This document shows, piece after piece, positions 1 to 64,000 of a stretch of 64,000 nt of DNA. The notes under the pieces were generated by a model. It was given only the letters and a program-made list of their open reading frames with translations. It had not been told where the DNA came from and made no database searches. The stretch covers positions 1 to 64,000 of the forward strand of contig JAFLUG010000001.1 of the NCBI GenBank assembly GCA_022508885.1. Direction: 5' to 3'. Origin of the DNA: Oscillospiraceae bacterium (GTDB lineage: Bacteria > Bacillota > Clostridia > Oscillospirales > Ruminococcaceae). The position numbers were made by a program, and so were the translations under genes. The first letter of the stretch is position 1, and every line of letters starts with the position of its first letter.

Positions 1-14
1 AATTGCCCACCGGT

Positions 15-71
15 CTGACTTTGATGCGCAACGTAGGTCACGAAGCGACCAAAGTGAGCAATCAAAGTCAG
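15..71. repeat. Long imperfect hairpin ahead of the first gene
   Basis: Arms CTGACTTTGAT (15-25) and ATCAAAGTCAG (61-71) are perfect complements. They continue inward as TGCGCA/TGAGCA with one mismatch, and a terminal GGTC/GACC stem closes a 7-nt loop. No T-run follows directly, so it is not a standard terminator. It lies between an upstream gene outside the window and the carboxyltransferase gene, and may be an intercistronic processing or stability structure. The function is not known. Confidence 0.5.
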
Positions 72-105
72 GATTTTGAAATTCTATTGAAATAAGGAGA
101 TACTT

Positions 106-1509
106 ATGGCTAAACTGAAAATTACGGAAACCGTTCTCCGCGACGCGCACCAGAGCCTGATCGCCACGAGAATGTCAATGGACGATATGCGCCCTATCCT
201 GTCCACAATGGATAAGGTGGGATTTTATTCGGCAGAGTGCTGGGGCGGAGCTACGTTTGATTCCTGCATTCGTTTCTTAAACGAAGACCCGTGGGAGCGT
301 CTGAGAATACTCCGCAAGGAAATGCCGAACACCAAGCTTCAGATGCTGTTTCGTGGACAGAATATGCTCGGCTACCGTCACTACGCGGACGACCTGGTAG
401 AGTATTTCGTACAGAAATCTATCGCGAACGGAATCGACATAATCAGAATATTTGACGCGCTCAACGATATCAGAAACCTTGAGACTGCTATAAAGGCGGC
501 CAAAAAGGAGCAGGGACACGCTCAGGTTGCTATTTCGTACACAACGGGCGAGGTGTTCACTCACGAGTATTATGTGGATTACGCAAAGCGCATTGAAAGC
601 GCGGGCGCGGATTCCATCTGCATAAAGGATATGGCGGCGCTGCTTACTCCGTATGAGGCGGGCAGCCTCGTAAAGGATCTGAAGGCCGCTGTAAAGATAC
701 CCATTCAGCTTCATACCCATTACACGTCCGGTCTGGCTTCGATGTGCATTATCAAGGCTGTTGAGGCGGGAGTTGACGGTGTGGATACCGCGATGTCGCC
801 GCTGGCTCTCGGAACCTCGCACGCTCCGACCGAGTCGATAGTCGCGGCGTTTATGGGGACGGATTATGATACCGGTATCGACCTTGCCGCGCTCGGCGAA
901 ATTCGCGAGTATTTTATGAAACTGCGTAAAAAGTACATTGACAGCGGATTGCTTGACCCGTCGATGCTTGCTACAAATACAAAGGCTCTGCTTTACCAGG
1001 TGCCGGGCGGAATGCTCTCCAATCTGCTTTCTCAGCTCAAACAGGCAGGCAAGGCAGACCAGCTCGACGAGGTTTTGGCGGAAGTTCCCAACGTCCGCAA
1101 GGATTCGGGCTTCCCGCCGCTTGTTACGCCTACCTCGCAGATCGTCGGAACACAGGCTGTGTTCAATATAATCACGGGCGAGCGCTACAAGACCGTAACA
1201 AAGGAATTCAAGGGAATGGTAAAGGGCGAATACGGTAAAACGCCCGTTGAGATAGACCCCGAGTTCAGAAAGAAGATAATCGGCGCGGAAGAGCCTATCG
1301 ACTGCCGTCCCGCGGATTTGCTCAAGCCTGAGTTTGAGGCAATGAAGGAAGAAGCTAAGGAGTGGTGCGACGGGTCGTCGGTTGAGGATATCCTCACCTA
1401 CGCGATGTTCCCGAAGGTTGCACCCAAGTTCTTCGAGAACCGCCGCGACAAGCAGCTCGGAATCGACGCTGACCACGCGGACAAGACCAACAAAATTCAC
1501 CCCGTATAA
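106..1509 (+). CDS. oadA: Oxaloacetate decarboxylase alpha subunit-type carboxyltransferase (no biotinyl domain)
   Basis: The 467-residue protein has an HMGL-like TIM barrel at about residues 1-270 followed by the conserved PYC/OadA carboxyltransferase domain. Family motifs visible are RDAHQSL near the N terminus, ECWGGATFD, LFRGQN, FDALND, IKDMAALLTP and HTHYTSG (metal and substrate pocket). It should transfer a carboxyl group between oxaloacetate and carrier-bound biotin. It ends without the biotin-attachment domain (no MKM motif), so a separate biotin carrier protein is needed, probably encoded upstream outside the window together with the membrane beta subunit. AAGGAG stands 8 nt before the ATG. 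A strong terminator follows, so this is the last gene of its operon. A pyruvate carboxylase B-subunit role is the alternative. Confidence 0.85.
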   Translation: MAKLKITETVLRDAHQSLIATRMSMDDMRPILSTMDKVGFYSAECWGGATFDSCIRFLNEDPWERLRILRKEMPNTKLQMLFRGQNMLGYRHYADDLVEYFVQKSIANGIDIIRIFDALNDIRNLETAIKAAKKEQGHAQVAISYTTGEVFTHEYYVDYAKRIESAGADSICIKDMAALLTPYEAGSLVKDLKAAVKIPIQLHTHYTSGLASMCIIKAVEAGVDGVDTAMSPLALGTSHAPTESIVAAFMGTDYDTGIDLAALGEIREYFMKLRKKYIDSGLLDPSMLATNTKALLYQVPGGMLSNLLSQLKQAGKADQLDEVLAEVPNVRKDSGFPPLVTPTSQIVGTQAVFNIITGERYKTVTKEFKGMVKGEYGKTPVEIDPEFRKKIIGAEEPIDCRPADLLKPEFEAMKEEAKEWCDGSSVEDILTYAMFPKVAPKFFENRRDKQLGIDADHADKTNKIHPV

Positions 1510-1525
1510 AGATTTAAGAACAACG

Positions 1526-1559
1526 GATTTCGGAAGCGGCTTGCTTCCGAAATCTTTTT
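1526..1559 (+). terminator. Intrinsic terminator after oadA
   Basis: A perfect 12-bp stem GATTTCGGAAGC / GCTTCCGAAATC with a 5-nt loop is followed by five T. It lies 17 nt after the oadA stop. Confidence 0.9.
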
Positions 1560-1800
1560 GTATATCCAAATTTCCGCAGTTTAACCAAATATTTACGCAT
1601 TTTTCTTAAAATCGTCAGTTTGCACAAAAGAAAAGTTACAAATCAGTTACATTTGACGTTTGATTTTGATGAAATTTTAAGTAAAAAGTGAAAGTTTTGT
1701 GAAAATGCGATAAAAATACGCTTTTAAATGCTTGAACATGCAAAAGCATAATTTAAGTTATTAAGTAAAAAATATAGCAAAATCAACAATAATGATTTTT

Positions 1801-1814
1801 TGAAAACGTTTTCG
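1801..1814. promoter_or_regulatory. cre-like operator (CcpA/LacI family)
   Basis: TGAAAACGTTTTCG fits the catabolite-responsive element consensus TGWAANCGNTNWCA well and contains a perfect 12-bp palindrome with the central CG typical of LacI-family operators. It lies about 35 bp upstream of the -35 box of the sugar ABC operon. A role in carbon-source control is inferred from site and context only. The rest of the 475-nt gap (1510-1984) is A/T-rich and holds the terminator, this site, the promoter and a second operator. Confidence 0.55.
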
Positions 1815-1847
1815 GCTGTGCAAAGGAAAAAATTTGCAAAAAAACAC

Positions 1848-1876
1848 TTGCAAATCTAAATAAAATATGTTAAACT
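1848..1876 (+). promoter_or_regulatory. Sigma-A promoter of the sugar ABC operon
   Basis: TTGCAA (1848-1853), 17 nt, TAAACT (1871-1876). It is a moderate match to consensus, and the region upstream is A-rich. Confidence 0.55.
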
Positions 1877-1883
1877 AACAATG

Positions 1884-1897
1884 TAAACGAGCGTTTA
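1884..1897. promoter_or_regulatory. Inverted-repeat operator candidate downstream of the -10 box
   Basis: TAAACG-AG-CGTTTA is a perfect 6+6 inverted repeat placed right after the predicted -10 box, where a bound repressor would block initiation. The arms resemble LacI-family half-sites. No regulator gene is adjacent, so the regulator is unknown. Confidence 0.45.
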
Positions 1898-1984
1898 ATT
1901 AAGTATTAAAGTTAGGCTCGGATCGCCCACGGCGCGCTCATTCGGAACGCGCGGCGAGGCTACAACATTTAGGAGGAAAAACCA

Positions 1985-3283
1985 ATGAAGAAAAGAATAT
2001 TTGCAGGAGTTATGGCTTCTGCGGCTGCTTTGACAGCAGTTTCCCTCACCGGCTGCGACAGCGCGGCTTCGCCTGAGGAAACACTCACCATTATGTCTTG
2101 GTCCGGTAACTCGGACACTCAGGTAATGATTGACTTTTTCTGCGAGCAGACAGGTACTGATAAGTCACTCGTTAAGTGGGCTCAGGTAGGTACCGACGGC
2201 GCAGGTGCGCGTGATGGCTACGGCACATACCTCGACGGCTCTCAGGACGGCGACATCATCATCTGCGACGCTGAGTGGGCTCCCAACTATATCAACTCCA
2301 ACTACACCGTTGATCTTTCCGAGATCGGCATTTCCAAGGGCAACTACCCCAACGCTTACGCTTATACTCTTGCTCTCGGCACAAGCGATGACGGCAAGTT
2401 CAAGGGCGCTACCTTCCAGGCTACTCCCGGCGGATTTGTTTACAATGTAAAGACCGCTGAAGAGAAGCTCGGCGTTAAGTCCGCAGCTGAGATGCAGGCT
2501 ATGGTTTCCGACTGGAACAAGTTTGAAGAGACTGCCGCTACTCTCGCTGCTCAGGGCGTTGCTATCTGCGCTACAGAGGGCGGTCTCTGGCAGATCATGC
2601 AGTGCCAGAGAGATTCTCAGTGGGTTGTTGATGGCAAGCTCGTAGTTGACTCCTTCGCTACCGACTTTATCCAGAAGGCTAAGGATTATGTTGATAAGGG
2701 CTATCTCACCAAGGAAGAGCAGTGGACTGACGCTTGGTATGCTACCATTCAGAACGGTCAGGCTCTCGGCGACTTCGCGCCTACTTGGGGTCTTACAAAC
2801 GTTGGCGGCGGTTCTATCGCTGAGAACTTCGCAGGCGGTAAGGACGTTGAGGGTACGCTCGGCTTCTGCGCAGGTCCTGCTGCATGGTTCTGGGGTGGCT
2901 CTTATATGTGCGTAACCAACAAGTGCAACACCAACGACCTCGCTAAGCTCTGGATGGAGACCTTCACCATCAACGCTGACTCCATGGAAGCTTATGCAAG
3001 AAAGACCGGCGACTTCGTAAACCACCAGACTGTTATGGAGAAGCTTTCTAAGGATACAAGCCTTACAAACAAGCTCTTCCAGGGCGGCGCTCACCAGTTC
3101 CCCGTTCTCTTCAGCAGCGCTTCCAATATCAACCTTTCTGCTACAAAGTATGACTCTGTAATCAAGAACGCGTTCAACCAGGCTGTTCAGGGCTACGCTA
3201 TCAAGGGCGAGACCTCCAGTGTAGAAGCTGCTGTTGAGGCGTTTAAGAACGAGGTTGGTAAGACCTACGCTGACATCGTTTGA
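1985..3283 (+). CDS. Sugar ABC transporter solute-binding lipoprotein
   Basis: The 432-residue protein has a lipoprotein signal (K-rich start, hydrophobic core, lipobox LTGC with Cys at about residue 24), so it should be anchored to the outer face of the membrane. The mature part looks like a family 1 extracellular binding protein of carbohydrate ABC importers (EETLTIMSWSGN start, later motifs such as EGGLW and QFPVLFSSAS). It is followed by two MalF/MalG-type permeases. The substrate cannot be read from the sequence. AGGAGG lies just before the ATG. Codon use is strongly biased (GCT, AAG, CTC), which suggests high expression. Confidence 0.9.
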   Translation: MKKRIFAGVMASAAALTAVSLTGCDSAASPEETLTIMSWSGNSDTQVMIDFFCEQTGTDKSLVKWAQVGTDGAGARDGYGTYLDGSQDGDIIICDAEWAPNYINSNYTVDLSEIGISKGNYPNAYAYTLALGTSDDGKFKGATFQATPGGFVYNVKTAEEKLGVKSAAEMQAMVSDWNKFEETAATLAAQGVAICATEGGLWQIMQCQRDSQWVVDGKLVVDSFATDFIQKAKDYVDKGYLTKEEQWTDAWYATIQNGQALGDFAPTWGLTNVGGGSIAENFAGGKDVEGTLGFCAGPAAWFWGGSYMCVTNKCNTNDLAKLWMETFTINADSMEAYARKTGDFVNHQTVMEKLSKDTSLTNKLFQGGAHQFPVLFSSASNINLSATKYDSVIKNAFNQAVQGYAIKGETSSVEAAVEAFKNEVGKTYADIV

Positions 3284-3320
3284 TTGTCTGCTTAGGCTGA
3301 CCTGAAAAAATAGGTTTTTG

Positions 3321-3369
3321 CAATATACGCTTGCGGGAGAGATCCCGCAGGCAGTATATTGATTTTTTT
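3321..3369 (+). terminator. Intercistronic hairpin/attenuator between binding protein and permeases
   Basis: A long stem (AATATAC, then GCTTGCGGGA pairing with TCCCGCAGGC and GTATATT) with a GAGA loop is followed by T7 at 3363-3369. It probably ends part of the transcripts after the binding-protein gene or protects their 3' end. That would give an excess of binding protein over permease, as is usual in such operons. Confidence 0.7.
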
Positions 3370-3415
3370 AACAAAAAAATATATACCAAAAAAAATTAAC
3401 AGAAGGGGTGTTTTT

Positions 3416-4402
3416 ATGGCAAATGCGACGACAAAGCCGCGCAAGATGATAAGCTATGCCAAATACGGGTATATCTTCATCGCGCCGTTCTTTATCATTT
3501 ACGCATTGTTTATGTTTTATCCTTTGATAAACACCGTCAGACTAAGCTTTTTCGGAAACGCCGGAAACGAAGCCGCAAACCTCGATACGTTTGTCGGTCT
3601 TCAGAACTACCAGTACATCCTGTTCGGCGGAGATTCTGTCTTTGCACAGCAGAATCATGAAACGTTTTTAACGTCGTTTGGAAACACGCTTATCCTCTGG
3701 GTAGGAAACTTCGTTGTTCAGATAGTGCTTTCGCTGTTGTTGGCGGTATGGTTTTCGGATGTGAGAATTAAAACTCCCGGCACGGGCTTTTTCAAGGTAA
3801 TTATGTACCTGCCTAATATCATCATGGCGGCGTCCGTTGCGGGTATCTTCCTCATGATATTCAACGACAGCCAGTACGGCGCGATAAACTCTATCCTTTT
3901 AAACGCCGGACTTATCCAGGAGCCGATACTGTTTGTATCGGATGTGTGGTCTTCGCGAATAATCGTAATGCTTATTCAGACGTGGATGTGGTTTGGAAAC
4001 ACGATGCTGCTGCTTATGTCGGGTATCTTCGGCATAGACCCCTCTATCTACGAGGCGGCGGCTATCGACGGCTCGAGCGGACCGAACACGTTTTTCAGAA
4101 TAACCCTTCCCATACTTAAGCCCATCTTCTTCTACGTTGTAATTACGTCGCTCATCGGCGGTCTGCAGATGTTCGATATTCCGTACATGCTGCACAACGG
4201 AAACGCGCTGAATGTAAACAACTCGCTGAGAACCGTAGCGGTATTCGTTTACGAGAAGTTTACCATCGGCGGTATAAAGAACTACGGACTTTCCGCGGCG
4301 GCTTCGGTTATACTGTTTATAATCACGGTCGTTCTCGGTATGCTTATCAACAAGTTCAATACCGATTCTACCGCGCCGAAGAAGAAACGTAAAAAAGGTT
4401 GA
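3416..4402 (+). CDS. Sugar ABC transporter permease, MalF/UgpA type
   Basis: The protein has 328 residues with about six membrane segments. The cytoplasmic EAA loop that contacts the ATPase is clear: EAAAIDGSSGPNTFF followed by LPILKP. The start was set at the ATG at 3416 because AGAAGGGG lies 6 nt before it; an in-frame start 57 nt upstream has no ribosome site and falls in the attenuator T-run. It forms the inner-membrane channel together with the next gene. No ATP-binding subunit is encoded nearby, so a shared MsmK-like ATPase elsewhere is inferred. Confidence 0.9.
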   Translation: MANATTKPRKMISYAKYGYIFIAPFFIIYALFMFYPLINTVRLSFFGNAGNEAANLDTFVGLQNYQYILFGGDSVFAQQNHETFLTSFGNTLILWVGNFVVQIVLSLLLAVWFSDVRIKTPGTGFFKVIMYLPNIIMAASVAGIFLMIFNDSQYGAINSILLNAGLIQEPILFVSDVWSSRIIVMLIQTWMWFGNTMLLLMSGIFGIDPSIYEAAAIDGSSGPNTFFRITLPILKPIFFYVVITSLIGGLQMFDIPYMLHNGNALNVNNSLRTVAVFVYEKFTIGGIKNYGLSAAASVILFIITVVLGMLINKFNTDSTAPKKKRKKG

Positions 4403-4417
4403 AAGGAGTGAGGTATT

Positions 4418-5326
4418 ATGGCAGATTCTTACAATCAGTCGAATAAGGCGTACAGAAGAAGCCTGATGACCCACTCTATCATCAGACTTATAGTATGCAT
4501 TCTTCTTACGATAATTTGCTTGTTCCCGCTTTATGTTATCATAAGCAACGCCACGAGAGGACACGATGAGATCATCAACGGCGGTATCGCGTTCTTTGGC
4601 GGCAGCCTTATCAAGAATATCGAGACGATAAACGACCCGTCTATCTTCGCGGGCTTCTTCGTAAACCAGTTCAGACTCTGGGACGGTTACAGAAACAGCC
4701 TGATCGTAGCCGGTCTGTCGACGATTTTCACGGTGTTCTTTTCGGGTATGACCGCATACGGACTTGTAGTTTATGACTTTAAAGGAAAAGGCTTTTTCAC
4801 AAACTTTATTCTCGCGGTCATGATGGTTCCTATGCAGGTCGTTTCTACAGGTTTCCTGCAGTTCATGTTCCAGTTGAACCTCGTCGGCGGTCCTTCGGCG
4901 TACATCGCGCTTATTCTTCCGTCGATAGCGGCTCCCGCTGTTGTATTCTATATGCTTCAGTACATGAGAAGCTCGTTCCCGCTCGAGATCGTTGAGGCGG
5001 CTCGTATCGACGGCTGTGGAGAGTTCAGAACGTTTATGCAGATAGCGCTTCCGATATTCAAGCCCGCGTTTGCTGTACAGGCTATCTTCGCTTTCGTTAC
5101 AAGCTGGAACAACTACTATACGCCTTCGATGCTGCTCGGCTCTGCCGAAAGCAGTCTCAAGACCATTCCGATGATGGTTCAGGCAGTGCTGCTGGCTGAT
5201 AAGCTCAGCGACAACGGCGCGAAGTATCTCGTAATCACGCTCTCCATCCTGCCGGTTATCATTATTTATCTGGTACTTTCGAAGTTTATCGTAAAGGGTG
5301 TTGCTCTCGGAGCGGTCAAGGGATAA
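4418..5326 (+). CDS. Sugar ABC transporter permease, MalG/UgpE type
   Basis: This 302-residue membrane protein has about six transmembrane segments and the EAA motif EAARIDGCGEFRTF followed by LPIFKP near residue 200. It begins 15 nt after the first permease, with AAGGAGTGAGG as ribosome site. It pairs with the MalF-type subunit in carbohydrate import. It is the last gene of the operon; a hairpin (5361-5384) and a 105-nt structured element follow. Confidence 0.9.
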   Translation: MADSYNQSNKAYRRSLMTHSIIRLIVCILLTIICLFPLYVIISNATRGHDEIINGGIAFFGGSLIKNIETINDPSIFAGFFVNQFRLWDGYRNSLIVAGLSTIFTVFFSGMTAYGLVVYDFKGKGFFTNFILAVMMVPMQVVSTGFLQFMFQLNLVGGPSAYIALILPSIAAPAVVFYMLQYMRSSFPLEIVEAARIDGCGEFRTFMQIALPIFKPAFAVQAIFAFVTSWNNYYTPSMLLGSAESSLKTIPMMVQAVLLADKLSDNGAKYLVITLSILPVIIIYLVLSKFIVKGVALGAVKG

Positions 5327-5360
5327 TTCATCTGACCCCTAAGTTAAATAACAAATTAAG

Positions 5361-5384
5361 GACCGACGTCAGCAATGGCGTCGG
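5361..5384 (+). terminator. Hairpin after the permease operon
   Basis: ACCGACGTC / GGCGTCGGT (one G-U pair) closes a 6-nt loop. No T-run follows directly. It abuts the 105-nt element, whose downstream end does carry a T6 run (5501-5506), so termination may occur there instead. Confidence 0.45.
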
Positions 5385-5386
5385 TT

Positions 5387-5491
5387 CAGACTGTATATAA
5401 AGCCCCATCTGTGTCGTCATCGCCGCTGCGGCAGGCACAAAGCCTAGCCGCAGCGGCGCTTCCTAGCATCTGGGACTTTCTCTACAGTCTG
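5387..5491 (+). repeat. 105-nt long-hairpin element, copy 1
   Basis: Outer arms are CAGACTGTA (5387-5395) and TACAGTCTG (5483-5491). Second arms are AAAGCCCCA and TGGGACTTT. A perfect inner stem GCCGCTGCGGC / GCCGCAGCGGC continues into AGGC/GCCT around an ACAAA-type loop. A second element of exactly 105 nt with the same outer arms and layout but a different inner stem lies at 15909-16013 in the opposite orientation. No protein-coding content. It may be a small mobile repeat or a structured RNA at operon ends. Confidence 0.7.
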
Positions 5492-5592
5492 GAATTGAAC
5501 TTTTTTACAAGCTGAACCAATGTCAGTAATGGTATAGTGACATTACAAAAGGTAATTTAAAAGTTGTATTTAACAATTTGTAGTTAATTGAG

Positions 5593-5625
5593 ATAACAAA
5601 ATCGGGCTGCGGAATGACAGCCCGA
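5593..5625 (-). terminator. Terminator of the reverse rubrerythrin gene
   Basis: On the minus strand CGGGCTG / CAGCCCG forms a stem with an 8-nt loop, followed by ATTTTGTT. It lies just after the stop codon at 5639. Confidence 0.75.
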
Positions 5626-5638
5626 AACCTTTATGTAA

Positions 5639-6184
5639 TTACTTGAAGTATCTGTTAAGCAGACCCTCGAAAGCCTTTCCGTGACGCGCCTCGTCCTTTG
5701 CCATCTCGTGAACGGTGTCGTGGATAGCGTCAAGATTGAGCTCCTTTGCCTTCTTCGCAAGGTCAAGCTTTCCTTGAGTTGCGCCGTGCTCAGCGTCAAC
5801 GCGCTTTTTGAGGTTCTCCTTTGTAGAAGCGGAAACAACCTCGCCGAGCATCTCCGCAAACTTCGCAGCGTGCTCTGCTTCTTCCCACGCAGCCTTTTCA
5901 TAGTAAAGTCCAACCTCCGGATAGCCCTCTCTGTGAGCGGCTCTTGCCATAGCGAGGTACATACCTACCTCTGTGCATTCGCCCATGAAGTTAGCGCGGA
6001 GACCTTCTACGATCTCAGCGGGAACACCGTCGATAATTCCGATCTCGTGCTCGCAAGCGAAAACAAGCTTCTCTCCTTCCTCCACAGCCTTAAACTTGCT
6101 TCCGGGAACGCCGCACTGGGGGCACTTTTCGGGTGCGGAATCGCCGATATGAACGTATCCGCATACAGGACAAACATATTTCAT
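5639..6184 (-). CDS. Reverse rubrerythrin (rubredoxin-first NADH peroxidase component)
   Basis: The 181-residue protein starts with a rubredoxin-type Fe(SCys)4 domain (CPVC near residue 5, CPQC near residue 21), followed by a four-helix ferritin-like diiron domain with [11 protein letters not shown] and [13 protein letters not shown]. The domain order is reversed from classical rubrerythrin; this class reduces H2O2 and O2 in clostridia. Cytoplasmic. A perfect AGGAGG is 9 nt before the ATG. Monocistronic, with its own promoter and terminator. The role is oxidative-stress defence in an anaerobe. Confidence 0.9.
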
Positions 6185-6222
6185 AGTAAAAACCTCCTGA
6201 AATTTAAAATTTTAACAATATA

Positions 6223-6251
6223 ATTCTATCACACTAACCTCAATTTGTCAA
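6223..6251 (-). promoter_or_regulatory. Sigma-A promoter of reverse rubrerythrin
   Basis: On the minus strand TTGACA, 17 nt, TAGAAT; about 40 nt ahead of the start codon. No PerR box was recognised with confidence. Confidence 0.75.
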
Positions 6252-6340
6252 GAGCCTTTCAGTCAGTTGAAAGTGAAATTTAGCCGACTTATGGTTTTTA
6301 CTTCAATTAAATCAATGCGTTTTCCGAGCAAATTATTTTT

Positions 6341-6361
6341 TACTATCAACTGTCAATTTCA
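6341..6361. repeat. Heptanucleotide repeat tract
   Basis: TACTATC-AACTGTC-AATTTCA: three 7-nt units of the drifting TNNACAG-type repeat (read on the other strand) that recurs between genes in this window. Confidence 0.4.
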
Positions 6362-6370
6362 AAAAAGCTA

Positions 6371-6399
6371 TTGATTTTTTCTGAATATTGTGGTACAAT
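6371..6399 (+). promoter_or_regulatory. Sigma-A promoter of the diguanylate cyclase gene
   Basis: TTGATT, 17 nt, TACAAT; about 60 nt ahead of the chosen start. Confidence 0.7.
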
Positions 6400-6457
6400 T
6401 ACATAATATAACTATGTATATTGTGGAATGTAAAACATAGGGGAAGTGATTCGGGTA

Positions 6458-7579
6458 ATGTTTAAGTTTGACGCGTCCAAACTGTCGGTTGATAATAAAT
6501 TCAAAATTATTTGTGTCAGCTGCGTGTTGATGCATCTTACATATCTGATAGAGTTTTTCCTTTTCGGCTTTTATTTAATGGGGTACTTCAATATATTCAG
6601 CATAGCCTTTTATGTCATCTGCTCGTTGGATTGTCAGAGGGGAACAGTCGGAAAGCACGCGAATAAATGGATAAACGCTATTTTTGTGGAAATAATAGCT
6701 CATGCTTTTTTGTGTACGGTTATTCAGGGAATTGAGATCGGCTTTTTTGTAAACTTCCTGCTGATAATTCCCGTGGCGTCATATTGCCTGTTTTTCTATG
6801 AGGACAGAAACAGGTTTTTCAAAAGGCTGATTATGTTTTCGATCATTGCGGCGGCTGTTCTTACCGCAAGCGTAGTGTTTACATATAATTATGTTTCGGT
6901 TTACCATCTGCTTGGTGTTCATGAGGTAGACGATTTTGAAACCGGAGTGATGAGAACCGTAAACATCTTCTACGCAATGGCGGCGCTGTGCGCTTTTTCC
7001 CTGATGTTTTTCGTAGAAGTATTCGCGCTTATCCGACAGCTTAATGAAAAGAATGATGAGCTGATATACATAGCCGAGCATGACTCGCTTACGGGTCTTT
7101 TCAATCGCCATGCTTTATGGAGCTATTTTGACAGTCTCTCGAAAAAAGAGGAGAGCTTCTGCGTTATTTTAGGAGATATCGATGACTTTAAAAAGGTCAA
7201 CGACACATACGGACACGACTGCGGAGATGTAGTTCTGAAAAATGTTGCTAAGATAATTCTCGATGAGGTTGGCGAGGGCGATCTGGCGGTTCGCTGGGGC
7301 GGAGAAGAAATGCTCATGATTTTGCTCGGCGACAGAAGCGAGTGCCTGTCCCGTGCTGAAAGAGTAAGAACACGGATAAACGAGCTGAAGATCGTTCACG
7401 AGGGTGAAAACGTAAAGGTCAGCATGACGCTTGGACTGGTAGACCATACCGAGCTTGAAAATCACATGGAAACAGGAAAAGCGGTTCATTCCTCTACATA
7501 TATGGATTCGCTTATCTCAATCGCCGACAAGCGTCTTTACGACGGTAAAAACAGCGGCAAAAACAAGGTTGTCGCATAA
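6458..7579 (+). CDS. Membrane-bound diguanylate cyclase (GGDEF)
   Basis: The 373-residue protein has about six hydrophobic segments in its first 200 residues and a C-terminal GGDEF domain (HDSLTGLFNRHAL start, DIDDFKKVNDTYGHDCGD, active-site RWGGEEM at residues 281-285). Met replaces the usual Phe after GGEE, a tolerated position. The allosteric RxxD site five residues upstream reads GEGD, so product inhibition through it is probably lost. It should make c-di-GMP at the membrane in response to an unknown signal. I placed the start at ATG 6458 after AGGGGA; a GTG 12 nt upstream is abutted by the ribosome site and so is less likely. Confidence 0.88.
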   Translation: MFKFDASKLSVDNKFKIICVSCVLMHLTYLIEFFLFGFYLMGYFNIFSIAFYVICSLDCQRGTVGKHANKWINAIFVEIIAHAFLCTVIQGIEIGFFVNFLLIIPVASYCLFFYEDRNRFFKRLIMFSIIAAAVLTASVVFTYNYVSVYHLLGVHEVDDFETGVMRTVNIFYAMAALCAFSLMFFVEVFALIRQLNEKNDELIYIAEHDSLTGLFNRHALWSYFDSLSKKEESFCVILGDIDDFKKVNDTYGHDCGDVVLKNVAKIILDEVGEGDLAVRWGGEEMLMILLGDRSECLSRAERVRTRINELKIVHEGENVKVSMTLGLVDHTELENHMETGKAVHSSTYMDSLISIADKRLYDGKNSGKNKVVA

Positions 7580-7635
7580 ATTTACCTTCGGAATGCCTGT
7601 ACAAAATTTTCAATGAAAATTGTATAATTTGCCGA

Positions 7636-7664
7636 TTGACTTATACAAGATATTGTGTTATACT
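7636..7664 (+). promoter_or_regulatory. Sigma-A promoter of the NrdD-like gene
   Basis: TTGACT, 17 nt, TATACT. The two NrdR-like boxes follow immediately downstream, placing them over the transcription start and the leader. Confidence 0.8.
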
Positions 7665-7673
7665 TTAAGTGCG

Positions 7674-7719
7674 CCCAAAATATTGGGAAACAAAAATAAT
7701 AGTTGCCCAAAATATTGAG
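7674..7719. promoter_or_regulatory. Tandem NrdR-like operator boxes
   Basis: CCCAAAATATTGGG (7674-7687) and CCCAAAATATTGAG (7706-7719) are near-palindromes 32 bp apart, about three helical turns. NrdR, the ribonucleotide reductase repressor, binds exactly such paired AT-centred palindromes at 31-32 bp phasing. The arms (CCCAA rather than ACACWA) differ from the common consensus, so the assignment rests on phasing, symmetry and the NrdD-like product. Confidence 0.6.
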
Positions 7720-7761
7720 CGGAAAATATAACCGAAATTTTGAATAAGGGGAATGAAAAAT

Positions 7762-8031
7762 ATGATCGACATTAACGTAATCGGCGGAAAGCTTTCAGAG
7801 GCAGAGGTTCAGTATTATATCAGCGAGGCGGAGGAAAAATATCCCGAAAAGAATCTGCGCGCGATAGAGCTTGAGGTTGATGGAAATTATGTAAACGCAA
7901 AGTACAGCTTTGCGGACGTTCCCTTTCAGCGTATCCGCAGAATAACGGGATATCTTGTAGGTACTCTCGACCGCTTTAACAACGCCAAGCGCGCCGAGGA
8001 AAGATCGCGCGTAAAGCACGAGGTTATGTGA
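7762..8031 (+). CDS. Small NrdD-like protein (anaerobic ribonucleotide reductase-associated)
   Basis: The 89-residue protein ends in RRITGYLVGTLDRFNNAKRA followed by EERSRVKHE, which closely resembles the C-terminal tail of anaerobic ribonucleoside-triphosphate reductase (GYL...RWN.GKRAEF.DRVKH) but lacks the zinc-binding Cys pairs. Small proteins of this kind are often annotated as anaerobic reductase in Clostridia; their own function is not established. The start at 7762 has AAGGGG 10 nt upstream, while the in-frame ATG at 7753 is too close to it. The tandem NrdR-like boxes support a link to deoxynucleotide supply. It stands alone, with no nrdD or nrdG beside it. Confidence 0.6.
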   Translation: MIDINVIGGKLSEAEVQYYISEAEEKYPEKNLRAIELEVDGNYVNAKYSFADVPFQRIRRITGYLVGTLDRFNNAKRAEERSRVKHEVM

Positions 8032-8057
8032 AGATTTCACACTTGATCAGAATTTTA

Positions 8058-8167
8058 GATCAGAATTTATATTATTTACTGAGGGGAAACTTTCTGTAGA
8101 AAGTTTCCCCTCAGACTCCTCTTCAAAGACTTTTTGTATGTTCTGCAAACGTATTAAATTCTGATTA
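8058..8167. repeat. Nested hairpin repeat (GGGGAAACTTTC family), copy A
   Basis: The inner hairpin CTGAGGGGAAACTTTCT / AGAAAGTTTCCCCTCAG is followed by a tail ACTCC..CTTCAAAGACTTTTTGTA (8079-8138). It is enclosed by outer arms ATCAGAATTTA / TAAATTCTGAT (11 bp, perfect). A second copy without the outer arms lies at 9025-9081. It sits between convergent genes and may also act as a terminator. Confidence 0.7.
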
Positions 8168-8179
8168 TTTGTCAGTTTG

Positions 8180-8713
8180 TTATTTCAACTCGTTTTTTAA
8201 CTCATCGTAAAGCGTGCTAAAAACAGACATCATCTCCTTGTCCTCATCACTTAGAAAATTATTTTCATATGAAAAAAATTCATTATATGTAATATAATAT
8301 GCTGTCACTGACGGATAGGGATTAAGGACTTCATTCATGCTCTTTCCAAGCAGACCGTTTTCTTTTACACGACCTGAGTTTGCCAGAAAGAACGCGTCAT
8401 AATCCTTTACACCGTCGATCTCCAGTATAAATTTCATAAGCTTGTTTTCTTTGGTGAAATAAAATGAATAAACATACGCTTCTTCTTCGTTTTCCGGAAT
8501 TACAACATTAAACACTTCAAGAATTCTGTTTTCCTGTTCCTCAGTGAATCCGACAAGCATTTTATCTTTGTCCCTGCTTGAAAAATGATGTTTATGATTA
8601 TCATGCATATCCACAGAACAGCCGGCAACACTAAACAATAAAGCGCACAGAATAAAGCATATTAACAAATAGCTTATAAACTTTACAGCGTTATCGGTTT
8701 TTCCGCTATTCAA
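8180..8713 (-). CDS. Hypothetical lipoprotein
   Basis: A 177-residue protein with a signal anchor (FISYLLICFILCALLFSVAGC); the lipobox SVAGC gives Cys at about residue 31. It is followed by a His/Asp-rich stretch (MHDNHKHHF) that could bind metal, and a globular domain of about 130 residues that I do not recognise (it includes FTEEQENRILEVF and NGLLGKSMNEVL). The start was set at the TTG at 8713 because AGAAAGGG, part of the preceding gene, is 7 nt upstream; the in-frame GTG at 8731 has no ribosome site. It is probably translated with the FakA-C gene, which ends 4 nt before it. Function unknown. Confidence 0.6.
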   Translation of the reverse strand: MNSGKTDNAVKFISYLLICFILCALLFSVAGCSVDMHDNHKHHFSSRDKDKMLVGFTEEQENRILEVFNVVIPENEEEAYVYSFYFTKENKLMKFILEIDGVKDYDAFFLANSGRVKENGLLGKSMNEVLNPYPSVTAYYITYNEFFSYENNFLSDEDKEMMSVFSTLYDELKNELK

Positions 8714-8717
8714 TATG

Positions 8718-8978
8718 TTACCCTTTCTCACCGCGCGACTGCCTTATCATATCCTCTACTACGATATCGTATATCTCGCCGAGGGTCGCGCAGTATTCAA
8801 GGATTTTCCACGGTTCGTTTGTGTGGAAATGCAGCTTTGCCGTGTCCTCATCGGCAATAACAAGCAGGCTGTCACCGACAAAGTGCTCTCGGATATATTC
8901 GTCAAGCTCGTCCTCGTCGATGTCCTTTGCGTCGATAAGAAGCTGTGTGTCGTATCTGAACTCGATTTCCTCTTCCAT
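8718..8978 (-). CDS. Stand-alone FakA/YloV C-terminal domain protein
   Basis: These 86 residues match the C-terminal domain of the fatty-acid kinase FakA (YloV): an acidic DIDEDELDEYIREHF helix, GDSLLVIADEDTAKLHFHTN and the closing IYDIVVEDMIRQ. FakA is normally about 550 residues and begins with a DhaL-type kinase domain, absent here. The piece is a complete reading frame with its own GGAGG 10 nt ahead of the ATG, so it looks like a true single-domain protein rather than a decayed remnant. A role as regulator or partner of FakA/DegV-type lipid metabolism is only a guess. Confidence 0.6.
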   Translation of the reverse strand: MEEEIEFRYDTQLLIDAKDIDEDELDEYIREHFVGDSLLVIADEDTAKLHFHTNEPWKILEYCATLGEIYDIVVEDMIRQSRGEKG

Positions 8979-9024
8979 GATATTATCCTCCGTATAAAAG
9001 TTTTATCTGCTTGCAAGATTTTAT

Positions 9025-9081
9025 CTGAGGGAAACTTTCTGTAGAAAGTTTCCCTCAGACTCCCTTCAAAGACTTTTTGTA
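9025..9081. repeat. Hairpin repeat (GGGAAACTTTC family), copy B
   Basis: CTGAGGGAAACTTTCT / AGAAAGTTTCCCTCAG with a GT-type loop is followed by the same ACTCCCTTCAAAGACTTTTT tail as copy A, 0.95 kb away. A diverged relative in the opposite orientation begins at about 13026. Here it separates nadC from the FakA-C gene. Confidence 0.7.
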
Positions 9082-9098
9082 CGCTATGCTTTACGTTT

Positions 9099-9938
9099 TT
9101 ACTTATTCCATTTCATTGAAATATCAAACGCCGTAACACTGTGTGTTAGCGCTCCAAGGCTGATTATATCCACTCCCGTTTCCGCAACAGCGCGGATATT
9201 TTCAAGCGTTACATTTCCCGATGCCTCAGTCTTGGCACGTCCGTTTATCAGCTTTACGGCTTCACTCATCTGCTCAGCGGTCATATTATCGAGCATTATT
9301 ACATTTACGCCGCATTCGAGAGCTTCCTTTACCTCGTCAAGATCGCGCGTCTCAACCTCTATCTGAAGCATATGTCCCGCCTTTTTCCTCAGTGCCTCGA
9401 CCGCGGGCTTTATTCCGCCGTAAGCGTCGATGTGGTTGTCCTTCAGCATTGCCGCGTCGGTGAGGTTATAGCGGTGATTTCTTCCGCCGCCGACAGTAAC
9501 GGCATACTTCTGGAGCGCGCGAATCCCCGGGAGCGTCTTGCGCGTATCGGTGATAGAAGCGTTTGTGCCCGAAACCGCTTGTACACATTTGTCTGTGTAG
9601 GTCGCTATTCCGCTCATGTGCTGTAAAATATTGAGCGAAGTTCTCTCGGCTTTAAGCATGAGGCGGGTGTGACCGCTGAAATTGGCAATGATATCGCCCT
9701 TCTTGACCCTGTTGCCATCCTTTTTGAAAAGCTCTATCTTCATTTCGGGGTCTAAGAGAGTAAACACCCTCAGCGCTATCTCAATTCCCGCAAGCACTCC
9801 GTCAGCCTTTGCCATAAAATACGCGCTTGAGGTCGAATTTTCATCTATCAGTAAATCAGCCGTGCTGTCGATGTAATTTATATCTTCGGACAACGCGGTT
9901 TTAATCAGATCATCAATATAAAACGGAAGTAAGATCAT
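9099..9938 (-). CDS. nadC: Nicotinate-nucleotide pyrophosphorylase (quinolinate phosphoribosyltransferase)
   Basis: This 279-residue enzyme converts quinolinate and PRPP to nicotinate mononucleotide, CO2 and PPi in de novo NAD synthesis. Visible motifs are ERTSLNILQHMSGIAT, RKTLPGIRALQKYAV, GGGRNHRYNL, MLKDNH and LDNM, which build the PRPP/quinolinate site. It starts 2 nt after nadB with AAAGGAATG upstream, so the two are co-translated. No nadA (quinolinate synthase) lies in the window. Confidence 0.95.
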   Translation of the reverse strand: MILLPFYIDDLIKTALSEDINYIDSTADLLIDENSTSSAYFMAKADGVLAGIEIALRVFTLLDPEMKIELFKKDGNRVKKGDIIANFSGHTRLMLKAERTSLNILQHMSGIATYTDKCVQAVSGTNASITDTRKTLPGIRALQKYAVTVGGGRNHRYNLTDAAMLKDNHIDAYGGIKPAVEALRKKAGHMLQIEVETRDLDEVKEALECGVNVIMLDNMTAEQMSEAVKLINGRAKTEASGNVTLENIRAVAETGVDIISLGALTHSVTAFDISMKWNK

Positions 9939-9940
9939 AT

Positions 9941-11443
9941 TTATGCATTCCTTTCGGTATTTTTATCAGTCAATATTTCAGTAAGTATAATAAATGCCAC
10001 GTCAGCAAGCGAGCTTGTTTCGGTATAATCCGTATTGATCTCATATTTTCCGTTTTCAAGCTCGGCTCGTAGCTCGTTTATTCTTTTAAGACCCTTTTCG
10101 GCTTCGGGATAGTCGGGATAAACAAAATAGGAACGCTGCATTATAGCCCGAATTTCCTTCTGAATTTCGTTCTTATTTGAAAGCGGTTTTCCGTCAGGCA
10201 ACGGCATATTATATTCAATTTCGTTAATATCGCCTGAAATATTACCGGATGTATATTTTTTGTTTATGTCCTCCGCGATAAGCCGTGAGAAAACCAGCGC
10301 CTCAAGCAGAGAGTTTGACGCGAGACGGTTTTTTCCGTGAACTCCCGTATGCGAGCATTCTCCCGCCGCGTACAGCCTCTCAATATTTGTTTCTCCCTTT
10401 CCGTCTACGTTTATACCGCCCATAAGATAGTGCTGGCAGGGATAGATCGGGATAGGCTCTTTGGTCATATCATATCCCTTTTCAAGTACGTTTTCGTAGA
10501 TCATCGGAAAATGATTTTTTATAAAATCCGCGTCCTTATACGAAATATCAAGCCAGAACTCGTCCGAGCCTGTTTTCTTCTGCTCCTCCATGATGCATTT
10601 TGAAACAACGTCGCGTGGAGCTAATTCCTTGCGCTCGGGCTCATATTCGGGCATAAAGCGCTCTTTGTTGCAGTTGAGCAGATAAGCGCCCTCTCCTCGT
10701 ACCGCTTCGGATATCAGAAAGCACTCTTGGTTTTTCCTGTCAGCAAAGGCTGTCGGGTGAAACTGAACATAGCTTAAATGCTCGATCTTTGCGCCGAGCT
10801 TATAAGCGATAGCAATTCCGTCGCCTGTCGCGATAGCGGAGTTTGTGGTGTAATTGTAGACCCGCCCTATGCCGCCCGTCGCCATTATGACATAATCGGC
10901 GCAGTAATATTCGTGGCCGTTTTCGTCAACAACATCCGCGTAAAACCCTTCGTTATCCTTTTCAAGTCTGCACAACACCGAGTTGTTTATGACCGTGACA
11001 TTTTTCAGCTTTTCTACTTGTTCAATAAGAGCAGTCTCGATTTCCTTTCCCGTCGTGTCCTTGTGGTGGGCAATTCTTCTGCGGGAATGTCCGCCTTCAA
11101 GCGTAAGCGCCAGAGTTCCGTCCTCATTCCGGTCAAAATTCACGTCGTATTTTTCGACCAGCCTTTCCACATCGCGCGGGCCCTGTTCAACAAGTATCCT
11201 TACATTGTCAAGATTGTTCTTATATTGTCCCGCGATAAGAGTATCCTTTATGTGAAGCTCAAAATCGTCGTTGTCGCTGTCCATGACCGCCGCGACTCCG
11301 CCCTGAGCCAGCGCCGAATTGCACAGCTCAAGCTCCTTTTTTGACAGCATAAGCACGTTTAGCTTCGGGTCGAGATTGAGAGCGGCGTAGATGCCCGATA
11401 TTCCTGTTCCGACTATCAGAACATCAAATTTTCTGAATTTCAT
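9941..11443 (-). CDS. nadB: L-aspartate oxidase
   Basis: The 500-residue flavoprotein oxidises L-aspartate to iminoaspartate, the first step of quinolinate synthesis. It has the Rossmann FAD motif VGTGISGIYAALNL near residue 10, HSRRRIAHHKDTTG, the substrate-loop region QFHPTAF and ISEAVRGEGAYLLN, and AGECSHTGVHGKNRLASNS. The start at 11443 follows AAAGGAATTTAT; an upstream in-frame ATG at 11488 falls in the intergenic repeat. In an anaerobe fumarate is the likely electron acceptor. It forms an operon with nadC. Confidence 0.93.
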   Translation of the reverse strand: MKFRKFDVLIVGTGISGIYAALNLDPKLNVLMLSKKELELCNSALAQGGVAAVMDSDNDDFELHIKDTLIAGQYKNNLDNVRILVEQGPRDVERLVEKYDVNFDRNEDGTLALTLEGGHSRRRIAHHKDTTGKEIETALIEQVEKLKNVTVINNSVLCRLEKDNEGFYADVVDENGHEYYCADYVIMATGGIGRVYNYTTNSAIATGDGIAIAYKLGAKIEHLSYVQFHPTAFADRKNQECFLISEAVRGEGAYLLNCNKERFMPEYEPERKELAPRDVVSKCIMEEQKKTGSDEFWLDISYKDADFIKNHFPMIYENVLEKGYDMTKEPIPIYPCQHYLMGGINVDGKGETNIERLYAAGECSHTGVHGKNRLASNSLLEALVFSRLIAEDINKKYTSGNISGDINEIEYNMPLPDGKPLSNKNEIQKEIRAIMQRSYFVYPDYPEAEKGLKRINELRAELENGKYEINTDYTETSSLADVAFIILTEILTDKNTERNA

Positions 11444-11468
11444 ATAAATTCCTTTCCAAGGCGAGCCG

Positions 11469-11670
11469 CCTTTGGCAATACATCTCATACGCGGTATGTT
11501 GTCAAAGGTCGTTGCTCGAATGATGCGATACTTCTATACTGCACGTTCACCGAGGCGAGCCGCTTGCAGACGGGCATAAGCTGCCTCCAAGCTTCCGTCC
11601 TTTGGCAATACGTTCCACACGCAGAACGTTACCAAGCGCTGTTGCTCGAATTATGCGATACTTCTGTATC
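11469..11670. repeat. Direct repeat, two units 130 bp apart
   Basis: The blocks at 11469-11540 and 11599-11670 share CTTTGGCAATAC, GTTGCTCGAAT.ATGCGATA and CTTCT.TA at a constant offset of 130 bp. Inside each, CTTTGGCAATAC pairs with the downstream GT(A)..TTG..CAAAG to form a hairpin (left unit CCTTTGGCAATAC with GTATGTTGTCAAAGG). GGCGAGCCGC also occurs twice (11459 and 11554). The repeats fill the 324-nt gap between divergent nadB and hflX and form the leader of nadB on the minus strand. They match no riboswitch I know. Confidence 0.65.
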
Positions 11671-11693
11671 ACACCACCTCTAAAACAGGCTGC

Positions 11694-11722
11694 TTGACAA
11701 GAAAAATAAAATTTGCTATAAT
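11694..11722 (+). promoter_or_regulatory. Consensus sigma-A promoter of hflX
   Basis: TTGACA, 17 nt, TATAAT with an extended TGC element: a perfect match to consensus, 46 nt ahead of the hflX start. Confidence 0.9.
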
Positions 11723-11767
11723 TTTCATTAAAGGGCGTCTGCCCGAAGTTTAATTAAGGAGAACAAA

Positions 11768-12988
11768 ATGCCCGAAAAAGCAATTTTAGTTTCCGTTGAT
11801 ACGGGTGAATATGACTGCGACGCGTCGCTTGACGAGCTTTCGGAGCTTGCGAAAACGGCGGGCGCGGTAGAAACAGCGCGCGTTATCCAAAAGCGTGAGG
11901 CTTATGAATCCGCAAGCGTTGTGGGAGAAGGAAAGCTCAGTGAGATCTCCGGGCTTTGCAAGACCTACGAGGTTCAGCTTTTGATTTTCGACTGCGAGCT
12001 TACCGCCTCGCAGATACGCAACATCGAGGACGTAACGGACGTTCGCGTTATCGACCGCACTATGCTAATTCTTGACATTTTCGCCGCGCGAGCGGTTTCC
12101 GCAGAGGGTAAGCTTCAGGTAGAGCTGGCGCAGCTTAAATACCGCCTTCCGAGACTTATGGGAATAGGCGCGAGCCTTTCAAGGCTCGGCGGAGGGATAG
12201 GAACGCGCGGTCCGGGCGAAACACAGCTCGAGACTGACCGCCGACATATCCGCAGGCGAATAGACAAGCTATCCGAGGAGCTTCGCGAGCTTGAAAAAAG
12301 GCGCGGCTATACGCGCTCGCGCAGGAAAAAGGACAGCGTTCAGGTAGGGGCTATCGTCGGTTATACAAACGCGGGGAAGTCCACGCTGCTTAATCTGCTT
12401 ACGGGAGCGGGCGTTCTTGCCGAGGACAAGCTGTTTGCGACTCTTGACCCTACGGCCCGCTCGATAGAGCTTCCAGACGGGAGAAGCCTGCTTATTATTG
12501 ACACAGTGGGACTTATCCGCAGACTTCCGCATCATCTTGTCGAGGCTTTTAAATCCACTCTTGAAGAAGCCGCGAGCGCGGACATAATTCTTCATGTCTG
12601 CGACGCTTCAGACCCGGAAGCCGCCGAAAAAGCCGACGTTACGCTTAAGACCTTGGCCGAGCTTGGAGCGTCGGAAATTCCCGTAGTCACCGTGCTTAAC
12701 AAATGCGATAAAATAAGCGCGGATTTTCCGACAGACGAAAAGACCGCAAAGATCTCGGCGCTCAAAAACGAGGGTATTCCCGAGCTTCTGCAAAAAATCT
12801 CGCTCAATCTCCCGCAGACCTCGCGCAGAATGAAACTGCTTTTGCCGTATGATAAAGCGGGCTTGTCCGCGCAGATACGCGTAAACGGAAAGGTGTTTTC
12901 CGAGGAGTACACCGAAAACGGCGTGCTTCTGGACGCGCTTGTGGAGCTTGCGCTTATAAAACAGCTAAGCAAGTTTGCGGTTGATTAG
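11768..12988 (+). CDS. hflX: Ribosome-splitting GTPase HflX
   Basis: The 406-residue protein has the HflX N-terminal domain, then GPGETQLETDRRHIRRRI, a coiled linker and a G domain with the P-loop GYTNAGKSTLLN, DTVGLIRRLPHHLVEAFKST (G3 and following helix), NKCDK (G4) and a short C-terminal domain. It splits stalled or hibernating ribosomes after stress and acts in the cytoplasm. AAGGAG is 7 nt before the ATG. Monocistronic from a perfect promoter; the downstream gap carries the hairpin array. Confidence 0.93.
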   Translation: MPEKAILVSVDTGEYDCDASLDELSELAKTAGAVETARVIQKREAYESASVVGEGKLSEISGLCKTYEVQLLIFDCELTASQIRNIEDVTDVRVIDRTMLILDIFAARAVSAEGKLQVELAQLKYRLPRLMGIGASLSRLGGGIGTRGPGETQLETDRRHIRRRIDKLSEELRELEKRRGYTRSRRKKDSVQVGAIVGYTNAGKSTLLNLLTGAGVLAEDKLFATLDPTARSIELPDGRSLLIIDTVGLIRRLPHHLVEAFKSTLEEAASADIILHVCDASDPEAAEKADVTLKTLAELGASEIPVVTVLNKCDKISADFPTDEKTAKISALKNEGIPELLQKISLNLPQTSRRMKLLLPYDKAGLSAQIRVNGKVFSEEYTENGVLLDALVELALIKQLSKFAVD

Positions 12989-13025
12989 TACAGCCAGCCA
13001 CAAATAGTTTATAACAACAGTGGTT

Positions 13026-13261
13026 TACAAAAGTTTTTGAGGGTTTCCAAAGGGAACTTTTTTCAAAAAGTTCCCTTTGGTCGCCGTAAAGCGGCGAAAC
13101 ACGCTTCTTGAAGCGCACCGGATAAAAAGCCGCAGGCTTTTTATCCATGGGTGTGGGGAAAACAAGAGTTTTCCCCACATTTGCTTTTCTCAGCTTTGCT
13201 GAGAAAAGCAAATCCGCCGTAGAGAGCGCTTAAAAGAACTATTAGCTGTTCTAACAGAACA
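13026..13261. repeat. Tandem array of six to seven perfect hairpins
   Basis: In order: CCAAAGGGAACTTTTT / its complement (13047-13080), TCGCCG/CGGCGA (13081-13097), CGCTTC/GAAGCG (13102-13115), GGATAAAAAGCC/GGCTTTTTATCC (13120-13146), TGTGGGGAAAAC/GTTTTCCCCACA (13152-13179), TTTGCTTTTCTCAGC/GCTGAGAAAAGCAAA (13180-13212) and a smaller TGTTCT/AGAACA (13247-13261). The left end (TACAAAAGTTTTTGAGGG) resembles the reverse complement of the tail of the repeat at 8.1 and 9.0 kb. It fills the whole gap between the convergent genes hflX and the galactokinase-like gene. Confidence 0.8.
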
Positions 13262-13268
13262 TCTTAAT

Positions 13269-14522
13269 TTATCCCAAATCAACTTCGCACGTTCCGACTG
13301 TGCGCACCGTCATTGTGTGACAGGCTCCTATGCCGAAAATTCTTTCCATGTCCATTTTGAACTGAGTCAGGCTGTCAAGCGGAACAAACGCCTGTATCGT
13401 TCCCTCAAAGCCGCCTCCGTGGACTCTGCATACCCCGCGCCTGTGAAGCGCGATCTCCGCGGCGCTCAGCGCTACGGAAAGCGACTGGTTTTTCAGGTCG
13501 TCGGGAGAGTAGACGTTCTGTAAGTATTTAAACGACGAGTTTCCGCTTTCCCTGACAGACGACAGAAAATCCTCAAAATTCTTTTTGGAAAGCGCGTGGG
13601 AAACCTTTTCCACTCGCATATTCTCGCAGAAAAAATGTATAGCTCTCAAAACGGCTCGGTCGCCGAATTGCTTGCGCAGATCCCTGATGTTAAGCATTAT
13701 GTCGTCAAGCGCCAGCGAGCGCAGATTGTCACAGTCAAAATAAGACGCGACCTCACGCATTTCGTCCCGAATCTGCTTATACAGATCAAACTGGTCGGGT
13801 CCCGGCTCGTCTGTAACTTCGATTATACAGAGCGCGTGCTCAAATTCGGCAAAATTACAGCTTATATTCTCAATAATGGGCGTGTCGCCGTCCTTAAAGT
13901 CAATTGCCGTAAATCCTCCCGACGCGCAGGAAAGCGCCCGCGTAAGCCCGCAGGGTCTCTGAAAATAGTTTTCCTCGGCGTACTTTGACGAAAGCGCGAG
14001 CGTTACGGGTCTTAGCTGACCCTCATTGTAAAGGTTTGATAGAATAATACCGGTAAGCACGCCGAACGCCGCCGCGCTTCCGAGTCCCGAGCCTCTGAAA
14101 AGGGTAGAGGTGGTATACGCGCGAAAGCCTCCGATTTTGTACCCCTTTTGTTTAAAATCATTGAGAACTCCGCGGATAAGCCCCGAGGAGCAATTTTTGT
14201 CGCTTTCTTTGACCTCAAGGTCGTTTAGATCGATCTTATCCTCGGGCAGTCCCTCGGATTTTATCGTGACAAATCCGTCGTCCGTCGGCTCCGCCGCGGC
14301 GATTATATCAAGGTCAACGCTTGCCGCGAAAACCTTTCCGAGGTTTTGCTCAGTGTGGTTTCCGCATATTTCGGTAGTTCCGGGAGTAGAGAAAAATTTA
14401 AGTTCCCCGTACCCGCCGAAATACTCCGCAAAGCCCTCTTTAAGCGCCTGATAGCGCTTTTTCTGCTTTTCAGCAGCGGACTTGGGATATATCTCATCTA
14501 ATTTTTTTATGATAGCGCGCAT
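13269..14522 (-). CDS. Galactokinase-family GHMP kinase
   Basis: This 417-residue protein is of the GHMP superfamily. A diverged galactokinase signature TEICGNHTEQNLGKV takes the place of the usual NLIGEHTDYN.G, with the phosphate loop as FRGSGLGSAAAF and the closing GHMP motif as HGGGFEGTIQAF. The Asp/Tyr of the canonical sugar-binding motif are Glu/Gln here, so the true substrate may not be galactose. The start at 14522 follows AAGGAG; 24 further upstream codons have no ribosome site. It lies 28 nt after rodA and is probably cotranscribed, with no galactose genes around it. Confidence 0.7.
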   Translation of the reverse strand: MRAIIKKLDEIYPKSAAEKQKKRYQALKEGFAEYFGGYGELKFFSTPGTTEICGNHTEQNLGKVFAASVDLDIIAAAEPTDDGFVTIKSEGLPEDKIDLNDLEVKESDKNCSSGLIRGVLNDFKQKGYKIGGFRAYTTSTLFRGSGLGSAAAFGVLTGIILSNLYNEGQLRPVTLALSSKYAEENYFQRPCGLTRALSCASGGFTAIDFKDGDTPIIENISCNFAEFEHALCIIEVTDEPGPDQFDLYKQIRDEMREVASYFDCDNLRSLALDDIMLNIRDLRKQFGDRAVLRAIHFFCENMRVEKVSHALSKKNFEDFLSSVRESGNSSFKYLQNVYSPDDLKNQSLSVALSAAEIALHRRGVCRVHGGGFEGTIQAFVPLDSLTQFKMDMERIFGIGACHTMTVRTVGTCEVDLG

Positions 14523-14550
14523 AATCAAGCTCCTTTTCGGTTTTATTTTA

Positions 14551-15705
14551 TCAGTAGAACATATGCTTTTCTTTTTCCCGATGAGCCGAAACACTCATCA
14601 CCAGCCCCATGCAGGCGTTTACCATGATAACCGCCGTACCGCCTCTGCTTATAAACGGAAGGGGAATGCCGATGACCGGAACAACGCAAAGTACGACTCC
14701 AATGTTTATGACCGTGTGGAAGAAGATCATCGCGAAAACTCCCACGCAGATAAGCCGTCCTAAAGGAGTCTGCGCGCCCGAGGCGTTTGACAGAAGCTTT
14801 AGGCACAGCAGCGCCAGCATGATGACGACTGTCATACAGCCGATAAAACCGAGCGTCATTCCGATATAAGCGAAAATAAAGTCGTTAGAAAGCTCGGAGG
14901 TGTAGTGATAATATTCCTGATCAAAGCCAAGTCCCGAAAGCTGCCCCGAGCCTAAGACGATCGTTCCGTTATATTGCTGATAGAACTTGTCAAGCTTTTC
15001 GGCCTCCTGAAGTTCCTTGTCAAACAGGATAAGCACGCGCATTTTGTGGTGGTCACCCATAATAAAGTTCCACGCCAACAGCCCAACAACCGGCACGCAC
15101 GCCAATCCGGCTATCATATACTTCCACGAGAGTCCCGACATAAACAGCATACACACAAACATAAACACAAACACGAGCGCCGAGCCAGCGTCACCCTGAG
15201 CTATTATAAGCGCCGCGGGGGCTAAGCCGTGTATACACACTAAGATCAGGTGCTTAGGGGAATTTATGTTTTCGCCGAGCTTTGTGATATGAGTAGCTAA
15301 AGTGATTATATAAACGAATTTCAGTATTTCTGACGGCTGAATTGTGATAACTCCGAAATCCAGCCACGCGATGTCGTCGTCGCGCTTCTTTCCGAGCGGC
15401 GTAAACAGCAGAAGCTGTAATATTACCGCAATGGGCGCGATAACAAACCACATCTTTGAAATAAACTTATAGTCCACCGCGCTTATTATAATTCCCGCGA
15501 CTATTCCGAGAACAGCCGCTATAATCTGCGTGCGGAAGATACTGTCGCTGATGAACGTTTTGAAAACGCCGTTGCTTATATACCCCGTTTTCGTCATGGA
15601 ATATATGATGTAAAGGTCAAACACAGTCAGCGCAAGCACAAGCAGCGGCAGTATCTTGTCGACATTTTTCAAATAATCTGCAATATGATTTAAGACAGTC
15701 TTCAT
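14551..15705 (-). CDS. rodA: Rod-shape SEDS glycosyltransferase RodA
   Basis: The 384-residue membrane protein has about ten membrane segments and SEDS family motifs (DDIAWLDFGVITIQPSEILK and, near the C terminus, GIPLPFISRGGTAVIMVNAC). It polymerises lipid II with a class B PBP (PBP2) during side-wall growth. It is near 390 residues as expected. The more usual GIPLPFVSYGG reads ISRGG here. In many clostridia rodA lies in the mre-mrd-min cluster; here it is apart from mreBCD-mrdA at 53.7-58.4 kb. A consensus promoter is 50 nt upstream. SpoVE/FtsW-type membership is the alternative. Confidence 0.85.
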   Translation of the reverse strand: MKTVLNHIADYLKNVDKILPLLVLALTVFDLYIIYSMTKTGYISNGVFKTFISDSIFRTQIIAAVLGIVAGIIISAVDYKFISKMWFVIAPIAVILQLLLFTPLGKKRDDDIAWLDFGVITIQPSEILKFVYIITLATHITKLGENINSPKHLILVCIHGLAPAALIIAQGDAGSALVFVFMFVCMLFMSGLSWKYMIAGLACVPVVGLLAWNFIMGDHHKMRVLILFDKELQEAEKLDKFYQQYNGTIVLGSGQLSGLGFDQEYYHYTSELSNDFIFAYIGMTLGFIGCMTVVIMLALLCLKLLSNASGAQTPLGRLICVGVFAMIFFHTVINIGVVLCVVPVIGIPLPFISRGGTAVIMVNACMGLVMSVSAHREKEKHMFY

Positions 15706-15755
15706 GTTACTCCGAAATTCTAAAAATTATTTAACTTATACCCTTACATTATAAT

Positions 15756-15784
15756 ATTATATACTTTTTTGGGGTTATTTTCAA
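15756..15784 (-). promoter_or_regulatory. Sigma-A promoter of rodA
   Basis: On the minus strand TTGAAA, 17 nt, TATAAT. Confidence 0.8.
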
Positions 15785-15908
15785 TAGGAATATTAAAAAA
15801 ATTCCGAAAATTCCCTCGCAAATATTTAACGCAAAAAGATAAAGCGTCCCGCTTATACGAGCAGAACGCCTGGATTATCTGTTGTTTGAATTATATAAAT
15901 TATATTTT

Positions 15909-16013
15909 CAGACTGTTGAGAAGCCCCCAGATGCGCGAAATCGGCATCACGATCAGCCTTTGTGGCTATCGTGATGCCGATCACAAAGCAGATGAGGGCT
16001 TATCGACAGTCTG
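15909..16013 (-). repeat. 105-nt long-hairpin element, copy 2
   Basis: The outer arms CAGACTGT (15909-15916) and ACAGTCTG (16006-16013) equal those of copy 1. The second arms AAGCCCCCAGATG and CAGATGAGGGCTT match copy 1 when this copy is read on the minus strand. The inner stem TCGGCATCACGAT / ATCGTGATGCCGA is perfect but unrelated in sequence, and the loop again carries a small AGCC/GGCT stem. It begins 2 nt after the acpP stop. The rest of the 310-nt gap 15706-16015 holds only the rodA promoter and A/T-rich sequence. Confidence 0.7.
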
Positions 16014-16015
16014 AA

Positions 16016-16249
16016 TTACTGCTTATCCTCAACATATTTTACAATATCGCCTACAGTCTTGATATTTTCAACCTGATCCTCGGGGATCTCAACCGAAAAC
16101 TCGTCCTCAATAGCCATAACAAGGTCAACAACGTCGAGCGAGTCCGCGCCGAGATCATCGGTGATAACAGACGCCTCAGTGATGCTGTTCTTATCGGTAA
16201 CATCGAGCTGATCCGCAATAATGTCTCTTATTTTCTCAAAAGTTTCCAT
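16016..16249 (-). CDS. acpP: Acyl carrier protein
   Basis: The 77-residue acidic helical protein has the phosphopantetheine site GADSLDVVDLVMAIEDEF with the modified Ser at about residue 37. It carries growing acyl chains for the Fab enzymes. It is the last gene of the fatty-acid operon, 121 nt after accA, with GGAGG 9 nt before the ATG. Its position at the end differs from the usual place just after fabH or plsX. Confidence 0.95.
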   Translation of the reverse strand: METFEKIRDIIADQLDVTDKNSITEASVITDDLGADSLDVVDLVMAIEDEFSVEIPEDQVENIKTVGDIVKYVEDKQ

Positions 16250-16370
16250 TTAATAAACCTCCAAAATATATTACCAAAAAATCCTTGGCACTGTCATGTT
16301 ATATTATAAATCATCTTTACAAAATAATCAAGAGCAAATTCTTAAAATTTTATGGTGATATTTACCGAAA

Positions 16371-17174
16371 TTATTCGGTAAACATACCAATTTTTCTAAA
16401 CTTGTTATATCTGTTTTCCAAAAGCCGCTCTGTCGGAAGCGTCCTGAGTCTTGCCGCGGCTTCAACCAGATACTCGTATATGCTGTCGGCGGTCTGCTCG
16501 GGATTTGTCTGCGCGCCGCCGTCGGGCTCTGTTATTATCTTGTCGCATACGCCAAAGCGCGTCAGGTCCTCGGCGGTTATTTTCAGTATCTCGCACGCTT
16601 CTTTTTCCTTAGAGCCGTCCTTCCAGAGAATAGACGCCGCGCCGCGCGGGGAAATAACCGAATAAAGCGCGTTTGAAAGCATCGCCAGCTCGTCGCACAC
16701 CGCCAGAGCAAGCGCGCCTCCGCTTCCGCCCTCGCCAAGCACGACCGATATAACGGGCGTTTTAAGCGTCATAAACTCGGCGAGGTTTTTGGCTATAGCC
16801 TCTCCCTGACCGCGTTTTTCCGCTTCTATCCCGCAGTATGCTCCGGGAGTATCCACAAGGCAGATGATAGGCCTGCGGAACTTTTCCGCCTGTCTCGCAA
16901 GCCTCAGCGCTTTTCTGTAGCCCTCGGGATGGGGCATGGAGAAGTTTGTGCGGCGGTTTTCGTCGAGGGTCTTTCCTTTGACCTGAGCGATAACAGTTAC
17001 GGGAACGTCGCTTAAAAAGCCTATTCCGCCGATAATTGCCGCGTCGTCGCCGAACAGCCTGTCTCCGTGAAACTCCATAAACCGTGTAAATATCGCGGGA
17101 ATATAGTCGTTTACCGTCGGGCGGTTTTTGTTGTGAACTATTTCCATTCGCTCCCAAGCGGATAAAGTACTCAT
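16371..17174 (-). CDS. accA: Acetyl-CoA carboxylase carboxyltransferase subunit alpha
   Basis: The 267-residue protein has the crotonase-like carboxyltransferase fold with AccA motifs NRPTVNDYIPAIF, EFHGDRLFGDD, PHPEGYRKALRL, DTPGAYCGIEAE, GEGGSGGALAL and SPRGAASILWKD. With AccD it transfers CO2 from carboxybiotin to acetyl-CoA. It lacks the 40-50 residue coiled N-terminal part seen in E. coli and Bacillus AccA and begins directly at STLSAWERMEI. GAAGGAG precedes the ATG. A short open frame with a perfect ribosome site lies in the unusually long 130-nt gap to accD (see 17246-17308). Confidence 0.93.
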   Translation of the reverse strand: MSTLSAWERMEIVHNKNRPTVNDYIPAIFTRFMEFHGDRLFGDDAAIIGGIGFLSDVPVTVIAQVKGKTLDENRRTNFSMPHPEGYRKALRLARQAEKFRRPIICLVDTPGAYCGIEAEKRGQGEAIAKNLAEFMTLKTPVISVVLGEGGSGGALALAVCDELAMLSNALYSVISPRGAASILWKDGSKEKEACEILKITAEDLTRFGVCDKIITEPDGGAQTNPEQTADSIYEYLVEAAARLRTLPTERLLENRYNKFRKIGMFTE

Positions 17175-17193
17175 AAAAACTCCTTCGTTTATC

Positions 17194-17221
17194 AGAGGTT
17201 AGAAGTAAGAGGTTAGAATTG
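17194..17221. repeat. Heptanucleotide repeat tract between accD and accA
   Basis: Reading the plus strand, GAGGTTA-GAAGTAA-GAGGTTA-GAATTGG gives four 7-nt units. It sits in the only long gap within the accC-accD-accA stretch and may have been inserted there. Confidence 0.5.
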
Positions 17222-17245
17222 GGAATAATAACTAACCGCTAATCT

Positions 17246-17308
17246 TTAATCACTATAAACTAATTCCGATAAATTTTCCTGGCTGGAGATAATATCCGAA
17301 AAGTTCAT
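17246..17308 (-). CDS. 20-residue micro-ORF between accD and accA (leader peptide or accA remnant)
   Basis: The ATG overlaps the accD stop (ATGA) and is preceded by a perfect AAAGGAGG at 9-nt spacing, one of the best ribosome sites in the window. It encodes MNFSDIISSQENLSEL and four more residues, then TAA. The AT-rich, polar sequence loosely recalls the N-terminal helix of longer AccA proteins. It is not in frame with accA, which restarts 71 nt later. It may be the old accA start cut off by the inserted 7-nt repeats, or a coupling/leader peptide. Nothing shows that it is functional. Confidence 0.4.
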   Translation of the reverse strand: MNFSDIISSQENLSELVYSD

Positions 17309-18198
17309 ATTGTTTTTTCCTCCTTTGGAAATCCGTGAAGCTTGAGAATATTGGAAAGCCTTTTTCTCATCATTCCGCGCTCTACTATCATATCCACAAA
17401 TCCGCAGTCCTGCTGAAACTCCGCCGACTGAAAATCGTCGGGCAGGCGCTGGCGGATAGTATCCTGTATAACTCTTCTGCCCGCAAAGCCTATAAGCACC
17501 TTCGGCTCGGCGATAGTAACGTCCGCCAAGCTCGCGAACGACGCTGTAACTCCGCCCGTCGTCGGGTCGGTCATAACTGCTATATACAAGCCGCCCGCGT
17601 CACTGTGAAGCTTGACAGCGCCGCTTGTTTTCGCCATTTGCATCAGCGACACGATGCCCTCCTGCATACGCGCTCCGCCCGAGGCGGTGAACATAATCAC
17701 GGGCAGTCCTTTCTTTGCGGCGTATTCAAAGGCGCGTGTGATCTTCTCTCCTACAACGCTTCCCATGCTCGCCATCATAAAATGGCTGTCCATTATGCCT
17801 ATCACGCAGCGATATCCGCGTATAGTACATTCTCCCGTAACGATAGCCTCGTTAGTTTCGCATTCCTTTATGCACTTTTCGACCTTTTCCTCATACTTCG
17901 GAAATCCGATAGGATTAAGCGAGCGCAGGTTTTCGTCAAATGGCGTAAAGCTGCCCTCGTCCGCGGTAAGCTCAAGACGCTCCTGCCATGTAAGACGCGC
18001 GTGATATCCGCACTTGGGACAGACCTTTTTGTTGTTTACAAACTCATCGTTATAGAAAACTCCCGAACAGCGCGGACATTTAAACAGCAGATCCTGCGGT
18101 ATCTCAACGTCGCCCTTTGCTTCCTTTTTGTCGGCTGAGCTGTGGCTGTCGTCGGTAAAACGCGACTTTACTACCTTGAACAGTTCTTCGATGTCCAT
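17305..18198 (-). CDS. accD: Acetyl-CoA carboxylase carboxyltransferase subunit beta
   Basis: The 297-residue protein has an N-terminal four-Cys zinc ribbon (CPRC...CPKCGYH, residues about 40-65) and a crotonase-like domain with TASGGARMQEG and SFASLADVTIAEPKVLIGFAG. It forms the carboxyltransferase half with AccA. The ATG at 18198 is preferred over a GTG at 18207 because AAGGAG, inside the end of accC, is 8 nt upstream of it. Confidence 0.95.
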   Translation of the reverse strand: MDIEELFKVVKSRFTDDSHSSADKKEAKGDVEIPQDLLFKCPRCSGVFYNDEFVNNKKVCPKCGYHARLTWQERLELTADEGSFTPFDENLRSLNPIGFPKYEEKVEKCIKECETNEAIVTGECTIRGYRCVIGIMDSHFMMASMGSVVGEKITRAFEYAAKKGLPVIMFTASGGARMQEGIVSLMQMAKTSGAVKLHSDAGGLYIAVMTDPTTGGVTASFASLADVTIAEPKVLIGFAGRRVIQDTIRQRLPDDFQSAEFQQDCGFVDMIVERGMMRKRLSNILKLHGFPKEEKTI

Positions 18199-18203
18199 TC
18201 GGC

Positions 18204-19553
18204 TCACTCCTTCATAATGTCAACGCGGTTTAAAAATCCGTTGTCAAAGTTTCCGCGGACAAAATCTTCGTTTTTCAAAAGCGCGAGCTGAAAATCAATA
18301 TTTGTTTCAACTCCGTCGATAACAAACTCCGCTAACGCCACACGCGCCTTCATTATCGCTTCTTCGCGGTCTTGTCCCTTTACAATAAGTTTTGCTATCA
18401 TGCTGTCGTAAAACGGCGGTATCTCATAGCCCGCGTACACCGCGCTGTCTATTCTTACGTTAAATCCGCCCGGCGCGTGTATAGACCTTACAAGTCCGGG
18501 GCAGGGCTGGAAGTTCCTGCGGGGATTCTCAGCGTTTACACGGCATTCTATCGCGTGTCCGCTTATCCTGACGTCGTCCTGGGTAAACCAGAGCTTTTCG
18601 CCCGCGGCAATGCGTATCTGCGCCTTTACGAGGTCAACGCCCGTGACAAACTCGGTTACGGGATGTTCTACCTGAATACGCGTGTTCATTTCCATAAAGT
18701 AGAAGTTTCTGTCCTTATCGACAAGAAACTCTATCGTACCGGCATTTCTGTATCCGCTTACCTTTGCGGCGCTTACCGCCGCCTCGCCCATTTTTCGGCG
18801 AAGCTCGTCGGTCATAATTGGACTGGGACTTTCCTCTAAGACTTTCTGATTGCGGCGCTGTAAAGAGCAGTCGCGCTCGCCTAAATGCACAACGTTTCCG
18901 AAATTGTCCGCAAGAAGCTGGACCTCAATATGCCGCGGATCTACGACAAATTTCTCGATATAGAGCCCGCCGTTTCCGAAGCAAGCCTCCGCCTCGGCGC
19001 TTGCGGAAAGAAAATTGGTTTCGAGGGCGTTTTTGTTTTCTACAAGTCGTATTCCTCTTCCGCCGCCGCCGGCAGTCGCCTTTACCATAACGGGATATCC
19101 GATCTTATCGCACACCTCGTATGCTTCTTCAAGCGTGTTTACAATTCCGTCCGAGCCGGGGATAACGGGCACTCCCGCGTCTATCATTGTCTTTCGTGCG
19201 TTTGCCTTGTCGCCCATCTCGTCCATTACCTGCGGGGGAGGGCCTATAAAGGTTATCCCGCACTTTTCGCAAAGCCGCGCGAAATCGGCGTTTTCCGACA
19301 GAAAACCGAAGCCCGGATGTATGGCGTTTGCGCCGGTAGCCTCACAGGCGGCGATTATCGCCTTTGTGTTGAGGTAGCTGTCCTTTGACTGCGCGGGGCC
19401 GATACAGACCGCCTCGTCCGCTATCTGCGCGTGGAGCGCGAATTTATCCGCGGTAGAATACACCGCGACGGTTTTTATTCCAAGCTCGCGGCAGGCTCTC
19501 ATAATGCGAATGGCTATCTCGCCGCGGTTGGCAATAAGTATCTTGTTGAACAT
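18204..19553 (-). CDS. accC: Biotin carboxylase subunit of acetyl-CoA carboxylase
   Basis: The 449-residue ATP-grasp enzyme carboxylates the biotin on AccB using ATP and bicarbonate. Motifs are IANRGEIAIRI at the start, the ATP loop KATAGGGGRGIR, ERDCSLQRRNQKV, EMNTRIQVEHPVTE and GHAIECRVNAENP. Full length for the family. Placed between fabZ (40 nt) and accD. Confidence 0.96.
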   Translation of the reverse strand: MFNKILIANRGEIAIRIMRACRELGIKTVAVYSTADKFALHAQIADEAVCIGPAQSKDSYLNTKAIIAACEATGANAIHPGFGFLSENADFARLCEKCGITFIGPPPQVMDEMGDKANARKTMIDAGVPVIPGSDGIVNTLEEAYEVCDKIGYPVMVKATAGGGGRGIRLVENKNALETNFLSASAEAEACFGNGGLYIEKFVVDPRHIEVQLLADNFGNVVHLGERDCSLQRRNQKVLEESPSPIMTDELRRKMGEAAVSAAKVSGYRNAGTIEFLVDKDRNFYFMEMNTRIQVEHPVTEFVTGVDLVKAQIRIAAGEKLWFTQDDVRISGHAIECRVNAENPRRNFQPCPGLVRSIHAPGGFNVRIDSAVYAGYEIPPFYDSMIAKLIVKGQDREEAIMKARVALAEFVIDGVETNIDFQLALLKNEDFVRGNFDNGFLNRVDIMKE

Positions 19554-19593
19554 TTTTTACGCTCCAATTCAATAGTGGACTTTTAGTCTGGAT

Positions 19594-20034
19594 TTACTCT
19601 GTTTTAGGGTCGGAAACAGCAAACGATATCTCGGCGGTAACGACCTTTTTGCCGTTTACCTTGGCTGTTGCTTTGCCAAAGCCTATCGGACCCTTTTTCT
19701 CGGTCATTTCCACAGACAGCTCGAGTGTATCACCCGGAAGGACCTGCCCGCGAAAACGCGCCTTGTCTATGCCCGCGAAAAACGCTATCTTTCCCTTGTT
19801 TTCAGGCAGCGCCAGCGCGCATACGGCTCCCGCCTGTGCCAGCATTTCTATCATCAATACTCCGGGGGTCACGGGCTGTCCGGGAAAATGCCCCTTAAAC
19901 CAGTATTCGTCGGGTTTGAGATATTTCTTCGCCGTTACTTTCACGCCCGGTTCAAGCTCGGTTACCTCGTCGATAAGCAAAAACGGGTCGCGGTGGGGGA
20001 TAATTTCCTTTATCTGTTCTAAATTCAATGTCAT
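19594..20034 (-). CDS. fabZ: 3-hydroxyacyl-ACP dehydratase
   Basis: The 146-residue hot-dog-fold protein has the catalytic motif HFPGQPVTPGVLMIEMLAQ (His near residue 49, followed by the conserved Glu). It dehydrates 3-hydroxyacyl-ACP in chain elongation. The start is 1 nt after the accB stop, so the two are translationally coupled. Confidence 0.95.
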   Translation of the reverse strand: MTLNLEQIKEIIPHRDPFLLIDEVTELEPGVKVTAKKYLKPDEYWFKGHFPGQPVTPGVLMIEMLAQAGAVCALALPENKGKIAFFAGIDKARFRGQVLPGDTLELSVEMTEKKGPIGFGKATAKVNGKKVVTAEISFAVSDPKTE

Positions 20035-20035
20035 A

Positions 20036-20554
20036 TTACTCGATCCTCATTATCTTCTGGTCATACTCTACCGTATCGCCGTTGTTTACATAGATCTCGG
20101 CAACTCTTCCCGAAAACTCGCTTGTTACCTCGTTCATAAGCTTCATGCTCTCGATTATGCATACAACGTCGCCCTCTTTTACCGTGTCGCCTACGCGTAC
20201 AAACGGCGGCTTTTCGGGCGCTGGAGAGGTGTAGAAGGTGCCGATTATCTTCGACCTTATGATATTTCCCGACTCGTTTTCAACAGCGGGAGCGGCGGGC
20301 GTGCCCGCGGCAGGCTGCGAAGCCATCTGCGGAACCTGTCCCATAGACGCCGCGACAGGAGCTATCGGCATTATCGGTGGCATATGCGGCGGCATACCGC
20401 CCTTGTGATGAGGTCTGCCCTCTATGACTATATCCATGTCCTCAGTGCTTATTTTTATTCTCGAAAGCTCGTTGTCCTTCACTATCTTTGCGAGAGCCTC
20501 GACGCATTCTACCGTATCCTGAATCGGAGTCTGCTCTTTATCCTTTAAGCTCAT
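20036..20554 (-). CDS. accB: Biotin carboxyl carrier protein of acetyl-CoA carboxylase
   Basis: The 172-residue protein has an N-terminal helical region, a Pro/Ala/Met-rich flexible linker (about residues 50-90) and a C-terminal biotinyl domain with IESMKLMNEV, where the Lys is biotinylated. Ser replaces the more common Ala in the AMKM/AMKL context. It shuttles carboxyl groups between AccC and AccA-AccD. It lies between fabF and fabZ as in other clostridial fab operons. Confidence 0.95.
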   Translation of the reverse strand: MSLKDKEQTPIQDTVECVEALAKIVKDNELSRIKISTEDMDIVIEGRPHHKGGMPPHMPPIMPIAPVAASMGQVPQMASQPAAGTPAAPAVENESGNIIRSKIIGTFYTSPAPEKPPFVRVGDTVKEGDVVCIIESMKLMNEVTSEFSGRVAEIYVNNGDTVEYDQKIMRIE

Positions 20555-20588
20555 ATCATTTCTCCTTAATTAATATCCATCAAACGAA

Positions 20589-21827
20589 TTATTCCACGGG
20601 AACAAGGCATATACAGCCGTTGTGTCCGCCAAAGCCGAGGGAGTTGCTGAGAGCGGCGGTTATTTTAAGCTCCCGCGCGCCTTCGGTCACATAATCAAGG
20701 TCGCATTCGGGATCGGGAACTTTATACCCAAGAGTTTGGTGTATTTTTCCGTGCTTTATCGAAAGCGCCGTGACAATTGCCTCTACACCGCCCGCGGCGC
20801 CCAGAAGATGCCCCGTCATGGACTTTGTTGAGTTTACCGCGATACTTTTCGCGTGATTGCCGAACGCAAGCTTTATCGCCTTTGTTTCGGTAAGGTCGTT
20901 CATATGAGTGGAAGTGCCGTGAGCGTTGATATAGTTTATCTGCTCGGGGGAAATTCCCGCTTCCGCTACGGCAAGCTCCATTGCCTTTGCTCCGCCCAGG
21001 CCGTCGGGATCGGGGCTTGTTTCGTGATAAGCGTCGCAGGTAGAGCCATAGCCGCTTATTTCGGCGTAGATATTCGCGCCGCGCGCCTTCGCGTGCTCGT
21101 ATTCTTCAAGAATGAGTATCCCGCAGCCGTCCGCCAGAACAAAACCGCTTCTTTCCGCGTCAAACGGAACAGACGCGCGGTCTACGTCGGTCGAGCGGGT
21201 AATTGCCTTCATATTGTTAAACGCCGCATAGCAGAAGCCGATGTCCGAGTGCTCGGTGCCGCCGGTCACTGCCGCGTCGAGATAACCGTTCTTTATCGCG
21301 CGGAACGCCTCGCCTATCGACTGCGTTCCGGAGGCGCAGGCTGTCGTTACGCAGAAATTGGAGCCTTTAAAGCCGTTTCTTATCGCAACCGTTCCCGCGG
21401 CCATATTTCCTATCATCTTCGTAATTGTGAACACCGAAACTCTGCCGCTGCCCTTTGAACGGTACGTCGCCATTTCGTCCTCGGTGGTGTAGATTCCGCC
21501 TATTCCGCTTCCGATGATACAGCCGACTCTGAACGGGTCGAGATCCTTGAAATCCGTTCCCGCGTCTTTAAGCGCCATATCCGCGCAGTAAACGGCGTAT
21601 TGTGTTATAACGTCGTTTCTGCGGATCTCCTTTTTGTCGAAAAGCGCGGAAGGATCGAAATTCTTTACCCTTGCGACAACGTTTTTCTCTTCGGGATTTT
21701 CCTCGGGAAACCAAGGCTCAAGCGTAAAACCGTGTTTTCCCGCCAAAAGGTTTTCCCACAGCTCTTTCGGGGAATTTCCGCAAGGCGAAACACACCCTAA
21801 TCCCGTTATTACTACTCGTCTGTTCAT
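20589..21827 (-). CDS. fabF: 3-oxoacyl-ACP synthase II
   Basis: This 412-residue thiolase-fold condensing enzyme has the nucleophile in VTTACASGTQSIGEAFR, the first His in HGTSTHMNDLTE and the second in STKSMTGHLLGAAGG. It elongates malonyl-ACP with acyl-ACP. It ends 35 nt before accB. Confidence 0.96.
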   Translation of the reverse strand: MNRRVVITGLGCVSPCGNSPKELWENLLAGKHGFTLEPWFPEENPEEKNVVARVKNFDPSALFDKKEIRRNDVITQYAVYCADMALKDAGTDFKDLDPFRVGCIIGSGIGGIYTTEDEMATYRSKGSGRVSVFTITKMIGNMAAGTVAIRNGFKGSNFCVTTACASGTQSIGEAFRAIKNGYLDAAVTGGTEHSDIGFCYAAFNNMKAITRSTDVDRASVPFDAERSGFVLADGCGILILEEYEHAKARGANIYAEISGYGSTCDAYHETSPDPDGLGGAKAMELAVAEAGISPEQINYINAHGTSTHMNDLTETKAIKLAFGNHAKSIAVNSTKSMTGHLLGAAGGVEAIVTALSIKHGKIHQTLGYKVPDPECDLDYVTEGARELKITAALSNSLGFGGHNGCICLVPVE

Positions 21828-21850
21828 ATATCCTCCATTGCGCCGATTTC

Positions 21851-21885
21851 TACTGCTTACTGTTTATTGTCAACTGTCAACTACA
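21851..21885. repeat. Heptanucleotide repeat tract at the fabG stop
   Basis: TACTGCT-TACTGTT-TATTGTC-AACTGTC-AACTACA: five 7-nt units that run up to and include the fabG stop codon. On the minus strand the units read TTGACAG, TTGACAA, TAAACAG, TAAGCAG. Confidence 0.6.
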
Positions 21886-22612
21886 TACTGAGTCCGCCGC
21901 TTATCTCGATTATCTGTCCCGTTACATAAGACGAATCATCCGAGCACAAAAACGCGACGACGCTTGCTATTTCCTCGGGCTGTCCGTAGCGCTTCATGGC
22001 GACCTGCTCTAAAATCGCGTTTTTCTGCTCTTCGGTCAGCTTGTCGGTCATGGGCGTTTGTATAAATCCGGGAGCTACGGCGTTTACGCGTATCCCGCGC
22101 GAGCCAAGCTCTTTTGCGGCGGTTTTTGTCATCGCTATAACAGCGCCCTTAGATGCGGAATAATTCATCTGCCCGGGGTTTCCGTAAAGACCCGCGACTG
22201 AGGCGAGATTTACTATGCTACCGCTTTTCTGACGGAGCATTACACCCCCGCAGAGCTTTGTCATGTTGAATACCGACTTCTGATTTATGCGGATAACGGT
22301 GTCATAGGTCTCCTCGGTCATTCTGAGAAGCAAACCGTCGCGGGTTATTCCCGCGTTGTTTACAAGAACGTCTATCGTTCCGAATTCTTCCTTTACCTTT
22401 TTTACAAGCTCTTCACACTGAGCATAGTCCGAAACGTCCGCCGCGTAAACGCTTGCCTTTACTCCGAGCGCTCTGCATTCCTCAGCGGTCTGCTGACCGG
22501 CCTCTTCGTTAAGCTCGTTTACAACAATGTCAAAGCCGTCCTTTGCAAGACGCCTTGCTATCGCCGCGCCTATTCCTCTGCCCGAACCCGTGATAATAGC
22601 TGTTTTGCTCAT
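21881..22612 (-). CDS. fabG: 3-oxoacyl-ACP reductase
   Basis: The 243-residue short-chain dehydrogenase has the NADPH motif [22 protein letters not shown], the catalytic Ser of VNLASVAG and the YSASK pair, and GFIQTPMT. The start at 22612 follows AAAGGATATTGT; an in-frame ATG at 22627 lacks a ribosome site. It is separated from fabH by a 166-nt gap holding a three-arm structured element. Confidence 0.95.
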
Positions 22613-22628
22613 ACAATATCCTTTCATT

Positions 22629-22757
22629 TAAATAGAATTTCAAAATTCATCACTTGACAGCGTTATGCGCGCAGCGCATAACGCTGTCAAGTGAGAACCG
22701 GTCAAAATTCTTTCTTCTGAAAAAATTTTGACCTTTTTGAAATTCGCGCTCTATTTT
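22629..22757. repeat. Three-arm junction element within the fab operon
   Basis: The outer stem GAATTTCAAAA (22635-22645) pairs with TTTTGAAATTC, with further A/T pairing outside (AAATAGA/TCTATTT). It encloses a 20-bp perfect hairpin (22651-22670 with 22674-22693, loop GCA) and a 10-bp perfect hairpin GGTCAAAATT / AATTTTGACC (22700-22733). It sits between fabH and fabG, so it lies in the operon mRNA. Confidence 0.75.
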
Positions 22758-22778
22758 ATGTGGTTCTAAACCTTATGT

Positions 22779-23777
22779 TTAAGTATCCATTATTATCGAG
22801 CCGTATGTAAGTCCCGCGCCGAAGCCGACGAGACACAGCTTCATCCCGCTTTTGAGCCTGCCGCTTTTGAAAAGCTCGTCAATTCCGACAGGTATACAAG
22901 CGCTTGAAACATTTCCCATATATTCAATATTTGTGTAGACCTTGTCCTCGGAAATACCTAAAAGCTCGGTCGCCTTTGCGATTATACGCAGATTTGCCTG
23001 GTGTGGAATCACAAGATCAAGCTCGGAAGGAGATACACCGCTTTGCTTTGATACATGCGTGACTGCGTCCGCCATTGCGTTTACCGCAAACTTATACACC
23101 GCTCTGCCGTCCTGATACAGGCAGTTTTTCTTTGCAAAGGTGTCAAAGCGGTTTTCGTAAAACTCGTCCTCGCCTTTGTAGAACGGGCAGTTGCTCTGAT
23201 AATTTACCTTGCAGTAAAGCGCTTCAAACTCATCGCCCTCGGCGCCCATAAACGAACTGAACTGCCCGTCGCTTTTCGTGACCACGACAGCCCCCGCCGC
23301 GTCTCCGAACAAAATGCAGTTTGCGCGGTCGGTATAGTCCTGCTGGGCGGAAAGCTTTTCGCTGGCTACGATAAGAATCGTTTTATACTTATCGGTCTCA
23401 AGGTATTTCTGCGCGATGTCCATGGCGGTGATAAATCCCGTGCAGGCGCTGTTTACGTCAAAGCAGGACGCGTTTACCGCGCCTATGCGCTTTTGTATAA
23501 GGCAGGACATGGCGGGATAGAAGAAATCGGGAGTGCAGGTCGAAACGATGATAAGATCGATCTTTTCGGCTGATATGCCCGCCGACCTCAGAGCGTCCTT
23601 CGCGGCTTCCGTGCCCATATAATAATTCGGCTTGTCCACCGACAACTGGCGTTTTTTGATACCGGTGCGCGGAAATATCCACTCGTCTGAGGTATCCAGA
23701 ATTTCCGAAAATTTGTCATTGTCGGCGACAAAATCGGGAACGAAGCTGCCTGTTCCCAAAAACTGCATTCCGCTCAT
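22779..23777 (-). CDS. fabH: 3-oxoacyl-ACP synthase III
   Basis: The 332-residue initiating condensing enzyme has the Cys of NSACTGFITAMD, the His of IPHQANLRI and the Asn of YMGNVSSACIP (Cys-His-Asn triad). It condenses acetyl-CoA or branched acyl-CoA with malonyl-ACP. It is the first gene of the operon behind a consensus promoter, with AAGGAG 7 nt before the ATG. Confidence 0.96.
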   Translation of the reverse strand: MSGMQFLGTGSFVPDFVADNDKFSEILDTSDEWIFPRTGIKKRQLSVDKPNYYMGTEAAKDALRSAGISAEKIDLIIVSTCTPDFFYPAMSCLIQKRIGAVNASCFDVNSACTGFITAMDIAQKYLETDKYKTILIVASEKLSAQQDYTDRANCILFGDAAGAVVVTKSDGQFSSFMGAEGDEFEALYCKVNYQSNCPFYKGEDEFYENRFDTFAKKNCLYQDGRAVYKFAVNAMADAVTHVSKQSGVSPSELDLVIPHQANLRIIAKATELLGISEDKVYTNIEYMGNVSSACIPVGIDELFKSGRLKSGMKLCLVGFGAGLTYGSIIMDT

Positions 23778-23879
23778 AAAAAACTCCTTGATTTTATTTC
23801 GAAAATAATGTATAATACTATTTGGTAGTTTGTACCGGATAAAATTTCCTTAAGCGTTAAAATTCAATATACAATAATT

Positions 23880-23908
23880 ATTATAACCCCTTTTGGATAA
23901 TTTGTCAA
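23880..23908 (-). promoter_or_regulatory. Consensus sigma-A promoter of the fab operon
   Basis: On the minus strand TTGACA, 17 nt, TATAAT: a perfect consensus, leaving a leader of about 95 nt before fabH. I see no convincing FapR or FabT box. Confidence 0.88.
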
Positions 23909-24055
23909 GTAGATGTTGGAAAATAGAGGCGAGGGATTTGGGATTTTTTTCTTGATTGGGTCGTTTTTTCTCATTTTGCGCCTTTTATGTTTAGTTATCA
24001 ATAATCTTTCGCCGGCGTCAGCAAACGCGGCGAAAATAATACGGAGGTATAACTT

Positions 24056-24979
24056 ATGAAAACAGTGTTTTTATTCTCGGGACAGGGTTCTCAATATCCG
24101 CAGATGGGGCTGGAGCTTGCGGAAAAGTATTCCGGCTCGGCAAAGATCTTAGAATGCGGTTCGGACATTATGGGGTTTGATTTAAAGGACAAGCTCGCGA
24201 ATGCTTCCGCCGAGGAGCTTTCGCAGACGCGCCTTTCACAGCCGGCTATCTTTACCGTTTCGCTGCTTGCGCTTAATGCCGCGCGTGAAAACGGGATCGA
24301 CAACTGCGCAGTCGCGGGGCATTCGCTCGGAGAATACGCGGCGATGTACGCGTCGAACGTTCTTTCGATGGAGGACGCGTTCAAAGCGATAAAGCTGAGA
24401 AGCGAGGCAATGGCCAAAGCCGCCGAAAATCAGAAGGGCGCAATGGCGGCGATAATCGGCTGTACAAACGAGGAGATAGAGCAGGTGATTTCGGGTCTCG
24501 GCGGCTTTGCGGCTCCCGCAAATTACAATTCTCCCGTTCAGACGGTAATTGCCGGAGAAGAGGCGGCTGTCGACGAGGCGATTGCTAAGTTCGGCGAAAT
24601 GGGCAAGCGCTCGGTAAAGCTCGCGGTTTCGGCGGCGTTCCATACAAAGCTTATGAAGCCCGCCGCGGACGAGTTTAAAGCAAGCATATCCGGCTTTGTG
24701 TTCTCCGCGCCGAATTGCGCGTATTATTCAAATCTCTACGGAACAAAGTTTGATACTCTGCCCGATATGCCCGATTATCTGGCAAAGCATATCTGTTCGC
24801 CGGTGAGATTTGTTGACGAGCTTAACGACATGCAGGCTGACGGAATTGACACATATGTCGAGCTCGGACCGAACAAAGTCCTTTCGGGGCTTGTGAGAAA
24901 AACGCTCAAGGGCGTTACAAACGTAAACATAGAAAACAACGAGACAATGGAAAAGGCGCTCGCGGCGCTTAAAGGATAA
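24056..24979 (+). CDS. fabD: Malonyl-CoA:ACP transacylase
   Basis: The 307-residue acyltransferase has FSGQGSQYPQMG at the N terminus, catalytic AGHSLGEYAAM (Ser near residue 90), a conserved Arg in KLRSEAM and AFHTKLM (His). It loads malonyl groups on ACP. It is transcribed divergently from the rest of the fab genes, 278 nt away, and continues into aroE-aroK, so it is not part of the main fab transcript. ACGGAGG precedes the ATG. Confidence 0.95.
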   Translation: MKTVFLFSGQGSQYPQMGLELAEKYSGSAKILECGSDIMGFDLKDKLANASAEELSQTRLSQPAIFTVSLLALNAARENGIDNCAVAGHSLGEYAAMYASNVLSMEDAFKAIKLRSEAMAKAAENQKGAMAAIIGCTNEEIEQVISGLGGFAAPANYNSPVQTVIAGEEAAVDEAIAKFGEMGKRSVKLAVSAAFHTKLMKPAADEFKASISGFVFSAPNCAYYSNLYGTKFDTLPDMPDYLAKHICSPVRFVDELNDMQADGIDTYVELGPNKVLSGLVRKTLKGVTNVNIENNETMEKALAALKG

Positions 24980-25003
24980 TATATTGAAAGGATTTTAGCA
25001 GCT

Positions 25004-25834
25004 ATGAGGAAATTCTGTCTTATCGGACACCCGCTGGGTCATTCGCTTTCTCCGCAGATACACAGAAGGCTGTTTGAGCTTTCGGGCGTTGAGGCTGAGT
25101 ATACGCTCAACGACATCGCTCCCGAGGAGCTTTCGCAAAAGTACGGCTTTCTTGACGAGTTTGAGGGATTTAACGTAACTATCCCGCATAAGATAGCGGT
25201 TATCGACTACTGTAAGGAGCTTTCCGAGGGAGCGGCGCGCTATCACTCGGTAAACTGCATAAGAGGCAAAGACAAAACGGGCTTTAATACCGACGCTGTC
25301 GGCTTTACAAAGTCTATCGAAACGCTCGGCGCAAGTTTAAACTCGCGAGTTACGGTAATAGGCTGCGGCGGAGTTGGGAGAATGATATGCATAGAGGCTG
25401 CGTGTCAGGGCGCGGAGCTTACTGTCGCCGCGCTTGAAAGCGATATTCCTCTCGCGGAGAAGGTAGTTGAGGAAATAAAACAGATAAACAGCCCGGCAAA
25501 TGTAAAAATCGAGGTGATAAAAAACGGCGCTCTTGAAAATTCCGACGGAGGCGATCTGCTGATAAACGCAACGCCCGTGGGGATGTTCCCGAAGATCGAG
25601 GGTATGCCGTGCACGGAAGAGGTCGTGCAAGAGTTCGGCGCTGTTTTCGACGTTATCTACAACCCCAGGGAAACAAAGCTTTTAGCCGCCGCAAGAAAGC
25701 TCGGAAAGAAAGCTATGGGCGGAATGGCGATGCTTGTGCTTCAGGCGGTGGCGGCGCATGAGATATGGTATGGCGCGAAATTTGAAAAAAGCGACATCGA
25801 CAGGCTCATCTCGGACATGGAGAATGCGATATGA
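25004..25834 (+). CDS. aroE: Shikimate dehydrogenase
   Basis: The 276-residue protein has the shikimate-binding motif GHPLGHSLSPQIH, catalytic Lys in TIPHKIAVID, NTDAVGFTKS, the nucleotide loop GCGGVGRM and NATPVGMFP. It reduces 3-dehydroshikimate with NADPH. It starts 24 nt after fabD and ends overlapping aroK by 4 nt. Confidence 0.93.
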   Translation: MRKFCLIGHPLGHSLSPQIHRRLFELSGVEAEYTLNDIAPEELSQKYGFLDEFEGFNVTIPHKIAVIDYCKELSEGAARYHSVNCIRGKDKTGFNTDAVGFTKSIETLGASLNSRVTVIGCGGVGRMICIEAACQGAELTVAALESDIPLAEKVVEEIKQINSPANVKIEVIKNGALENSDGGDLLINATPVGMFPKIEGMPCTEEVVQEFGAVFDVIYNPRETKLLAAARKLGKKAMGGMAMLVLQAVAAHEIWYGAKFEKSDIDRLISDMENAI

Positions 25835-26337
25835 GCGTGTATCTGTGCGGATTTATGGGCTGCGGAAAAAGCCATATAGGGAGAATGCTCGCGCTGAAGC
25901 TTGGAATGAAGCTTGTCGATCTTGACAAGTATATTGTCGAAGCCGAGAAAATGACTATCCCCGAGATTTTCGAAAAGTTTGGAGAGCCGCATTTCCGGGC
26001 TCTTGAGGCGAAATACATCAGGGAGCTTTCGGATGGGTATGTAGTAGCGACGGGCGGCGGGGCGCTTTTAAACGATGAAACGGCGAAATTCGCGAGAGAA
26101 AGCGGGATATCGGTGTATATCAACACCTCGTTTGAGACTTGTTATCTTCGCATAAAGGGCGACAAAAACCGCCCGCTTGTGATGAAAAACACCCCCGAAC
26201 AGCTCGAGGAGCTGTACAACACGCGCGCTCCGATATACCGGAAAAACAGCACCTTTATGGTAAACGGAAACACGCGCGATTATATAATCGCCGAGGAAAT
26301 AGCAAAGCTCGCGCGGTTTTCGGGACAGGCTGAATGA
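25831..26337 (+). CDS. aroK: Shikimate kinase
   Basis: The 168-residue P-loop kinase has GFMGCGKSHIGRMLA (Walker A), DLDKYIVE, GGGALL and KNRPLV. It phosphorylates shikimate at O3. The ATG overlaps the aroE stop (ATGA), giving translational coupling. No other shikimate-pathway gene is in the window. Confidence 0.93.
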   Translation: MSVYLCGFMGCGKSHIGRMLALKLGMKLVDLDKYIVEAEKMTIPEIFEKFGEPHFRALEAKYIRELSDGYVVATGGGALLNDETAKFARESGISVYINTSFETCYLRIKGDKNRPLVMKNTPEQLEELYNTRAPIYRKNSTFMVNGNTRDYIIAEEIAKLARFSGQAE

Positions 26338-26353
26338 TTGACAAGGAATTAAA

Positions 26354-27547
26354 ATGGTAATTAAAAATGTGAGAATAATAACAATGACCGGAGAAAACAT
26401 CGAAAACGGCTTTGTGAGATTTAACGAGGTTTTCACCGAGATAGGCGCAATGAGCGGTTATGTAAAGACCGACGAAGAGGAGCTTGACGGGACGGGGAAA
26501 ACGCTGTATCCGGGTTTTATCGACGCGCACTGTCATCTCGGAATGTGGAACGACGCGCTGTGCTTTGAGGGCGACGACGGAAACGAGGACACCGACCCGG
26601 CTACACCACACCTTCGCGCTATAGACAGCGTAAACGCCATGGACAGGTGTTTTGAGGACGCGGCTTTAGCAGGAGTTACGACCGTTTGCACGGGCGCGGG
26701 AAGCGCAAATCCCATTGGCGGAAGCCTCGCGGTCATAAAGACCTTTGGCTCCAAACGCGTGGACAAGCTGATATTAAAAAGCCCCGCGGCGATAAAATTC
26801 GCGCTCGGCGAAAATCCCAAAAACACTTACAACGACCGCGACGAAGCTCCCGTAACCCGAATGGCTACCGCCGCTATCATACGCGAGCAGCTCTCAAAGG
26901 CGCTTAGGTATAAAGAGGATATGGACGAGCATCTGCGTACAAAGGGCGCTGACGATGAGGGCGACGAAGTCTCAAAGCCCGACTTTGACGCGAAATGCGA
27001 GGCGCTTATTCCGCTGTTTGACGCGAAAAAACCGCTTAAAGCCCACTTTCACTGTCACAGAGCGGACGATATTTTCACGGCTGTGCGGATAGCGAAGGAG
27101 TTTAAGCTCGACTACGCGCTTATCCACTGCACAGACGGCGGTATCATAGCCGACGAGCTTTCCGAGGACAAGCCAAAGGTCGTTTTGGGTCCGATCTTCG
27201 GCGACAGGGGAAAGCCCGAGCTGAAAAACCACAGCATAACTACCCCCGCTGAAATGCAAAAATACGGCATAGAATTTGCCATCTGCACCGACCATCCCGA
27301 AACGCCGATTCAATATCTTCCGCTTACGGCGGCGCTTGCCGTGCGGGGCGGACTTGACCGCGAAGAGGCGCTTAAAGCGATAACAGTAAACGCCGCGAGA
27401 ATTCTCGGCGTTGAAAACAGAGTCGGTAGCGTTGAAACGGGAAAGGACGCGGATCTTGTCCTGTTTTCGGGCGACCCGCTCGACATAATGCAAACACCCG
27501 AGCTGGTATGCGTAAACGGAAAAATCGTCATTAACAAGCTGAGTTAA
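26354..27547 (+). CDS. Amidohydrolase, imidazolonepropionase-like
   Basis: The 397-residue metal-dependent amidohydrolase has an N-terminal beta domain, then GFIDAHCHLG (metal HxH), KAHFHCHRADD, the downstream His of YALIHCTDGG, the metal Asp of CTDHPETP and the C-terminal GSVETGKDADLVLFSGDPL. The family includes imidazolonepropionase-like and isoaspartyl-dipeptidase-like hydrolases; the substrate here is not known. It follows aroK by 16 nt, probably in the same transcript. Confidence 0.8.
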   Translation: MVIKNVRIITMTGENIENGFVRFNEVFTEIGAMSGYVKTDEEELDGTGKTLYPGFIDAHCHLGMWNDALCFEGDDGNEDTDPATPHLRAIDSVNAMDRCFEDAALAGVTTVCTGAGSANPIGGSLAVIKTFGSKRVDKLILKSPAAIKFALGENPKNTYNDRDEAPVTRMATAAIIREQLSKALRYKEDMDEHLRTKGADDEGDEVSKPDFDAKCEALIPLFDAKKPLKAHFHCHRADDIFTAVRIAKEFKLDYALIHCTDGGIIADELSEDKPKVVLGPIFGDRGKPELKNHSITTPAEMQKYGIEFAICTDHPETPIQYLPLTAALAVRGGLDREEALKAITVNAARILGVENRVGSVETGKDADLVLFSGDPLDIMQTPELVCVNGKIVINKLS

Positions 27548-27558
27548 GGAGAATATTT

Positions 27559-28401
27559 ATGCGTGAAATTAACGCCGGATTGATTACTGAAGAAATAGCG
27601 AGGCTTTGCGTTGAGGCTAATTTACATCTGCCAAGCGGCATGAGAGAATGCATCGAAGCCGCGAAAGAGCGCGAGGAAAGCGAGCTTTGCAAGAGCGTTC
27701 TGGGGGATATCACGGACAATATCGACTGCGCGAAAGAGCTTTGTGTGCCTATCTGTCAGGACACGGGAATGGCGGTGGTCTTCGCCGAGATAGGTCAGGA
27801 CGTCCATATAACGGGCGGCGGCTTTGAAGAAGCAATCAATAAAGGGGTGGCAAGGGGCTATGTTGACGGTAAGCTCAGGCTTTCTATCGTTAAAGACCCG
27901 CTTATGCGCGAAAACACCAACGACAACACCCCCGCGCTGATACATACCAGAATCGTAAGCGGCGACAAAATAAAACTGACTGTTGCTCCCAAGGGCTTCG
28001 GAAGCGAAAATATGAGCAGGCTGAAAATGTTTACTCCGTCGGCTTCAAAAGAGGATATAATAAACTTTGTGATCGAAACGGCGTCTGTCGCGGGAAGCAA
28101 CCCGTGTCCGCCAATCGTTGTGGGAGTGGGCATAGGAAGCGACTTTGAAGGAGTCGCGCTGCTTGCGAAAAAAGCGCTTTGCAGAGACCTTGCGCAAAGA
28201 CATCCCGAGGAGTTCTACGCGGATATGGAGCAAAAAATGCTCGACGGGATAAACCGCCTCGGGATAGGCGCTCAGGGCTTTGGCGGCCGCATGACCGCGC
28301 TTTATGTAAACATTGAAAAAGCGCCCACGCATATCGCGGGCCTGCCAGTGGCGGTAAATATCGGCTGTCATGTGACAAGACACGCAAAGACCGTAATTTG
28401 A
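27559..28401 (+). CDS. Class I fumarate hydratase alpha subunit (or tartrate dehydratase alpha)
   Basis: The 280-residue iron-sulfur hydro-lyase alpha subunit has the three cluster-type Cys motifs PICQDTGM (near residue 70), AGSNPCPP (near 185) and NIGCHVTRHAKT at the C terminus, plus VGVGIGSDFEG. Class I two-subunit enzymes also need a beta subunit, usually directly downstream; here an ECF sigma gene follows instead, so the partner is elsewhere or absent. TAAGGAG lies 8 nt before the ATG. Confidence 0.88.
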   Translation: MREINAGLITEEIARLCVEANLHLPSGMRECIEAAKEREESELCKSVLGDITDNIDCAKELCVPICQDTGMAVVFAEIGQDVHITGGGFEEAINKGVARGYVDGKLRLSIVKDPLMRENTNDNTPALIHTRIVSGDKIKLTVAPKGFGSENMSRLKMFTPSASKEDIINFVIETASVAGSNPCPPIVVGVGIGSDFEGVALLAKKALCRDLAQRHPEEFYADMEQKMLDGINRLGIGAQGFGGRMTALYVNIEKAPTHIAGLPVAVNIGCHVTRHAKTVI

Positions 28402-28487
28402 TCTTGCTAATTTTTTTAATAAAAAAATCTGCAACCTTTTACTCAATTCAACAGTATTATTTATGATAGTGAAAATCGGAGAACACC

Positions 28488-29015
28488 ATGGAAATTTCTC
28501 TAAAAACGTCCGAAAGCTTTGACGAGGTCATGCGGCTGTATGTTCCGACCGTATACAGGATAGCTTTCGAGCGTCTCGGAAACGCGGCTGACGCGGACGA
28601 TGTCACACAGGAGGTTTTCGTCCGCTATTTCAAAGCCGACAAGACTTTTGAAAGCGAAGAACACAGAAGGTTCTTTCTTATACGCGTAGCGGTAAACTGC
28701 GCGAATTCCTTTGCGAAAAGCTCGTGGTTCAAAAACAGGGCGCATACCGACGAGCTTGAAAATTTTCCCGAGCTTTCGGCGGGAGACACAACGGCGGATA
28801 ACGCAGAGAAAAACGAGCGCAGCAGAATGGTTCTGGAGGCAGTCTTAAAGCTGCCCGAAAAGTACCGGACGGCGGTCCATCTGTTTTATTTTGAGGATAT
28901 GTCTATAGCGCAGATAGCCGAGGTTACGGGACAAAAGGAAACGACGGTAAAATCCCGGCTTATGAGAGCGCGGGAAAAGCTGAAAAAGCTTTTGAACAGA
29001 GATGATTTTGAGTGA
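28488..29015 (+). CDS. ECF-type RNA polymerase sigma factor
   Basis: The 175-residue protein has sigma region 2 (VYRIAFERLGNAADADDVTQEVFVRYFK) and region 4 (LPEKYRTAVHLFYFEDMSIAQIAEVTG, then KSRLMRAREKL). It recruits RNA polymerase to a small regulon. GCAACCTTTT upstream (about 28430) resembles an ECF -35 region and hints at self-activation, although no CGTC-type -10 is seen. It overlaps or abuts the next gene, its likely regulator. Confidence 0.9.
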   Translation: MEISLKTSESFDEVMRLYVPTVYRIAFERLGNAADADDVTQEVFVRYFKADKTFESEEHRRFFLIRVAVNCANSFAKSSWFKNRAHTDELENFPELSAGDTTADNAEKNERSRMVLEAVLKLPEKYRTAVHLFYFEDMSIAQIAEVTGQKETTVKSRLMRAREKLKKLLNRDDFE

Positions 29016-29026
29016 GGAGGGAGACT

Positions 29027-30421
29027 ATGAGTTTCAAAGACGATTATAAATCCGCGTTAGGCTCGGTGTCTCCCGATACCGATAAGATCATCGCGGAGGT
29101 CCACAATAAGCTGAACGAAAACGCGCCGGTAATGATAAGGGCGGAGCGGAAGAAAAAGCCCGTATGGGCAATAATAGGCTCTGCGGCCGGAGCGGCGGCT
29201 TGCGTTGCGATCGCGGTGTTTGTCGCGGTGAGGATAGCGCCGAGCTTTTTGCGGGATAACTTATCTGCTAACGGCGTCTCGCCCGAGAATTACAGTATCA
29301 ATGCTGAGGCAGAAGCCGATGGTACAGCAGGCGTTGCGGGATACGGCAGCGCCGATATAAGCAACGATAAAGACGAAAACGCAAATAAGAGCGGGATTTC
29401 GGAAAGCAGCGCAGTGCTTGAAGATTCCGGCAATTCTTCGCCCGGCTCTGAGTCCAAGAACATTGATTTAGGAAACGGACTGACGCTTGTTTCCGGAACA
29501 TTGCGTGATAGATCCGAGCTCGAGGAGTTTTCTATAGAGCCTTATATCCATTATTATTTTACAGACGGATTAGCGGATGAAGATGAAGAATTTCTTGACA
29601 GCCTCGGAAATCCCGATATTAAAGTTCTGTATCAAAAGGGTGAAGCTTTGTTTACACTTTTGACTTCAACGGGGGACGTCATTGCTCCCGGATTTATCTC
29701 GAAAGAAAAAGAAGATGACCGACCGCCGGCACGCATAACAATAAGTGACGGCGAAGAGTATGCGGGAAGTTACTATGAAACGAGATACACATACGATAGC
29801 TTTTGTAATGCATATCTGAGCACGTTTACAGAAGAAGCGGCCAAGGAGCTTTTCAGAGAATACGATTTCTTTCTGGATTATAACGACGCATTGCTTTGCA
29901 GTGCTGTTGCAGGCGGCGGCAATATATGGACGGGCACCATAGTTGAGGTTCGCCGCGAGTATGAGCTTATCTCGGAAAGCGATACCGAAGTTGTGTTCAG
30001 AAGAACAGTGTTAAGCCGCGACATGGATTTCAGACCCGCTGCGGAATATATCCCCGAGCTGCGCGACAAATACGAGATCACATATATTGACTTTAAGTTC
30101 GTTTTGACCGAGGACGGCTGGCGTGTCGCGGACATCCCGGCGGAATATGAGGCAGCCGCCGATAGCATCTCCTCGGGCAGCCGCACATTACTCGAGGTCG
30201 GTGCCTCGGATATTTCATCCGCCCGGGAGATACATATAAACGAGTTGAGATATTTAAGCTCGGGAGAAACGGTGTCGTTTGACGATATCAGCGGAGATAT
30301 CATGAGAATGTCGGATATTGACGGAAGATGGTTTAATATTGTTTTTGATGATAACAGGGCGTATGTTTCGGATGAGGAATGGTGGAAAAAAGGGCAGATG
30401 ATATGCTTTTACCGTGAGTAA
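29027..30421 (+). CDS. Single-pass membrane protein, putative anti-sigma factor
   Basis: The 464-residue protein has about 45 cytoplasmic residues, one membrane segment (VWAIIGSAAGAAACVAIAVF) and a large outer part beginning with a low-complexity Ser/Asp/Asn-rich linker. The outer domain (from about residue 150) is unfamiliar to me. There is no zinc-binding HxxxCxxC motif in the cytoplasmic part. Its place directly after the ECF gene and its topology make an RsgI-like sensor/anti-sigma role likely by inference. The start at 29027 follows GAGGAGGGAG. Confidence 0.65.
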   Translation: MSFKDDYKSALGSVSPDTDKIIAEVHNKLNENAPVMIRAERKKKPVWAIIGSAAGAAACVAIAVFVAVRIAPSFLRDNLSANGVSPENYSINAEAEADGTAGVAGYGSADISNDKDENANKSGISESSAVLEDSGNSSPGSESKNIDLGNGLTLVSGTLRDRSELEEFSIEPYIHYYFTDGLADEDEEFLDSLGNPDIKVLYQKGEALFTLLTSTGDVIAPGFISKEKEDDRPPARITISDGEEYAGSYYETRYTYDSFCNAYLSTFTEEAAKELFREYDFFLDYNDALLCSAVAGGGNIWTGTIVEVRREYELISESDTEVVFRRTVLSRDMDFRPAAEYIPELRDKYEITYIDFKFVLTEDGWRVADIPAEYEAAADSISSGSRTLLEVGASDISSAREIHINELRYLSSGETVSFDDISGDIMRMSDIDGRWFNIVFDDNRAYVSDEEWWKKGQMICFYRE

Positions 30422-30464
30422 GCTATCAAAGAATAACGAACAGCCGTCCTGTTTGATATAAACG

Positions 30465-30493
30465 AAAAATGCGGGGAGTTCCCCGCATTTTTT
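30465..30493 (+). terminator. Intrinsic terminator of the sigma/anti-sigma operon
   Basis: AAAAATGCGGGG / CCCCGCATTTTT with loop AGTT, ending in a T-run; fully symmetric. Confidence 0.9.
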
Positions 30494-30560
30494 GTTTCGT
30501 CACAGAATTTTCTCAAATGCAAATAATTTTGAAAAAATTGTGAAATCGACAAAAAAGCAC

Positions 30561-30589
30561 TTGAAATGTTGAATTTTTTGTGGTATAAT
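30561..30589 (+). promoter_or_regulatory. Sigma-A promoter of the GGDEF-EAL gene
   Basis: TTGAAA, 17 nt, TATAAT with an extended TGG. The leader is about 100 nt and A/T-rich. Confidence 0.8.
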
Positions 30590-30695
30590 AACCATGGCGG
30601 ATAAAATTTTACATAAAAATTTTTTATATTTTTGAAAACTTTTATACATATTGCACATTTTTACATCAAAATGAGCATTTCAGAGGTGATACTTA

Positions 30696-33221
30696 ATGTC
30701 GAAACTTGAGCGTGCTTTGAAATACGGACGCAATTACGCTTTTTCAATGAAATACAAGGCGGGCTTTCCCGTTGAATTCCTCGGGGGAAAGGACTGCGAC
30801 CAATCCATGATGAGCAGTATTATACATCCCGACGACTATATGCCCTTCTGTGAGGAAGTAAACGCTGTTATTGACGGAAGAAGCGACCGCATAAATACCC
30901 ATTCGCGTCTTGACCTTACCGGCGTATACAGATGGTATTATATATCCGCCGTTCCCGAGCGTTCAAGTGAAAACTCGACGGAGTTTCTCGGAACGATAAA
31001 CGATGTGTCGGATTATCTCGAATGCGGCGCGGAGGACGCTGTTCTCGAATGCTTCAAGGTAAAGCTCAACAAGTCGTTTGAAATGGAAAAAGAGCCGCCG
31101 CCTCTGCGTGAGATACTCGGTGAGCAATATCTCGAGCTTATCCAGGAGCCGTTTGCGAGAGTAAAGGGGCTGTATTCCGCCATTGTTTCGCCGAGCGGAA
31201 GCGTTATCGCCTGCGCGGGCGGTCAGTCCAAGAGCCATAATATCAACAAAATGAGCTATCAGCGCAAAAAGAGCATACGCATAAAGCACAAGACCGCGGC
31301 GGAGTGGATAATTGCCGGAGAGAGCCTCGAGGACATTAACGACAACTCTTCGCTTCTGGATATTATGGTCCAGACCGTAAGCAGCATCGCAAACTCGTAT
31401 GTCGTTATCGGCGAGGAGGTTGAAAACCGCCAGAACGCAAATAAGCTGCTCGGAGAAAATTTCGAGGATCAGATGCTGATAAACAGCATTTACACAAGCG
31501 TACTTAAGTGTAAAACGAGCTCGGAGGCGTTCGGCAGGATAATCCCGCTGGTAAAGGACTATTTCGCGCTTGAGCGCATAATCTTCTGTATTGATATAGA
31601 AAATCCTCCGAAAATCTACCACTGGGACGAAAAGGGCTCTATAATCCCCGCTGTCGGTGATTTTATCACCAACGAGAAGATAAACGAAGAGCTTGACATA
31701 AACCCCGTCGTGTGCGTTGATGAAGACGAGGTGCGCGGAACGAAGAGCGAGCGCAACAGAAGCTGTGCGCTGTCGAGGATATACGACAACGGTGAAGCGC
31801 GCGGCGTGTTTATGTTTATCTCGAAAAAATCGGGAAGAACGTGGACTAACCGTGAGAGAAAGGTCTTAAGAAGCGTCACGCAGATTCTGACGACGCTTAT
31901 CTACCGTTCTTTTGCCGAAAACAAGCTCGCGTTGTCGCAGGAGCATATGCAAAGGCTCGCCTTTCGCGACGCCGCGACGGGAATACCTAACAGGACCGCG
32001 TTTGAAAACGACTTTGAAAAGCTTGTACAGGAAGAGAAAAGCGGTGCTGTGATAACGTTTGAAATAGCAAACTACAAGGATATGACAACCTCATACGGTT
32101 GTCAGTACACTGACAATATAGTCGGAAGTATTGCTGAGTATCTCGCGGCTATTCCTTCGGATAACCCGACAAATGTTTATCTCTTCAAAAGCTACATTAT
32201 GTTTGCCGTTATCGAAAACGCGGATAAAGACGCGGCTCTTGCCTTTGCGAAAAGAGTTCTTGAAAAGTTTTCGAAGAAGTGGTATTATGACGATACGGAC
32301 CATGAGATCGATATGTACGCGAGGGTGAATTTCTTCCCCGATGAGGTGTACACGGCGGAGGAGTGTGAAAACGTGGTCTCGGAAGCTCTTAGGCTTGAGA
32401 AAAACGAAACGGGTCTTGAGTATGTAAGCGTAATTCCGGACATAGAAAACAGGGTCGACGAGAATATCCGTATAAGGAAGATGCTGAGCGAGGACGCGAA
32501 AAACGGCTTTGAAGGGTTTTATTATCTGTATTCGCCCGTTACAGATGCTAAAACAGGGGAACCGAAAAGCTGCGAATGCAGACTGTTCTGGAAAAGGGAC
32601 GGCTTTATCGCGCCCCGTGACAAAATTCTTCCGATAGTCGAGCGTCTCGGACTATTGAGCGAGCTGTACGAGTTTGAGATAAACAAGATATGCGCGTTTT
32701 GCGACAGCATAAGAAAAATGGGGTATCCCGAATTTCGGGTTGGGGTCGAGTATCCGCGTTTCGCGCTGGATTCGGACGATTTTGTTGTGGCGACAAAAAA
32801 GCTTCTCGAAAAATATTCGCTTCCGCCGCGCGCGATAGGCGTTGCAGTTTCCGAAAGCTCCGGAACGCTCACAAAAAGCAGCGTAAGCCTTAAGCGGCTT
32901 TCACAGCTCGGAATAAACATAATCAGCGAGGACAAGGGCAGAAGCATGCTTCCGGAAACGCTGTTTAAAACGACGTATGTAAACATAGCGAAAATAAGCT
33001 CGAAGCGGCTTTTCGGCGACGAGATCTCGTCGGACTATTTAAAGACGATGATCGAAAAGGCACACCAGAACGGGATGCTGGTATGCGTAAGCGGCGTTGA
33101 CAGTGACAAGATACGAAAACTCGCGCTGAAGTTCAATGTAGACCTGATTCAAGGAGCCGTAAACGGTCAGCCTCTTCATTCGGCGGACTTTACCGAAAAG
33201 CTGAAGGAGAAAACGGGCTGA
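30696..33221 (+). CDS. Degenerate GGDEF-EAL protein with PAS- and GAF-like domains
   Basis: The 841-residue soluble protein has a PAS-like start (about residues 1-120; HPDDYMPF, RLDLTGVYRWYYISAV), a GAF-like region (about 270-410), a GGDEF-fold domain (from residue 425, DAATGIPNRTAFENDF) and an EAL-fold domain (about 605-835). The GGDEF active loop is gone (LFKSYIMFAVIEN in its place). The EAL motif reads ECR, and the metal-binding DDFG reads EDKG. Neither c-di-GMP synthesis nor hydrolysis is expected. It may act as a c-di-GMP or protein-binding receptor. AGAGGTG precedes the ATG. Monocistronic. Confidence 0.8.
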   Translation: MSKLERALKYGRNYAFSMKYKAGFPVEFLGGKDCDQSMMSSIIHPDDYMPFCEEVNAVIDGRSDRINTHSRLDLTGVYRWYYISAVPERSSENSTEFLGTINDVSDYLECGAEDAVLECFKVKLNKSFEMEKEPPPLREILGEQYLELIQEPFARVKGLYSAIVSPSGSVIACAGGQSKSHNINKMSYQRKKSIRIKHKTAAEWIIAGESLEDINDNSSLLDIMVQTVSSIANSYVVIGEEVENRQNANKLLGENFEDQMLINSIYTSVLKCKTSSEAFGRIIPLVKDYFALERIIFCIDIENPPKIYHWDEKGSIIPAVGDFITNEKINEELDINPVVCVDEDEVRGTKSERNRSCALSRIYDNGEARGVFMFISKKSGRTWTNRERKVLRSVTQILTTLIYRSFAENKLALSQEHMQRLAFRDAATGIPNRTAFENDFEKLVQEEKSGAVITFEIANYKDMTTSYGCQYTDNIVGSIAEYLAAIPSDNPTNVYLFKSYIMFAVIENADKDAALAFAKRVLEKFSKKWYYDDTDHEIDMYARVNFFPDEVYTAEECENVVSEALRLEKNETGLEYVSVIPDIENRVDENIRIRKMLSEDAKNGFEGFYYLYSPVTDAKTGEPKSCECRLFWKRDGFIAPRDKILPIVERLGLLSELYEFEINKICAFCDSIRKMGYPEFRVGVEYPRFALDSDDFVVATKKLLEKYSLPPRAIGVAVSESSGTLTKSSVSLKRLSQLGINIISEDKGRSMLPETLFKTTYVNIAKISSKRLFGDEISSDYLKTMIEKAHQNGMLVCVSGVDSDKIRKLALKFNVDLIQGAVNGQPLHSADFTEKLKEKTG

Positions 33222-33250
33222 TATTTGACAGTACACGGATTTTTTAACTT

Positions 33251-33287
33251 AAACGCGCTTTGAGTAATATCGGAGCGCGTTTGATTT
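33251..33287 (+). terminator. Terminator after the GGDEF-EAL gene
   Basis: AAACGCGCT / AGCGCGTTT with a 14-nt loop, then GATTTT. A member of the recurrent ACGCGCTCGG-type stem family. Confidence 0.75.
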
Positions 33288-33324
33288 TACGGAAAAATTT
33301 TCCGCTGTTTTGTCCAAAAAATAC

Positions 33325-33353
33325 TTGAAAAAATTTTAAAAATGATGTACAAT
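33325..33353 (+). promoter_or_regulatory. Sigma-A promoter of the pgk operon
   Basis: TTGAAA, 17 nt, TACAAT; about 50 nt ahead of the pgk start. Confidence 0.8.
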
Positions 33354-33408
33354 ATATGGTGTAGTGACAGCAAGCTGTCAAATTCAAAGAACGAAAGGAT
33401 TTTTCACT

Positions 33409-34629
33409 ATGAGCAAACTTAACAAAAAGAATGTAGAGGATCTTAACGTAAAAGGAAAAAAGGTGCTGGTGCGCGTTGATTTCAACGTTCCGCTCAAAGA
33501 GGGCGTTATTACAAACGACAACCGTATAACCGCGGCTCTTCCCACTATCAATAAGCTTGTTGAAAACGGCGCGAAGGTCGTTTTGTGTTCTCATCTCGGA
33601 AAGCCGAAGAACGGCCCCGAGGCTAAATTCAGCTTAAAGCCCGCGGCTGACAGACTCGCAGAGCTTGTTAAATGCAAGGTTACGTTCGCTCCCGACGATA
33701 CTGTTGTGGGAGAAAACGCGAAAAAGGCTGTTGCGGAGATGAACGACGGCGAGATAGTTGTTCTCGAAAACACACGCTTCCGCGGCGCAGACGAGACAAA
33801 GAACGGCGAGAATCTCTCCAAGGAGCTTGCCGATCTCGTAGACGGCGAGATATTTGTTATGGACGCGTTTGGTTCTTCTCACAGAGCGCACGCTTCTACC
33901 GTGGGCGTTACAAAGTTTGTTAAGGAAACCGCGGTCGGCTATCTTATGAATAAGGAGATAGAGTTCCTCGGAAACGCCGTAGAAAGTCCTGTTCGTCCTT
34001 TCGTTGCTATTCTCGGAGGCGCTAAGGTCTCGGATAAGCTCAATGTTATCTCCAACCTGCTTGAAAAGTGCGATACTCTTATAATCGGCGGCGGTATGGC
34101 TTATACCTTCCTCAAGGCGAAGGGCTTTGAGGTAGGAACCTCGCTCGTTGACGAGGAAAAGATAGACTACTGCAAGGATATGATCGAAAAGGCGCAGAAA
34201 AACGGCAAAAAGCTCCTTCTGCCCGTTGATACTACAATAGCAAAGGCATTCCCCGACCCGATCGACGGCGATATCGATGTTCAGGTAGTAGACGCTGACA
34301 AGATACCCGCGGATATGATGGGTCTTGATATAGGTCCGAAGACGATGGAGCTTTTCGCGGCTGAGGCTAAGAACGCAAAGACCGTTGTATGGAACGGACC
34401 GATGGGCGTATTTGAAAACCCGACTCTCAAGAAGGGAACCGTCGCTGTATGCGAGGCGCTCGCTCAGGCTGACGCTACTACTATCATCGGCGGCGGCGAC
34501 TCCGCTACGGCGGCTATAAACCTTGGCTATGCCGATAAGATGAGCCACATCTCCACCGGCGGCGGCGCGAGCCTTGAGTATCTCGAAGGCAAGGGCCTGC
34601 CCGGAATCGACGCTATTCAGGATAAGTAA
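33409..34629 (+). CDS. pgk: Phosphoglycerate kinase
   Basis: The 406-residue glycolytic enzyme has [11 protein letters not shown], the Arg-rich substrate site ([11 protein letters not shown]), [18 protein letters not shown] and the nucleotide motif GGGDSATA. It makes ATP from 1,3-bisphosphoglycerate. The start at 33409 follows GAAAGGA; upstream in-frame codons have no ribosome site. First gene of a glycolytic transcript; gapA is not in the window. Confidence 0.97.
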
Positions 34630-34641
34630 TTTGATCTGATT

Positions 34642-34668
34642 GTTTTCCCCTGCTGAGCGGGGGAAAAC
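34642..34668 (+). other. Intercistronic hairpin between pgk and tpiA
   Basis: GTTTTCCCC / GGGGAAAAC around TGCTGAGCG, not followed by a T-run. It probably stabilises or processes the mRNA. Confidence 0.6.
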
Positions 34669-34693
34669 ATACTATTATGAGGAGATATTTAAT

Positions 34694-35467
34694 ATGAATA
34701 AATCAACAAGAAAAGCAATAATCGCGGGCAACTGGAAAATGAACAAGACCCGTCCCGAGGCAAAGGCGCTGCTTGAGGAATTAAAGCCGATGGTTGCGGA
34801 CATAAAGACGGTCGAGGTGGTTGCGTGCGTGCCGTTTACAAACCTTGAGACCGCGCTTGCGGCTACTGCCGGCACTAACATCAAGATAGGCGCGGAAAAC
34901 TGCCACTTTGAAAAGAGCGGCGCGTTTACGGGCGAGATAAGTGCGGATATGCTCGCGGAAATGGGCGTTGAGTATGTCGTACTCGGACACTCCGAGCGCA
35001 GACAGTATTTCAATGAGACCGACGAGACCGTAAACAAGCGCACCAAGGCGGCTCTTGCGGCGGGACTCAAGCCGATAGTATGCATAGGCGAACTTTTGTG
35101 GGAGCGCGAGTGCAACATAACCGAAGAGGTGATAGCGCGCCAGATAAAGCTTGATCTGTACGATATCACGGCTGAGGACGCCAAGAAATGCACGATAGCT
35201 TACGAGCCTGTATGGGCGATAGGCACGGGCAAGACCGCCACCGCCGAGCAGGCGGAAGAGGTCTGCGCGTTTATCAGAGCGCAGCTCGAAAAGAAATATG
35301 ACAAGGCGACAGCCGAAGCGATAACCATTCAGTACGGCGGCTCGATGAACGCCGCGAACGCCGAGGAGCTTGTAAAAAAGCCGAACGTAGACGGCGGACT
35401 TATCGGCGGCGCTTCGCTCAAGGCGGCTGATTTCACAACGATAATCAAAGCGGCGGAGAACAACTGA
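34694..35467 (+). CDS. tpiA: Triose-phosphate isomerase
   Basis: The 257-residue TIM-barrel enzyme has NWKMNKT (catalytic Lys), GHSERRQYF (catalytic His), AYEPVWAIGTGKTA (catalytic Glu and loop 6) and YGGSMN. It interconverts dihydroxyacetone phosphate and glyceraldehyde 3-phosphate. The start at 34694 follows AGGAGATATTTAAT; an upstream in-frame ATG lies in the hairpin region. Confidence 0.97.
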   Translation: MNKSTRKAIIAGNWKMNKTRPEAKALLEELKPMVADIKTVEVVACVPFTNLETALAATAGTNIKIGAENCHFEKSGAFTGEISADMLAEMGVEYVVLGHSERRQYFNETDETVNKRTKAALAAGLKPIVCIGELLWERECNITEEVIARQIKLDLYDITAEDAKKCTIAYEPVWAIGTGKTATAEQAEEVCAFIRAQLEKKYDKATAEAITIQYGGSMNAANAEELVKKPNVDGGLIGGASLKAADFTTIIKAAENN

Positions 35468-35946
35468 TGTCTAAGCGAACACGGATGCTTGACCTGTCGC
35501 TGATATTCGGCACAGCTTATCATGCGCTGTTTATCGCGGGGTATTTGCTCCAAAAACCGCTGTTTGGTTGGTTGATCACCCCGGAAGTGCTGAAGCCGTT
35601 CGAGCCTGTATACTGCGTTCCCGTAATAGTTATTCCGGCAGTTTGCGGGATTTGCTTTGCTTTGTTCGTGCTGTCAATGAGAAAAAACACATCACGGGGG
35701 CTGTTTGTCGGCGCGGCGGTGTTTTCGGGCATCGCGTTCATTGCGGAAAGGATAGTGTTTTCCGTAGTGACAAGCAATGTAATACTCTTAAATAAGCTGT
35801 TAGCCGAAAAGGGCGAGCTTGGACCGATCTCGTTCGGGATAAACAGGACTGCGGTCGCGGCGCTTGATATGTGTCTGCTCCCGCTGTTTGCGGCGGCAAT
35901 AGTACTGATGTGCTGCGCGGCTTGTGTAAAGAATGAAAATAGTTGA
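35467..35946 (+). CDS. Hypothetical four-segment membrane protein
   Basis: The 159-residue protein has four likely membrane segments (about residues 10-30, 45-70, 80-100 and 130-152) and a short charged tail. The ATG shares one base with the tpiA stop (TGATG), so it is translated by coupling. I do not recognise a family. Its position within the glycolytic block says little about function. Confidence 0.6.
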   Translation: MSKRTRMLDLSLIFGTAYHALFIAGYLLQKPLFGWLITPEVLKPFEPVYCVPVIVIPAVCGICFALFVLSMRKNTSRGLFVGAAVFSGIAFIAERIVFSVVTSNVILLNKLLAEKGELGPISFGINRTAVAALDMCLLPLFAAAIVLMCCAACVKNENS

Positions 35947-35989
35947 CAGCGGACAGTCATACTGTTGATAAAACAATAACTAACGGAGG
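35941..35989. repeat. Heptanucleotide repeat tract after the membrane protein
   Basis: AGTTGAC-AGCGGAC-AGTCATA-CTGTTGA-TAAAACA-ATAACTA: drifting 7-nt units beginning in the stop codon of the preceding gene. Confidence 0.45.
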
Positions 35990-35994
35990 AAAAA

Positions 35995-36225
35995 ATGATT
36001 ATTTTAACTCAGGACGGAATGAACATGGTAAACGCCATATCTCTTTCGATAAGAGAGGGGCAGATAGACGCGGTTACAAGCGACGGAACGCTTTTCAGCA
36101 GAGTAGCGAATTATCCCGACAGAAGAATTGCCAAAGCCGCGCTTGAAAACGCGTTCAAGGCATTTGACGGCGGAGCGAAGGCATTCAGATTTCCGGAATT
36201 CAAAGGTCAGGCGAAAAGCGAATAA
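35995..36225 (+). CDS. Small conserved hypothetical protein
   Basis: The 76-residue protein begins MIILTQDGMNMVNA, like a group of small Firmicute proteins of unknown function (MIILTQ..., a beta-rich middle, and a C-terminal helix starting AKAALENAF). AACGGAGG stands 7 nt before the ATG, so it is well expressed. It lies between the membrane gene and the toxin-antitoxin pair. Function unknown. Confidence 0.6.
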   Translation: MIILTQDGMNMVNAISLSIREGQIDAVTSDGTLFSRVANYPDRRIAKAALENAFKAFDGGAKAFRFPEFKGQAKSE

Positions 36226-36262
36226 ATCGGGCTTTTGATGACCATGACCGAGAGGTGTAATT

Positions 36263-36475
36263 ATGAGTATAAGGGAAATGGCTTATCACATTATTGATAA
36301 TCTCACCGATGAACAGCTTAAGGGATTTGTTATGATGTTTGGGCAATCAGACAGCGAGATACCAAACGAAGAGCTTCTGGAAGCTTTTGAGGAAGTGGAA
36401 ATGATGAAGAAAAATCCCGAAAAATATGTGAGCTACACTAATGCTGAAGAAATGATGAGGGACATTTTGCGATGA
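36263..36475 (+). CDS. Putative antitoxin of a YafQ-type pair
   Basis: The 70-residue acidic protein has an N-terminal helical part (MSIREMAYHIIDNLTDEQLK) and a C-terminal acidic stretch suited to wrapping the toxin. Its stop overlaps the toxin start by 4 nt (ATGA), typical of type II toxin-antitoxin operons. It resembles the short Firmicute antitoxins paired with YafQ-like toxins. No clear DNA-binding fold is visible. GAGAGGTG precedes the ATG. Confidence 0.75.
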   Translation: MSIREMAYHIIDNLTDEQLKGFVMMFGQSDSEIPNEELLEAFEEVEMMKKNPEKYVSYTNAEEMMRDILR

Positions 36476-36753
36476 AGTACAGAATCATTCCGTCTTCTAA
36501 ATTCAAAAAGGGATTGAAGCTCGCTGAAAAACGCGGGCTGGATATTGATAAACTTGCAAAGGTTGTTAATATGCTTGCAGACGGCATGGTTCTCCCTTCC
36601 GAGTATAAAGATCATCAGCTTATCGGGAATTATGCAGGAAAGCGCGAATGTCACATTGATTCCGATTGGCTTTTGATTTACGAGTATGAGGATAACGAGC
36701 TTATCTTGTATTTGGTAAATACGGGTACTCATAGTGATTTATTCAAAAAATGA
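36472..36753 (+). CDS. YafQ-family mRNA interferase toxin
   Basis: This 93-residue RelE/ParE-superfamily protein has all the YafQ catalytic landmarks: KDHQL, GKRECHID, SDWLLIYEYE and GTHSDLF (the His, His, Asp and His positions that cut mRNA on the ribosome). It looks intact and active. The pair is inserted in the pgk-tpiA...gpmI block, 22 nt before gpmI. Confidence 0.88.
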   Translation: MKYRIIPSSKFKKGLKLAEKRGLDIDKLAKVVNMLADGMVLPSEYKDHQLIGNYAGKRECHIDSDWLLIYEYEDNELILYLVNTGTHSDLFKK

Positions 36754-36775
36754 AGAAAGAAGGTTCGTATAAAAA

Positions 36776-38344
36776 ATGGCAAAACCTGTTTTACTTGTAG
36801 TAATGGACGGCGTAGGCTTTTCAAAAACGGGGCTTGGCGACGCTGTGACCGAAGCGAATACCCCCACGCTTGACTGGCTTCTGGCAAACTGCCCGAACAC
36901 CAAGCTCAAGGCTCACGGCTCGGCTGTGGGGCTTCCGAGCGACGACGACATGGGAAACTCCGAGGTCGGACATAACGCGCTCGGCTGCGGGCAGATATAC
37001 TCTCAGGGCGCAAAGCTCGTGAATGAGAGCATCGAAAGCGGAAAGATGTACGGCTCGGCGGCATGGAAGGAACTTGTGAACAACTGCGTTTCAAAAGACT
37101 CGACAATGCACTTTATCGGGCTTTTGTCCGACGGAAACGTTCACTCTAACATCTCACATCTGTTCAGTATGCTGAAAAAGGCGAAGGAGGAGGGCGTTAA
37201 AAAGGCGAGAGTACACTGCCTGCTTGACGGACGCGACGTTCCCGCGACTTCCGCGCCCATATACATTGAACAGCTTGAAAAGACGCTCGCCGAGCTTAAC
37301 GATGGCTCGTTTGACGGAAAGATAGCGAGCGGCGGCGGAAGAATGAAGATAACAATGGACAGATATCAGGCCGATTGGGGAATGGTAGAACGCGGCTGGA
37401 ATACCCACGTAAAGGGCGAGGGAAGACAGTTTGCTTCCGCGCTCGAAGCTGTTGAAACCCTGAGAAACGAAACGGGAGCTATCGACCAGGATCTGCCGCC
37501 GTTTGTAATTGCACAAAACGGCGAGCCTGTCGGAAAGATCGTTGACGGCGACAGCGTGATCCTCTACAACTTCCGCGGCGACCGCGCGATAGAGCTGTCC
37601 ATGGCGTTCGATATGGATGAGTTTACTCATTTCAACCGCGGCAAAAAGCCCGACGTATGCTACGCGGGTATGCTTCAGTACGACGGAGACCTTAAGCTCC
37701 CCGCGAGATATCTCGTAAATCCGCCGGAAATTCATGATACGCTTTCGGAGGTTCTTGTAAACGCCAAGCTCAATCAGTACGCCGTTTCCGAAACGCAGAA
37801 ATACGGTCATGTAACCTATTTCTGGAACGGCAACAGAAGCGGAAAATTCTCTGACGAGCTTGAGACCTTCAAGGAAATTCCCTCTGATAACGTAAGCTTT
37901 GACCAGCGCCCCTGGATGAAGAGCGCGGATATCGTGGACGACCTGATAGAGGCTATAAAGTCCAAGAAGTACGACTTTTTGCGCTGCAATTTCCCCAACG
38001 GCGATATGGTCGGACATACCGGCTCTATGCAGGCGACGATAATCGGCGTGGAGTCGGTGGATATCGGGCTTTCGAGACTGATGAAGGTATGCGACGAGTA
38101 CGGAGTCACAATGCTTATAACCGCCGACCACGGAAACGCCGACGAAATGCTTGAAAAGAACAAGAAGGGCGAGGTTGCCGTAAGAACAGCCCACTCTCTC
38201 AATCCCGTTCCTTTTATCATTTATGATAAGGACGTAAAGTACACGATAAAGGACGGCGAGTACGGCCTCGCGAACGTAGCGCCGACAGTCGTAAAGATGT
38301 TCGGTCTTACCGCTCCCGCCTGCTGGCTGGAAAGCATGATATGA
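36776..38344 (+). CDS. gpmI: Cofactor-independent phosphoglycerate mutase
   Basis: The 522-residue alkaline-phosphatase-fold enzyme has VMDGVGF (metal Asp), DMGNSEVGHNALG (phosphorylated Ser), HCLLDGRD, NFRGDR, NFPNGDMVGHTG and TADHGNADEM. It interconverts 3- and 2-phosphoglycerate using Mn2+. Family length is about 510. It starts 22 nt after the toxin with AAGAAGG upstream and may share the pgk transcript. Confidence 0.96.
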   Translation: MAKPVLLVVMDGVGFSKTGLGDAVTEANTPTLDWLLANCPNTKLKAHGSAVGLPSDDDMGNSEVGHNALGCGQIYSQGAKLVNESIESGKMYGSAAWKELVNNCVSKDSTMHFIGLLSDGNVHSNISHLFSMLKKAKEEGVKKARVHCLLDGRDVPATSAPIYIEQLEKTLAELNDGSFDGKIASGGGRMKITMDRYQADWGMVERGWNTHVKGEGRQFASALEAVETLRNETGAIDQDLPPFVIAQNGEPVGKIVDGDSVILYNFRGDRAIELSMAFDMDEFTHFNRGKKPDVCYAGMLQYDGDLKLPARYLVNPPEIHDTLSEVLVNAKLNQYAVSETQKYGHVTYFWNGNRSGKFSDELETFKEIPSDNVSFDQRPWMKSADIVDDLIEAIKSKKYDFLRCNFPNGDMVGHTGSMQATIIGVESVDIGLSRLMKVCDEYGVTMLITADHGNADEMLEKNKKGEVAVRTAHSLNPVPFIIYDKDVKYTIKDGEYGLANVAPTVVKMFGLTAPACWLESMI

Positions 38345-38375
38345 CGGCGTAAAGTACACAATAGAATTATAACAA

Positions 38376-38417
38376 AACCGCGCTTGGAATGCTCCGAGCG
38401 CGGTTGTTTTATTTTTT
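38376..38417 (+). terminator. Terminator after gpmI
   Basis: AACCGCGCT..GG / CC..AGCGCGGTT followed by GTTTTATTTTTT. Convergent with the surface-protein gene, so probably bidirectional. Confidence 0.85.
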
Positions 38418-38432
38418 AAAATCGGGCGGATA

Positions 38433-39779
38433 TTATCTTCTCTTGCGGCTCATAACTGCTGCCGCGCCTGCGAGAGTGAAAAGACCTAAAGTGAGCATAA
38501 TTCCCTCGGCGCCCGTGTCGGGGTTTGCCGTAGTGCCGGAGTTGTTATTGTCAGTTGAGGTGTCGGCGCTGTTGTCTGTATATGTGTAGTCATCGTCGCC
38601 ATCAAGGTTTGAAGGGGGATTTGAAATTCGCGTGGCAGACAGGATATATTCACTGAAATGGTTTGTTTTAAATACTACATAACCGTCAACGATATCGGAT
38701 GCCAGACGCTTATATCTGCCGTCCGATACGCGGTAAACATATATCGTCGGGTTGCCGTCGAGCGCCGCGGGAACAGGTATCTTAACGGTAACATTGCCGT
38801 TGGGCTGAACCTTTTCGCCGTTTACCGTGAAATTGATTTCGTAGGAAAATCTGCTGTTGTCGTCAGAGCTGATTGGTTCTACCGAGAACACCGCGCCGTC
38901 GGGAAGTACGCCGTCATTGGCAGTAGCGGTAACGCCGTTGGACTCGAACTCGTCGGGCTCTGCGACATCGGGAGTATCACCGCCTTCTCCTGTGTTATCA
39001 TCGGGAGTATCACCGGTTTCCCCTGTGTTATCATCGGAAGAACTACCGCCGGCAGAGCTACCACCGGAAGAACTACCGGTAGAAGGATCAGCGGGGCGAA
39101 TATCGGCAGCAATGTCGCCCGGTAACTTCTCAGCAGTAAGTACATACGCAGAAGCGTGGCTCATACTGAAGGTGATAGTGCCATTCTGATTGGTGAGAGA
39201 CTTCGTAGCATCTGTAACATCACCTTTATCACTGATATAGTAGAGATACTTGTAGTCCTTGCTGCCGGCATTGAACTCAAGATCATACTCAAAGCCGAAG
39301 TCACCTTTAGCAACGGGCATGATGATGTAAGAACCCTCAGCTATAACATAGTCAATAATTGTATTGCCAACTATGATCTTGCCATCCTCATCGGTCTTCA
39401 TGATAGCCGTACCGAAATCGAAAGACTCAGGCATCTTAGCAACCTGTTTAGCGTCGATAGCTACATTATAGGTCCGAGCTCCGGCTACGCCATTAGGAAA
39501 AAGCTTTTTAAGGAATACATCCAGTCCTTGGTCTTTAAGAAGCGTGATGCCGTACTTGTCGAGCTTAGTATCAGTGTCGAGCTCTATCTCAACAAAATAA
39601 AGCTTATCACTTGTAATTGCATCCATGATTTTGCTAATAGCAAGAGTGTCGCCCGCCTTGGGCTTGATGTCCTCAAGATTAAAAATGTTGCCAATTTCAC
39701 TTGCGCCTACGGTTGCTATGAAAGAACACATAACAGCAGCCGCCAAAATGCACGCAAAAATTTTTCTTATGATTTTCAC
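38433..39779 (-). CDS. Sortase-anchored surface protein with NPDTG signal
   Basis: The 448-residue secreted protein has an N-terminal signal peptide (IFACILAAAVMCSFIATVGA), about 210 residues of an unrecognised domain, a Ser/Gly/Asp/Thr-rich linker (about 225-275) with tandem DNTGEGGDTPD units, a beta-rich domain ending SEYILSAT, and a cell-wall sorting signal: NPDTG, a hydrophobic stretch and RKRR. NPDTG in place of LPXTG suggests a class of sortase with altered specificity. No sortase gene is in the window. A consensus promoter lies 80-110 nt upstream. Confidence 0.82.
   Translation of the reverse strand: MKIIRKIFACILAAAVMCSFIATVGASEIGNIFNLEDIKPKAGDTLAISKIMDAITSDKLYFVEIELDTDTKLDKYGITLLKDQGLDVFLKKLFPNGVAGARTYNVAIDAKQVAKMPESFDFGTAIMKTDEDGKIIVGNTIIDYVIAEGSYIIMPVAKGDFGFEYDLEFNAGSKDYKYLYYISDKGDVTDATKSLTNQNGTITFSMSHASAYVLTAEKLPGDIAADIRPADPSTGSSSGGSSAGGSSSDDNTGETGDTPDDNTGEGGDTPDVAEPDEFESNGVTATANDGVLPDGAVFSVEPISSDDNSRFSYEINFTVNGEKVQPNGNVTVKIPVPAALDGNPTIYVYRVSDGRYKRLASDIVDGYVVFKTNHFSEYILSATRISNPPSNLDGDDDYTYTDNSADTSTDNNNSGTTANPDTGAEGIMLTLGLFTLAGAAAVMSRKRR
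38966..39031. repeat. 33-bp in-gene tandem repeat
   Basis: Two adjacent 33-bp units (plus-strand CATCGGGAGTATCACCG then a TTCTCCTGTGTTAT-type end) encode 11-residue DNTGE.GDTPD linker units of the surface protein; a partial third follows. It is a likely length-variable site. Confidence 0.7.
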
Positions 39780-39858
39780 TTGAAAAAATCCTCCTTGATA
39801 TTGCGGGATATTGCACCCGTTTTTTTTCTATTCGGAGATTTCCGAACAGTACGGACAT

Positions 39859-39887
39859 ATTATAGCACATATTTTTCAAAAAGTCAA
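39859..39887 (-). promoter_or_regulatory. Sigma-A promoter of the surface-protein gene
   Basis: On the minus strand TTGACT, 17 nt, TATAAT; the leader is about 75 nt. Confidence 0.8.
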
Positions 39888-39961
39888 CTATTTTAATACT
39901 AAAAATACAAAAATGGTAATATTATTTCAAGGTAAACTGAATTTAGAATAGAGGTGCGATT

Positions 39962-40258
39962 ATGGTTGATTTCGGAACAACGCTTAAGGAACTTCGTCAG
40001 CGCGCCGGCTTAACACAAAAACAGCTTGCGGAAAGGCTGTGGGTATCCAAAGCAACAGTAAGCTATTATGAGCAGTCTCTGCGCTATCCTTCGCCGGAGA
40101 TTCTGGTAAAGATATCGGGAGTGTTTCATGTTTCAACGGATTATCTGCTCGGATTAAAGGAGAAAAAGCAAACGCTTGACGTTACAGACCTTCCCGATGA
40201 GGATATCGAGTTTCTGAAAAACGCAATTGAACTTCTGCGAAAGAAAAATAATAAGTGA
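39962..40258 (+). CDS. XRE-family transcriptional regulator
   Basis: The 98-residue protein has an N-terminal Cro/CI-type helix-turn-helix (TLKELRQRAGLTQKQLAERL and the recognition helix SKATVSYYEQ) and a short C-terminal helix. Divergent from the surface-protein gene with 182 nt between, so it may control that gene. GAGGTG is 6 nt before the ATG. Target unknown. Confidence 0.88.
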   Translation: MVDFGTTLKELRQRAGLTQKQLAERLWVSKATVSYYEQSLRYPSPEILVKISGVFHVSTDYLLGLKEKKQTLDVTDLPDEDIEFLKNAIELLRKKNNK

Positions 40259-40283
40259 ACATCTCAGTTTTAATATGTATGTG

Positions 40284-40306
40284 ACCTCCGATAGCGGAGG
40301 TTTTTT
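40284..40306 (+). terminator. Terminator after the XRE gene
   Basis: ACCTCCG-ATAG-CGGAGGT followed by T6. Confidence 0.88.
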
Positions 40307-40417
40307 GTTATGAAAATATCGAGTGCCGTTTGCTGTCAGCTCTCGTGGCGTGGTTAAAATGCATAAAAAACGGTTAAAATATTGTGTTCAATTTGTGCAG
40401 TTATTTTTCAAAAACAC

Positions 40418-40446
40418 TTGACAAACGCTGAAAATTGTGTTAAATT
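40418..40446 (+). promoter_or_regulatory. Sigma-A promoter of the heat-shock operon
   Basis: TTGACA, 17 nt, TAAATT; the CIRCE operator begins 5 nt after the -10 box. Confidence 0.8.
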
Positions 40447-40450
40447 ATAT

Positions 40451-40477
40451 TTAGCACTCGAAGTGCAAGAGTGCTAA
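40451..40477. promoter_or_regulatory. CIRCE operator
   Basis: TTAGCACTC-N9-GAGTGCTAA is a perfect match to the HrcA-binding CIRCE element. It overlaps the expected transcription start, so HrcA, the first gene of the operon, represses itself and the chaperones. Confidence 0.98.
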
Positions 40478-40508
40478 AAGGCGTTAAAAACAATAGGGAG
40501 TGGTTTGA

Positions 40509-41567
40509 GTGGAGCAGCGCGGAATGAAAATTCTTGCGGCGATAATAGACGAGTATATCCGCACCGGCGAGCCTGTCGGTTCTAAAACGCTCGCGGAAAT
40601 GCCCGGGATAGGCGTAAGCTCCGCCACTATCCGAAACACAATGGCAGCGCTCGAGCAGGAGGGTTATCTTGACCACCCGCATACCTCGGCCGGCAGAGTT
40701 CCGACCTTTAAGGGCTTCAGGTATTATATCGACAACCTTATGAGTCCCGAGCCGCTGAGCGTTGAAAAGATCTCGCAGATCGACAGACTGCTTGAGGACG
40801 GCGGTCTTACAGACGAGGCTATCGTGGAAAACGCCGGTACGGCTCTCGCGGAAATAACCAAGTGCGCGGCTATATCCACAAACCACGCGGCAAAGTTTTC
40901 GGTAATCTCAAAGGTAGACGTTATACCGACGGGCAGGAGAATGTATGTACTGCTTATGATAACGTCAAACGGCGCTATCAAGAATAAGGTCTGCCGAATG
41001 GAGTTTGACCTCACAAACGAGCAGATGCAGAGCGTTACAAGCTTTTTAAACGAGCATCTTTGCGGAGTAAACGTCGAGAACATGTCAGAGGAATATGTAA
41101 ACGGCGTTGTCGCGGCTATGAGCAGTTATATGCTCTCGCTGTCGCCGCTTATCCGTGCGGTTTATGAGCTCAGCGAGGAAATGATGAGGGACAGCGTAAA
41201 TGTCCGCGGAGAAGCAAATCTCCTCGCGTGTCGGGATTTCGAGGCGGACGACGTTATGAAATTCCTCGAGAAAAAGGGCGAGCTTACGGAATTCCTCGAC
41301 GACGCGTTTTCGGGAATAAACGTAAAGTTCGGCGAGGAAAACGGCACGTTTGCAATTTCAAACTCAACGGTCGTAAGTACCAATTACTATAAGGACGGAA
41401 AGAAAGCGGGCACGCTCGGTATCATAGGACCGATGAGGATAGATTATCGCAAAATAATCCCGTATATCGAATATCTCAGCAGAAAGGTATCGACAATGCT
41501 CTCCGAAAGCGGGGGTATCGAGATAGAGAACACTATAGAAAGCAAAGGAGATGACACCGATGAATGA
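40509..41567 (+). CDS. hrcA: Heat-inducible transcription repressor
   Basis: The 352-residue protein has an N-terminal winged helix (KILAAIIDEYIRTGEPVGSK, ATIRNTMAALEQEGYLDHPH) and the HrcA dimerisation/inserted domain. It binds CIRCE and is kept active by GroEL. The start is GTG at 40509, with AGGGAG 8 nt upstream. First gene of hrcA-grpE-dnaK-x-dnaJ. Confidence 0.96.
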   Translation: MEQRGMKILAAIIDEYIRTGEPVGSKTLAEMPGIGVSSATIRNTMAALEQEGYLDHPHTSAGRVPTFKGFRYYIDNLMSPEPLSVEKISQIDRLLEDGGLTDEAIVENAGTALAEITKCAAISTNHAAKFSVISKVDVIPTGRRMYVLLMITSNGAIKNKVCRMEFDLTNEQMQSVTSFLNEHLCGVNVENMSEEYVNGVVAAMSSYMLSLSPLIRAVYELSEEMMRDSVNVRGEANLLACRDFEADDVMKFLEKKGELTEFLDDAFSGINVKFGEENGTFAISNSTVVSTNYYKDGKKAGTLGIIGPMRIDYRKIIPYIEYLSRKVSTMLSESGGIEIENTIESKGDDTDE

Positions 41568-42099
41568 TGAAGAAATATCCGCGGTAAACAATGAGGATAT
41601 TGAAAATGAAGAAGCGGAGGTCACGGTAGAAAAAGCTTCGGAAGAAAACGAAAACGCCGCAGAAGCCGAGGATAAAACCGCCGAAGAGCTTAAAGCGGTA
41701 AAAGACCAGTTGCTTCGTACAATGGCGGAATACGACAATTTCCGAAAGCGCTCTCAGCGTGAAAAGGAGGCTTTGAGAGCCGAGATAGTAACAAACGTTA
41801 CTTCTCAGTTTCTGCCGGTCATGGATAATCTCGAAAGAGCGCTCGCGGCGGAATGCTCCGACGAGAATTATAAAAACGGCGTAAAGATGATCTGCGACAG
41901 CTTTAACGAAACGCTGAAAAACCTCGGCGTTGAGGAAATAAAGAGCGACGGAGAGATGTTTTCCCCAAGCTTTCACCAGGCGGTTCAGAAGGTTCCGGGC
42001 GGCGATGCTGAAAGCGGAACGATAGTTCAGACCTTTGCGAAGGGCTATAAGATCGGAGATAAGGTAATAAGATTTGCCGTAGTTGCCGTAGCGGAATGA
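41560..42099 (+). CDS. grpE: DnaK nucleotide-exchange factor
   Basis: The 179-residue protein has an acidic disordered N terminus, a long coiled-coil helix (about 45-95; LRTMAEYDNFRKRS) and the C-terminal beta domain (FSPSFHQAVQKVPG, FAKGYKIGDKVIR). It releases ADP from DnaK. The start at 41560, with AAAGGAG 9 nt upstream, is preferred over ATG 41551, which abuts the ribosome site. It overlaps hrcA by 8 nt. Confidence 0.95.
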   Translation: MNDEEISAVNNEDIENEEAEVTVEKASEENENAAEAEDKTAEELKAVKDQLLRTMAEYDNFRKRSQREKEALRAEIVTNVTSQFLPVMDNLERALAAECSDENYKNGVKMICDSFNETLKNLGVEEIKSDGEMFSPSFHQAVQKVPGGDAESGTIVQTFAKGYKIGDKVIRFAVVAVAE

Positions 42100-42155
42100 C
42101 CGCGAAAACTACCAATCAAAAACAAAAAATCAAATTGAAAAGGAGATAAATTATT

Positions 42156-43985
42156 ATGAGCAAGATTATAGGAATTGACCTTGGAACAACAAACAGCTGC
42201 GTATCGGTCATCGAGGGCGGCGAGCCTGTTGTTATCACAAACTCGGAGGGAAGCAGGACCACCCCGTCCGTAGTAGCTTTTACAAAGGACGGCGAAAGGC
42301 TTGTGGGTCAGCTTGCCAAAAACCAGGCTGTACAGAATCCCGACAAGACCGTAATTTCCATCAAGCGTCACATGGGAAGCGACCATAAGGTAGACATCGA
42401 CGGCAAGAAGTACACCCCGCAGGAAATTTCCGCGATGATACTGCAGAAGCTTAAAAGAGACGCTGAGGCTTATCTTGGTGAGACTGTGACCGACGCGGTA
42501 ATTACCGTTCCGGCATACTTTACGGACAGCCAGCGTCAGGCTACAAAAGACGCTGGACAGATAGCGGGACTTAACGTTCAGCGTATCATAAACGAGCCTA
42601 CGGCGGCGGCGCTCGCTTACGGCGTGGATAAGGAAGAGGATCAGAACATCGTGGTATACGACCTCGGCGGAGGTACGTTTGATGTGTCGGTCATCAATAT
42701 CGGCGACGGCGTTCAGGAGGTTCTTGCTACTGCGGGAAACAACCGCCTCGGCGGCGACGATTTCGACCAGCGCATTATCAATTTCCTCAAAGATGAGTTC
42801 AAGAAGTCTGACGGAATTGACCTTTCGAGCGACAAGTTTGCTATGCAGAGACTTAAGGACGAGGCTGAAAAGGCTAAAATAGCTCTTTCAAACTCCACTT
42901 CCGTAAACATCTCCATTCCGTATATCACTGCCGACGCGAACGGTCCAAAGCACCTGAATGTCACTCTTTCGAGACCGAAATTCAACGAGCTTACGGCCGA
43001 CCTTGTTGAAATGACCATGGGTCCGCTCAAGCAGGCGATCGCGGACAGCGGACTTGAGAAGAGCGAGATACACAAGATACTGCTCGTGGGCGGTTCTACG
43101 AGAATCCCCGCAGTACAGGATACCGTAAAGAACTTCCTCGGCAAAGAGCCGTTTAAGGGCATAAACCCCGACGAGTGCGTTGCTATCGGCGCTTCTATTC
43201 AGGGCGGCGTTCTCAATAAAGAGGTTCAGGGCATAGTCCTGCTCGACGTTACTCCGCTTTCGCTCGGTATTGAGACCGCGGGCGGCGTATGCACCAAGAT
43301 GATAGAGCGCAACACCACCATTCCCTGCAAGGAGACCAAGACCTTTACCACCTACGACGACAACCAGCCGTCTGTTGATATAAACGTTCTTCAGGGCGAG
43401 CGCGAAATGGCGAGAGACAACAAGTCCATCGGAAACTTCCGTCTTGACGGAATCGCTCCCGCGCCGCGCGGAATCCCGCAGATCGAGGTTACGTTCGATA
43501 TCGACGCAAACGGCATCGTAAACGTTTCCGCAAAGGATAAGGGTACAGGCAAGGAGCAGCACATCTCCATAACCGCCTCCACAAACATGAGCAAGGAAGA
43601 TATCGACAAGGCGGTAAAAGAGGCCGAGGCGTTCGCGGCAGAGGACAAAAAGCGCCGCGAGGAGGCGGATATCCGCAACGAGGCGGACTCTATGGTTTAC
43701 CAGATAAAGAAGTCCATGACCGATTTCGGCGATAAGGTAAGCGCCGAGGACAAGGAAAAGGTAGAGCCGAAGATCACCGCGCTTGAGGAAGCTCTCAAGG
43801 GAACCGATTCCGAGGCTATCAAAAAAGCGAAGGAAGAGCTTCAGACGGCGTTCTATGAAGTAGCGCAGAAAATTTATCAGGCAAGCGCTCCCGAGGGCGG
43901 CGCGCAGGATTTCCAAGGCGCGCAGGACGCAAGCGGCGGAAGTGACGACGACGGCGCTGTTGACGTGGAGTACACCGAAAAGTAA
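42156..43985 (+). CDS. dnaK: Hsp70 chaperone DnaK
   Basis: The 609-residue protein has the ATPase domain ([38 protein letters not shown]), the linker [13 protein letters not shown], the substrate domain and a helical lid with an acidic end. It is typical in size for Firmicute DnaK. The ribosome site AAAGGAGATAAATT precedes the ATG. A terminator-like hairpin follows it inside the operon. Confidence 0.98.
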
Positions 43986-43994
43986 TTGAATGGC

Positions 43995-44028
43995 AATACG
44001 CCGAATAGTGCGCTGTTCGGCGTATTTT
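43995..44028 (+). terminator. Hairpin/partial terminator after dnaK
   Basis: AATACGCCGAA / TTCGGCGTATT with an 11-nt loop and a short T-run (TTTT). It may lower expression of the two genes after dnaK. Confidence 0.65.
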
Positions 44029-44051
44029 CCCGTATACAGAGGACGTAATTT

Positions 44052-45107
44052 ATGAACGAAAATCAGAAGGATATCGCGCAAAAGGCGCTTTGCGGGTGGC
44101 TGTCCAAGCAGGAGCAGATGGGCGGAAAGCCGCCGAAGAAGATAGAGTTCGCGTTTGCGCTGAAAGACGATCAAAACAACGACAGGATATTTTTCGTGTT
44201 CAAATTCAAAAAGAGCGCCGTGGGAAAGTATCTCATCGGAATAGCGGGCGGCTTTGAGAACGAGGAAAGCCAAGAATGCGGCTTGGTTTTCAGCGGATTT
44301 GACGAATTTCCCGACGACCGTGACGCGGCAGTTGAGCTTGCATTCAGGATGATCGATTTTATCGTACAATTTGAAGCGAGAAAAAAATTGCAGACTGCTT
44401 TCGAGCGTAACCTAAAGTACATCGGCAGCAAGGAGATAGACGCAAAGAAGCTGGCGCGGCAGTTTGTAAAAACAAATACGCGCTTTTTCCTCACTGTAGG
44501 GCAGGTCGATATCCCAAGCGGACGGGTGGTCGTGGCAGACCCGCTGTGCTATATGTTCGGAGAACACGTAATAGCTCCAGTGCTTAAGCGAGAAATCCCG
44601 AAGGGAACTTATCCCGCCGAGGTCGCGCTGTTCCGCAATCCGCTTGCGGGTATACGAATGTGTACGGCTCGGCTGAGGATAAAGGACAGCGAAGCGGTTC
44701 GTTATGAGCTTGCGGAAAGCGAGGATGAAACCGCGGCGGCAAAGTTAAAGGACGGCGTTATGCACGGATTTCCCGTGGACGCGGGAATGATGTGTTTTTG
44801 CGACAGTGAGGGCGCGAAGGCTTATGGAGCGTTTCTCGGCAAATGGCATAAGGAAAATCCCGGAAAAAACCATTATGACGACTATTTTGCGGCGTTCTTT
44901 GCCGAAAGCGGTAAAAAGCTTCCGCAGTTTCAGCGCGAGGGCGGAGATTTTATCGAATGGACAAATCCCGATACAAACGAGCGTCTGGCAATGATCGCTT
45001 CGGGTTTTGGCGACGGGTTTTATCAGAGCTTCTGGGGTTTTGACGGCAAGGGCGAAATTTGCGAACTGATCGTTCCTATGGTAGACCCCGATATATTTGA
45101 GGAGTAA
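44052..45107 (+). CDS. DUF4241-like protein inserted between dnaK and dnaJ
   Basis: The 351-residue soluble protein has an N-terminal helical/beta part (about 1-140) that I do not recognise. The C-terminal part has DUF4241 landmarks: [36 protein letters not shown] and the [15 protein letters not shown] ending. The family function is unsettled; some members are linked to toxin-immunity loci. It ends 2 nt before dnaJ, so the two are co-translated. Classical heat-shock operons have no such gene here. Confidence 0.6.
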
Positions 45108-45109
45108 AA

Positions 45110-46258
45110 ATGGAAAAACGTGACTATTACGAGGTGCTTGGACTGCAAAAGGACGCTTCTGACGCGGATATCAAAAAGGCGTACAGAAAGCTCGCCAAGC
45201 AGTACCACCCCGACTTAAATCCCGATAATCCCGAGGCGGAGGAAAAATTCAAGGAAATAAACGAGGCAAATCAGGTCCTTTCAGACCCCGAAAAACGCGC
45301 GAAATACGACCGGTTCGGGCACGCGGGAATTGACTCGAGCTACGGCGGCGGAGCAAACTTTACGGGCGGCTTTGACGGAATTGATCTGGGTGATATTTTC
45401 GCGGATATTTTCGGCGGTTTCGGAGGCGGCGGTTTTTCAAGCCGCGCGTCGAGCGGAAGTTCCGCAAAGAGAGGCTCGGATATCGCGGTTACGCTTGAGA
45501 TAAGCTTTATGGAAGCCTGTAAGGGCGTTTCAAAGGACGTAAAAGTAAGCTGTCTTGAAGAGTGTCCCGAATGCAAGGGCTCGGGCGCTGCCCCGGGAAG
45601 CGCGGTAAACACCTGCCCCGACTGTAAGGGCAGAGGCGTCGTGACCGTTCAGCAGCGCAGTATGTTCGGTATGATGCAGACCCAAAGACCCTGTACAAAG
45701 TGCGGCGGCAAGGGTAAGATAATCGAAAAGCCGTGTACAAAGTGCGTGGGCTCGGGCAGGACTACACAGACAAAGATCATTTCCGTAAAAGTGCCTGCGG
45801 GTGTAGACAACGGCATTACGCTGAGCGTCCGCGGAAAGGGCAGCGCCGGAGTAAACGGCGGCGCGAGCGGTGACCTTAAGGTAAGAATTTCCGTAAAGAG
45901 CGACCCCGTATTCAAGCGAGACGAGGACGATATCCTGATAGAATTTCCTATCACCTATATGCAGGCGGTCTGCGGAGCGGAGATCGAGGTGCCGACCATT
46001 GACGGAATGGTAAGCTATAAGGTGCCTGCCGGAACACAGCCGGGGCAGGTGTTCAGGCTGCGCGGAAAGGGAGTTCAGCGTCTCCAGAGAAACGAGGGCG
46101 ACAGAGGCGACCAGCTTGTGAAAATGGTCGTTGAAGTGCCGAAAAATCTGAATAAAAAGCAAAAGGACGCGCTTATAGCGTTTGATGAGACCCTTGATGA
46201 TAAAAACTACGAAAAGCGAAAGGGCTTTTTCGACAGGATCAAAGATATGTTCAGGTAG
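45110..46258 (+). CDS. dnaJ: Hsp40 co-chaperone DnaJ
   Basis: The 382-residue protein has a J domain with YHPDLNPDN, a Gly/Phe-rich region (about 75-115), four zinc-finger repeats ([32 protein letters not shown]) and a C-terminal substrate domain. It stimulates DnaK ATPase. GAGGAG precedes the ATG. Last gene of the heat-shock operon. Confidence 0.98.
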
Positions 46259-46283
46259 TTGTTAGTTATTAGAAATTAATTAT
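46256..46283. repeat. Heptanucleotide repeat tract at the dnaJ stop
   Basis: TAGTTGT-TAGTTAT-TAGAAAT-TAATTAT: four 7-nt units, the first of which contains the dnaJ stop codon. Confidence 0.55.
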
Positions 46284-46292
46284 AAAGAAGTG

Positions 46293-46320
46293 ACGCGCTC
46301 GGAGACCCGAGCGCGTTATT
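46293..46320. terminator. Bidirectional terminator between dnaJ and murD
   Basis: ACGCGCTCGG / CCGAGCGCGT with loop AGAC; T-rich sequence follows on the plus strand. The same stem recurs in several terminators of the window. Confidence 0.8.
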
Positions 46321-46338
46321 GTTGTTTACAGTATGCTG

Positions 46339-47646
46339 TCAGTTGTTGATTTGATTTACAAGCTCTTTGAAATGCCTTCCTCTTTCCTCAAAGTTCTTGT
46401 AAAACCCGTAGCTTGCGGCGGCGGGGGAAAGAACGACGCGTTTTTTGGCGACGGTTGAAGCGATATTGGCAGCCTCTTCCATATTTTCCGCTGACACAAC
46501 ATTCACAGCCTTGTTTGTAATGAGCTTCGCTATGCGCGCGCTCGTATCGGGAAGAAGGATAACATTCGCGACTTCGCCGCGGTTTAAAAACTCTCCCAGA
46601 ATGTCGTATGAAATACCTCTGTCCATTCCTCCGAGAATAAGACAGTCGACGCTGTCAAACGCCTTTACCGCCGCGATAGCCGCTTCGGGAACGGTGCTTA
46701 TGCTGTCGTTTATATACTCAACGCCGTTTATTGCCGCGACTCTTTCAAGTCTGTGCTCGAGCGCCGTGAAGCCCGAAAGGGAAGAAAGGCATTTCTCCGG
46801 GTCCGCGCCCGCCTTTACCGCCGCGGCAAGCGCAACGGCGATATTGTATACATTGTGCTTTCCGCAAAGCGATGTGTGTATTTTTTCGGCGGGAATAACG
46901 CTGCCCAAAATTGAAATAAACTTTCCGTCCGTTGTTATATCCGCGTTGTCATCAAGCGCGGCTGTTACGATCTCCGCGCCCGTTTCAAGCGGCAACAGAT
47001 CGCTGTTTACAATTGCAGTACCGCCCTTTTGCTGAAACCGCGCGATATTTCTCTTGGCGTTTGCGTAAGCGTTGAAATCAACATAGTGATCGAGATGCTC
47101 GGGGAAAATGTTAAGCAAAACCGATATATCGGGAGAATGACTTACAAACTCAAGCTGATGACAGCTCATCTCTAAAACCGCCACGGTATCGCCGTTCATT
47201 TCTTCAAGCCTTTTCAGCGGCGGAACGCCGATGTTTCCGATAAGCATTGAATTTATGCCGTTTGCTTGCAAAAAATGATAAACAAGAGAAGACGTAGTTG
47301 ATTTTCCCTTTGTTCCCGTAATTCCTATTATTTTGCAGGGGTGAAGCCTTAACAACAGCTCTGTCTGAGTGAGTATCTTAGCCTTTGCGGCGCTGTCGAG
47401 GCTGTCTTTGATGATAACTCCCGGCGACTGTAAAATGAGGTCGTATTCCGCGCATTTTTCGAGATAGCCTTCTCCCGAAATTACCGTTACATTCGGTATT
47501 TCAAGCTCATTCATATCAGCAACCGCAATTTCACCGCACACATCAAGCGCCTGCAAGATCTCGAGCCAGCTTTTCCCCTCGCGCCCGAAGCCGAGTATAA
47601 CTGCTCTCTTGCCGTTAAAGACAGGTTTCAGCTCTTCATAATTCAT
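46339..47646 (-). CDS. murD: UDP-MurNAc-L-alanine:glutamate ligase (MurD or MurD2)
   Basis: The 435-residue Mur ligase has an N-terminal UDP-binding domain (GFGREGKSWLEIL), the ATP loop GITGTKGKSTTSSL, EMSCHQLEFV, NIFPEHLDHY and the C-terminal HRLERVAAINGVEYINDS. It adds glutamate to UDP-MurNAc-L-Ala. Because it overlaps an upstream MurL-like gene (ATGA), it may be the L-glutamate-specific MurD2 type. Whether the enzyme takes D- or L-Glu cannot be read from the sequence. Confidence 0.85.
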   Translation of the reverse strand: MNYEELKPVFNGKRAVILGFGREGKSWLEILQALDVCGEIAVADMNELEIPNVTVISGEGYLEKCAEYDLILQSPGVIIKDSLDSAAKAKILTQTELLLRLHPCKIIGITGTKGKSTTSSLVYHFLQANGINSMLIGNIGVPPLKRLEEMNGDTVAVLEMSCHQLEFVSHSPDISVLLNIFPEHLDHYVDFNAYANAKRNIARFQQKGGTAIVNSDLLPLETGAEIVTAALDDNADITTDGKFISILGSVIPAEKIHTSLCGKHNVYNIAVALAAAVKAGADPEKCLSSLSGFTALEHRLERVAAINGVEYINDSISTVPEAAIAAVKAFDSVDCLILGGMDRGISYDILGEFLNRGEVANVILLPDTSARIAKLITNKAVNVVSAENMEEAANIASTVAKKRVVLSPAAASYGFYKNFEERGRHFKELVNQINN

Positions 47647-48962
47647 TTCGCAAGCCCCTTTACAAGCTTTATAATTTTATCGGGAACATAATTGTTATTA
47701 TCGAAAAATGTCGTTAAATCAACGGGCTGATAATTCGGAAAATGTTCTTCAAACCGTTTTAAAAGCGTAGGAGGGCTGTTTCTGCGCCGTTCGAGCGCTT
47801 TTTTCAGCGACAGCCTCACCTCGTTTTTTGTTCCGACGCATTCAAACGGCTTATCTTCGCCGTCGAGCATAAGCCCGTCGAGCATTTCGGCAAGCCCGGC
47901 TTTTTCCAGCAAATTCTCCCCGAAAATTTTTATCAGCGTTTCGTCGTCAAGAAACGCCGAAAGCAGTATATACACATACAGACACTTTGCGCAGTTACAG
48001 CACCACACGTCCGTTTTTCCCCCAAGATTACAGCTCTGAAAAACGGAAAAATACCGCGGGTGTTTTACAAACGCCCGCGCTATCTGCCACTCTGAAAGAG
48101 GACGCAGCAGGCTGAAATACTCCGGGCATTCTCCGAAGGACTCCGCGCAGTATTCTCGGAAATCTTTTTCAAATTCTGTGGATTTACTGTATTGGTGATT
48201 TATTTCTTTACCCTCGACATAGCTTTCGTTCGCGCTGCTTTCGTTTGAGAGCGCGATATAGCGCACATTGAGCATTATCCCGTGTAACAGCGCGGAAAAC
48301 GCCACCACCGCCGAAAACGGCGTGTGGCCGTTCAAATAGCCGCGCGCGTTAAGCTCCAAGAGAGTTTTGTCAATCGTTCTTTTCGGGCAGACCGCCTTTT
48401 CTTGTGCGATTTCCGCCGCCTCGACACAGCCCGTGGTCGCCTTTCGCGGGTTTATGATGTAAGGAGTTATGTCCTCGCCCGCCTGTCTGAGCAGTTCAAG
48501 CGTTACCACGCTGTCCTTTCCGCCGCCTACGGGAACAAGAGTACCTTTCAGGTTTGCGTGAATTTCGGGAAGCGGCTCGGGTTCGGGAGCGATTATTGTC
48601 ATAAAGCTGTCAAAGTCCGCGTCGATGTTGTTGCGGTAGAAAAACTCGCCCAGACCGTTGAAGTACAGCTTTTTCCACCAGCTCTTCTGCCGGTCGGAAA
48701 GCCCGCCGCACCTTATCTCAACCGTCGGACAGCACGCGCATTTCCAGTATGAAACAAGCTCCGCCATACCGAGCGAAAACGCCGCGGCTTCAAGCTGTTT
48801 ACAGGAAAAATGCCCGTACATATAGTTTCGGTCAAACTCCCATTTGGGATAGAAATGAAATTCGTCTATCTGAAAATGAAACGTAAGGCTTTGCTCTTTA
48901 AGCTCATAGCTGTGATAAATAAAAAGAGGGTGTTCTTTCCGGAGCTGTTCGTAAGTAAGCAT
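47643..48962 (-). CDS. MurL-like UDP-MurNAc-L-Ala-L-Glu epimerase
   Basis: The 439-residue protein has a PP-loop-like ATP site (PVGGGKDSVVTLELL near residue 146) and Cys-rich spots (KCACCP near 75, WCCNCAKC near 320). The overall pattern fits the MurL family. MurL, described in Xanthomonas, uses ATP to invert the L-Glu of UDP-MurNAc-L-Ala-L-Glu, replacing free D-glutamate made by glutamate racemase. Translational coupling to murD is the strongest support. The alternative is another PP-loop enzyme of unknown function. GAGGT is 7 nt before the ATG. Confidence 0.65.
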   Translation of the reverse strand: MLTYEQLRKEHPLFIYHSYELKEQSLTFHFQIDEFHFYPKWEFDRNYMYGHFSCKQLEAAAFSLGMAELVSYWKCACCPTVEIRCGGLSDRQKSWWKKLYFNGLGEFFYRNNIDADFDSFMTIIAPEPEPLPEIHANLKGTLVPVGGGKDSVVTLELLRQAGEDITPYIINPRKATTGCVEAAEIAQEKAVCPKRTIDKTLLELNARGYLNGHTPFSAVVAFSALLHGIMLNVRYIALSNESSANESYVEGKEINHQYSKSTEFEKDFREYCAESFGECPEYFSLLRPLSEWQIARAFVKHPRYFSVFQSCNLGGKTDVWCCNCAKCLYVYILLSAFLDDETLIKIFGENLLEKAGLAEMLDGLMLDGEDKPFECVGTKNEVRLSLKKALERRRNSPPTLLKRFEEHFPNYQPVDLTTFFDNNNYVPDKIIKLVKGLAK

Positions 48963-48973
48963 GTATTACCTCG

Positions 48974-50128
48974 TTAATCAACAATGATGGGTTTAGCGGT
49001 AAAATCGTATCCGCAGGGGCGCGGATCTTCAAACGCAAGAGAATAGATATCGCCGAGCCTTGCCTCAAAGACCGCCTGCCTGTGGGCGGCGGAAGAAGTC
49101 TGAGAGATCGCCTTGAGCGAGGTGTCTATCGGTATTTTGCACTTTGCGGCGGATAAAACCTCCCTGCCTCTATCGTTCATTCCAAGCACATGGATATAGG
49201 CGGGCGGAGCTGAGGATATCTGCTTTGTTATTCCCAAAAACGCACACAGAACGGCGCGGCGCACCCTTGCAAGCGTAACGCTTTTGTTTTTCGCCGCAAA
49301 ATACAGCTCTTCAAGCGACTTTGCCGTGCGCGAGGCTTTGTAAAGTCTGTTTCCGAGACCGTTTACACAGTCGTATATCTGCTCGAAGCTGTCCGGAGAA
49401 AGAATGCGTAGTTTGGCTAAAACCGCGCGCTCAAGCCGCATAATATCCGCTGTCGGCGCGTTGGCTACAGGCGCAAACGCGGAATAGTCTTCGCCGTCGC
49501 GTATTTTTCGGCGTATAGCCGACGCGCTGGAAAATTCCCCTAAAGCCGCGCTTTCGTCATCGTGCGGAACAGTGCGCGTGACTGTAAACGGCGTTATTCT
49601 GCTTCCGATATCATCAAGGGCGCTGAGATATTCGATGGCGAGGGTGTTGTTGGGGCTTTGGATGACTTCGCTGACGTCCTCTGTGTAGTATTCGCGAAGA
49701 GCCGCCTGCAAAGCGGCGGGATAGCTTTTTCCGCGCTGTATCTGCTCGTCAAATTTCGCCGAATGGATACAGTATTCTATCGCCGCCGAGGCTTCTTTAA
49801 GCGGCGGAATATCCCCGCTTTCACTGCCGAAGGACAGCATATCCACACAGCCCAGCGCCGAAATTATGCTTACAGCTCCCCTCGCGAATCCCTCGGCGGA
49901 CATAAGCGAATACCTCGACGGAAGCTCTATCACCAGGTCCGCGCCGTTATCGACAGCGGTTTTAGCGCGGACATATTTGTCGAAAACAGCAAGGTCTCCG
50001 CGCTGAACGAAATTTCCGCTCATTATGCTTATGATATGCGTAGCTCCCGCTTTTCTTGTCTGTTCGATATGATATCTGTGTCCGTTGTGAAACGGATTGT
50101 ATTCCGCAATGATTGCCGCTGTTTTCAT
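48974..50128 (-). CDS. tmcAL: tRNA(Met) cytidine acetate ligase TmcAL (YlbM)
   Basis: The 384-residue nucleotidyltransferase-like enzyme starts AAIIAEYNPFHNGHRYHI (HxGH-type ATP motif) and contains SIMSGNFVQRGDLAVFDKY and DLVIELPSRYSLMSAEGFA. The family acetylates C34 of elongator tRNA-Met using acetate and ATP. It lies 11 nt upstream of the murL-like gene on the same strand, and divergent from ackA, another acetate/ATP enzyme. Confidence 0.92.
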   Translation of the reverse strand: MKTAAIIAEYNPFHNGHRYHIEQTRKAGATHIISIMSGNFVQRGDLAVFDKYVRAKTAVDNGADLVIELPSRYSLMSAEGFARGAVSIISALGCVDMLSFGSESGDIPPLKEASAAIEYCIHSAKFDEQIQRGKSYPAALQAALREYYTEDVSEVIQSPNNTLAIEYLSALDDIGSRITPFTVTRTVPHDDESAALGEFSSASAIRRKIRDGEDYSAFAPVANAPTADIMRLERAVLAKLRILSPDSFEQIYDCVNGLGNRLYKASRTAKSLEELYFAAKNKSVTLARVRRAVLCAFLGITKQISSAPPAYIHVLGMNDRGREVLSAAKCKIPIDTSLKAISQTSSAAHRQAVFEARLGDIYSLAFEDPRPCGYDFTAKPIIVD

Positions 50129-50220
50129 TATATTTCCCCTTTCGCAGATTTGCTAATTATATTCTACTTATATTTTACAACATTTGTTAAATAAAATCAA
50201 TAAAAATTTTCAAAAAGCAC

Positions 50221-50249
50221 TTGATTTTTTTGGCAAAATGTTTTAAAAT
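50221..50249 (+). promoter_or_regulatory. Sigma-A promoter of ackA
   Basis: TTGATT, 17 nt, TAAAAT; about 45 nt ahead of the ackA start. Confidence 0.7.
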
Positions 50250-50297
50250 AAGAGTGGCTTATTATGTATCTAATTCTATGAAAGGATTTTTAGGACA

Positions 50298-51500
50298 ATG
50301 AAGATTTTGGTAATCAATGCGGGCAGCTCTTCGCTTAAATATCAGCTTCTTGATATGGACAACGAGAGCGTGATCGCAAAGGGAAACTGCGACAGAATAG
50401 GCATAGGCGGTCACATCAAGCACTCGACCTTTGACGGCAGAGAGGTCGATACAGACTGCGATTTCCCGACTCATACCGAGGCTTTTGAAAAGCTGGTAGA
50501 TGTTCTGACTAAGGGCGACGCGGCAGTTATCAGCTCTATGGATGAAGTAAACGCAGTAGGACACCGCGTGGTGCACGGAGGCGAGGTCTACAACAAGACT
50601 ATTCTCGTAACCGACGAGGTGATAAAGCAGATAGAGGACCTGAAGGACCTTGCTCCTATACACAATCCCCCGAATGCTACGGCTATCAGAGCCTGCAAAA
50701 AGGTTTTCCCCGCGAGCACACCGCAGGTTGCCGTATTCGACACGGCGTTTCATCAGACAATGCCCGAAAAGGCATATATGTTCGGTCTGCCGTATGAGTG
50801 CTATGAAAAGTACGGCATAAGAAAGTACGGCTTCCACGGAACCTCTCACCGCTTTGTTTCTCAGGCGCTTGCCGACGCGATGGGCAAGGACTTAAAGGAC
50901 CTTAAGATCGTTTCCTGCCATCTCGGAAACGGCTCGTCGATAACGGCGGTAGAGGGCGGAAAGTCGATAGACACGACAATGGGCTTTACTCCCCTTGACG
51001 GCGTTATAATGGGAACGCGCTCGGGCTGCGTGGACGCTTCGGCGGTTACCTTCATTCAGAATAAAATGGGACTTTCGCCCAACGAAACAAGCGATCTGCT
51101 CAATAAAAAGTCGGGCTTCCTCGGAGTTTCCGGAGTATCGAGCGACGCGCGCGACCTCGGCGCTGCCGCGGCGGACGGCAACAAGAGAGCAAAGCTCGCG
51201 CTCGAGATGCTGCGGTATGAGATAAAGAAGTACATCGGCTCTTACGCGGCAGTCATGAACGGACTTGACGCGGTCCTGTTCACAGGCGGAATAGGCGAGA
51301 ACTCCGACGATCTGCGCGAGGACGTTTGCTCCAACATGGAATACCTTGGCATAAAGATCGACAAGTCCGTAAACAAGGGACTTCGCGGAAAGCTTGCTAA
51401 AATATCCGCTCCCGACAGCAAGGTCGAGGTATGGGTAGTTCCCACCAACGAGGAACTTCTCATCGCACGCGACACAAAGGCGCTTGTTGAGGGAAAATAA
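50298..51500 (+). CDS. ackA: Acetate kinase
   Basis: The 400-residue ASKHA-fold kinase has the signatures LVINAGSSSLKYQL and GHRVVHGGE, FDTAFHQTMP, GFHGTSHRFVS, CHLGNGSSITA and FTGGIGENS. It makes ATP and acetate from acetyl phosphate. No pta gene is beside it. AAAGGA precedes the ATG. Confidence 0.97.
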   Translation: MKILVINAGSSSLKYQLLDMDNESVIAKGNCDRIGIGGHIKHSTFDGREVDTDCDFPTHTEAFEKLVDVLTKGDAAVISSMDEVNAVGHRVVHGGEVYNKTILVTDEVIKQIEDLKDLAPIHNPPNATAIRACKKVFPASTPQVAVFDTAFHQTMPEKAYMFGLPYECYEKYGIRKYGFHGTSHRFVSQALADAMGKDLKDLKIVSCHLGNGSSITAVEGGKSIDTTMGFTPLDGVIMGTRSGCVDASAVTFIQNKMGLSPNETSDLLNKKSGFLGVSGVSSDARDLGAAAADGNKRAKLALEMLRYEIKKYIGSYAAVMNGLDAVLFTGGIGENSDDLREDVCSNMEYLGIKIDKSVNKGLRGKLAKISAPDSKVEVWVVPTNEELLIARDTKALVEGK

Positions 51501-51528
51501 TTCGGCTGACAGCAATGAATAAAAATCA

Positions 51529-51563
51529 AACGCGCTCGGAATTTTCCGGGCGCGTTGTTTTTG
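51529..51563 (+). terminator. Terminator after ackA
   Basis: AACGCGCTCGG / CCGGGCGCGTT (one G-U pair) with loop AATTTT, then GTTTTT. Confidence 0.88.
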
Positions 51564-51596
51564 GTATTAACGAAACATACTTCTCTGTAAATAGGA

Positions 51597-52100
51597 TCAG
51601 CCTACTTCAAGCTTTTTCTCTATTTCCTCTAACCTATCCATCAGAGCATCCTGGATCTGATTGTAGTATGCTTCTTCCTCTGCCGTCATAGCGGCATATT
51701 CCTCTTCTTGCGGGTAGCTGTTTGTGAGCCATTCAATACCCTGTTCGTTGATGCTCGTCTTAAACTCGTTGACCTCTTTCTCAAAAGCGGCATAATCGGT
51801 CATACCGCCGGCTATGAAGTCGTCTACCATTTTAGAATAAACATTCAGGTAATTTTCGGTGATCCACGAGTCATATCCGTCCAAAAGCTCTTTCATAACA
51901 GGACGTATACCCTCTGTTGTACCGGTGCTGTCCGTACTGTCAGAGCTTGTGCCGGTGTCGCTGCCGGTGGTATCGGAGCTGCTGTTTTCCGTAACAGAGC
52001 TGTTTTTGCTGCTGTTGGTGTCATCGGATTTCTCCTCGGAGCATCCTGCCATTGACAGCGCCACTATTGACGCCAGAATGATTGCTGTAAACTTTTTCAT
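51597..52100 (-). CDS. Small lipoprotein
   Basis: The 167-residue protein has signal peptide KKFTAIILASIVALSMAGC (lipobox SMAGC), a Ser/Thr/Asp-rich flexible linker to about residue 65 and an acidic helical domain ending RLEEIEKKLEVG. It resembles clostridial lipoproteins of unknown function (DUF6591-like, from memory). GGAGG is 8 nt before the ATG, with its own consensus promoter. Confidence 0.7.
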   Translation of the reverse strand: MKKFTAIILASIVALSMAGCSEEKSDDTNSSKNSSVTENSSSDTTGSDTGTSSDSTDSTGTTEGIRPVMKELLDGYDSWITENYLNVYSKMVDDFIAGGMTDYAAFEKEVNEFKTSINEQGIEWLTNSYPQEEEYAAMTAEEEAYYNQIQDALMDRLEEIEKKLEVG

Positions 52101-52134
52101 AAATAAGCCTCCAAAAAATTTGATTTACTTTTCG

Positions 52135-52163
52135 ATTATAATCACCTTTTTATTTTTTGTCAA
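52135..52163 (-). promoter_or_regulatory. Consensus promoter of the small lipoprotein gene
   Basis: On the minus strand TTGACA, 17 nt, TATAAT. The gap 52101-52289 holds this promoter and 7-nt repeat-like sequence near 52250-52290. Confidence 0.85.
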
Positions 52164-52289
52164 GCCTTTATCTATGAAATTATACGATTAAACAAATATT
52201 GTTGGAAATGTAGAATATTTTTGTTACAACTGATTTTAAGTTTTAAACACAGAATAAGTTGTGTGTTGTTAAATATTTGCCGTGTGCTG

Positions 52290-53084
52290 TCAGAACCATC
52301 CGTTTACCGCGTTGTAAAAGAGCGTATCCTGATTTACGACAGTAAAATCATAAGTCTTGCCCTTATAGGTTATAACAAGCTTGTCGCAGCCCTCAAAGAC
52401 GGTGTTTGAGATCTTTTTGAGGCTGTCGGGCAGGGTCGCTTTTTCAAGCGCGGAGCAGTTGTAAAACGCGTTGCGGTCGATCTCGGTCACTCCCTCGGGG
52501 ATCACAATTTCGGTAAGAGCCGTACACTTGTAAAACGTATGCTTATCAATATAAGTAACGGTCGAGGGGAGCGTCACGCTCTTGAGCGCGGGACATTCCG
52601 TAAACGCGCCGTTGCCGATTGTTGTTACGCTGTCGGGAATAACAACGCTTGTAAGTGTATCGCATTTCTGAAAGGCATATTCGTCAATGCCGACAATCTT
52701 ATAGCCCTGTATAGTGGACGGTATAACAAGGTCTCCGCCCGCTCCCTTATACTTATAGATAACCGCTCCGCCCTCTGCCGACATAAGCTGATAATCCTTG
52801 TCGGACGTGCCGTTGTTGGAAGCTTCCGAGGAATTGCTCTCGGAATTACCCGAATTGTCGGAGCTTACTTCACTCGAATTATCCGTGCTGTTCTCGCTGT
52901 CCGAAGAGCTTTCGGGAACGCTTGTGTCATCGGGCTTTGATGTATCATCGGGTTTTGAGCTGCTTGTTGAAGATGACGAGTTTGACGGCTTGTCCGCCGA
53001 ATCGTTGTTTTCGCTATTGCACGCGGTAAGCGTAAGCATTGCCGCGCAAAGCAGAATTGCCGAGAGTTTTTTCATTTTGTTCAT
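52290..53084 (-). CDS. Lipoprotein with BspA-type leucine-rich repeats
   Basis: The 264-residue protein has a lipoprotein signal (LLCAAMLTLTAC), a Ser/Asp/Asn-rich low-complexity stalk (about 25-95) and four to five 23-residue LRR_5 repeats (the IPDSVTTIGNGAFTECPAL type) ending at about residue 245. BspA-like repeats mediate adhesion or protein binding at the surface. The ligand is unknown. AAGGAC precedes the ATG, and an XRE gene diverges from it. Confidence 0.85.
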   Translation of the reverse strand: MNKMKKLSAILLCAAMLTLTACNSENNDSADKPSNSSSSTSSSKPDDTSKPDDTSVPESSSDSENSTDNSSEVSSDNSGNSESNSSEASNNGTSDKDYQLMSAEGGAVIYKYKGAGGDLVIPSTIQGYKIVGIDEYAFQKCDTLTSVVIPDSVTTIGNGAFTECPALKSVTLPSTVTYIDKHTFYKCTALTEIVIPEGVTEIDRNAFYNCSALEKATLPDSLKKISNTVFEGCDKLVITYKGKTYDFTVVNQDTLFYNAVNGWF

Positions 53085-53166
53085 TGTCTTTGTCCTTCCT
53101 TTTTGCCGCTTATAATTAAACGGCTAAACATTTAGTTTTTACAGACAATTGTTATCTGTACAATCT

Positions 53167-53195
53167 ATTATAGTCGCAAATCAAATAGCTGTCAA
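53167..53195 (-). promoter_or_regulatory. Consensus promoter of the BspA-type lipoprotein gene
   Basis: On the minus strand TTGACA, 17 nt, TATAAT. Confidence 0.85.
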
Positions 53196-53263
53196 TAATA
53201 AAAGCGTAAATTCGTCGATTTAAATAAATGAAATGTAATGTACATAGCGAAAACTAACAGATA

Positions 53264-53279
53264 TGTCATTATAATGACA
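53264..53279. promoter_or_regulatory. 16-bp palindromic operator over the XRE promoter
   Basis: TGTCATTATAATGACA is a perfect palindrome containing a TATAAT -10 box (53270-53275) just 17 nt ahead of the XRE start codon. It is a likely autoregulatory operator. It may also affect the divergent lipoprotein promoter about 70 bp away. Confidence 0.7.
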
Positions 53280-53295
53280 AAAAGGAAGTGGCGAG

Positions 53296-53517
53296 ATGAC
53301 ATATTATGAAAATCTTCGGGTCATACGCGAGGACAGAGGACTTACACAGAAGCAGATAGCCGAGGTTCTTGAAACTACCCAGCAGTATTATTCCGACTAC
53401 GAAAACGGCAAGCGGGAGATACCCATACGCGTGTATATAAAGCTGTCTCGTTATTACGGCGTAAGCATAGACTATCTCGCGGGAGAGACCGATATATCAG
53501 AGCCCTCCGCTGAATGA
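53296..53517 (+). CDS. Small XRE-family regulator
   Basis: The 73-residue protein is almost only a Cro/CI-type helix-turn-helix (LRVIREDRGLTQKQIAEVLE, TTQQYYSDYENGKREIP, YYGVSIDYLAGE). It has a short leader with AAGGAAG before the ATG. It probably binds the adjacent palindrome. A weak hairpin (GCAGG/CCTGC) with T-run at 53565-53592 may end the transcript. Confidence 0.88.
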   Translation: MTYYENLRVIREDRGLTQKQIAEVLETTQQYYSDYENGKREIPIRVYIKLSRYYGVSIDYLAGETDISEPSAE

Positions 53518-53653
53518 GCAAAAACAGGCGCGGCATAACGGCGATTTACGATAATCTATAAAGTACGGCAGGCACAGTCCTGCTGTTTTTGTTGATTAGT
53601 TAAATTGCTAAAAAAAACTTTGTAAAAATCGGAAAATATCTATAAATATTATA

Positions 53654-53682
53654 TTGCAGGACGGAGAAAATAATGGTATAAT
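53654..53682 (+). promoter_or_regulatory. Promoter of the mreB operon
   Basis: TTGCAG, 17 nt, TATAAT with an extended TGG; 58 nt ahead of the mreB start. Confidence 0.8.
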
Positions 53683-53739
53683 ATAAGTTGGCAGTTTATG
53701 CCTGAATTTATAGATACATTATTCGGAGGAATACAACTA

Positions 53740-54759
53740 ATGTTTGGAATCAACAAGGATATCGGAATTGATCTGGGAACGGCAAACACGCTTGTTTATA
53801 TGAGAGGAAAGGGTATTATTATCCGCGAGCCGTCGGTTGTCGCTGTCGATAAAAAGGCTAATCAGGTGAGATACGTCGGTCAGGAGGCGAAAGAGGTAAT
53901 AGGAAGGACCCCCGGCTCTATCATTGCCGTAAGACCGCTTAAGGACGGAGTTATAGCGGATTTTGACATGACCTCTATCATGCTCGGCCAGTTTATAAAA
54001 AAGGCGCTTAAGGGCAGAGGCAGAGCGAGAGTTATTATCTGCATCCCCTCGGGAGTAACCGAGGTAGAGCGCAGAGCCGTTAGAGAAGCCGCGCAGCAGG
54101 CGGGCGCCAAGCGCGTTTCGATCATTGAGGAGCCTATGGCGGCGGCTATCGGCGCGGGACTTCCCGTGGCTGAACCCGTGGGCAGCATGATCGTCGATAT
54201 CGGCGGCGGCACAAGCGAGGTAGCTATCATATCTCTCGGCGGAATAGTTGCCGCGCGCTCGGTGAGAGTTGCGGGAGACGAGTTCGATTCGGCGATAATC
54301 AACTATATCAAAAAGAAATATAATCTTCTCATCGGTGAAAGAACAGCCGAAAACATCAAGACAGGCATCGGCTCCGCGGCGAGAATAAGCGAGACAGAGC
54401 CTGTTATGGATATCCGCGGAAGAAATCTTCTGAACGGACTTCCCGAAAACATAACGATAAAGAGCGAGGAAGTAAGAGAAGCGCTTTATGAGCCGCTTTC
54501 AAGAGTAATAGAGGCTATCAAGACGACGCTTGAAAAATGCCCGCCCGAGCTTGCGGCGGATATCATCGAAAGCGGGATCATGCTTGCGGGAGGCGGCGCG
54601 CTTTTAAAGGGTCTCGATAAGCTTATCCACGATGAAACGGGAATGCCGGTAAAGATAGCCGAAAGACCGCTTGACTGCGTAGCGGACGGCACGGGAAAGG
54701 TCCTCGAGAATATTGATAAGCTTGAGGACGTATTGTCCGAAGATGAAACTATTTATTGA
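53740..54759 (+). CDS. mreB: Rod-shape actin homologue MreB
   Basis: The 339-residue actin-fold ATPase has [19 protein letters not shown] (phosphate 1), [18 protein letters not shown] (phosphate 2) and [15 protein letters not shown] (adenosine). It forms membrane filaments that guide the RodA/PBP2 elongasome. The start at 53740 follows CGGAGGA; 14 upstream in-frame codons lack a ribosome site and the -10 box lies just before them. Confidence 0.97.
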
Positions 54760-54811
54760 TCTCATCCGATAACGATAATTGATATATTGATATATTGAAA
54801 AATAATGAGCT

Positions 54812-55675
54812 ATGAAAGAATTTTTCCACAGCGTAAAATTTAAGATCCTTATTTGTCTGGGCGCGCTTCTTTTGGGGCTTATGGCGTATGCGGCGGTTAC
54901 CCTCGGAACGGAAACTCCGCCCGAGCAGATCGTCGGAACGCTTCTTTATCCGTTTACCTCCGCGGCAAACGCCGTAGCGGACGGCGTGTCGGGATTTATT
55001 GACACGATGGTAAACGCAAACTCATATAAAGCGGAAAACGAGGAGCTTAAAGCCCAGCTTACCGAGCTTTACAAAAAGACAAAGGATTATGATACGATCG
55101 CCGATGAAAACGATCAGCTGAGGGAGATGCTCGGACTTAAAGAAAAAAATCCCGATTTCATTTTCTCCGAAAGCTGCAACGTTACTTCCAGAGTCCCGAA
55201 TGACATTTACGGAGGTTTTACTGTCGGAAGCGGAAAATCGAGCGGGCTATCGCTTTATGACCCGGTTGTTACTTCGGTGGGGCTTGCCGGGAGAGTTACG
55301 TCTATTGCGGAATATTACGCGAGAGTTGAGACCATAATCAGTCCGAATGTAAATGTGGGCGTGTATTCAATACGCTCAAGGGTGACAGGCGTTATTGAAA
55401 ACACTATTGAAAGCGCCCAGGACGGAATGTGTATTATGGGCGGTATTCTCAAGGACGCAGATATAGCTGTGGGAGATGTGGTTTTTACCTCGGGTAAAAG
55501 CGGGCTGTACCCCGACGACCTTATGGTCGGAACAGTGGTTGAGATAATTGACGACGCGAACGGTCTTTCCAAGCACGCTGTTGTAAAGCCCGCGGTGGAT
55601 GTTTTTAGCGTAACCTCGGTATTTGTAATTACTGATTTTGACGGAAAGGGTGTACCCTTCGAGATTGAAGAATAA
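54812..55675 (+). CDS. mreC: Rod shape-determining protein MreC
   Basis: The 287-residue protein has one N-terminal membrane helix (ILICLGALLLGLMAYAAVTL), a coiled coil (about 65-105) and a double beta-barrel outer domain (VTSRVPNDIYGGFTVGSGKS, VVTSVGLAGRVTSI, GGILKDADIAVGDVVFTSG). It links MreB to PBP2/RodA. The ribosome site is weak (GAG), consistent with coupling to mreB. Confidence 0.94.
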   Translation: MKEFFHSVKFKILICLGALLLGLMAYAAVTLGTETPPEQIVGTLLYPFTSAANAVADGVSGFIDTMVNANSYKAENEELKAQLTELYKKTKDYDTIADENDQLREMLGLKEKNPDFIFSESCNVTSRVPNDIYGGFTVGSGKSSGLSLYDPVVTSVGLAGRVTSIAEYYARVETIISPNVNVGVYSIRSRVTGVIENTIESAQDGMCIMGGILKDADIAVGDVVFTSGKSGLYPDDLMVGTVVEIIDDANGLSKHAVVKPAVDVFSVTSVFVITDFDGKGVPFEIEE

Positions 55676-55676
55676 G

Positions 55677-56279
55677 ATGAAAAATTCTCTCGGAAGCAGG
55701 GCGCGCTCGCGCAGGGCAATGCTGAGAGTTATTCTGCGGTGGACGATTTATGCCGCGATCATGATCTTGTTTTATCTGTTTTCCTGCAATCCGCTTATAA
55801 GGGGTTTTTGTCCGCTTTTGCTTATCCCGCTGGCGACAGCGGTCGCGATGTTTGAGGGAGATCTTGCCGCGGGTATTTTCGGAATGCTCTGCGGACTGCT
55901 TATGGATATGGCAAACGGAAGCTCGCTGGCGGGTTTTTACGCATTATGGCTTTTATTTGCGTGTCCGGCGATCTCGCTGTTTTCGCGTTTTTTACTTAAA
56001 GTAAACTTTGTCTCGCATTTCGTGATAAACGCGGGTGTTGCGCTGGTGATAGCTGTTCTGGATATGCTGTTTTTGCACTGGGTATGGGAAGGAACGCAAA
56101 GCGTGGTATCCTTTGTGAGAGTGGTTTTGCCGTCTTATTTCGGGTCGGTTTTGTTTTCCATCCCTATTTATTTTTTGATTTCACTTGTGGTATCAAAGCT
56201 CAGTCCCAGCGACCGCAGAAAGCTCGGTTCTTCTGCCCGCGGTGCGGATGATTCGGAGGAAAAAGAGAACGGCGGCTGA
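55677..56279 (+). CDS. mreD: Rod shape-determining protein MreD
   Basis: The 200-residue protein has about five membrane segments and an acidic/basic C-terminal tail. It starts 1 nt after the mreC stop (ATG 55677); an alternative start 39 nt upstream would overlap mreC. The family is poorly conserved, so the call rests on topology and its place between mreC and mrdA. Confidence 0.85.
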   Translation: MKNSLGSRARSRRAMLRVILRWTIYAAIMILFYLFSCNPLIRGFCPLLLIPLATAVAMFEGDLAAGIFGMLCGLLMDMANGSSLAGFYALWLLFACPAISLFSRFLLKVNFVSHFVINAGVALVIAVLDMLFLHWVWEGTQSVVSFVRVVLPSYFGSVLFSIPIYFLISLVVSKLSPSDRRKLGSSARGADDSEEKENGG

Positions 56280-56329
56280 TATGTTGTTTTTGTTTTGAGA
56301 CAGCGCGTGTTTTGTATTGGGTGATCATT

Positions 56330-58417
56330 ATGTCAAAGGTTTCATATATAATAAGGACAATGATTTTAGTGGTGATGGTGGTGGTGCTATCGTTTATGTG
56401 CGGCCTCAGGCTTATGCAGACGCAGATCGTAGACGGCGAAAAGTATCTCGAAATGACCAAGACCACATATTCCGCCGAGCAGGACGTAGAAGCGACAAGG
56501 GGAATGATCGTTGACAGCAGCGGAAAAGTCTTTAACACAAATAAGATCGTATATTCCGTGAATTTTCAGTATTCGCTTCTGAAAGAGGGAACCGAAAACG
56601 AGATAATTTACCGAGTACTTAAGGTGCTGATGAAAAACGGCGAGGAATGGAACGAAAGCCTGCCGATAAACAAAACACAGCCCTATAACTTTATGGGCGG
56701 AAAAGACAGCGCAGTGGCAAAGCTCAAGAAAACGCTTAAGATCGCCGAATATGCCTCCGCGGAGGACTGTATGTACTGGCTGTATGAAAAATACGGCATA
56801 AGCGATAAATACGATGAGGAAATGAGAAGGCTTATCGCGGGCGTCCGTTATGAGATGACGATAAAGGATTTTTCCAACAAAAACAAGTTTGTTCTTATCT
56901 CGGACATAAAGGACGATACGTTTCACGAGCTTAAGGAGCTTTCGACAATGCTCAGCGGCGTTGACATAACCGGAAGCTGGGAGCGCGTTTATCTGAACAG
57001 CGAGCTTGCGGCGCACTACAGAGGAACTGTCGGGGCTATCTCGGCGGATCAGTATAACGAGCTTAAGGCAGAGGGCTATACTCTCAACGACATAATAGGC
57101 GTAAGCGGGATAGAGTCTGCTCTTGAAAGCACGCTTCGCGGAACGCGCGGGGTGCGCACCATAACCTACGGCTCGGACGGAATGATGATCTCCGATGAGA
57201 TAACTCAGGAGCCCGTCCCGGGTAATTCCGTGATGCTGACTATTGACGCGGAGTTTCAGCAGCTTGTTCAGGACGCGCTCAATTATCATATTCAGTGGCT
57301 CAAGGGCGACCACTGCAGAAAGTATGCCACTGCCTATCTTGGCTCGAACTATCTCAGAGAGGACTGCGAAGCGGGGGCTGTTGTGGTGCTCGATGTCAAG
57401 ACAGGCGGAGTGCTTGCAATGGCAAGCTATCCGAATTATGACATAAACGATTATGTGAATAATTACGCGGAGGTAATGAACAGGGAGTTTTCGCCTGTAT
57501 TCAACCGCGCGCTTAACGGGACCTACCGTCCCGGCTCTACCTTTAAGACCATAACCTCGGCGGCGGGGCTTATGGAGAGTAAGATAACCACCACAAGCAC
57601 GATACACTGCGCTCATAATTATATGTATTACGCGCCCGGTTTTGTGCCTACCTGCCTCGGCTCGCACGGAAGCATTGACGTAAGGGACGCTCTTATGTAT
57701 TCCTGCAACATTTTCTATTATGAGACCGCGCGCAGGCTTGGAATAGATACGCTCGCGGCTTGGGCGGCAAGGTTCGGGATCGGCACCGATTTAGGCTTTG
57801 AGCTTTCGATGAAGACAGGGCAGATGTCGTCGCTCGAGGTTTATGATGAAATGGGTCTTGAGTGGCACGCGGGAGATATCGTTCAGGCGGGTATAGGGCA
57901 GTGTGAAACGCTCGTTACGCCGCTTCATCTTGCCGTTCAGGCGATGACCTTAGCCAATAAGGGCGTAAGATATACTCCGCATATCGTGAAATCGGTTTAC
58001 AATTACGATTTTTCGCAGAAGCTGTATGACAAAGAGGCTGTTGTGGCTGATGATATGTCAATACTGCCGAATATGACGGAATATATGAACGCCATACGCG
58101 ACGGAATGAAGCGTGTCGCTAACCGCGACGGATATTATCCCATTCCCAATAAGGGATATGTAAACGTGTATGACTATGTGGGCGTAGGAGTGAGCAACGT
58201 CGCGATAAAAACGGGCTCGCCCCAGGTTTCGGAGAATGTTTTCAATGGAGCGATAGTCGGCTTTTATCCCGCGGAAAATCCCGAGATCGCCATAGGAATA
58301 CTGCTTGAAGAAGGCGAGCTTGCGAAGTACATGGTCGCTAATCTCATAAAGGCTTATACAACAGGCTCTATCTCAACCAATTATGATGAAAACGGAGTGC
58401 CTATCAGCCCGGTCTGA
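56330..58417 (+). CDS. mrdA: Penicillin-binding protein 2 (elongasome transpeptidase)
   Basis: The 695-residue class B PBP has a short cytoplasmic tail, one membrane helix (about 10-30), a dimerisation/pedestal domain and a C-terminal transpeptidase with GSTFKTI (catalytic Ser near residue 403), YSCN (SxN motif) and KTGSPQ (KTG near residue 627). It cross-links side-wall peptidoglycan with RodA. The ribosome site is weak (GGGTGAT). Placed after mreBCD as in most Firmicutes. Confidence 0.93.
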   Translation: MSKVSYIIRTMILVVMVVVLSFMCGLRLMQTQIVDGEKYLEMTKTTYSAEQDVEATRGMIVDSSGKVFNTNKIVYSVNFQYSLLKEGTENEIIYRVLKVLMKNGEEWNESLPINKTQPYNFMGGKDSAVAKLKKTLKIAEYASAEDCMYWLYEKYGISDKYDEEMRRLIAGVRYEMTIKDFSNKNKFVLISDIKDDTFHELKELSTMLSGVDITGSWERVYLNSELAAHYRGTVGAISADQYNELKAEGYTLNDIIGVSGIESALESTLRGTRGVRTITYGSDGMMISDEITQEPVPGNSVMLTIDAEFQQLVQDALNYHIQWLKGDHCRKYATAYLGSNYLREDCEAGAVVVLDVKTGGVLAMASYPNYDINDYVNNYAEVMNREFSPVFNRALNGTYRPGSTFKTITSAAGLMESKITTTSTIHCAHNYMYYAPGFVPTCLGSHGSIDVRDALMYSCNIFYYETARRLGIDTLAAWAARFGIGTDLGFELSMKTGQMSSLEVYDEMGLEWHAGDIVQAGIGQCETLVTPLHLAVQAMTLANKGVRYTPHIVKSVYNYDFSQKLYDKEAVVADDMSILPNMTEYMNAIRDGMKRVANRDGYYPIPNKGYVNVYDYVGVGVSNVAIKTGSPQVSENVFNGAIVGFYPAENPEIAIGILLEEGELAKYMVANLIKAYTTGSISTNYDENGVPISPV

Positions 58418-58524
58418 ATATATTGTTTGTAAAAAATTGCATAAAAGCTGTTGTGTAAAATCACTAAAAATACTTTGAAAAAGTAACGAAATTCACGAAA
58501 TTTATCATAAAATGAAAAAAACTC

Positions 58525-58553
58525 TTTTCATATCTATCTTTTTGTGGTAAAAT
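58525..58553 (+). promoter_or_regulatory. Probable promoter of the minD-like gene
   Basis: TTTTCA, 17 nt, TAAAAT with an extended TGG. The -35 is weak. It lies in a 212-nt A/T-rich gap. Confidence 0.45.
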
Positions 58554-58629
58554 CAAAGTAGTGTATAGATGATAATCCTAATCGGCATTTTTTGTTTGAT
58601 GTCTGTCTGACGTCGGAGAGGGGAAAAAT

Positions 58630-59367
58630 ATGTCACAGATTATTGCGGTTACTGCCGGAAAGGGCGGAACGGGAAAATCAACTACATCTGCCAATGTCGC
58701 GACGGGTCTTGCTACGCTCGGTCATAAGACTCTGCTCGTAGAGCTTGACTTTGGTCTGCGCTGTCTTGATATCATGCTTGGTATCAAAGATAAGGTAAAG
58801 CACGATATCGGAGAATATCTCGAGGGGAAGATCGATATTCTCACGGCGACGACTATGGTAGAGCGTGTTCCAAATCTGTCGCTTGTGTGCGCTACGAGAA
58901 ACCCGTTTATTGATATAAACGCACAGAAGATCATGGCGGTTTGTGAGGAAATGCGCGAACATTTTGAGTATATTATCATCGACACGGCGGGTGTGGGGAG
59001 CTCGGTTTTCAGCGTGATCAAGGCAGCGGATCTTATTCTCATGGTTACTACGCCGGATACTGTCTGTGTCCGCGACGGCGCGATTCTGTCGGACTTTTTG
59101 TATGTTAAAAACTGTATAAATCAAAGGCTTATTATAAACAAGGTAAGCCCGAGGTTTAAAGAAGAAGATATCCTCTATGACCTTGACGAGGTCATGGACA
59201 GCGTGGGGATCCCGCTTATCGGCGTTGTTCCCGAGGATGTAAACATAAAGATATGCGGCGCGAAGGGCGAGGCGCTTCCGACATCATGCGGAGGCTATAA
59301 GGCTTATTCTGCTATCGCAAAGCGCATAGACGGACAGGATGTTCCTCTTACAATAAGCATTGATTAA
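58630..59367 (+). CDS. MinD/ParA-like ATPase without MinC or MinE
   Basis: The 245-residue deviant Walker-A ATPase has KGGTGKST (residues 11-18, with the signature Lys), LDFGLRCLDIMLG (MinD-specific switch region, usually DIGLRNLD) and DTAGVGSS. The C terminus (DGQDVPLTISID) lacks the amphipathic membrane-targeting helix of true MinD. Its place after mrdA and before mgsA is where clostridia carry minC-minD-minE, so it is probably a drifted MinD. The present role is unknown: division-site placement, or another positioning task. Confidence 0.75.
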   Translation: MSQIIAVTAGKGGTGKSTTSANVATGLATLGHKTLLVELDFGLRCLDIMLGIKDKVKHDIGEYLEGKIDILTATTMVERVPNLSLVCATRNPFIDINAQKIMAVCEEMREHFEYIIIDTAGVGSSVFSVIKAADLILMVTTPDTVCVRDGAILSDFLYVKNCINQRLIINKVSPRFKEEDILYDLDEVMDSVGIPLIGVVPEDVNIKICGAKGEALPTSCGGYKAYSAIAKRIDGQDVPLTISID

Positions 59368-59484
59368 GGCTTACGATAAAACCCCATCTTCTTTGTAAGT
59401 CTGTGGCGGACTCCGGAAAGCCGCGCGTGCGGCAGGTTACTCGGCATTTTACAGAGCAATTCGGATAGGAGTTTTGGTAAAAAC
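59368..59484 (+). other. Structured leader of mgsA
   Basis: The gap holds several short inverted repeats, the clearest being GCCGC/GCGGC (around 59425), and an outer imperfect pairing of AAAACCCCATC with GAT.AGGAGTTTT. I could not match it to a known riboswitch class. There is no protein-coding content. Confidence 0.3.
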
Positions 59485-59498
59485 AGGAGGTGTCGGTT

Positions 59499-59894
59499 TT
59501 GAATGTGGCATTGATAGCTCATGACGCAAAAAAAGAACTTATGGTGCAGTTTTGCATAGCATACTGCGGAATCTTAAGCAGATATAATATTTGCGCCACA
59601 GGTACTACCGGAAAGCTTGTGGGGGAGGCTACGGGTCTTCAGATACAGCGTTTTCTCAGCGGTTCTCAGGGCGGCGACCAGCAGATCGCTTCGGCTATCA
59701 GCTGTAACGAGGTCGATTTGCTTATATTCTTCCGCGATCCCCTTACTATGAAGTCTCACGAGCCGAACGACATAAACATTCTTCGGTTGTGTGATGTGCA
59801 TAATATCCCGGTTGCGACCAACATAGCTACCGCGGAGGCTCTCATACACGCGCTTGAAAACGGCGATCTGGACTGGCGCGAGTACATGAGATAA
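59499..59894 (+). CDS. mgsA: Methylglyoxal synthase
   Basis: The 131-residue enzyme converts dihydroxyacetone phosphate to methylglyoxal and phosphate. Motifs are NVALIAHDAKK, ATGTTGKLV, SGSQGGDQQIAS, LLIFFRDPL (catalytic Asp region), LRLCDVHNIPVATNIATAE. The start is TTG at 59499: AGGAGG ends 8 nt before it and the family begins MNIALIAHD; the in-frame GTG at 59490 overlaps the ribosome site. Confidence 0.95.
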   Translation: MNVALIAHDAKKELMVQFCIAYCGILSRYNICATGTTGKLVGEATGLQIQRFLSGSQGGDQQIASAISCNEVDLLIFFRDPLTMKSHEPNDINILRLCDVHNIPVATNIATAEALIHALENGDLDWREYMR

Positions 59895-59912
59895 GCTTGG
59901 TTTTGGAAATTG

Positions 59913-59939
59913 AAGCGCGTCGTTCGGCGCGCTTTTCTT
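59913..59939 (+). terminator. Terminator after mgsA
   Basis: AAGCGCG / CGCGCTT with an 8-nt loop, then TTCTT. Confidence 0.75.
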
Positions 59940-59959
59940 ATGGATTGGATTTTCAGATA

Positions 59960-61348
59960 ATGAAAAAGACAGAGAATTATAGTTTAAAAAATGTATTTGG
60001 CAGGGCTATGGCAATAGCCGTGCCGATGATGATACAAAACGGCATTACAAACGCCGTGGGGCTTGTGGACAATGTAATGGTCGGAAGTCTCGGCTCGGAA
60101 GCGATAACAGCGGTCTCGATAGTCGGACAGCTTATTTTCGTGTTTAATCTCGGGATATTCGGTGGACTTTCGGGACCGGCGATATACGGCGCGCAGTATT
60201 TCGGTCAGAAAAATATTGAAGGTTTTCGCGATACAGTAAGGATAAAACACTGGATAGGTCTTGCGGTGCTTTTGGCGGGTCTGGCGGCGTTTATCTTCGG
60301 CGGCGGGTTTCTTATAAACCTTTATCTTAAAGGCGAGAGCGAGGAGATCGACCCCGAGCTTACAATGCGGATAGCAAAGCAGTATCTCGGCATTATGCTA
60401 TGGGGACTGCCGCCGTTTGTAATAACGCAGATCTTCGCGGGAAGCCTCAGAGAGACAGGCTCGGCGGTAAAGCCTATGATAGCGGGAGTCGTTTCGGTCG
60501 TTGTTGACATTGTCGGAAACTGGCTGCTTATCTACGGAAACTTAAACTTTCCGAAAATGGAGGCGCGCGGCGCGGCGCTTGCGACAGTTATCGCTCGTTT
60601 TGCGGAGCTTATTGTTCTGATAATATTGATGTACTCGAAAAAGAAGAAACACGAGTTTTTAAGCGGCTTGTACAAAAGGCTGACAATTCCCCGCGAAACA
60701 GCCGGAAAGCTTATTGGGAAAAGTCTGCCGATATTCTTCAACGAGTTTTTGTGGGCAGCCGGAATAGCGATACTTACACAGATATATTCGCAAAAGGGTA
60801 TTGAGATAGTCGCGGGACTGAATATCTCAAACGCGCTTTGCAATCTTCTTAACGTTGTATTTGTGGCTCTCGGCAGCGCGGTGGGGATAATCGTGGGTCA
60901 GGCGCTCGGCGCGTCGGAGTATCTGAGAGCGAAAAAGGAAGCCTTTGCGCTTATGTGGTTTACCGGTGGAATAAGCGCGCTTTTGACGGTAATTCTTATC
61001 GCGTTTTCGGAGGTATTTCCAAACGCCTATGAAACCTCGGAGGCGGTAAAAAACTACGCGTCAGAATTTATAGTCGTAACGGCACTGTTTTTCCCAGTCC
61101 AGGGCTTTTTAAACGCGCTTTATTTTACACTCAGAAGCGGCGGAAAGACGCTTGTCACTTTTCTTTTCGACAGCGTTTATTCCTGGGTCGTGGGAGTGCC
61201 GGTTGCGGCGGCATTATGCGCGTTTACCGATATTCCCGTGCTTTATGTTTACGCGATAGTTCAGGCGTTGGACTTAGTTAAGGTGGCAATAGGCTGTATA
61301 TTGATAAACAAAGGTGTATGGGTAAGCAATATAGTGGAAAAGCAGTGA
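59960..61348 (+). CDS. MATE-family efflux transporter
   Basis: The 462-residue protein has 12 predicted membrane segments and MATE features (GRAMAIAVPMMIQNGITNAV, NVMVGSLGSEAITAVSIVGQ, GNWLLIYG, GQALGASEYLRAKKEA). It should export cationic drugs or metabolites using Na+ or H+. The start at 59960 was chosen because 21 upstream in-frame codons run through the mgsA terminator. The ribosome site is poor. Confidence 0.9.
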   Translation: MKKTENYSLKNVFGRAMAIAVPMMIQNGITNAVGLVDNVMVGSLGSEAITAVSIVGQLIFVFNLGIFGGLSGPAIYGAQYFGQKNIEGFRDTVRIKHWIGLAVLLAGLAAFIFGGGFLINLYLKGESEEIDPELTMRIAKQYLGIMLWGLPPFVITQIFAGSLRETGSAVKPMIAGVVSVVVDIVGNWLLIYGNLNFPKMEARGAALATVIARFAELIVLIILMYSKKKKHEFLSGLYKRLTIPRETAGKLIGKSLPIFFNEFLWAAGIAILTQIYSQKGIEIVAGLNISNALCNLLNVVFVALGSAVGIIVGQALGASEYLRAKKEAFALMWFTGGISALLTVILIAFSEVFPNAYETSEAVKNYASEFIVVTALFFPVQGFLNALYFTLRSGGKTLVTFLFDSVYSWVVGVPVAAALCAFTDIPVLYVYAIVQALDLVKVAIGCILINKGVWVSNIVEKQ

Positions 61349-61358
61349 TGGAGAAAAT

Positions 61359-62108
61359 ATGCTTGTAACATATGACGGTATTGTAATCTCGCGGCGTACA
61401 GTCGGCGAAAGCGGCGTTTTTATCGACATTCTCACAGATGATCAGGGTATCATTGAAGCCGCGGCTCACGGGGCTAATAAGATCAACAGCAATCTTCTGG
61501 CGTCGTCGGCATTGTTTTCCTACGCCACCTTTTGCCTCAGCAAGTCTAAGCTGAGGTATACCGTAAACTCCGCAAAGCCGAAGTTCAGCTTTCACGAGAT
61601 AGGTCAGGATATCGAAAAGCTTGCGCTCGCGTCGTATTTCGCACAGGCGGTGAAATTCTGCACGCCTTCCGAGCAGCCCCAGGACAGTATAGTAAGGTTT
61701 TTCGCGATAGCGCTGTATGAGATAATGAGCGGACGTCCGCTCAACTTTGTAAAGGCGGCGTTTGAGCTGAGATACAGCGCGGAGCTTGGCTTTGCGCCGA
61801 ATTTAGTTGCGTGTGATAACTGCGGAAGCTATGAGTGCGAACAGGGAATGTATTTCCTTCCGAACGGAGCAAGGCTTATCTGCGCTGACTGTTTTAACAA
61901 GGACTACGGCGGCGAATACGAGCTTTTAGACGACGGTACGCTTTCGGCGATGAGAAACATAATTTTTTCTCAGCTTGATAGATGCTTTAAATTCAATGTT
62001 TCGGCAAATGCCGGAAAACAGCTTTCGAGAATATGTGAAAAGCACTTTCTGAACAGCGCCGAAAGAAGCTTTCCCGCGCTGAATTATTACAAGAGTCTGT
62101 ATTTGTGA
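61359..62108 (+). CDS. recO: DNA repair protein RecO
   Basis: The 249-residue protein has an N-terminal OB fold (DGIVISRRTVGESGVFIDIL), a helical domain and a four-Cys zinc site (CDNC...CADC, near residues 152-180). It loads RecA with RecR. It follows the MATE gene by 10 nt with GGAGAAAAT upstream, so probably cotranscribed. Confidence 0.93.
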   Translation: MLVTYDGIVISRRTVGESGVFIDILTDDQGIIEAAAHGANKINSNLLASSALFSYATFCLSKSKLRYTVNSAKPKFSFHEIGQDIEKLALASYFAQAVKFCTPSEQPQDSIVRFFAIALYEIMSGRPLNFVKAAFELRYSAELGFAPNLVACDNCGSYECEQGMYFLPNGARLICADCFNKDYGGEYELLDDGTLSAMRNIIFSQLDRCFKFNVSANAGKQLSRICEKHFLNSAERSFPALNYYKSLYL

Positions 62109-62135
62109 TTTTTTGCGTAAAATACGCAAAAAAAC

Positions 62136-62164
62136 TTGACAAAAAGAAAAAATGATGTTACAAT
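62136..62164 (+). promoter_or_regulatory. Sigma-A promoter of the YegP-like gene
   Basis: TTGACA, 17 nt, TACAAT; a short T/A-flanked palindrome GCGTAAAATACGC lies just upstream (62115-62127). Confidence 0.85.
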
Positions 62165-62210
62165 AAAATTACAAGAAAACGGCAAAATTTTTTGAAAGGA
62201 ATGATTTAAA

Positions 62211-62591
62211 ATGGGCAAGTTTGAAATCAAAAAGACCAAAAACGGCGGTTTTATGTTCAATCTCAAGGCAGGAAACGGCGAGATCATCGCTACAAGCGAG
62301 ACCTACAATTCGCTTGACGCCTGCAAAAACGGAATTAACAGCGTAGCGACAAACGCACCCGAGGCTCCGATAGAGGATCAGACCGTTGAAGGGTACGCCA
62401 CCGAAAAGAACCCTAAGTTCGAGATATATGTGGACAAAAAGGGAGAATTCCGTTTCCGTCTTAAGGCTAAAAACGGTCAGATAATCGCGACGGGCGAGGG
62501 CTATAAGGCAAAGGCCGGCTGTAAAAACGGAATTGAAAGCATCAAGAAAAACGCTGTTGACGCAAAGGTCGTTGAGGTTGAGGACAAATAA
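62211..62591 (+). CDS. YegP-like protein with two DUF1508 repeats
   Basis: The 126-residue protein has two tandem YegP domains, each of the form KFEI....GGFMFNLKAGNGEIIATSE and a Cys-Lys-Asn-Gly-Ile helix (CKNGINSV, CKNGIESI), joined by an acidic linker at about 50-65. Function is not established for the family. A strong promoter and AAAGGA ribosome site suggest good expression. Monocistronic. Confidence 0.88.
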   Translation: MGKFEIKKTKNGGFMFNLKAGNGEIIATSETYNSLDACKNGINSVATNAPEAPIEDQTVEGYATEKNPKFEIYVDKKGEFRFRLKAKNGQIIATGEGYKAKAGCKNGIESIKKNAVDAKVVEVEDK

Positions 62592-62621
62592 CGTTCTATA
62601 GTAAACGGCAACAAAATAATC

Positions 62622-62652
62622 AAAACGCGCTCGGTTTTCCGAGCGCGTTTTT
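62622..62652. terminator. Bidirectional terminator between the YegP-like gene and mutS2
   Basis: AAAACGCGCTCGG / CCGAGCGCGTTTT with loop TTTT; A-run on one side and T-run on the other serve both convergent genes. Confidence 0.9.
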
Positions 62653-62659
62653 ACGTTAT

Positions 62660-64000
62660 TTATTTCAATTCGACTACTGTAACTCCCGCTTCGCCCTCGC
62701 CGTACTCACCGAGACGAAAGCTTTTTACGGCGGGGTTTCGGCGCAGGGCGGTATGAACAGCGGCTCGTAGAGCGCCCGTACCCTTTCCGTGAATAATAAC
62801 TATCTGCGAAAGCCCCGACATAAGCGCGCCTGCGATAAAGCGCTCTACCTCGATAACGCCCTCGTCGCCCATTCTGCCGCGGATATCGAGTTCCATACCG
62901 CCGCGGCGGGTCATGTTGGACGAAGCGACCTTTTTAACTTTTCCGGCAGGCTGAGTCTGAACGGGCTTTTTTTCTATCAGCCTGAGATTATTCGCGTTTG
63001 TTTTGACCTTCATAGAGCCTGTCTGAACATAGCAAACGCCGTTTATATTCGGAACAGTGATAAGCGTGCCCTCTCTGTTTGTATCGAAAAGCTTTACCGT
63101 GTCGCCCTGTTTAAACGGGCGCGGCGGGATATATTTCTCCTCGCGGCGTTCTATAACGGGATTAGCCTCGTCCTGCATTTTGTTGAGCGCGGAGTTTGCG
63201 CGGGACTTCGCGTCGGAAATTCCCTTTCGAAGAGCCTCTTTGTCCTTGATTTTTTTCAGCTCTTCAAGCTCGTTCAATAAAATATTCGACTGCGCGCGCG
63301 TCTGCTCTACAATGCTCAAGGCGCGCTGTCGTGCGTTTTCAAGCTCCTTTTCCTTCTGCGCCTCAAGCTCGGAGAGCTTTTGCTTAAGCTCGCTTTCGGT
63401 CATTTTTGCGTTTCGCTCGGACAGCTCCATGCTTGCCCTTAATTCCTCAAGCTCCTTTCGCGACTGCTCGAGCTTGTCAATGACCTCCTCAAACCGCTTA
63501 TTTTCCGAGGTAACGAGATTTTCCGCGCGGTTTATCACATTTTTCGGCATACCGAGGCGCTGTGAAATGGCAAACGCGTTTGACTTTCCCGGAACGCCCA
63601 CAATCAGCCTGTAAGTGGGCTTCAGGGTTTCCACGTCAAACTCGCAGCTTGCGTTTTCAACGCCCTCCGTGTCAAGCGCGAACATCTTTACTTCCTGATA
63701 GTGAGTTGTCGCAAGCACCTTAGAGCCGCGGTCATTAAGCTCGGTGAGAATTGAAACTGCGAGCGCCGCTCCCTCTACGGGGTCGGTGCCGCTTCCCAAT
63801 TCGTCGATAAGAACAAGCGATCTCTCGGTAGCGTTGTTTATAATTCCCACAACATTCGTCATATGCGAAGAGAAGGTAGAAAGGCTTTGCTCGATGCTCT
63901 GCTCGTCGCCGATATCGACAAATATCCTGTCGAAAACGCCTATCACGCTTCCGTCGCCCGCGGGTATCATAAGTCCGCACGCCGCCATAAGCGAAAGCAG
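62660..64000 (-). CDS. mutS2: MutS2 family ATPase/endonuclease, 3' part (runs off the window)
   Basis: The frame is open to the window end; about 447 C-terminal residues are present of roughly 790. Visible are the end of the MutS ATPase domain (LVLIDELGSGTDPVEGAALA as Walker B, TTHYQEVK), a long coiled coil (about 150-260 of this part) and the C-terminal Smr nuclease domain (LDIRGRMGDEGVIEVE, IVIIHGKGTGALRAAV). The family resolves branched DNA or splits collided ribosomes. The true start is outside the window, so the internal ATG at 63988 should not be taken as the start. Confidence 0.95.
   Translation of the reverse strand: MLSLMAACGLMIPAGDGSVIGVFDRIFVDIGDEQSIEQSLSTFSSHMTNVVGIINNATERSLVLIDELGSGTDPVEGAALAVSILTELNDRGSKVLATTHYQEVKMFALDTEGVENASCEFDVETLKPTYRLIVGVPGKSNAFAISQRLGMPKNVINRAENLVTSENKRFEEVIDKLEQSRKELEELRASMELSERNAKMTESELKQKLSELEAQKEKELENARQRALSIVEQTRAQSNILLNELEELKKIKDKEALRKGISDAKSRANSALNKMQDEANPVIERREEKYIPPRPFKQGDTVKLFDTNREGTLITVPNINGVCYVQTGSMKVKTNANNLRLIEKKPVQTQPAGKVKKVASSNMTRRGGMELDIRGRMGDEGVIEVERFIAGALMSGLSQIVIIHGKGTGALRAAVHTALRRNPAVKSFRLGEYGEGEAGVTVVELK

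Follow-up and report, generated by a model that had tools for sequence, protein, structure and literature searches.

Two 105-nt hairpins of an Oscillospiraceae genome are very probably copies of a high-copy MITE of the IS1182 family

The two 105-nt hairpins of the window, i.e. the whole 64,000-nt stretch of DNA analysed here, are very probably copies of a high-copy MITE of the IS1182 family that is restricted to one gut genus of the Oscillospiraceae. This reading is drawn from sequence comparisons: the repeats are short (105–129 nt), occur many times and carry no transposase gene. The initial annotation had proposed either a structured RNA family or a non-autonomous mobile hairpin. The latter gains from the large number of copies, from sites that are filled in one genome and empty in another, from terminal repeats resembling those of IS1182 elements and from target duplications.

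The two hairpins and their relatives

Both hairpins are present and exactly 105 nt long. As initially described, they have in common the ends CAGACTGT...ACAGTCTG and AAGCCCC-type second arms, and their inner stems differ in sequence while each is perfectly paired. They lie in opposite orientations; if the orientation showing the loop GGCTTTGTGCC is called forward (canonical), copy 1 falls on the minus strand. The features of the two sites are as follows.

4418..5326, plus strand: sugar ABC transporter permease (which we take it to be from its sequence), the gene upstream of copy 1
5361..5386, plus strand: terminator hairpin of the ABC-transporter operon, putative target of copy 1, GACCGACGTCAGCAATGGCGTCGGTT
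5387..5491, minus strand: copy 1 hairpin, 105 nt, its end at 5387 being the terminal repeat CAGACTGTATATAAAG
5492..5514, minus strand: outer end of copy 1, the second terminal repeat, CAGCTTGTAAAAAAGTTCAATTC; the full unit is 5387–5514
5515..5540, plus strand: decayed direct duplicate of the terminator hairpin, AACCAATGTCAGTAATGGTATAGTGA, identical at 16 of 26 positions
15836..15880 (approximate limits), minus strand: terminator-like hairpin lying downstream of acpP, with TTTATCTTTTT after it
15885..15908, plus strand: decayed outer end of copy 2, TTTGAATTATATAAATTATATTTT
15909..16013, plus strand: copy 2 hairpin, 105 nt
16016..16249, minus strand: acpP (acyl carrier protein), with 2 nt between its stop codon and copy 2

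When the own genome (2.28 Mb in 176 contigs) was searched at the DNA level, 21 matches were obtained, of which 20 are further ones, copy 1 on the opposite strand included. A covariance model derived from 14 copies finds about 55 places, which often match on both strands since the element is palindromic. The lengths are mainly 104–106 nt; longer forms (122–135 nt) contain added small hairpin modules and shortened forms measure 44–74 nt. None of the outcomes named in the initial annotation as refuting it (a lack of more copies, random lengths, a lack of compensatory changes) occurred.

The search was extended to 61 genomes. Copies occur in 35 of the 37 genomes of the genus, several of which hold at least 50, and the 24 genomes representing other families within the order gave no match. 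When 85,000 species were scanned by pattern, matches appeared only in metagenome-assembled Clostridia, several of them titled Oscillospiraceae or Ruminococcaceae and many coming from samples named ‘Lapin’.

The mobile unit and its target duplications

The complete unit measures about 129 nt and consists of an outer end, CAGCTTGTATAAAAAGTCnnATTT, and the 105-nt hairpin. The BLAST matches of copy 1 in sister genomes extend 24 nt past the 105-nt boundary and cover 5385–5516, and in the alignment of sister copies a constant outer block, CAGCTTGTATAAAAAGTCnnATTT, precedes CAGACTGT. This block is a terminal repeat and resembles the far end CAGACTGTATATAAAG. Thus the hairpin positions first reported were right, but the outer 23–24 nt of the mobile unit had been missed. 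For copy 2 the outer end retains 11 of the 22 specified consensus bases (P ~0.014 for a random site), which is weak taken alone, yet matches in other genomes also run into it.

Target duplications were sought in 40 sister-genome copies picked for carrying the outer block, by comparing the sequence to the left of the outer block with that to the right of the hairpin; re-pairing left and right flanks between different copies provided the null. For 21 of the 40 the duplication matches or exceeds the 99th percentile of this null, where ~0.4 were expected. The sizes fall into two classes, 5–9 bp and 19–34 bp, the latter corresponding to a whole stem-loop, e.g. aatccgctctcttattttgagagcggat on either side of one element. 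Several duplicated stem-loops precede a T-tract, which gives them the look of terminators. Of the 52 older copies of the own genome, 7 attain this percentile when the unit is taken as 129 nt long and none when it is taken as 105 nt. The 105-nt boundaries are thus ruled out as transposon ends, since target duplications appear only with the 129-nt ones. At one locus of the own genome (L032, contig C126) the flanking terminator hairpins are alike with the loop inverted (ATTAT vs ATAAT).

The two sites of the window

Copy 1 sits within the T-tract of the conserved terminator of the ABC-transporter operon. In four relatives (G065, G022, G009 and G002) the conserved hairpin runs straight into its T-tract without interruption; in G012 (~95% identical) copy 1 is also present. 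The decayed duplicate on the far side of the element is in exactly the expected register (P ~0.0002 for that register, four having been looked at), and six of its ten differences are transitions. A promoter and terminator scan found just a weak pattern inside copy 1.

Copy 2 lies between the stop codon of acpP and the terminator-like hairpin of this gene. A position immediately behind the final gene of an operon, initially attributed to both copies, therefore holds for copy 1 and not for copy 2, which is 2 nt past the acpP stop and ahead of that hairpin. G012 has this copy as well and G022 lacks it; no target duplication is visible in the flanks of copy 2. Its inner loop (window 15938–15975) is exactly inverted in the G012 ortholog (L138), ATCACGATCAGCCTTTGTGGCTATCGTGAT in the own genome corresponding to ATCACGATAGCCACAAAGGCTGATCGTGAT, while the rest of the stem matches. 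The rodA-acpP interval of G009 and G005 (L142, L143) is filled by a repeat of another type, with AGAGGCTAGAAGCTAGAGG and AGAGGTAAGAGGTAAGAG runs in both orientations.

Pairing, covariation and their timing

The initial proposal that pairing, and not sequence, is kept is true across the family. Among 67 distinct copies 97.9% of the pair cells are standard, vs 84.9% in shuffles. Compensatory changes are frequent: 29 of 40 pairs have changed on both sides, a value that none of 500 shuffles attained, and double-change cells number 345, vs 101 in shuffles and 16–46 in slid controls. As the alignment had been fitted to the model, these figures are somewhat inflated; an independent MAFFT alignment already gives double changes in 26 of the 40 pairs.

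Such strong covariation could also come from a structured RNA acting at each site, for example by stabilising the 3' end or as a regulator of the upstream gene, and spread by duplication. The copies are indeed found at the 3' ends of genes, and the non-Watson-Crick states shared by at least two copies are G.T in 20 cases and A.C in 5, counted by column (binomial p 0.004, the columns not being fully independent because of shared ancestry), a pattern typical of folding as RNA or as a single strand. With symmetric scoring of the own-genome copies the counts are 28 vs 7 for the outer and inner stems, and 28 vs 13 when the bulged middle region is included. But the most recent changes do not have this bias. 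Between the orthologous copies of the own genome and the near species G012, departures from Watson-Crick pairing comprise 8 G.T, 10 A.C and 7 other single mismatches, against two double compensations, both within one copy; likewise singleton non-Watson-Crick pairs are 13 G.T vs 10 A.C. The substitutions over the same comparison amount to 69 of 2001 sites in the element and 148 of 2781 in the flanks, which are partly coding. Together, the rates and the ortholog pair changes indicate at most a mild constraint after insertion. Moreover the orientation relative to flanking genes is mixed, related species have empty sites, and the Rfam search of the window returned no family matching the hairpins. 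A function of the RNA at each site is thus not supported, and we consider this explanation quite improbable; of the structured RNA family first proposed, the family-wide preference for pairing over sequence stands, whereas the hairpin is not visibly defended at orthologous sites.

We infer instead that pairing matters to the propagating lineage of the MITE, its role probably being in transposition. If pairing were needed for movement, this would explain why it is kept between copies and left undefended after insertion. It perhaps matters on one strand: on the canonical strand shared states are G.T about four times as often as A.C, recent changes are not, and a pure cruciform would have no polarity. 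The stricter proposal, that propagation needs the folding of one particular strand (RNA or single-stranded DNA) beyond a double-stranded palindrome, appears doubtful.

These results point to a trap for RNA discovery, as strong covariation can stem from a mobile element that needs pairing to spread. The comparison of orthologous copies tells a per-site RNA function from covariation driven by mobility.

A putative IS1182 partner

In the mechanism that we propose, an IS1182-family transposase would mobilise the MITE, or would formerly have done so. The unit would be laid out as a terminal repeat CAGCTTGTATAAAAAG, a short spacer and the 105-nt near-perfect hairpin ending in CAGACTGTATATAAAG (read inward). 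The transposase would join it next to a palindromic sequence, typically an intrinsic terminator's stem-loop; on repair, either the whole stem-loop (19–34 bp) or 5–9 bp would be duplicated. The exact MITE ends at issue for such a partner would be CAGCTTGTATAAAAAGTC and CAGACTGTATATAAAGCCCC.

Within the genus, a minority of genomes carry genes of the IS1182 family (PF13751). G033 encodes an intact transposase of 476 aa, which scores 379 bits with the IS1182 model NF033551 (cut-off 270) and matches PF13751 and PF05598. The ends of this transposon, CAGTCTGTATATAAACCCC and CAGCTTGTCCAAAAACCCC, agree with the two MITE ends at 14 of 16 and 13 of 16 positions, a level (13/16 to any MITE end) reached by 9 in 100,000 random 16-mers of the window; overall, IS1182 ends match MITE ends at 10–14 of 16 positions, the likeness being assessed at the ends. 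The G033 transposon is flanked by two copies of a 34-bp palindrome, and the IS1182 elements of G020, Acetoanaerobium and Cetobacterium likewise lie between two palindrome copies. That of Enterococcus faecium starts with CAGACTGTAGACAAAG and is adjoined on one side by a terminator-like hairpin. A further IS1182 element, whose end is of the same type and adjoins a palindrome, neighbours a type III-A cas10 gene on plasmid pTVN of Thermocaproicibacter melissae (L333, NZ_CP101828.1).

No IS1182 transposase is seen in the own genome assembly or in most high-copy genomes, G033 being the only one among the highest-copy genomes to have it; metagenome assemblies may lose repeated IS copies. The number of MITEs is not correlated with the presence of the transposase, and G020 has the transposon with 0 MITE matches. 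That 1.5-kb repeats often drop from metagenome assemblies, or that the source is extinct, would explain the absence, but this is an excuse and not evidence.

The scarcity of the gene would fit mobilisation of the MITE by some other DDE transposase family whose ends are similar: most high-copy assemblies have no IS1182 gene, and the transposase families searched were Y1 and IS1182. We nevertheless hold this to be very improbable, as both ends and the palindrome-duplicating habit fit IS1182 elements found in this genus and in other phyla.

REPINs reportedly consist of a short inverted pair with a variable inside, are present in many extragenic copies and are moved by RAYT. The present elements likewise have a pair of inverted ends around a variable interior and are numerous and extragenic, so that a REPIN-like element mobilised by a transposase of the Y1 (RAYT) type could be envisaged. 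But PF01797 is absent from six high-copy genomes (G005, G006, G009, G033, G012 and G013) and target duplications are at odds with insertion by Y1 transposases; although the own genome has one PF01797 match, this reading was rejected as scarcely credible. There is next to no likelihood either that these are ordinary intrinsic terminators which recur by chance or through convergence: the hairpin does follow genes, and on the plus strand a T-run lies 9 nt past the copy 1 stem, but this run is too distant from that stem and forms part of the outer transposon end, the ends and the length are common to the copies, and the operon already has its own terminator.

Relation to known elements

A MITE related to IS1182 is already known, MITEPye1 of Paracoccus yeei (PMC11578231). 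According to the parts of that article consulted, it resembles the present element in being non-autonomous, with IS1182-like terminal repeats, direct repeats and a long stem-loop fold. It differs by its 1–3 copies per chromosome, vs ~55 here, and by its unrelated host; those same parts report neither duplication of a whole hairpin nor covariation (PMC11578231).

IS1272, TnSha1 and TnSha2, of the IS1182 family, target inverted repeats, often terminator hairpins, without a sequence consensus (PMC5678879, PMC4923244). In these cases the target hairpin is partly or wholly removed and no duplication arises (PMC5678879, PMC4923244), whereas the present MITE keeps and duplicates it. Replacement of the stem-loop as by IS1272 was rejected on this ground. 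IS1182 elements are thus known to strike terminator hairpins, and the examples reported in the open-licence literature (IS1272, TnSha1) remove them. The duplication found here corresponds to pathway b of the model in PMC5678879, and that of a whole hairpin by an abundant short element is an outcome drawn there as an untested alternative. Hundreds of natural insertions are now at hand for working out the target rule. As for the BOX, RUP and ERIC elements, short repeated extragenic hairpins with modular insides, the likeness is in general type only (PMC3049150, PMC10969869).

Placement and changes in place

In the own genome 17 of 30 copies lie 0–6 nt from the stop codon of the convergent right-hand gene, where a uniform distribution would give 9.5; the sister genomes do not share this feature. 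An excess of copies exactly at stop codons was rejected, as taking gap sizes into account brings it down to these 17 vs 9.5 expected, and to 4 vs 3.3 in the sister genomes.

Orthologous copies differ by exchanges inside the hairpin. In one pair of orthologs (L075/L237) the whole element is in opposite orientation. At L073/L203 the site is filled in the own genome and empty in G012 except for CAGTCTG, which may be the footprint of a deletion between the ends. Such changes in place are what template switching of replication at palindromes would yield, and the inner stems and loops may well have diversified by this route. Small hairpin modules have also been gained or lost between orthologs (L003/L236, L076/L239 and L078/L234); in these pairs, and in L084/L250, modules are present in one ortholog only, and the same modules recur at many loci.
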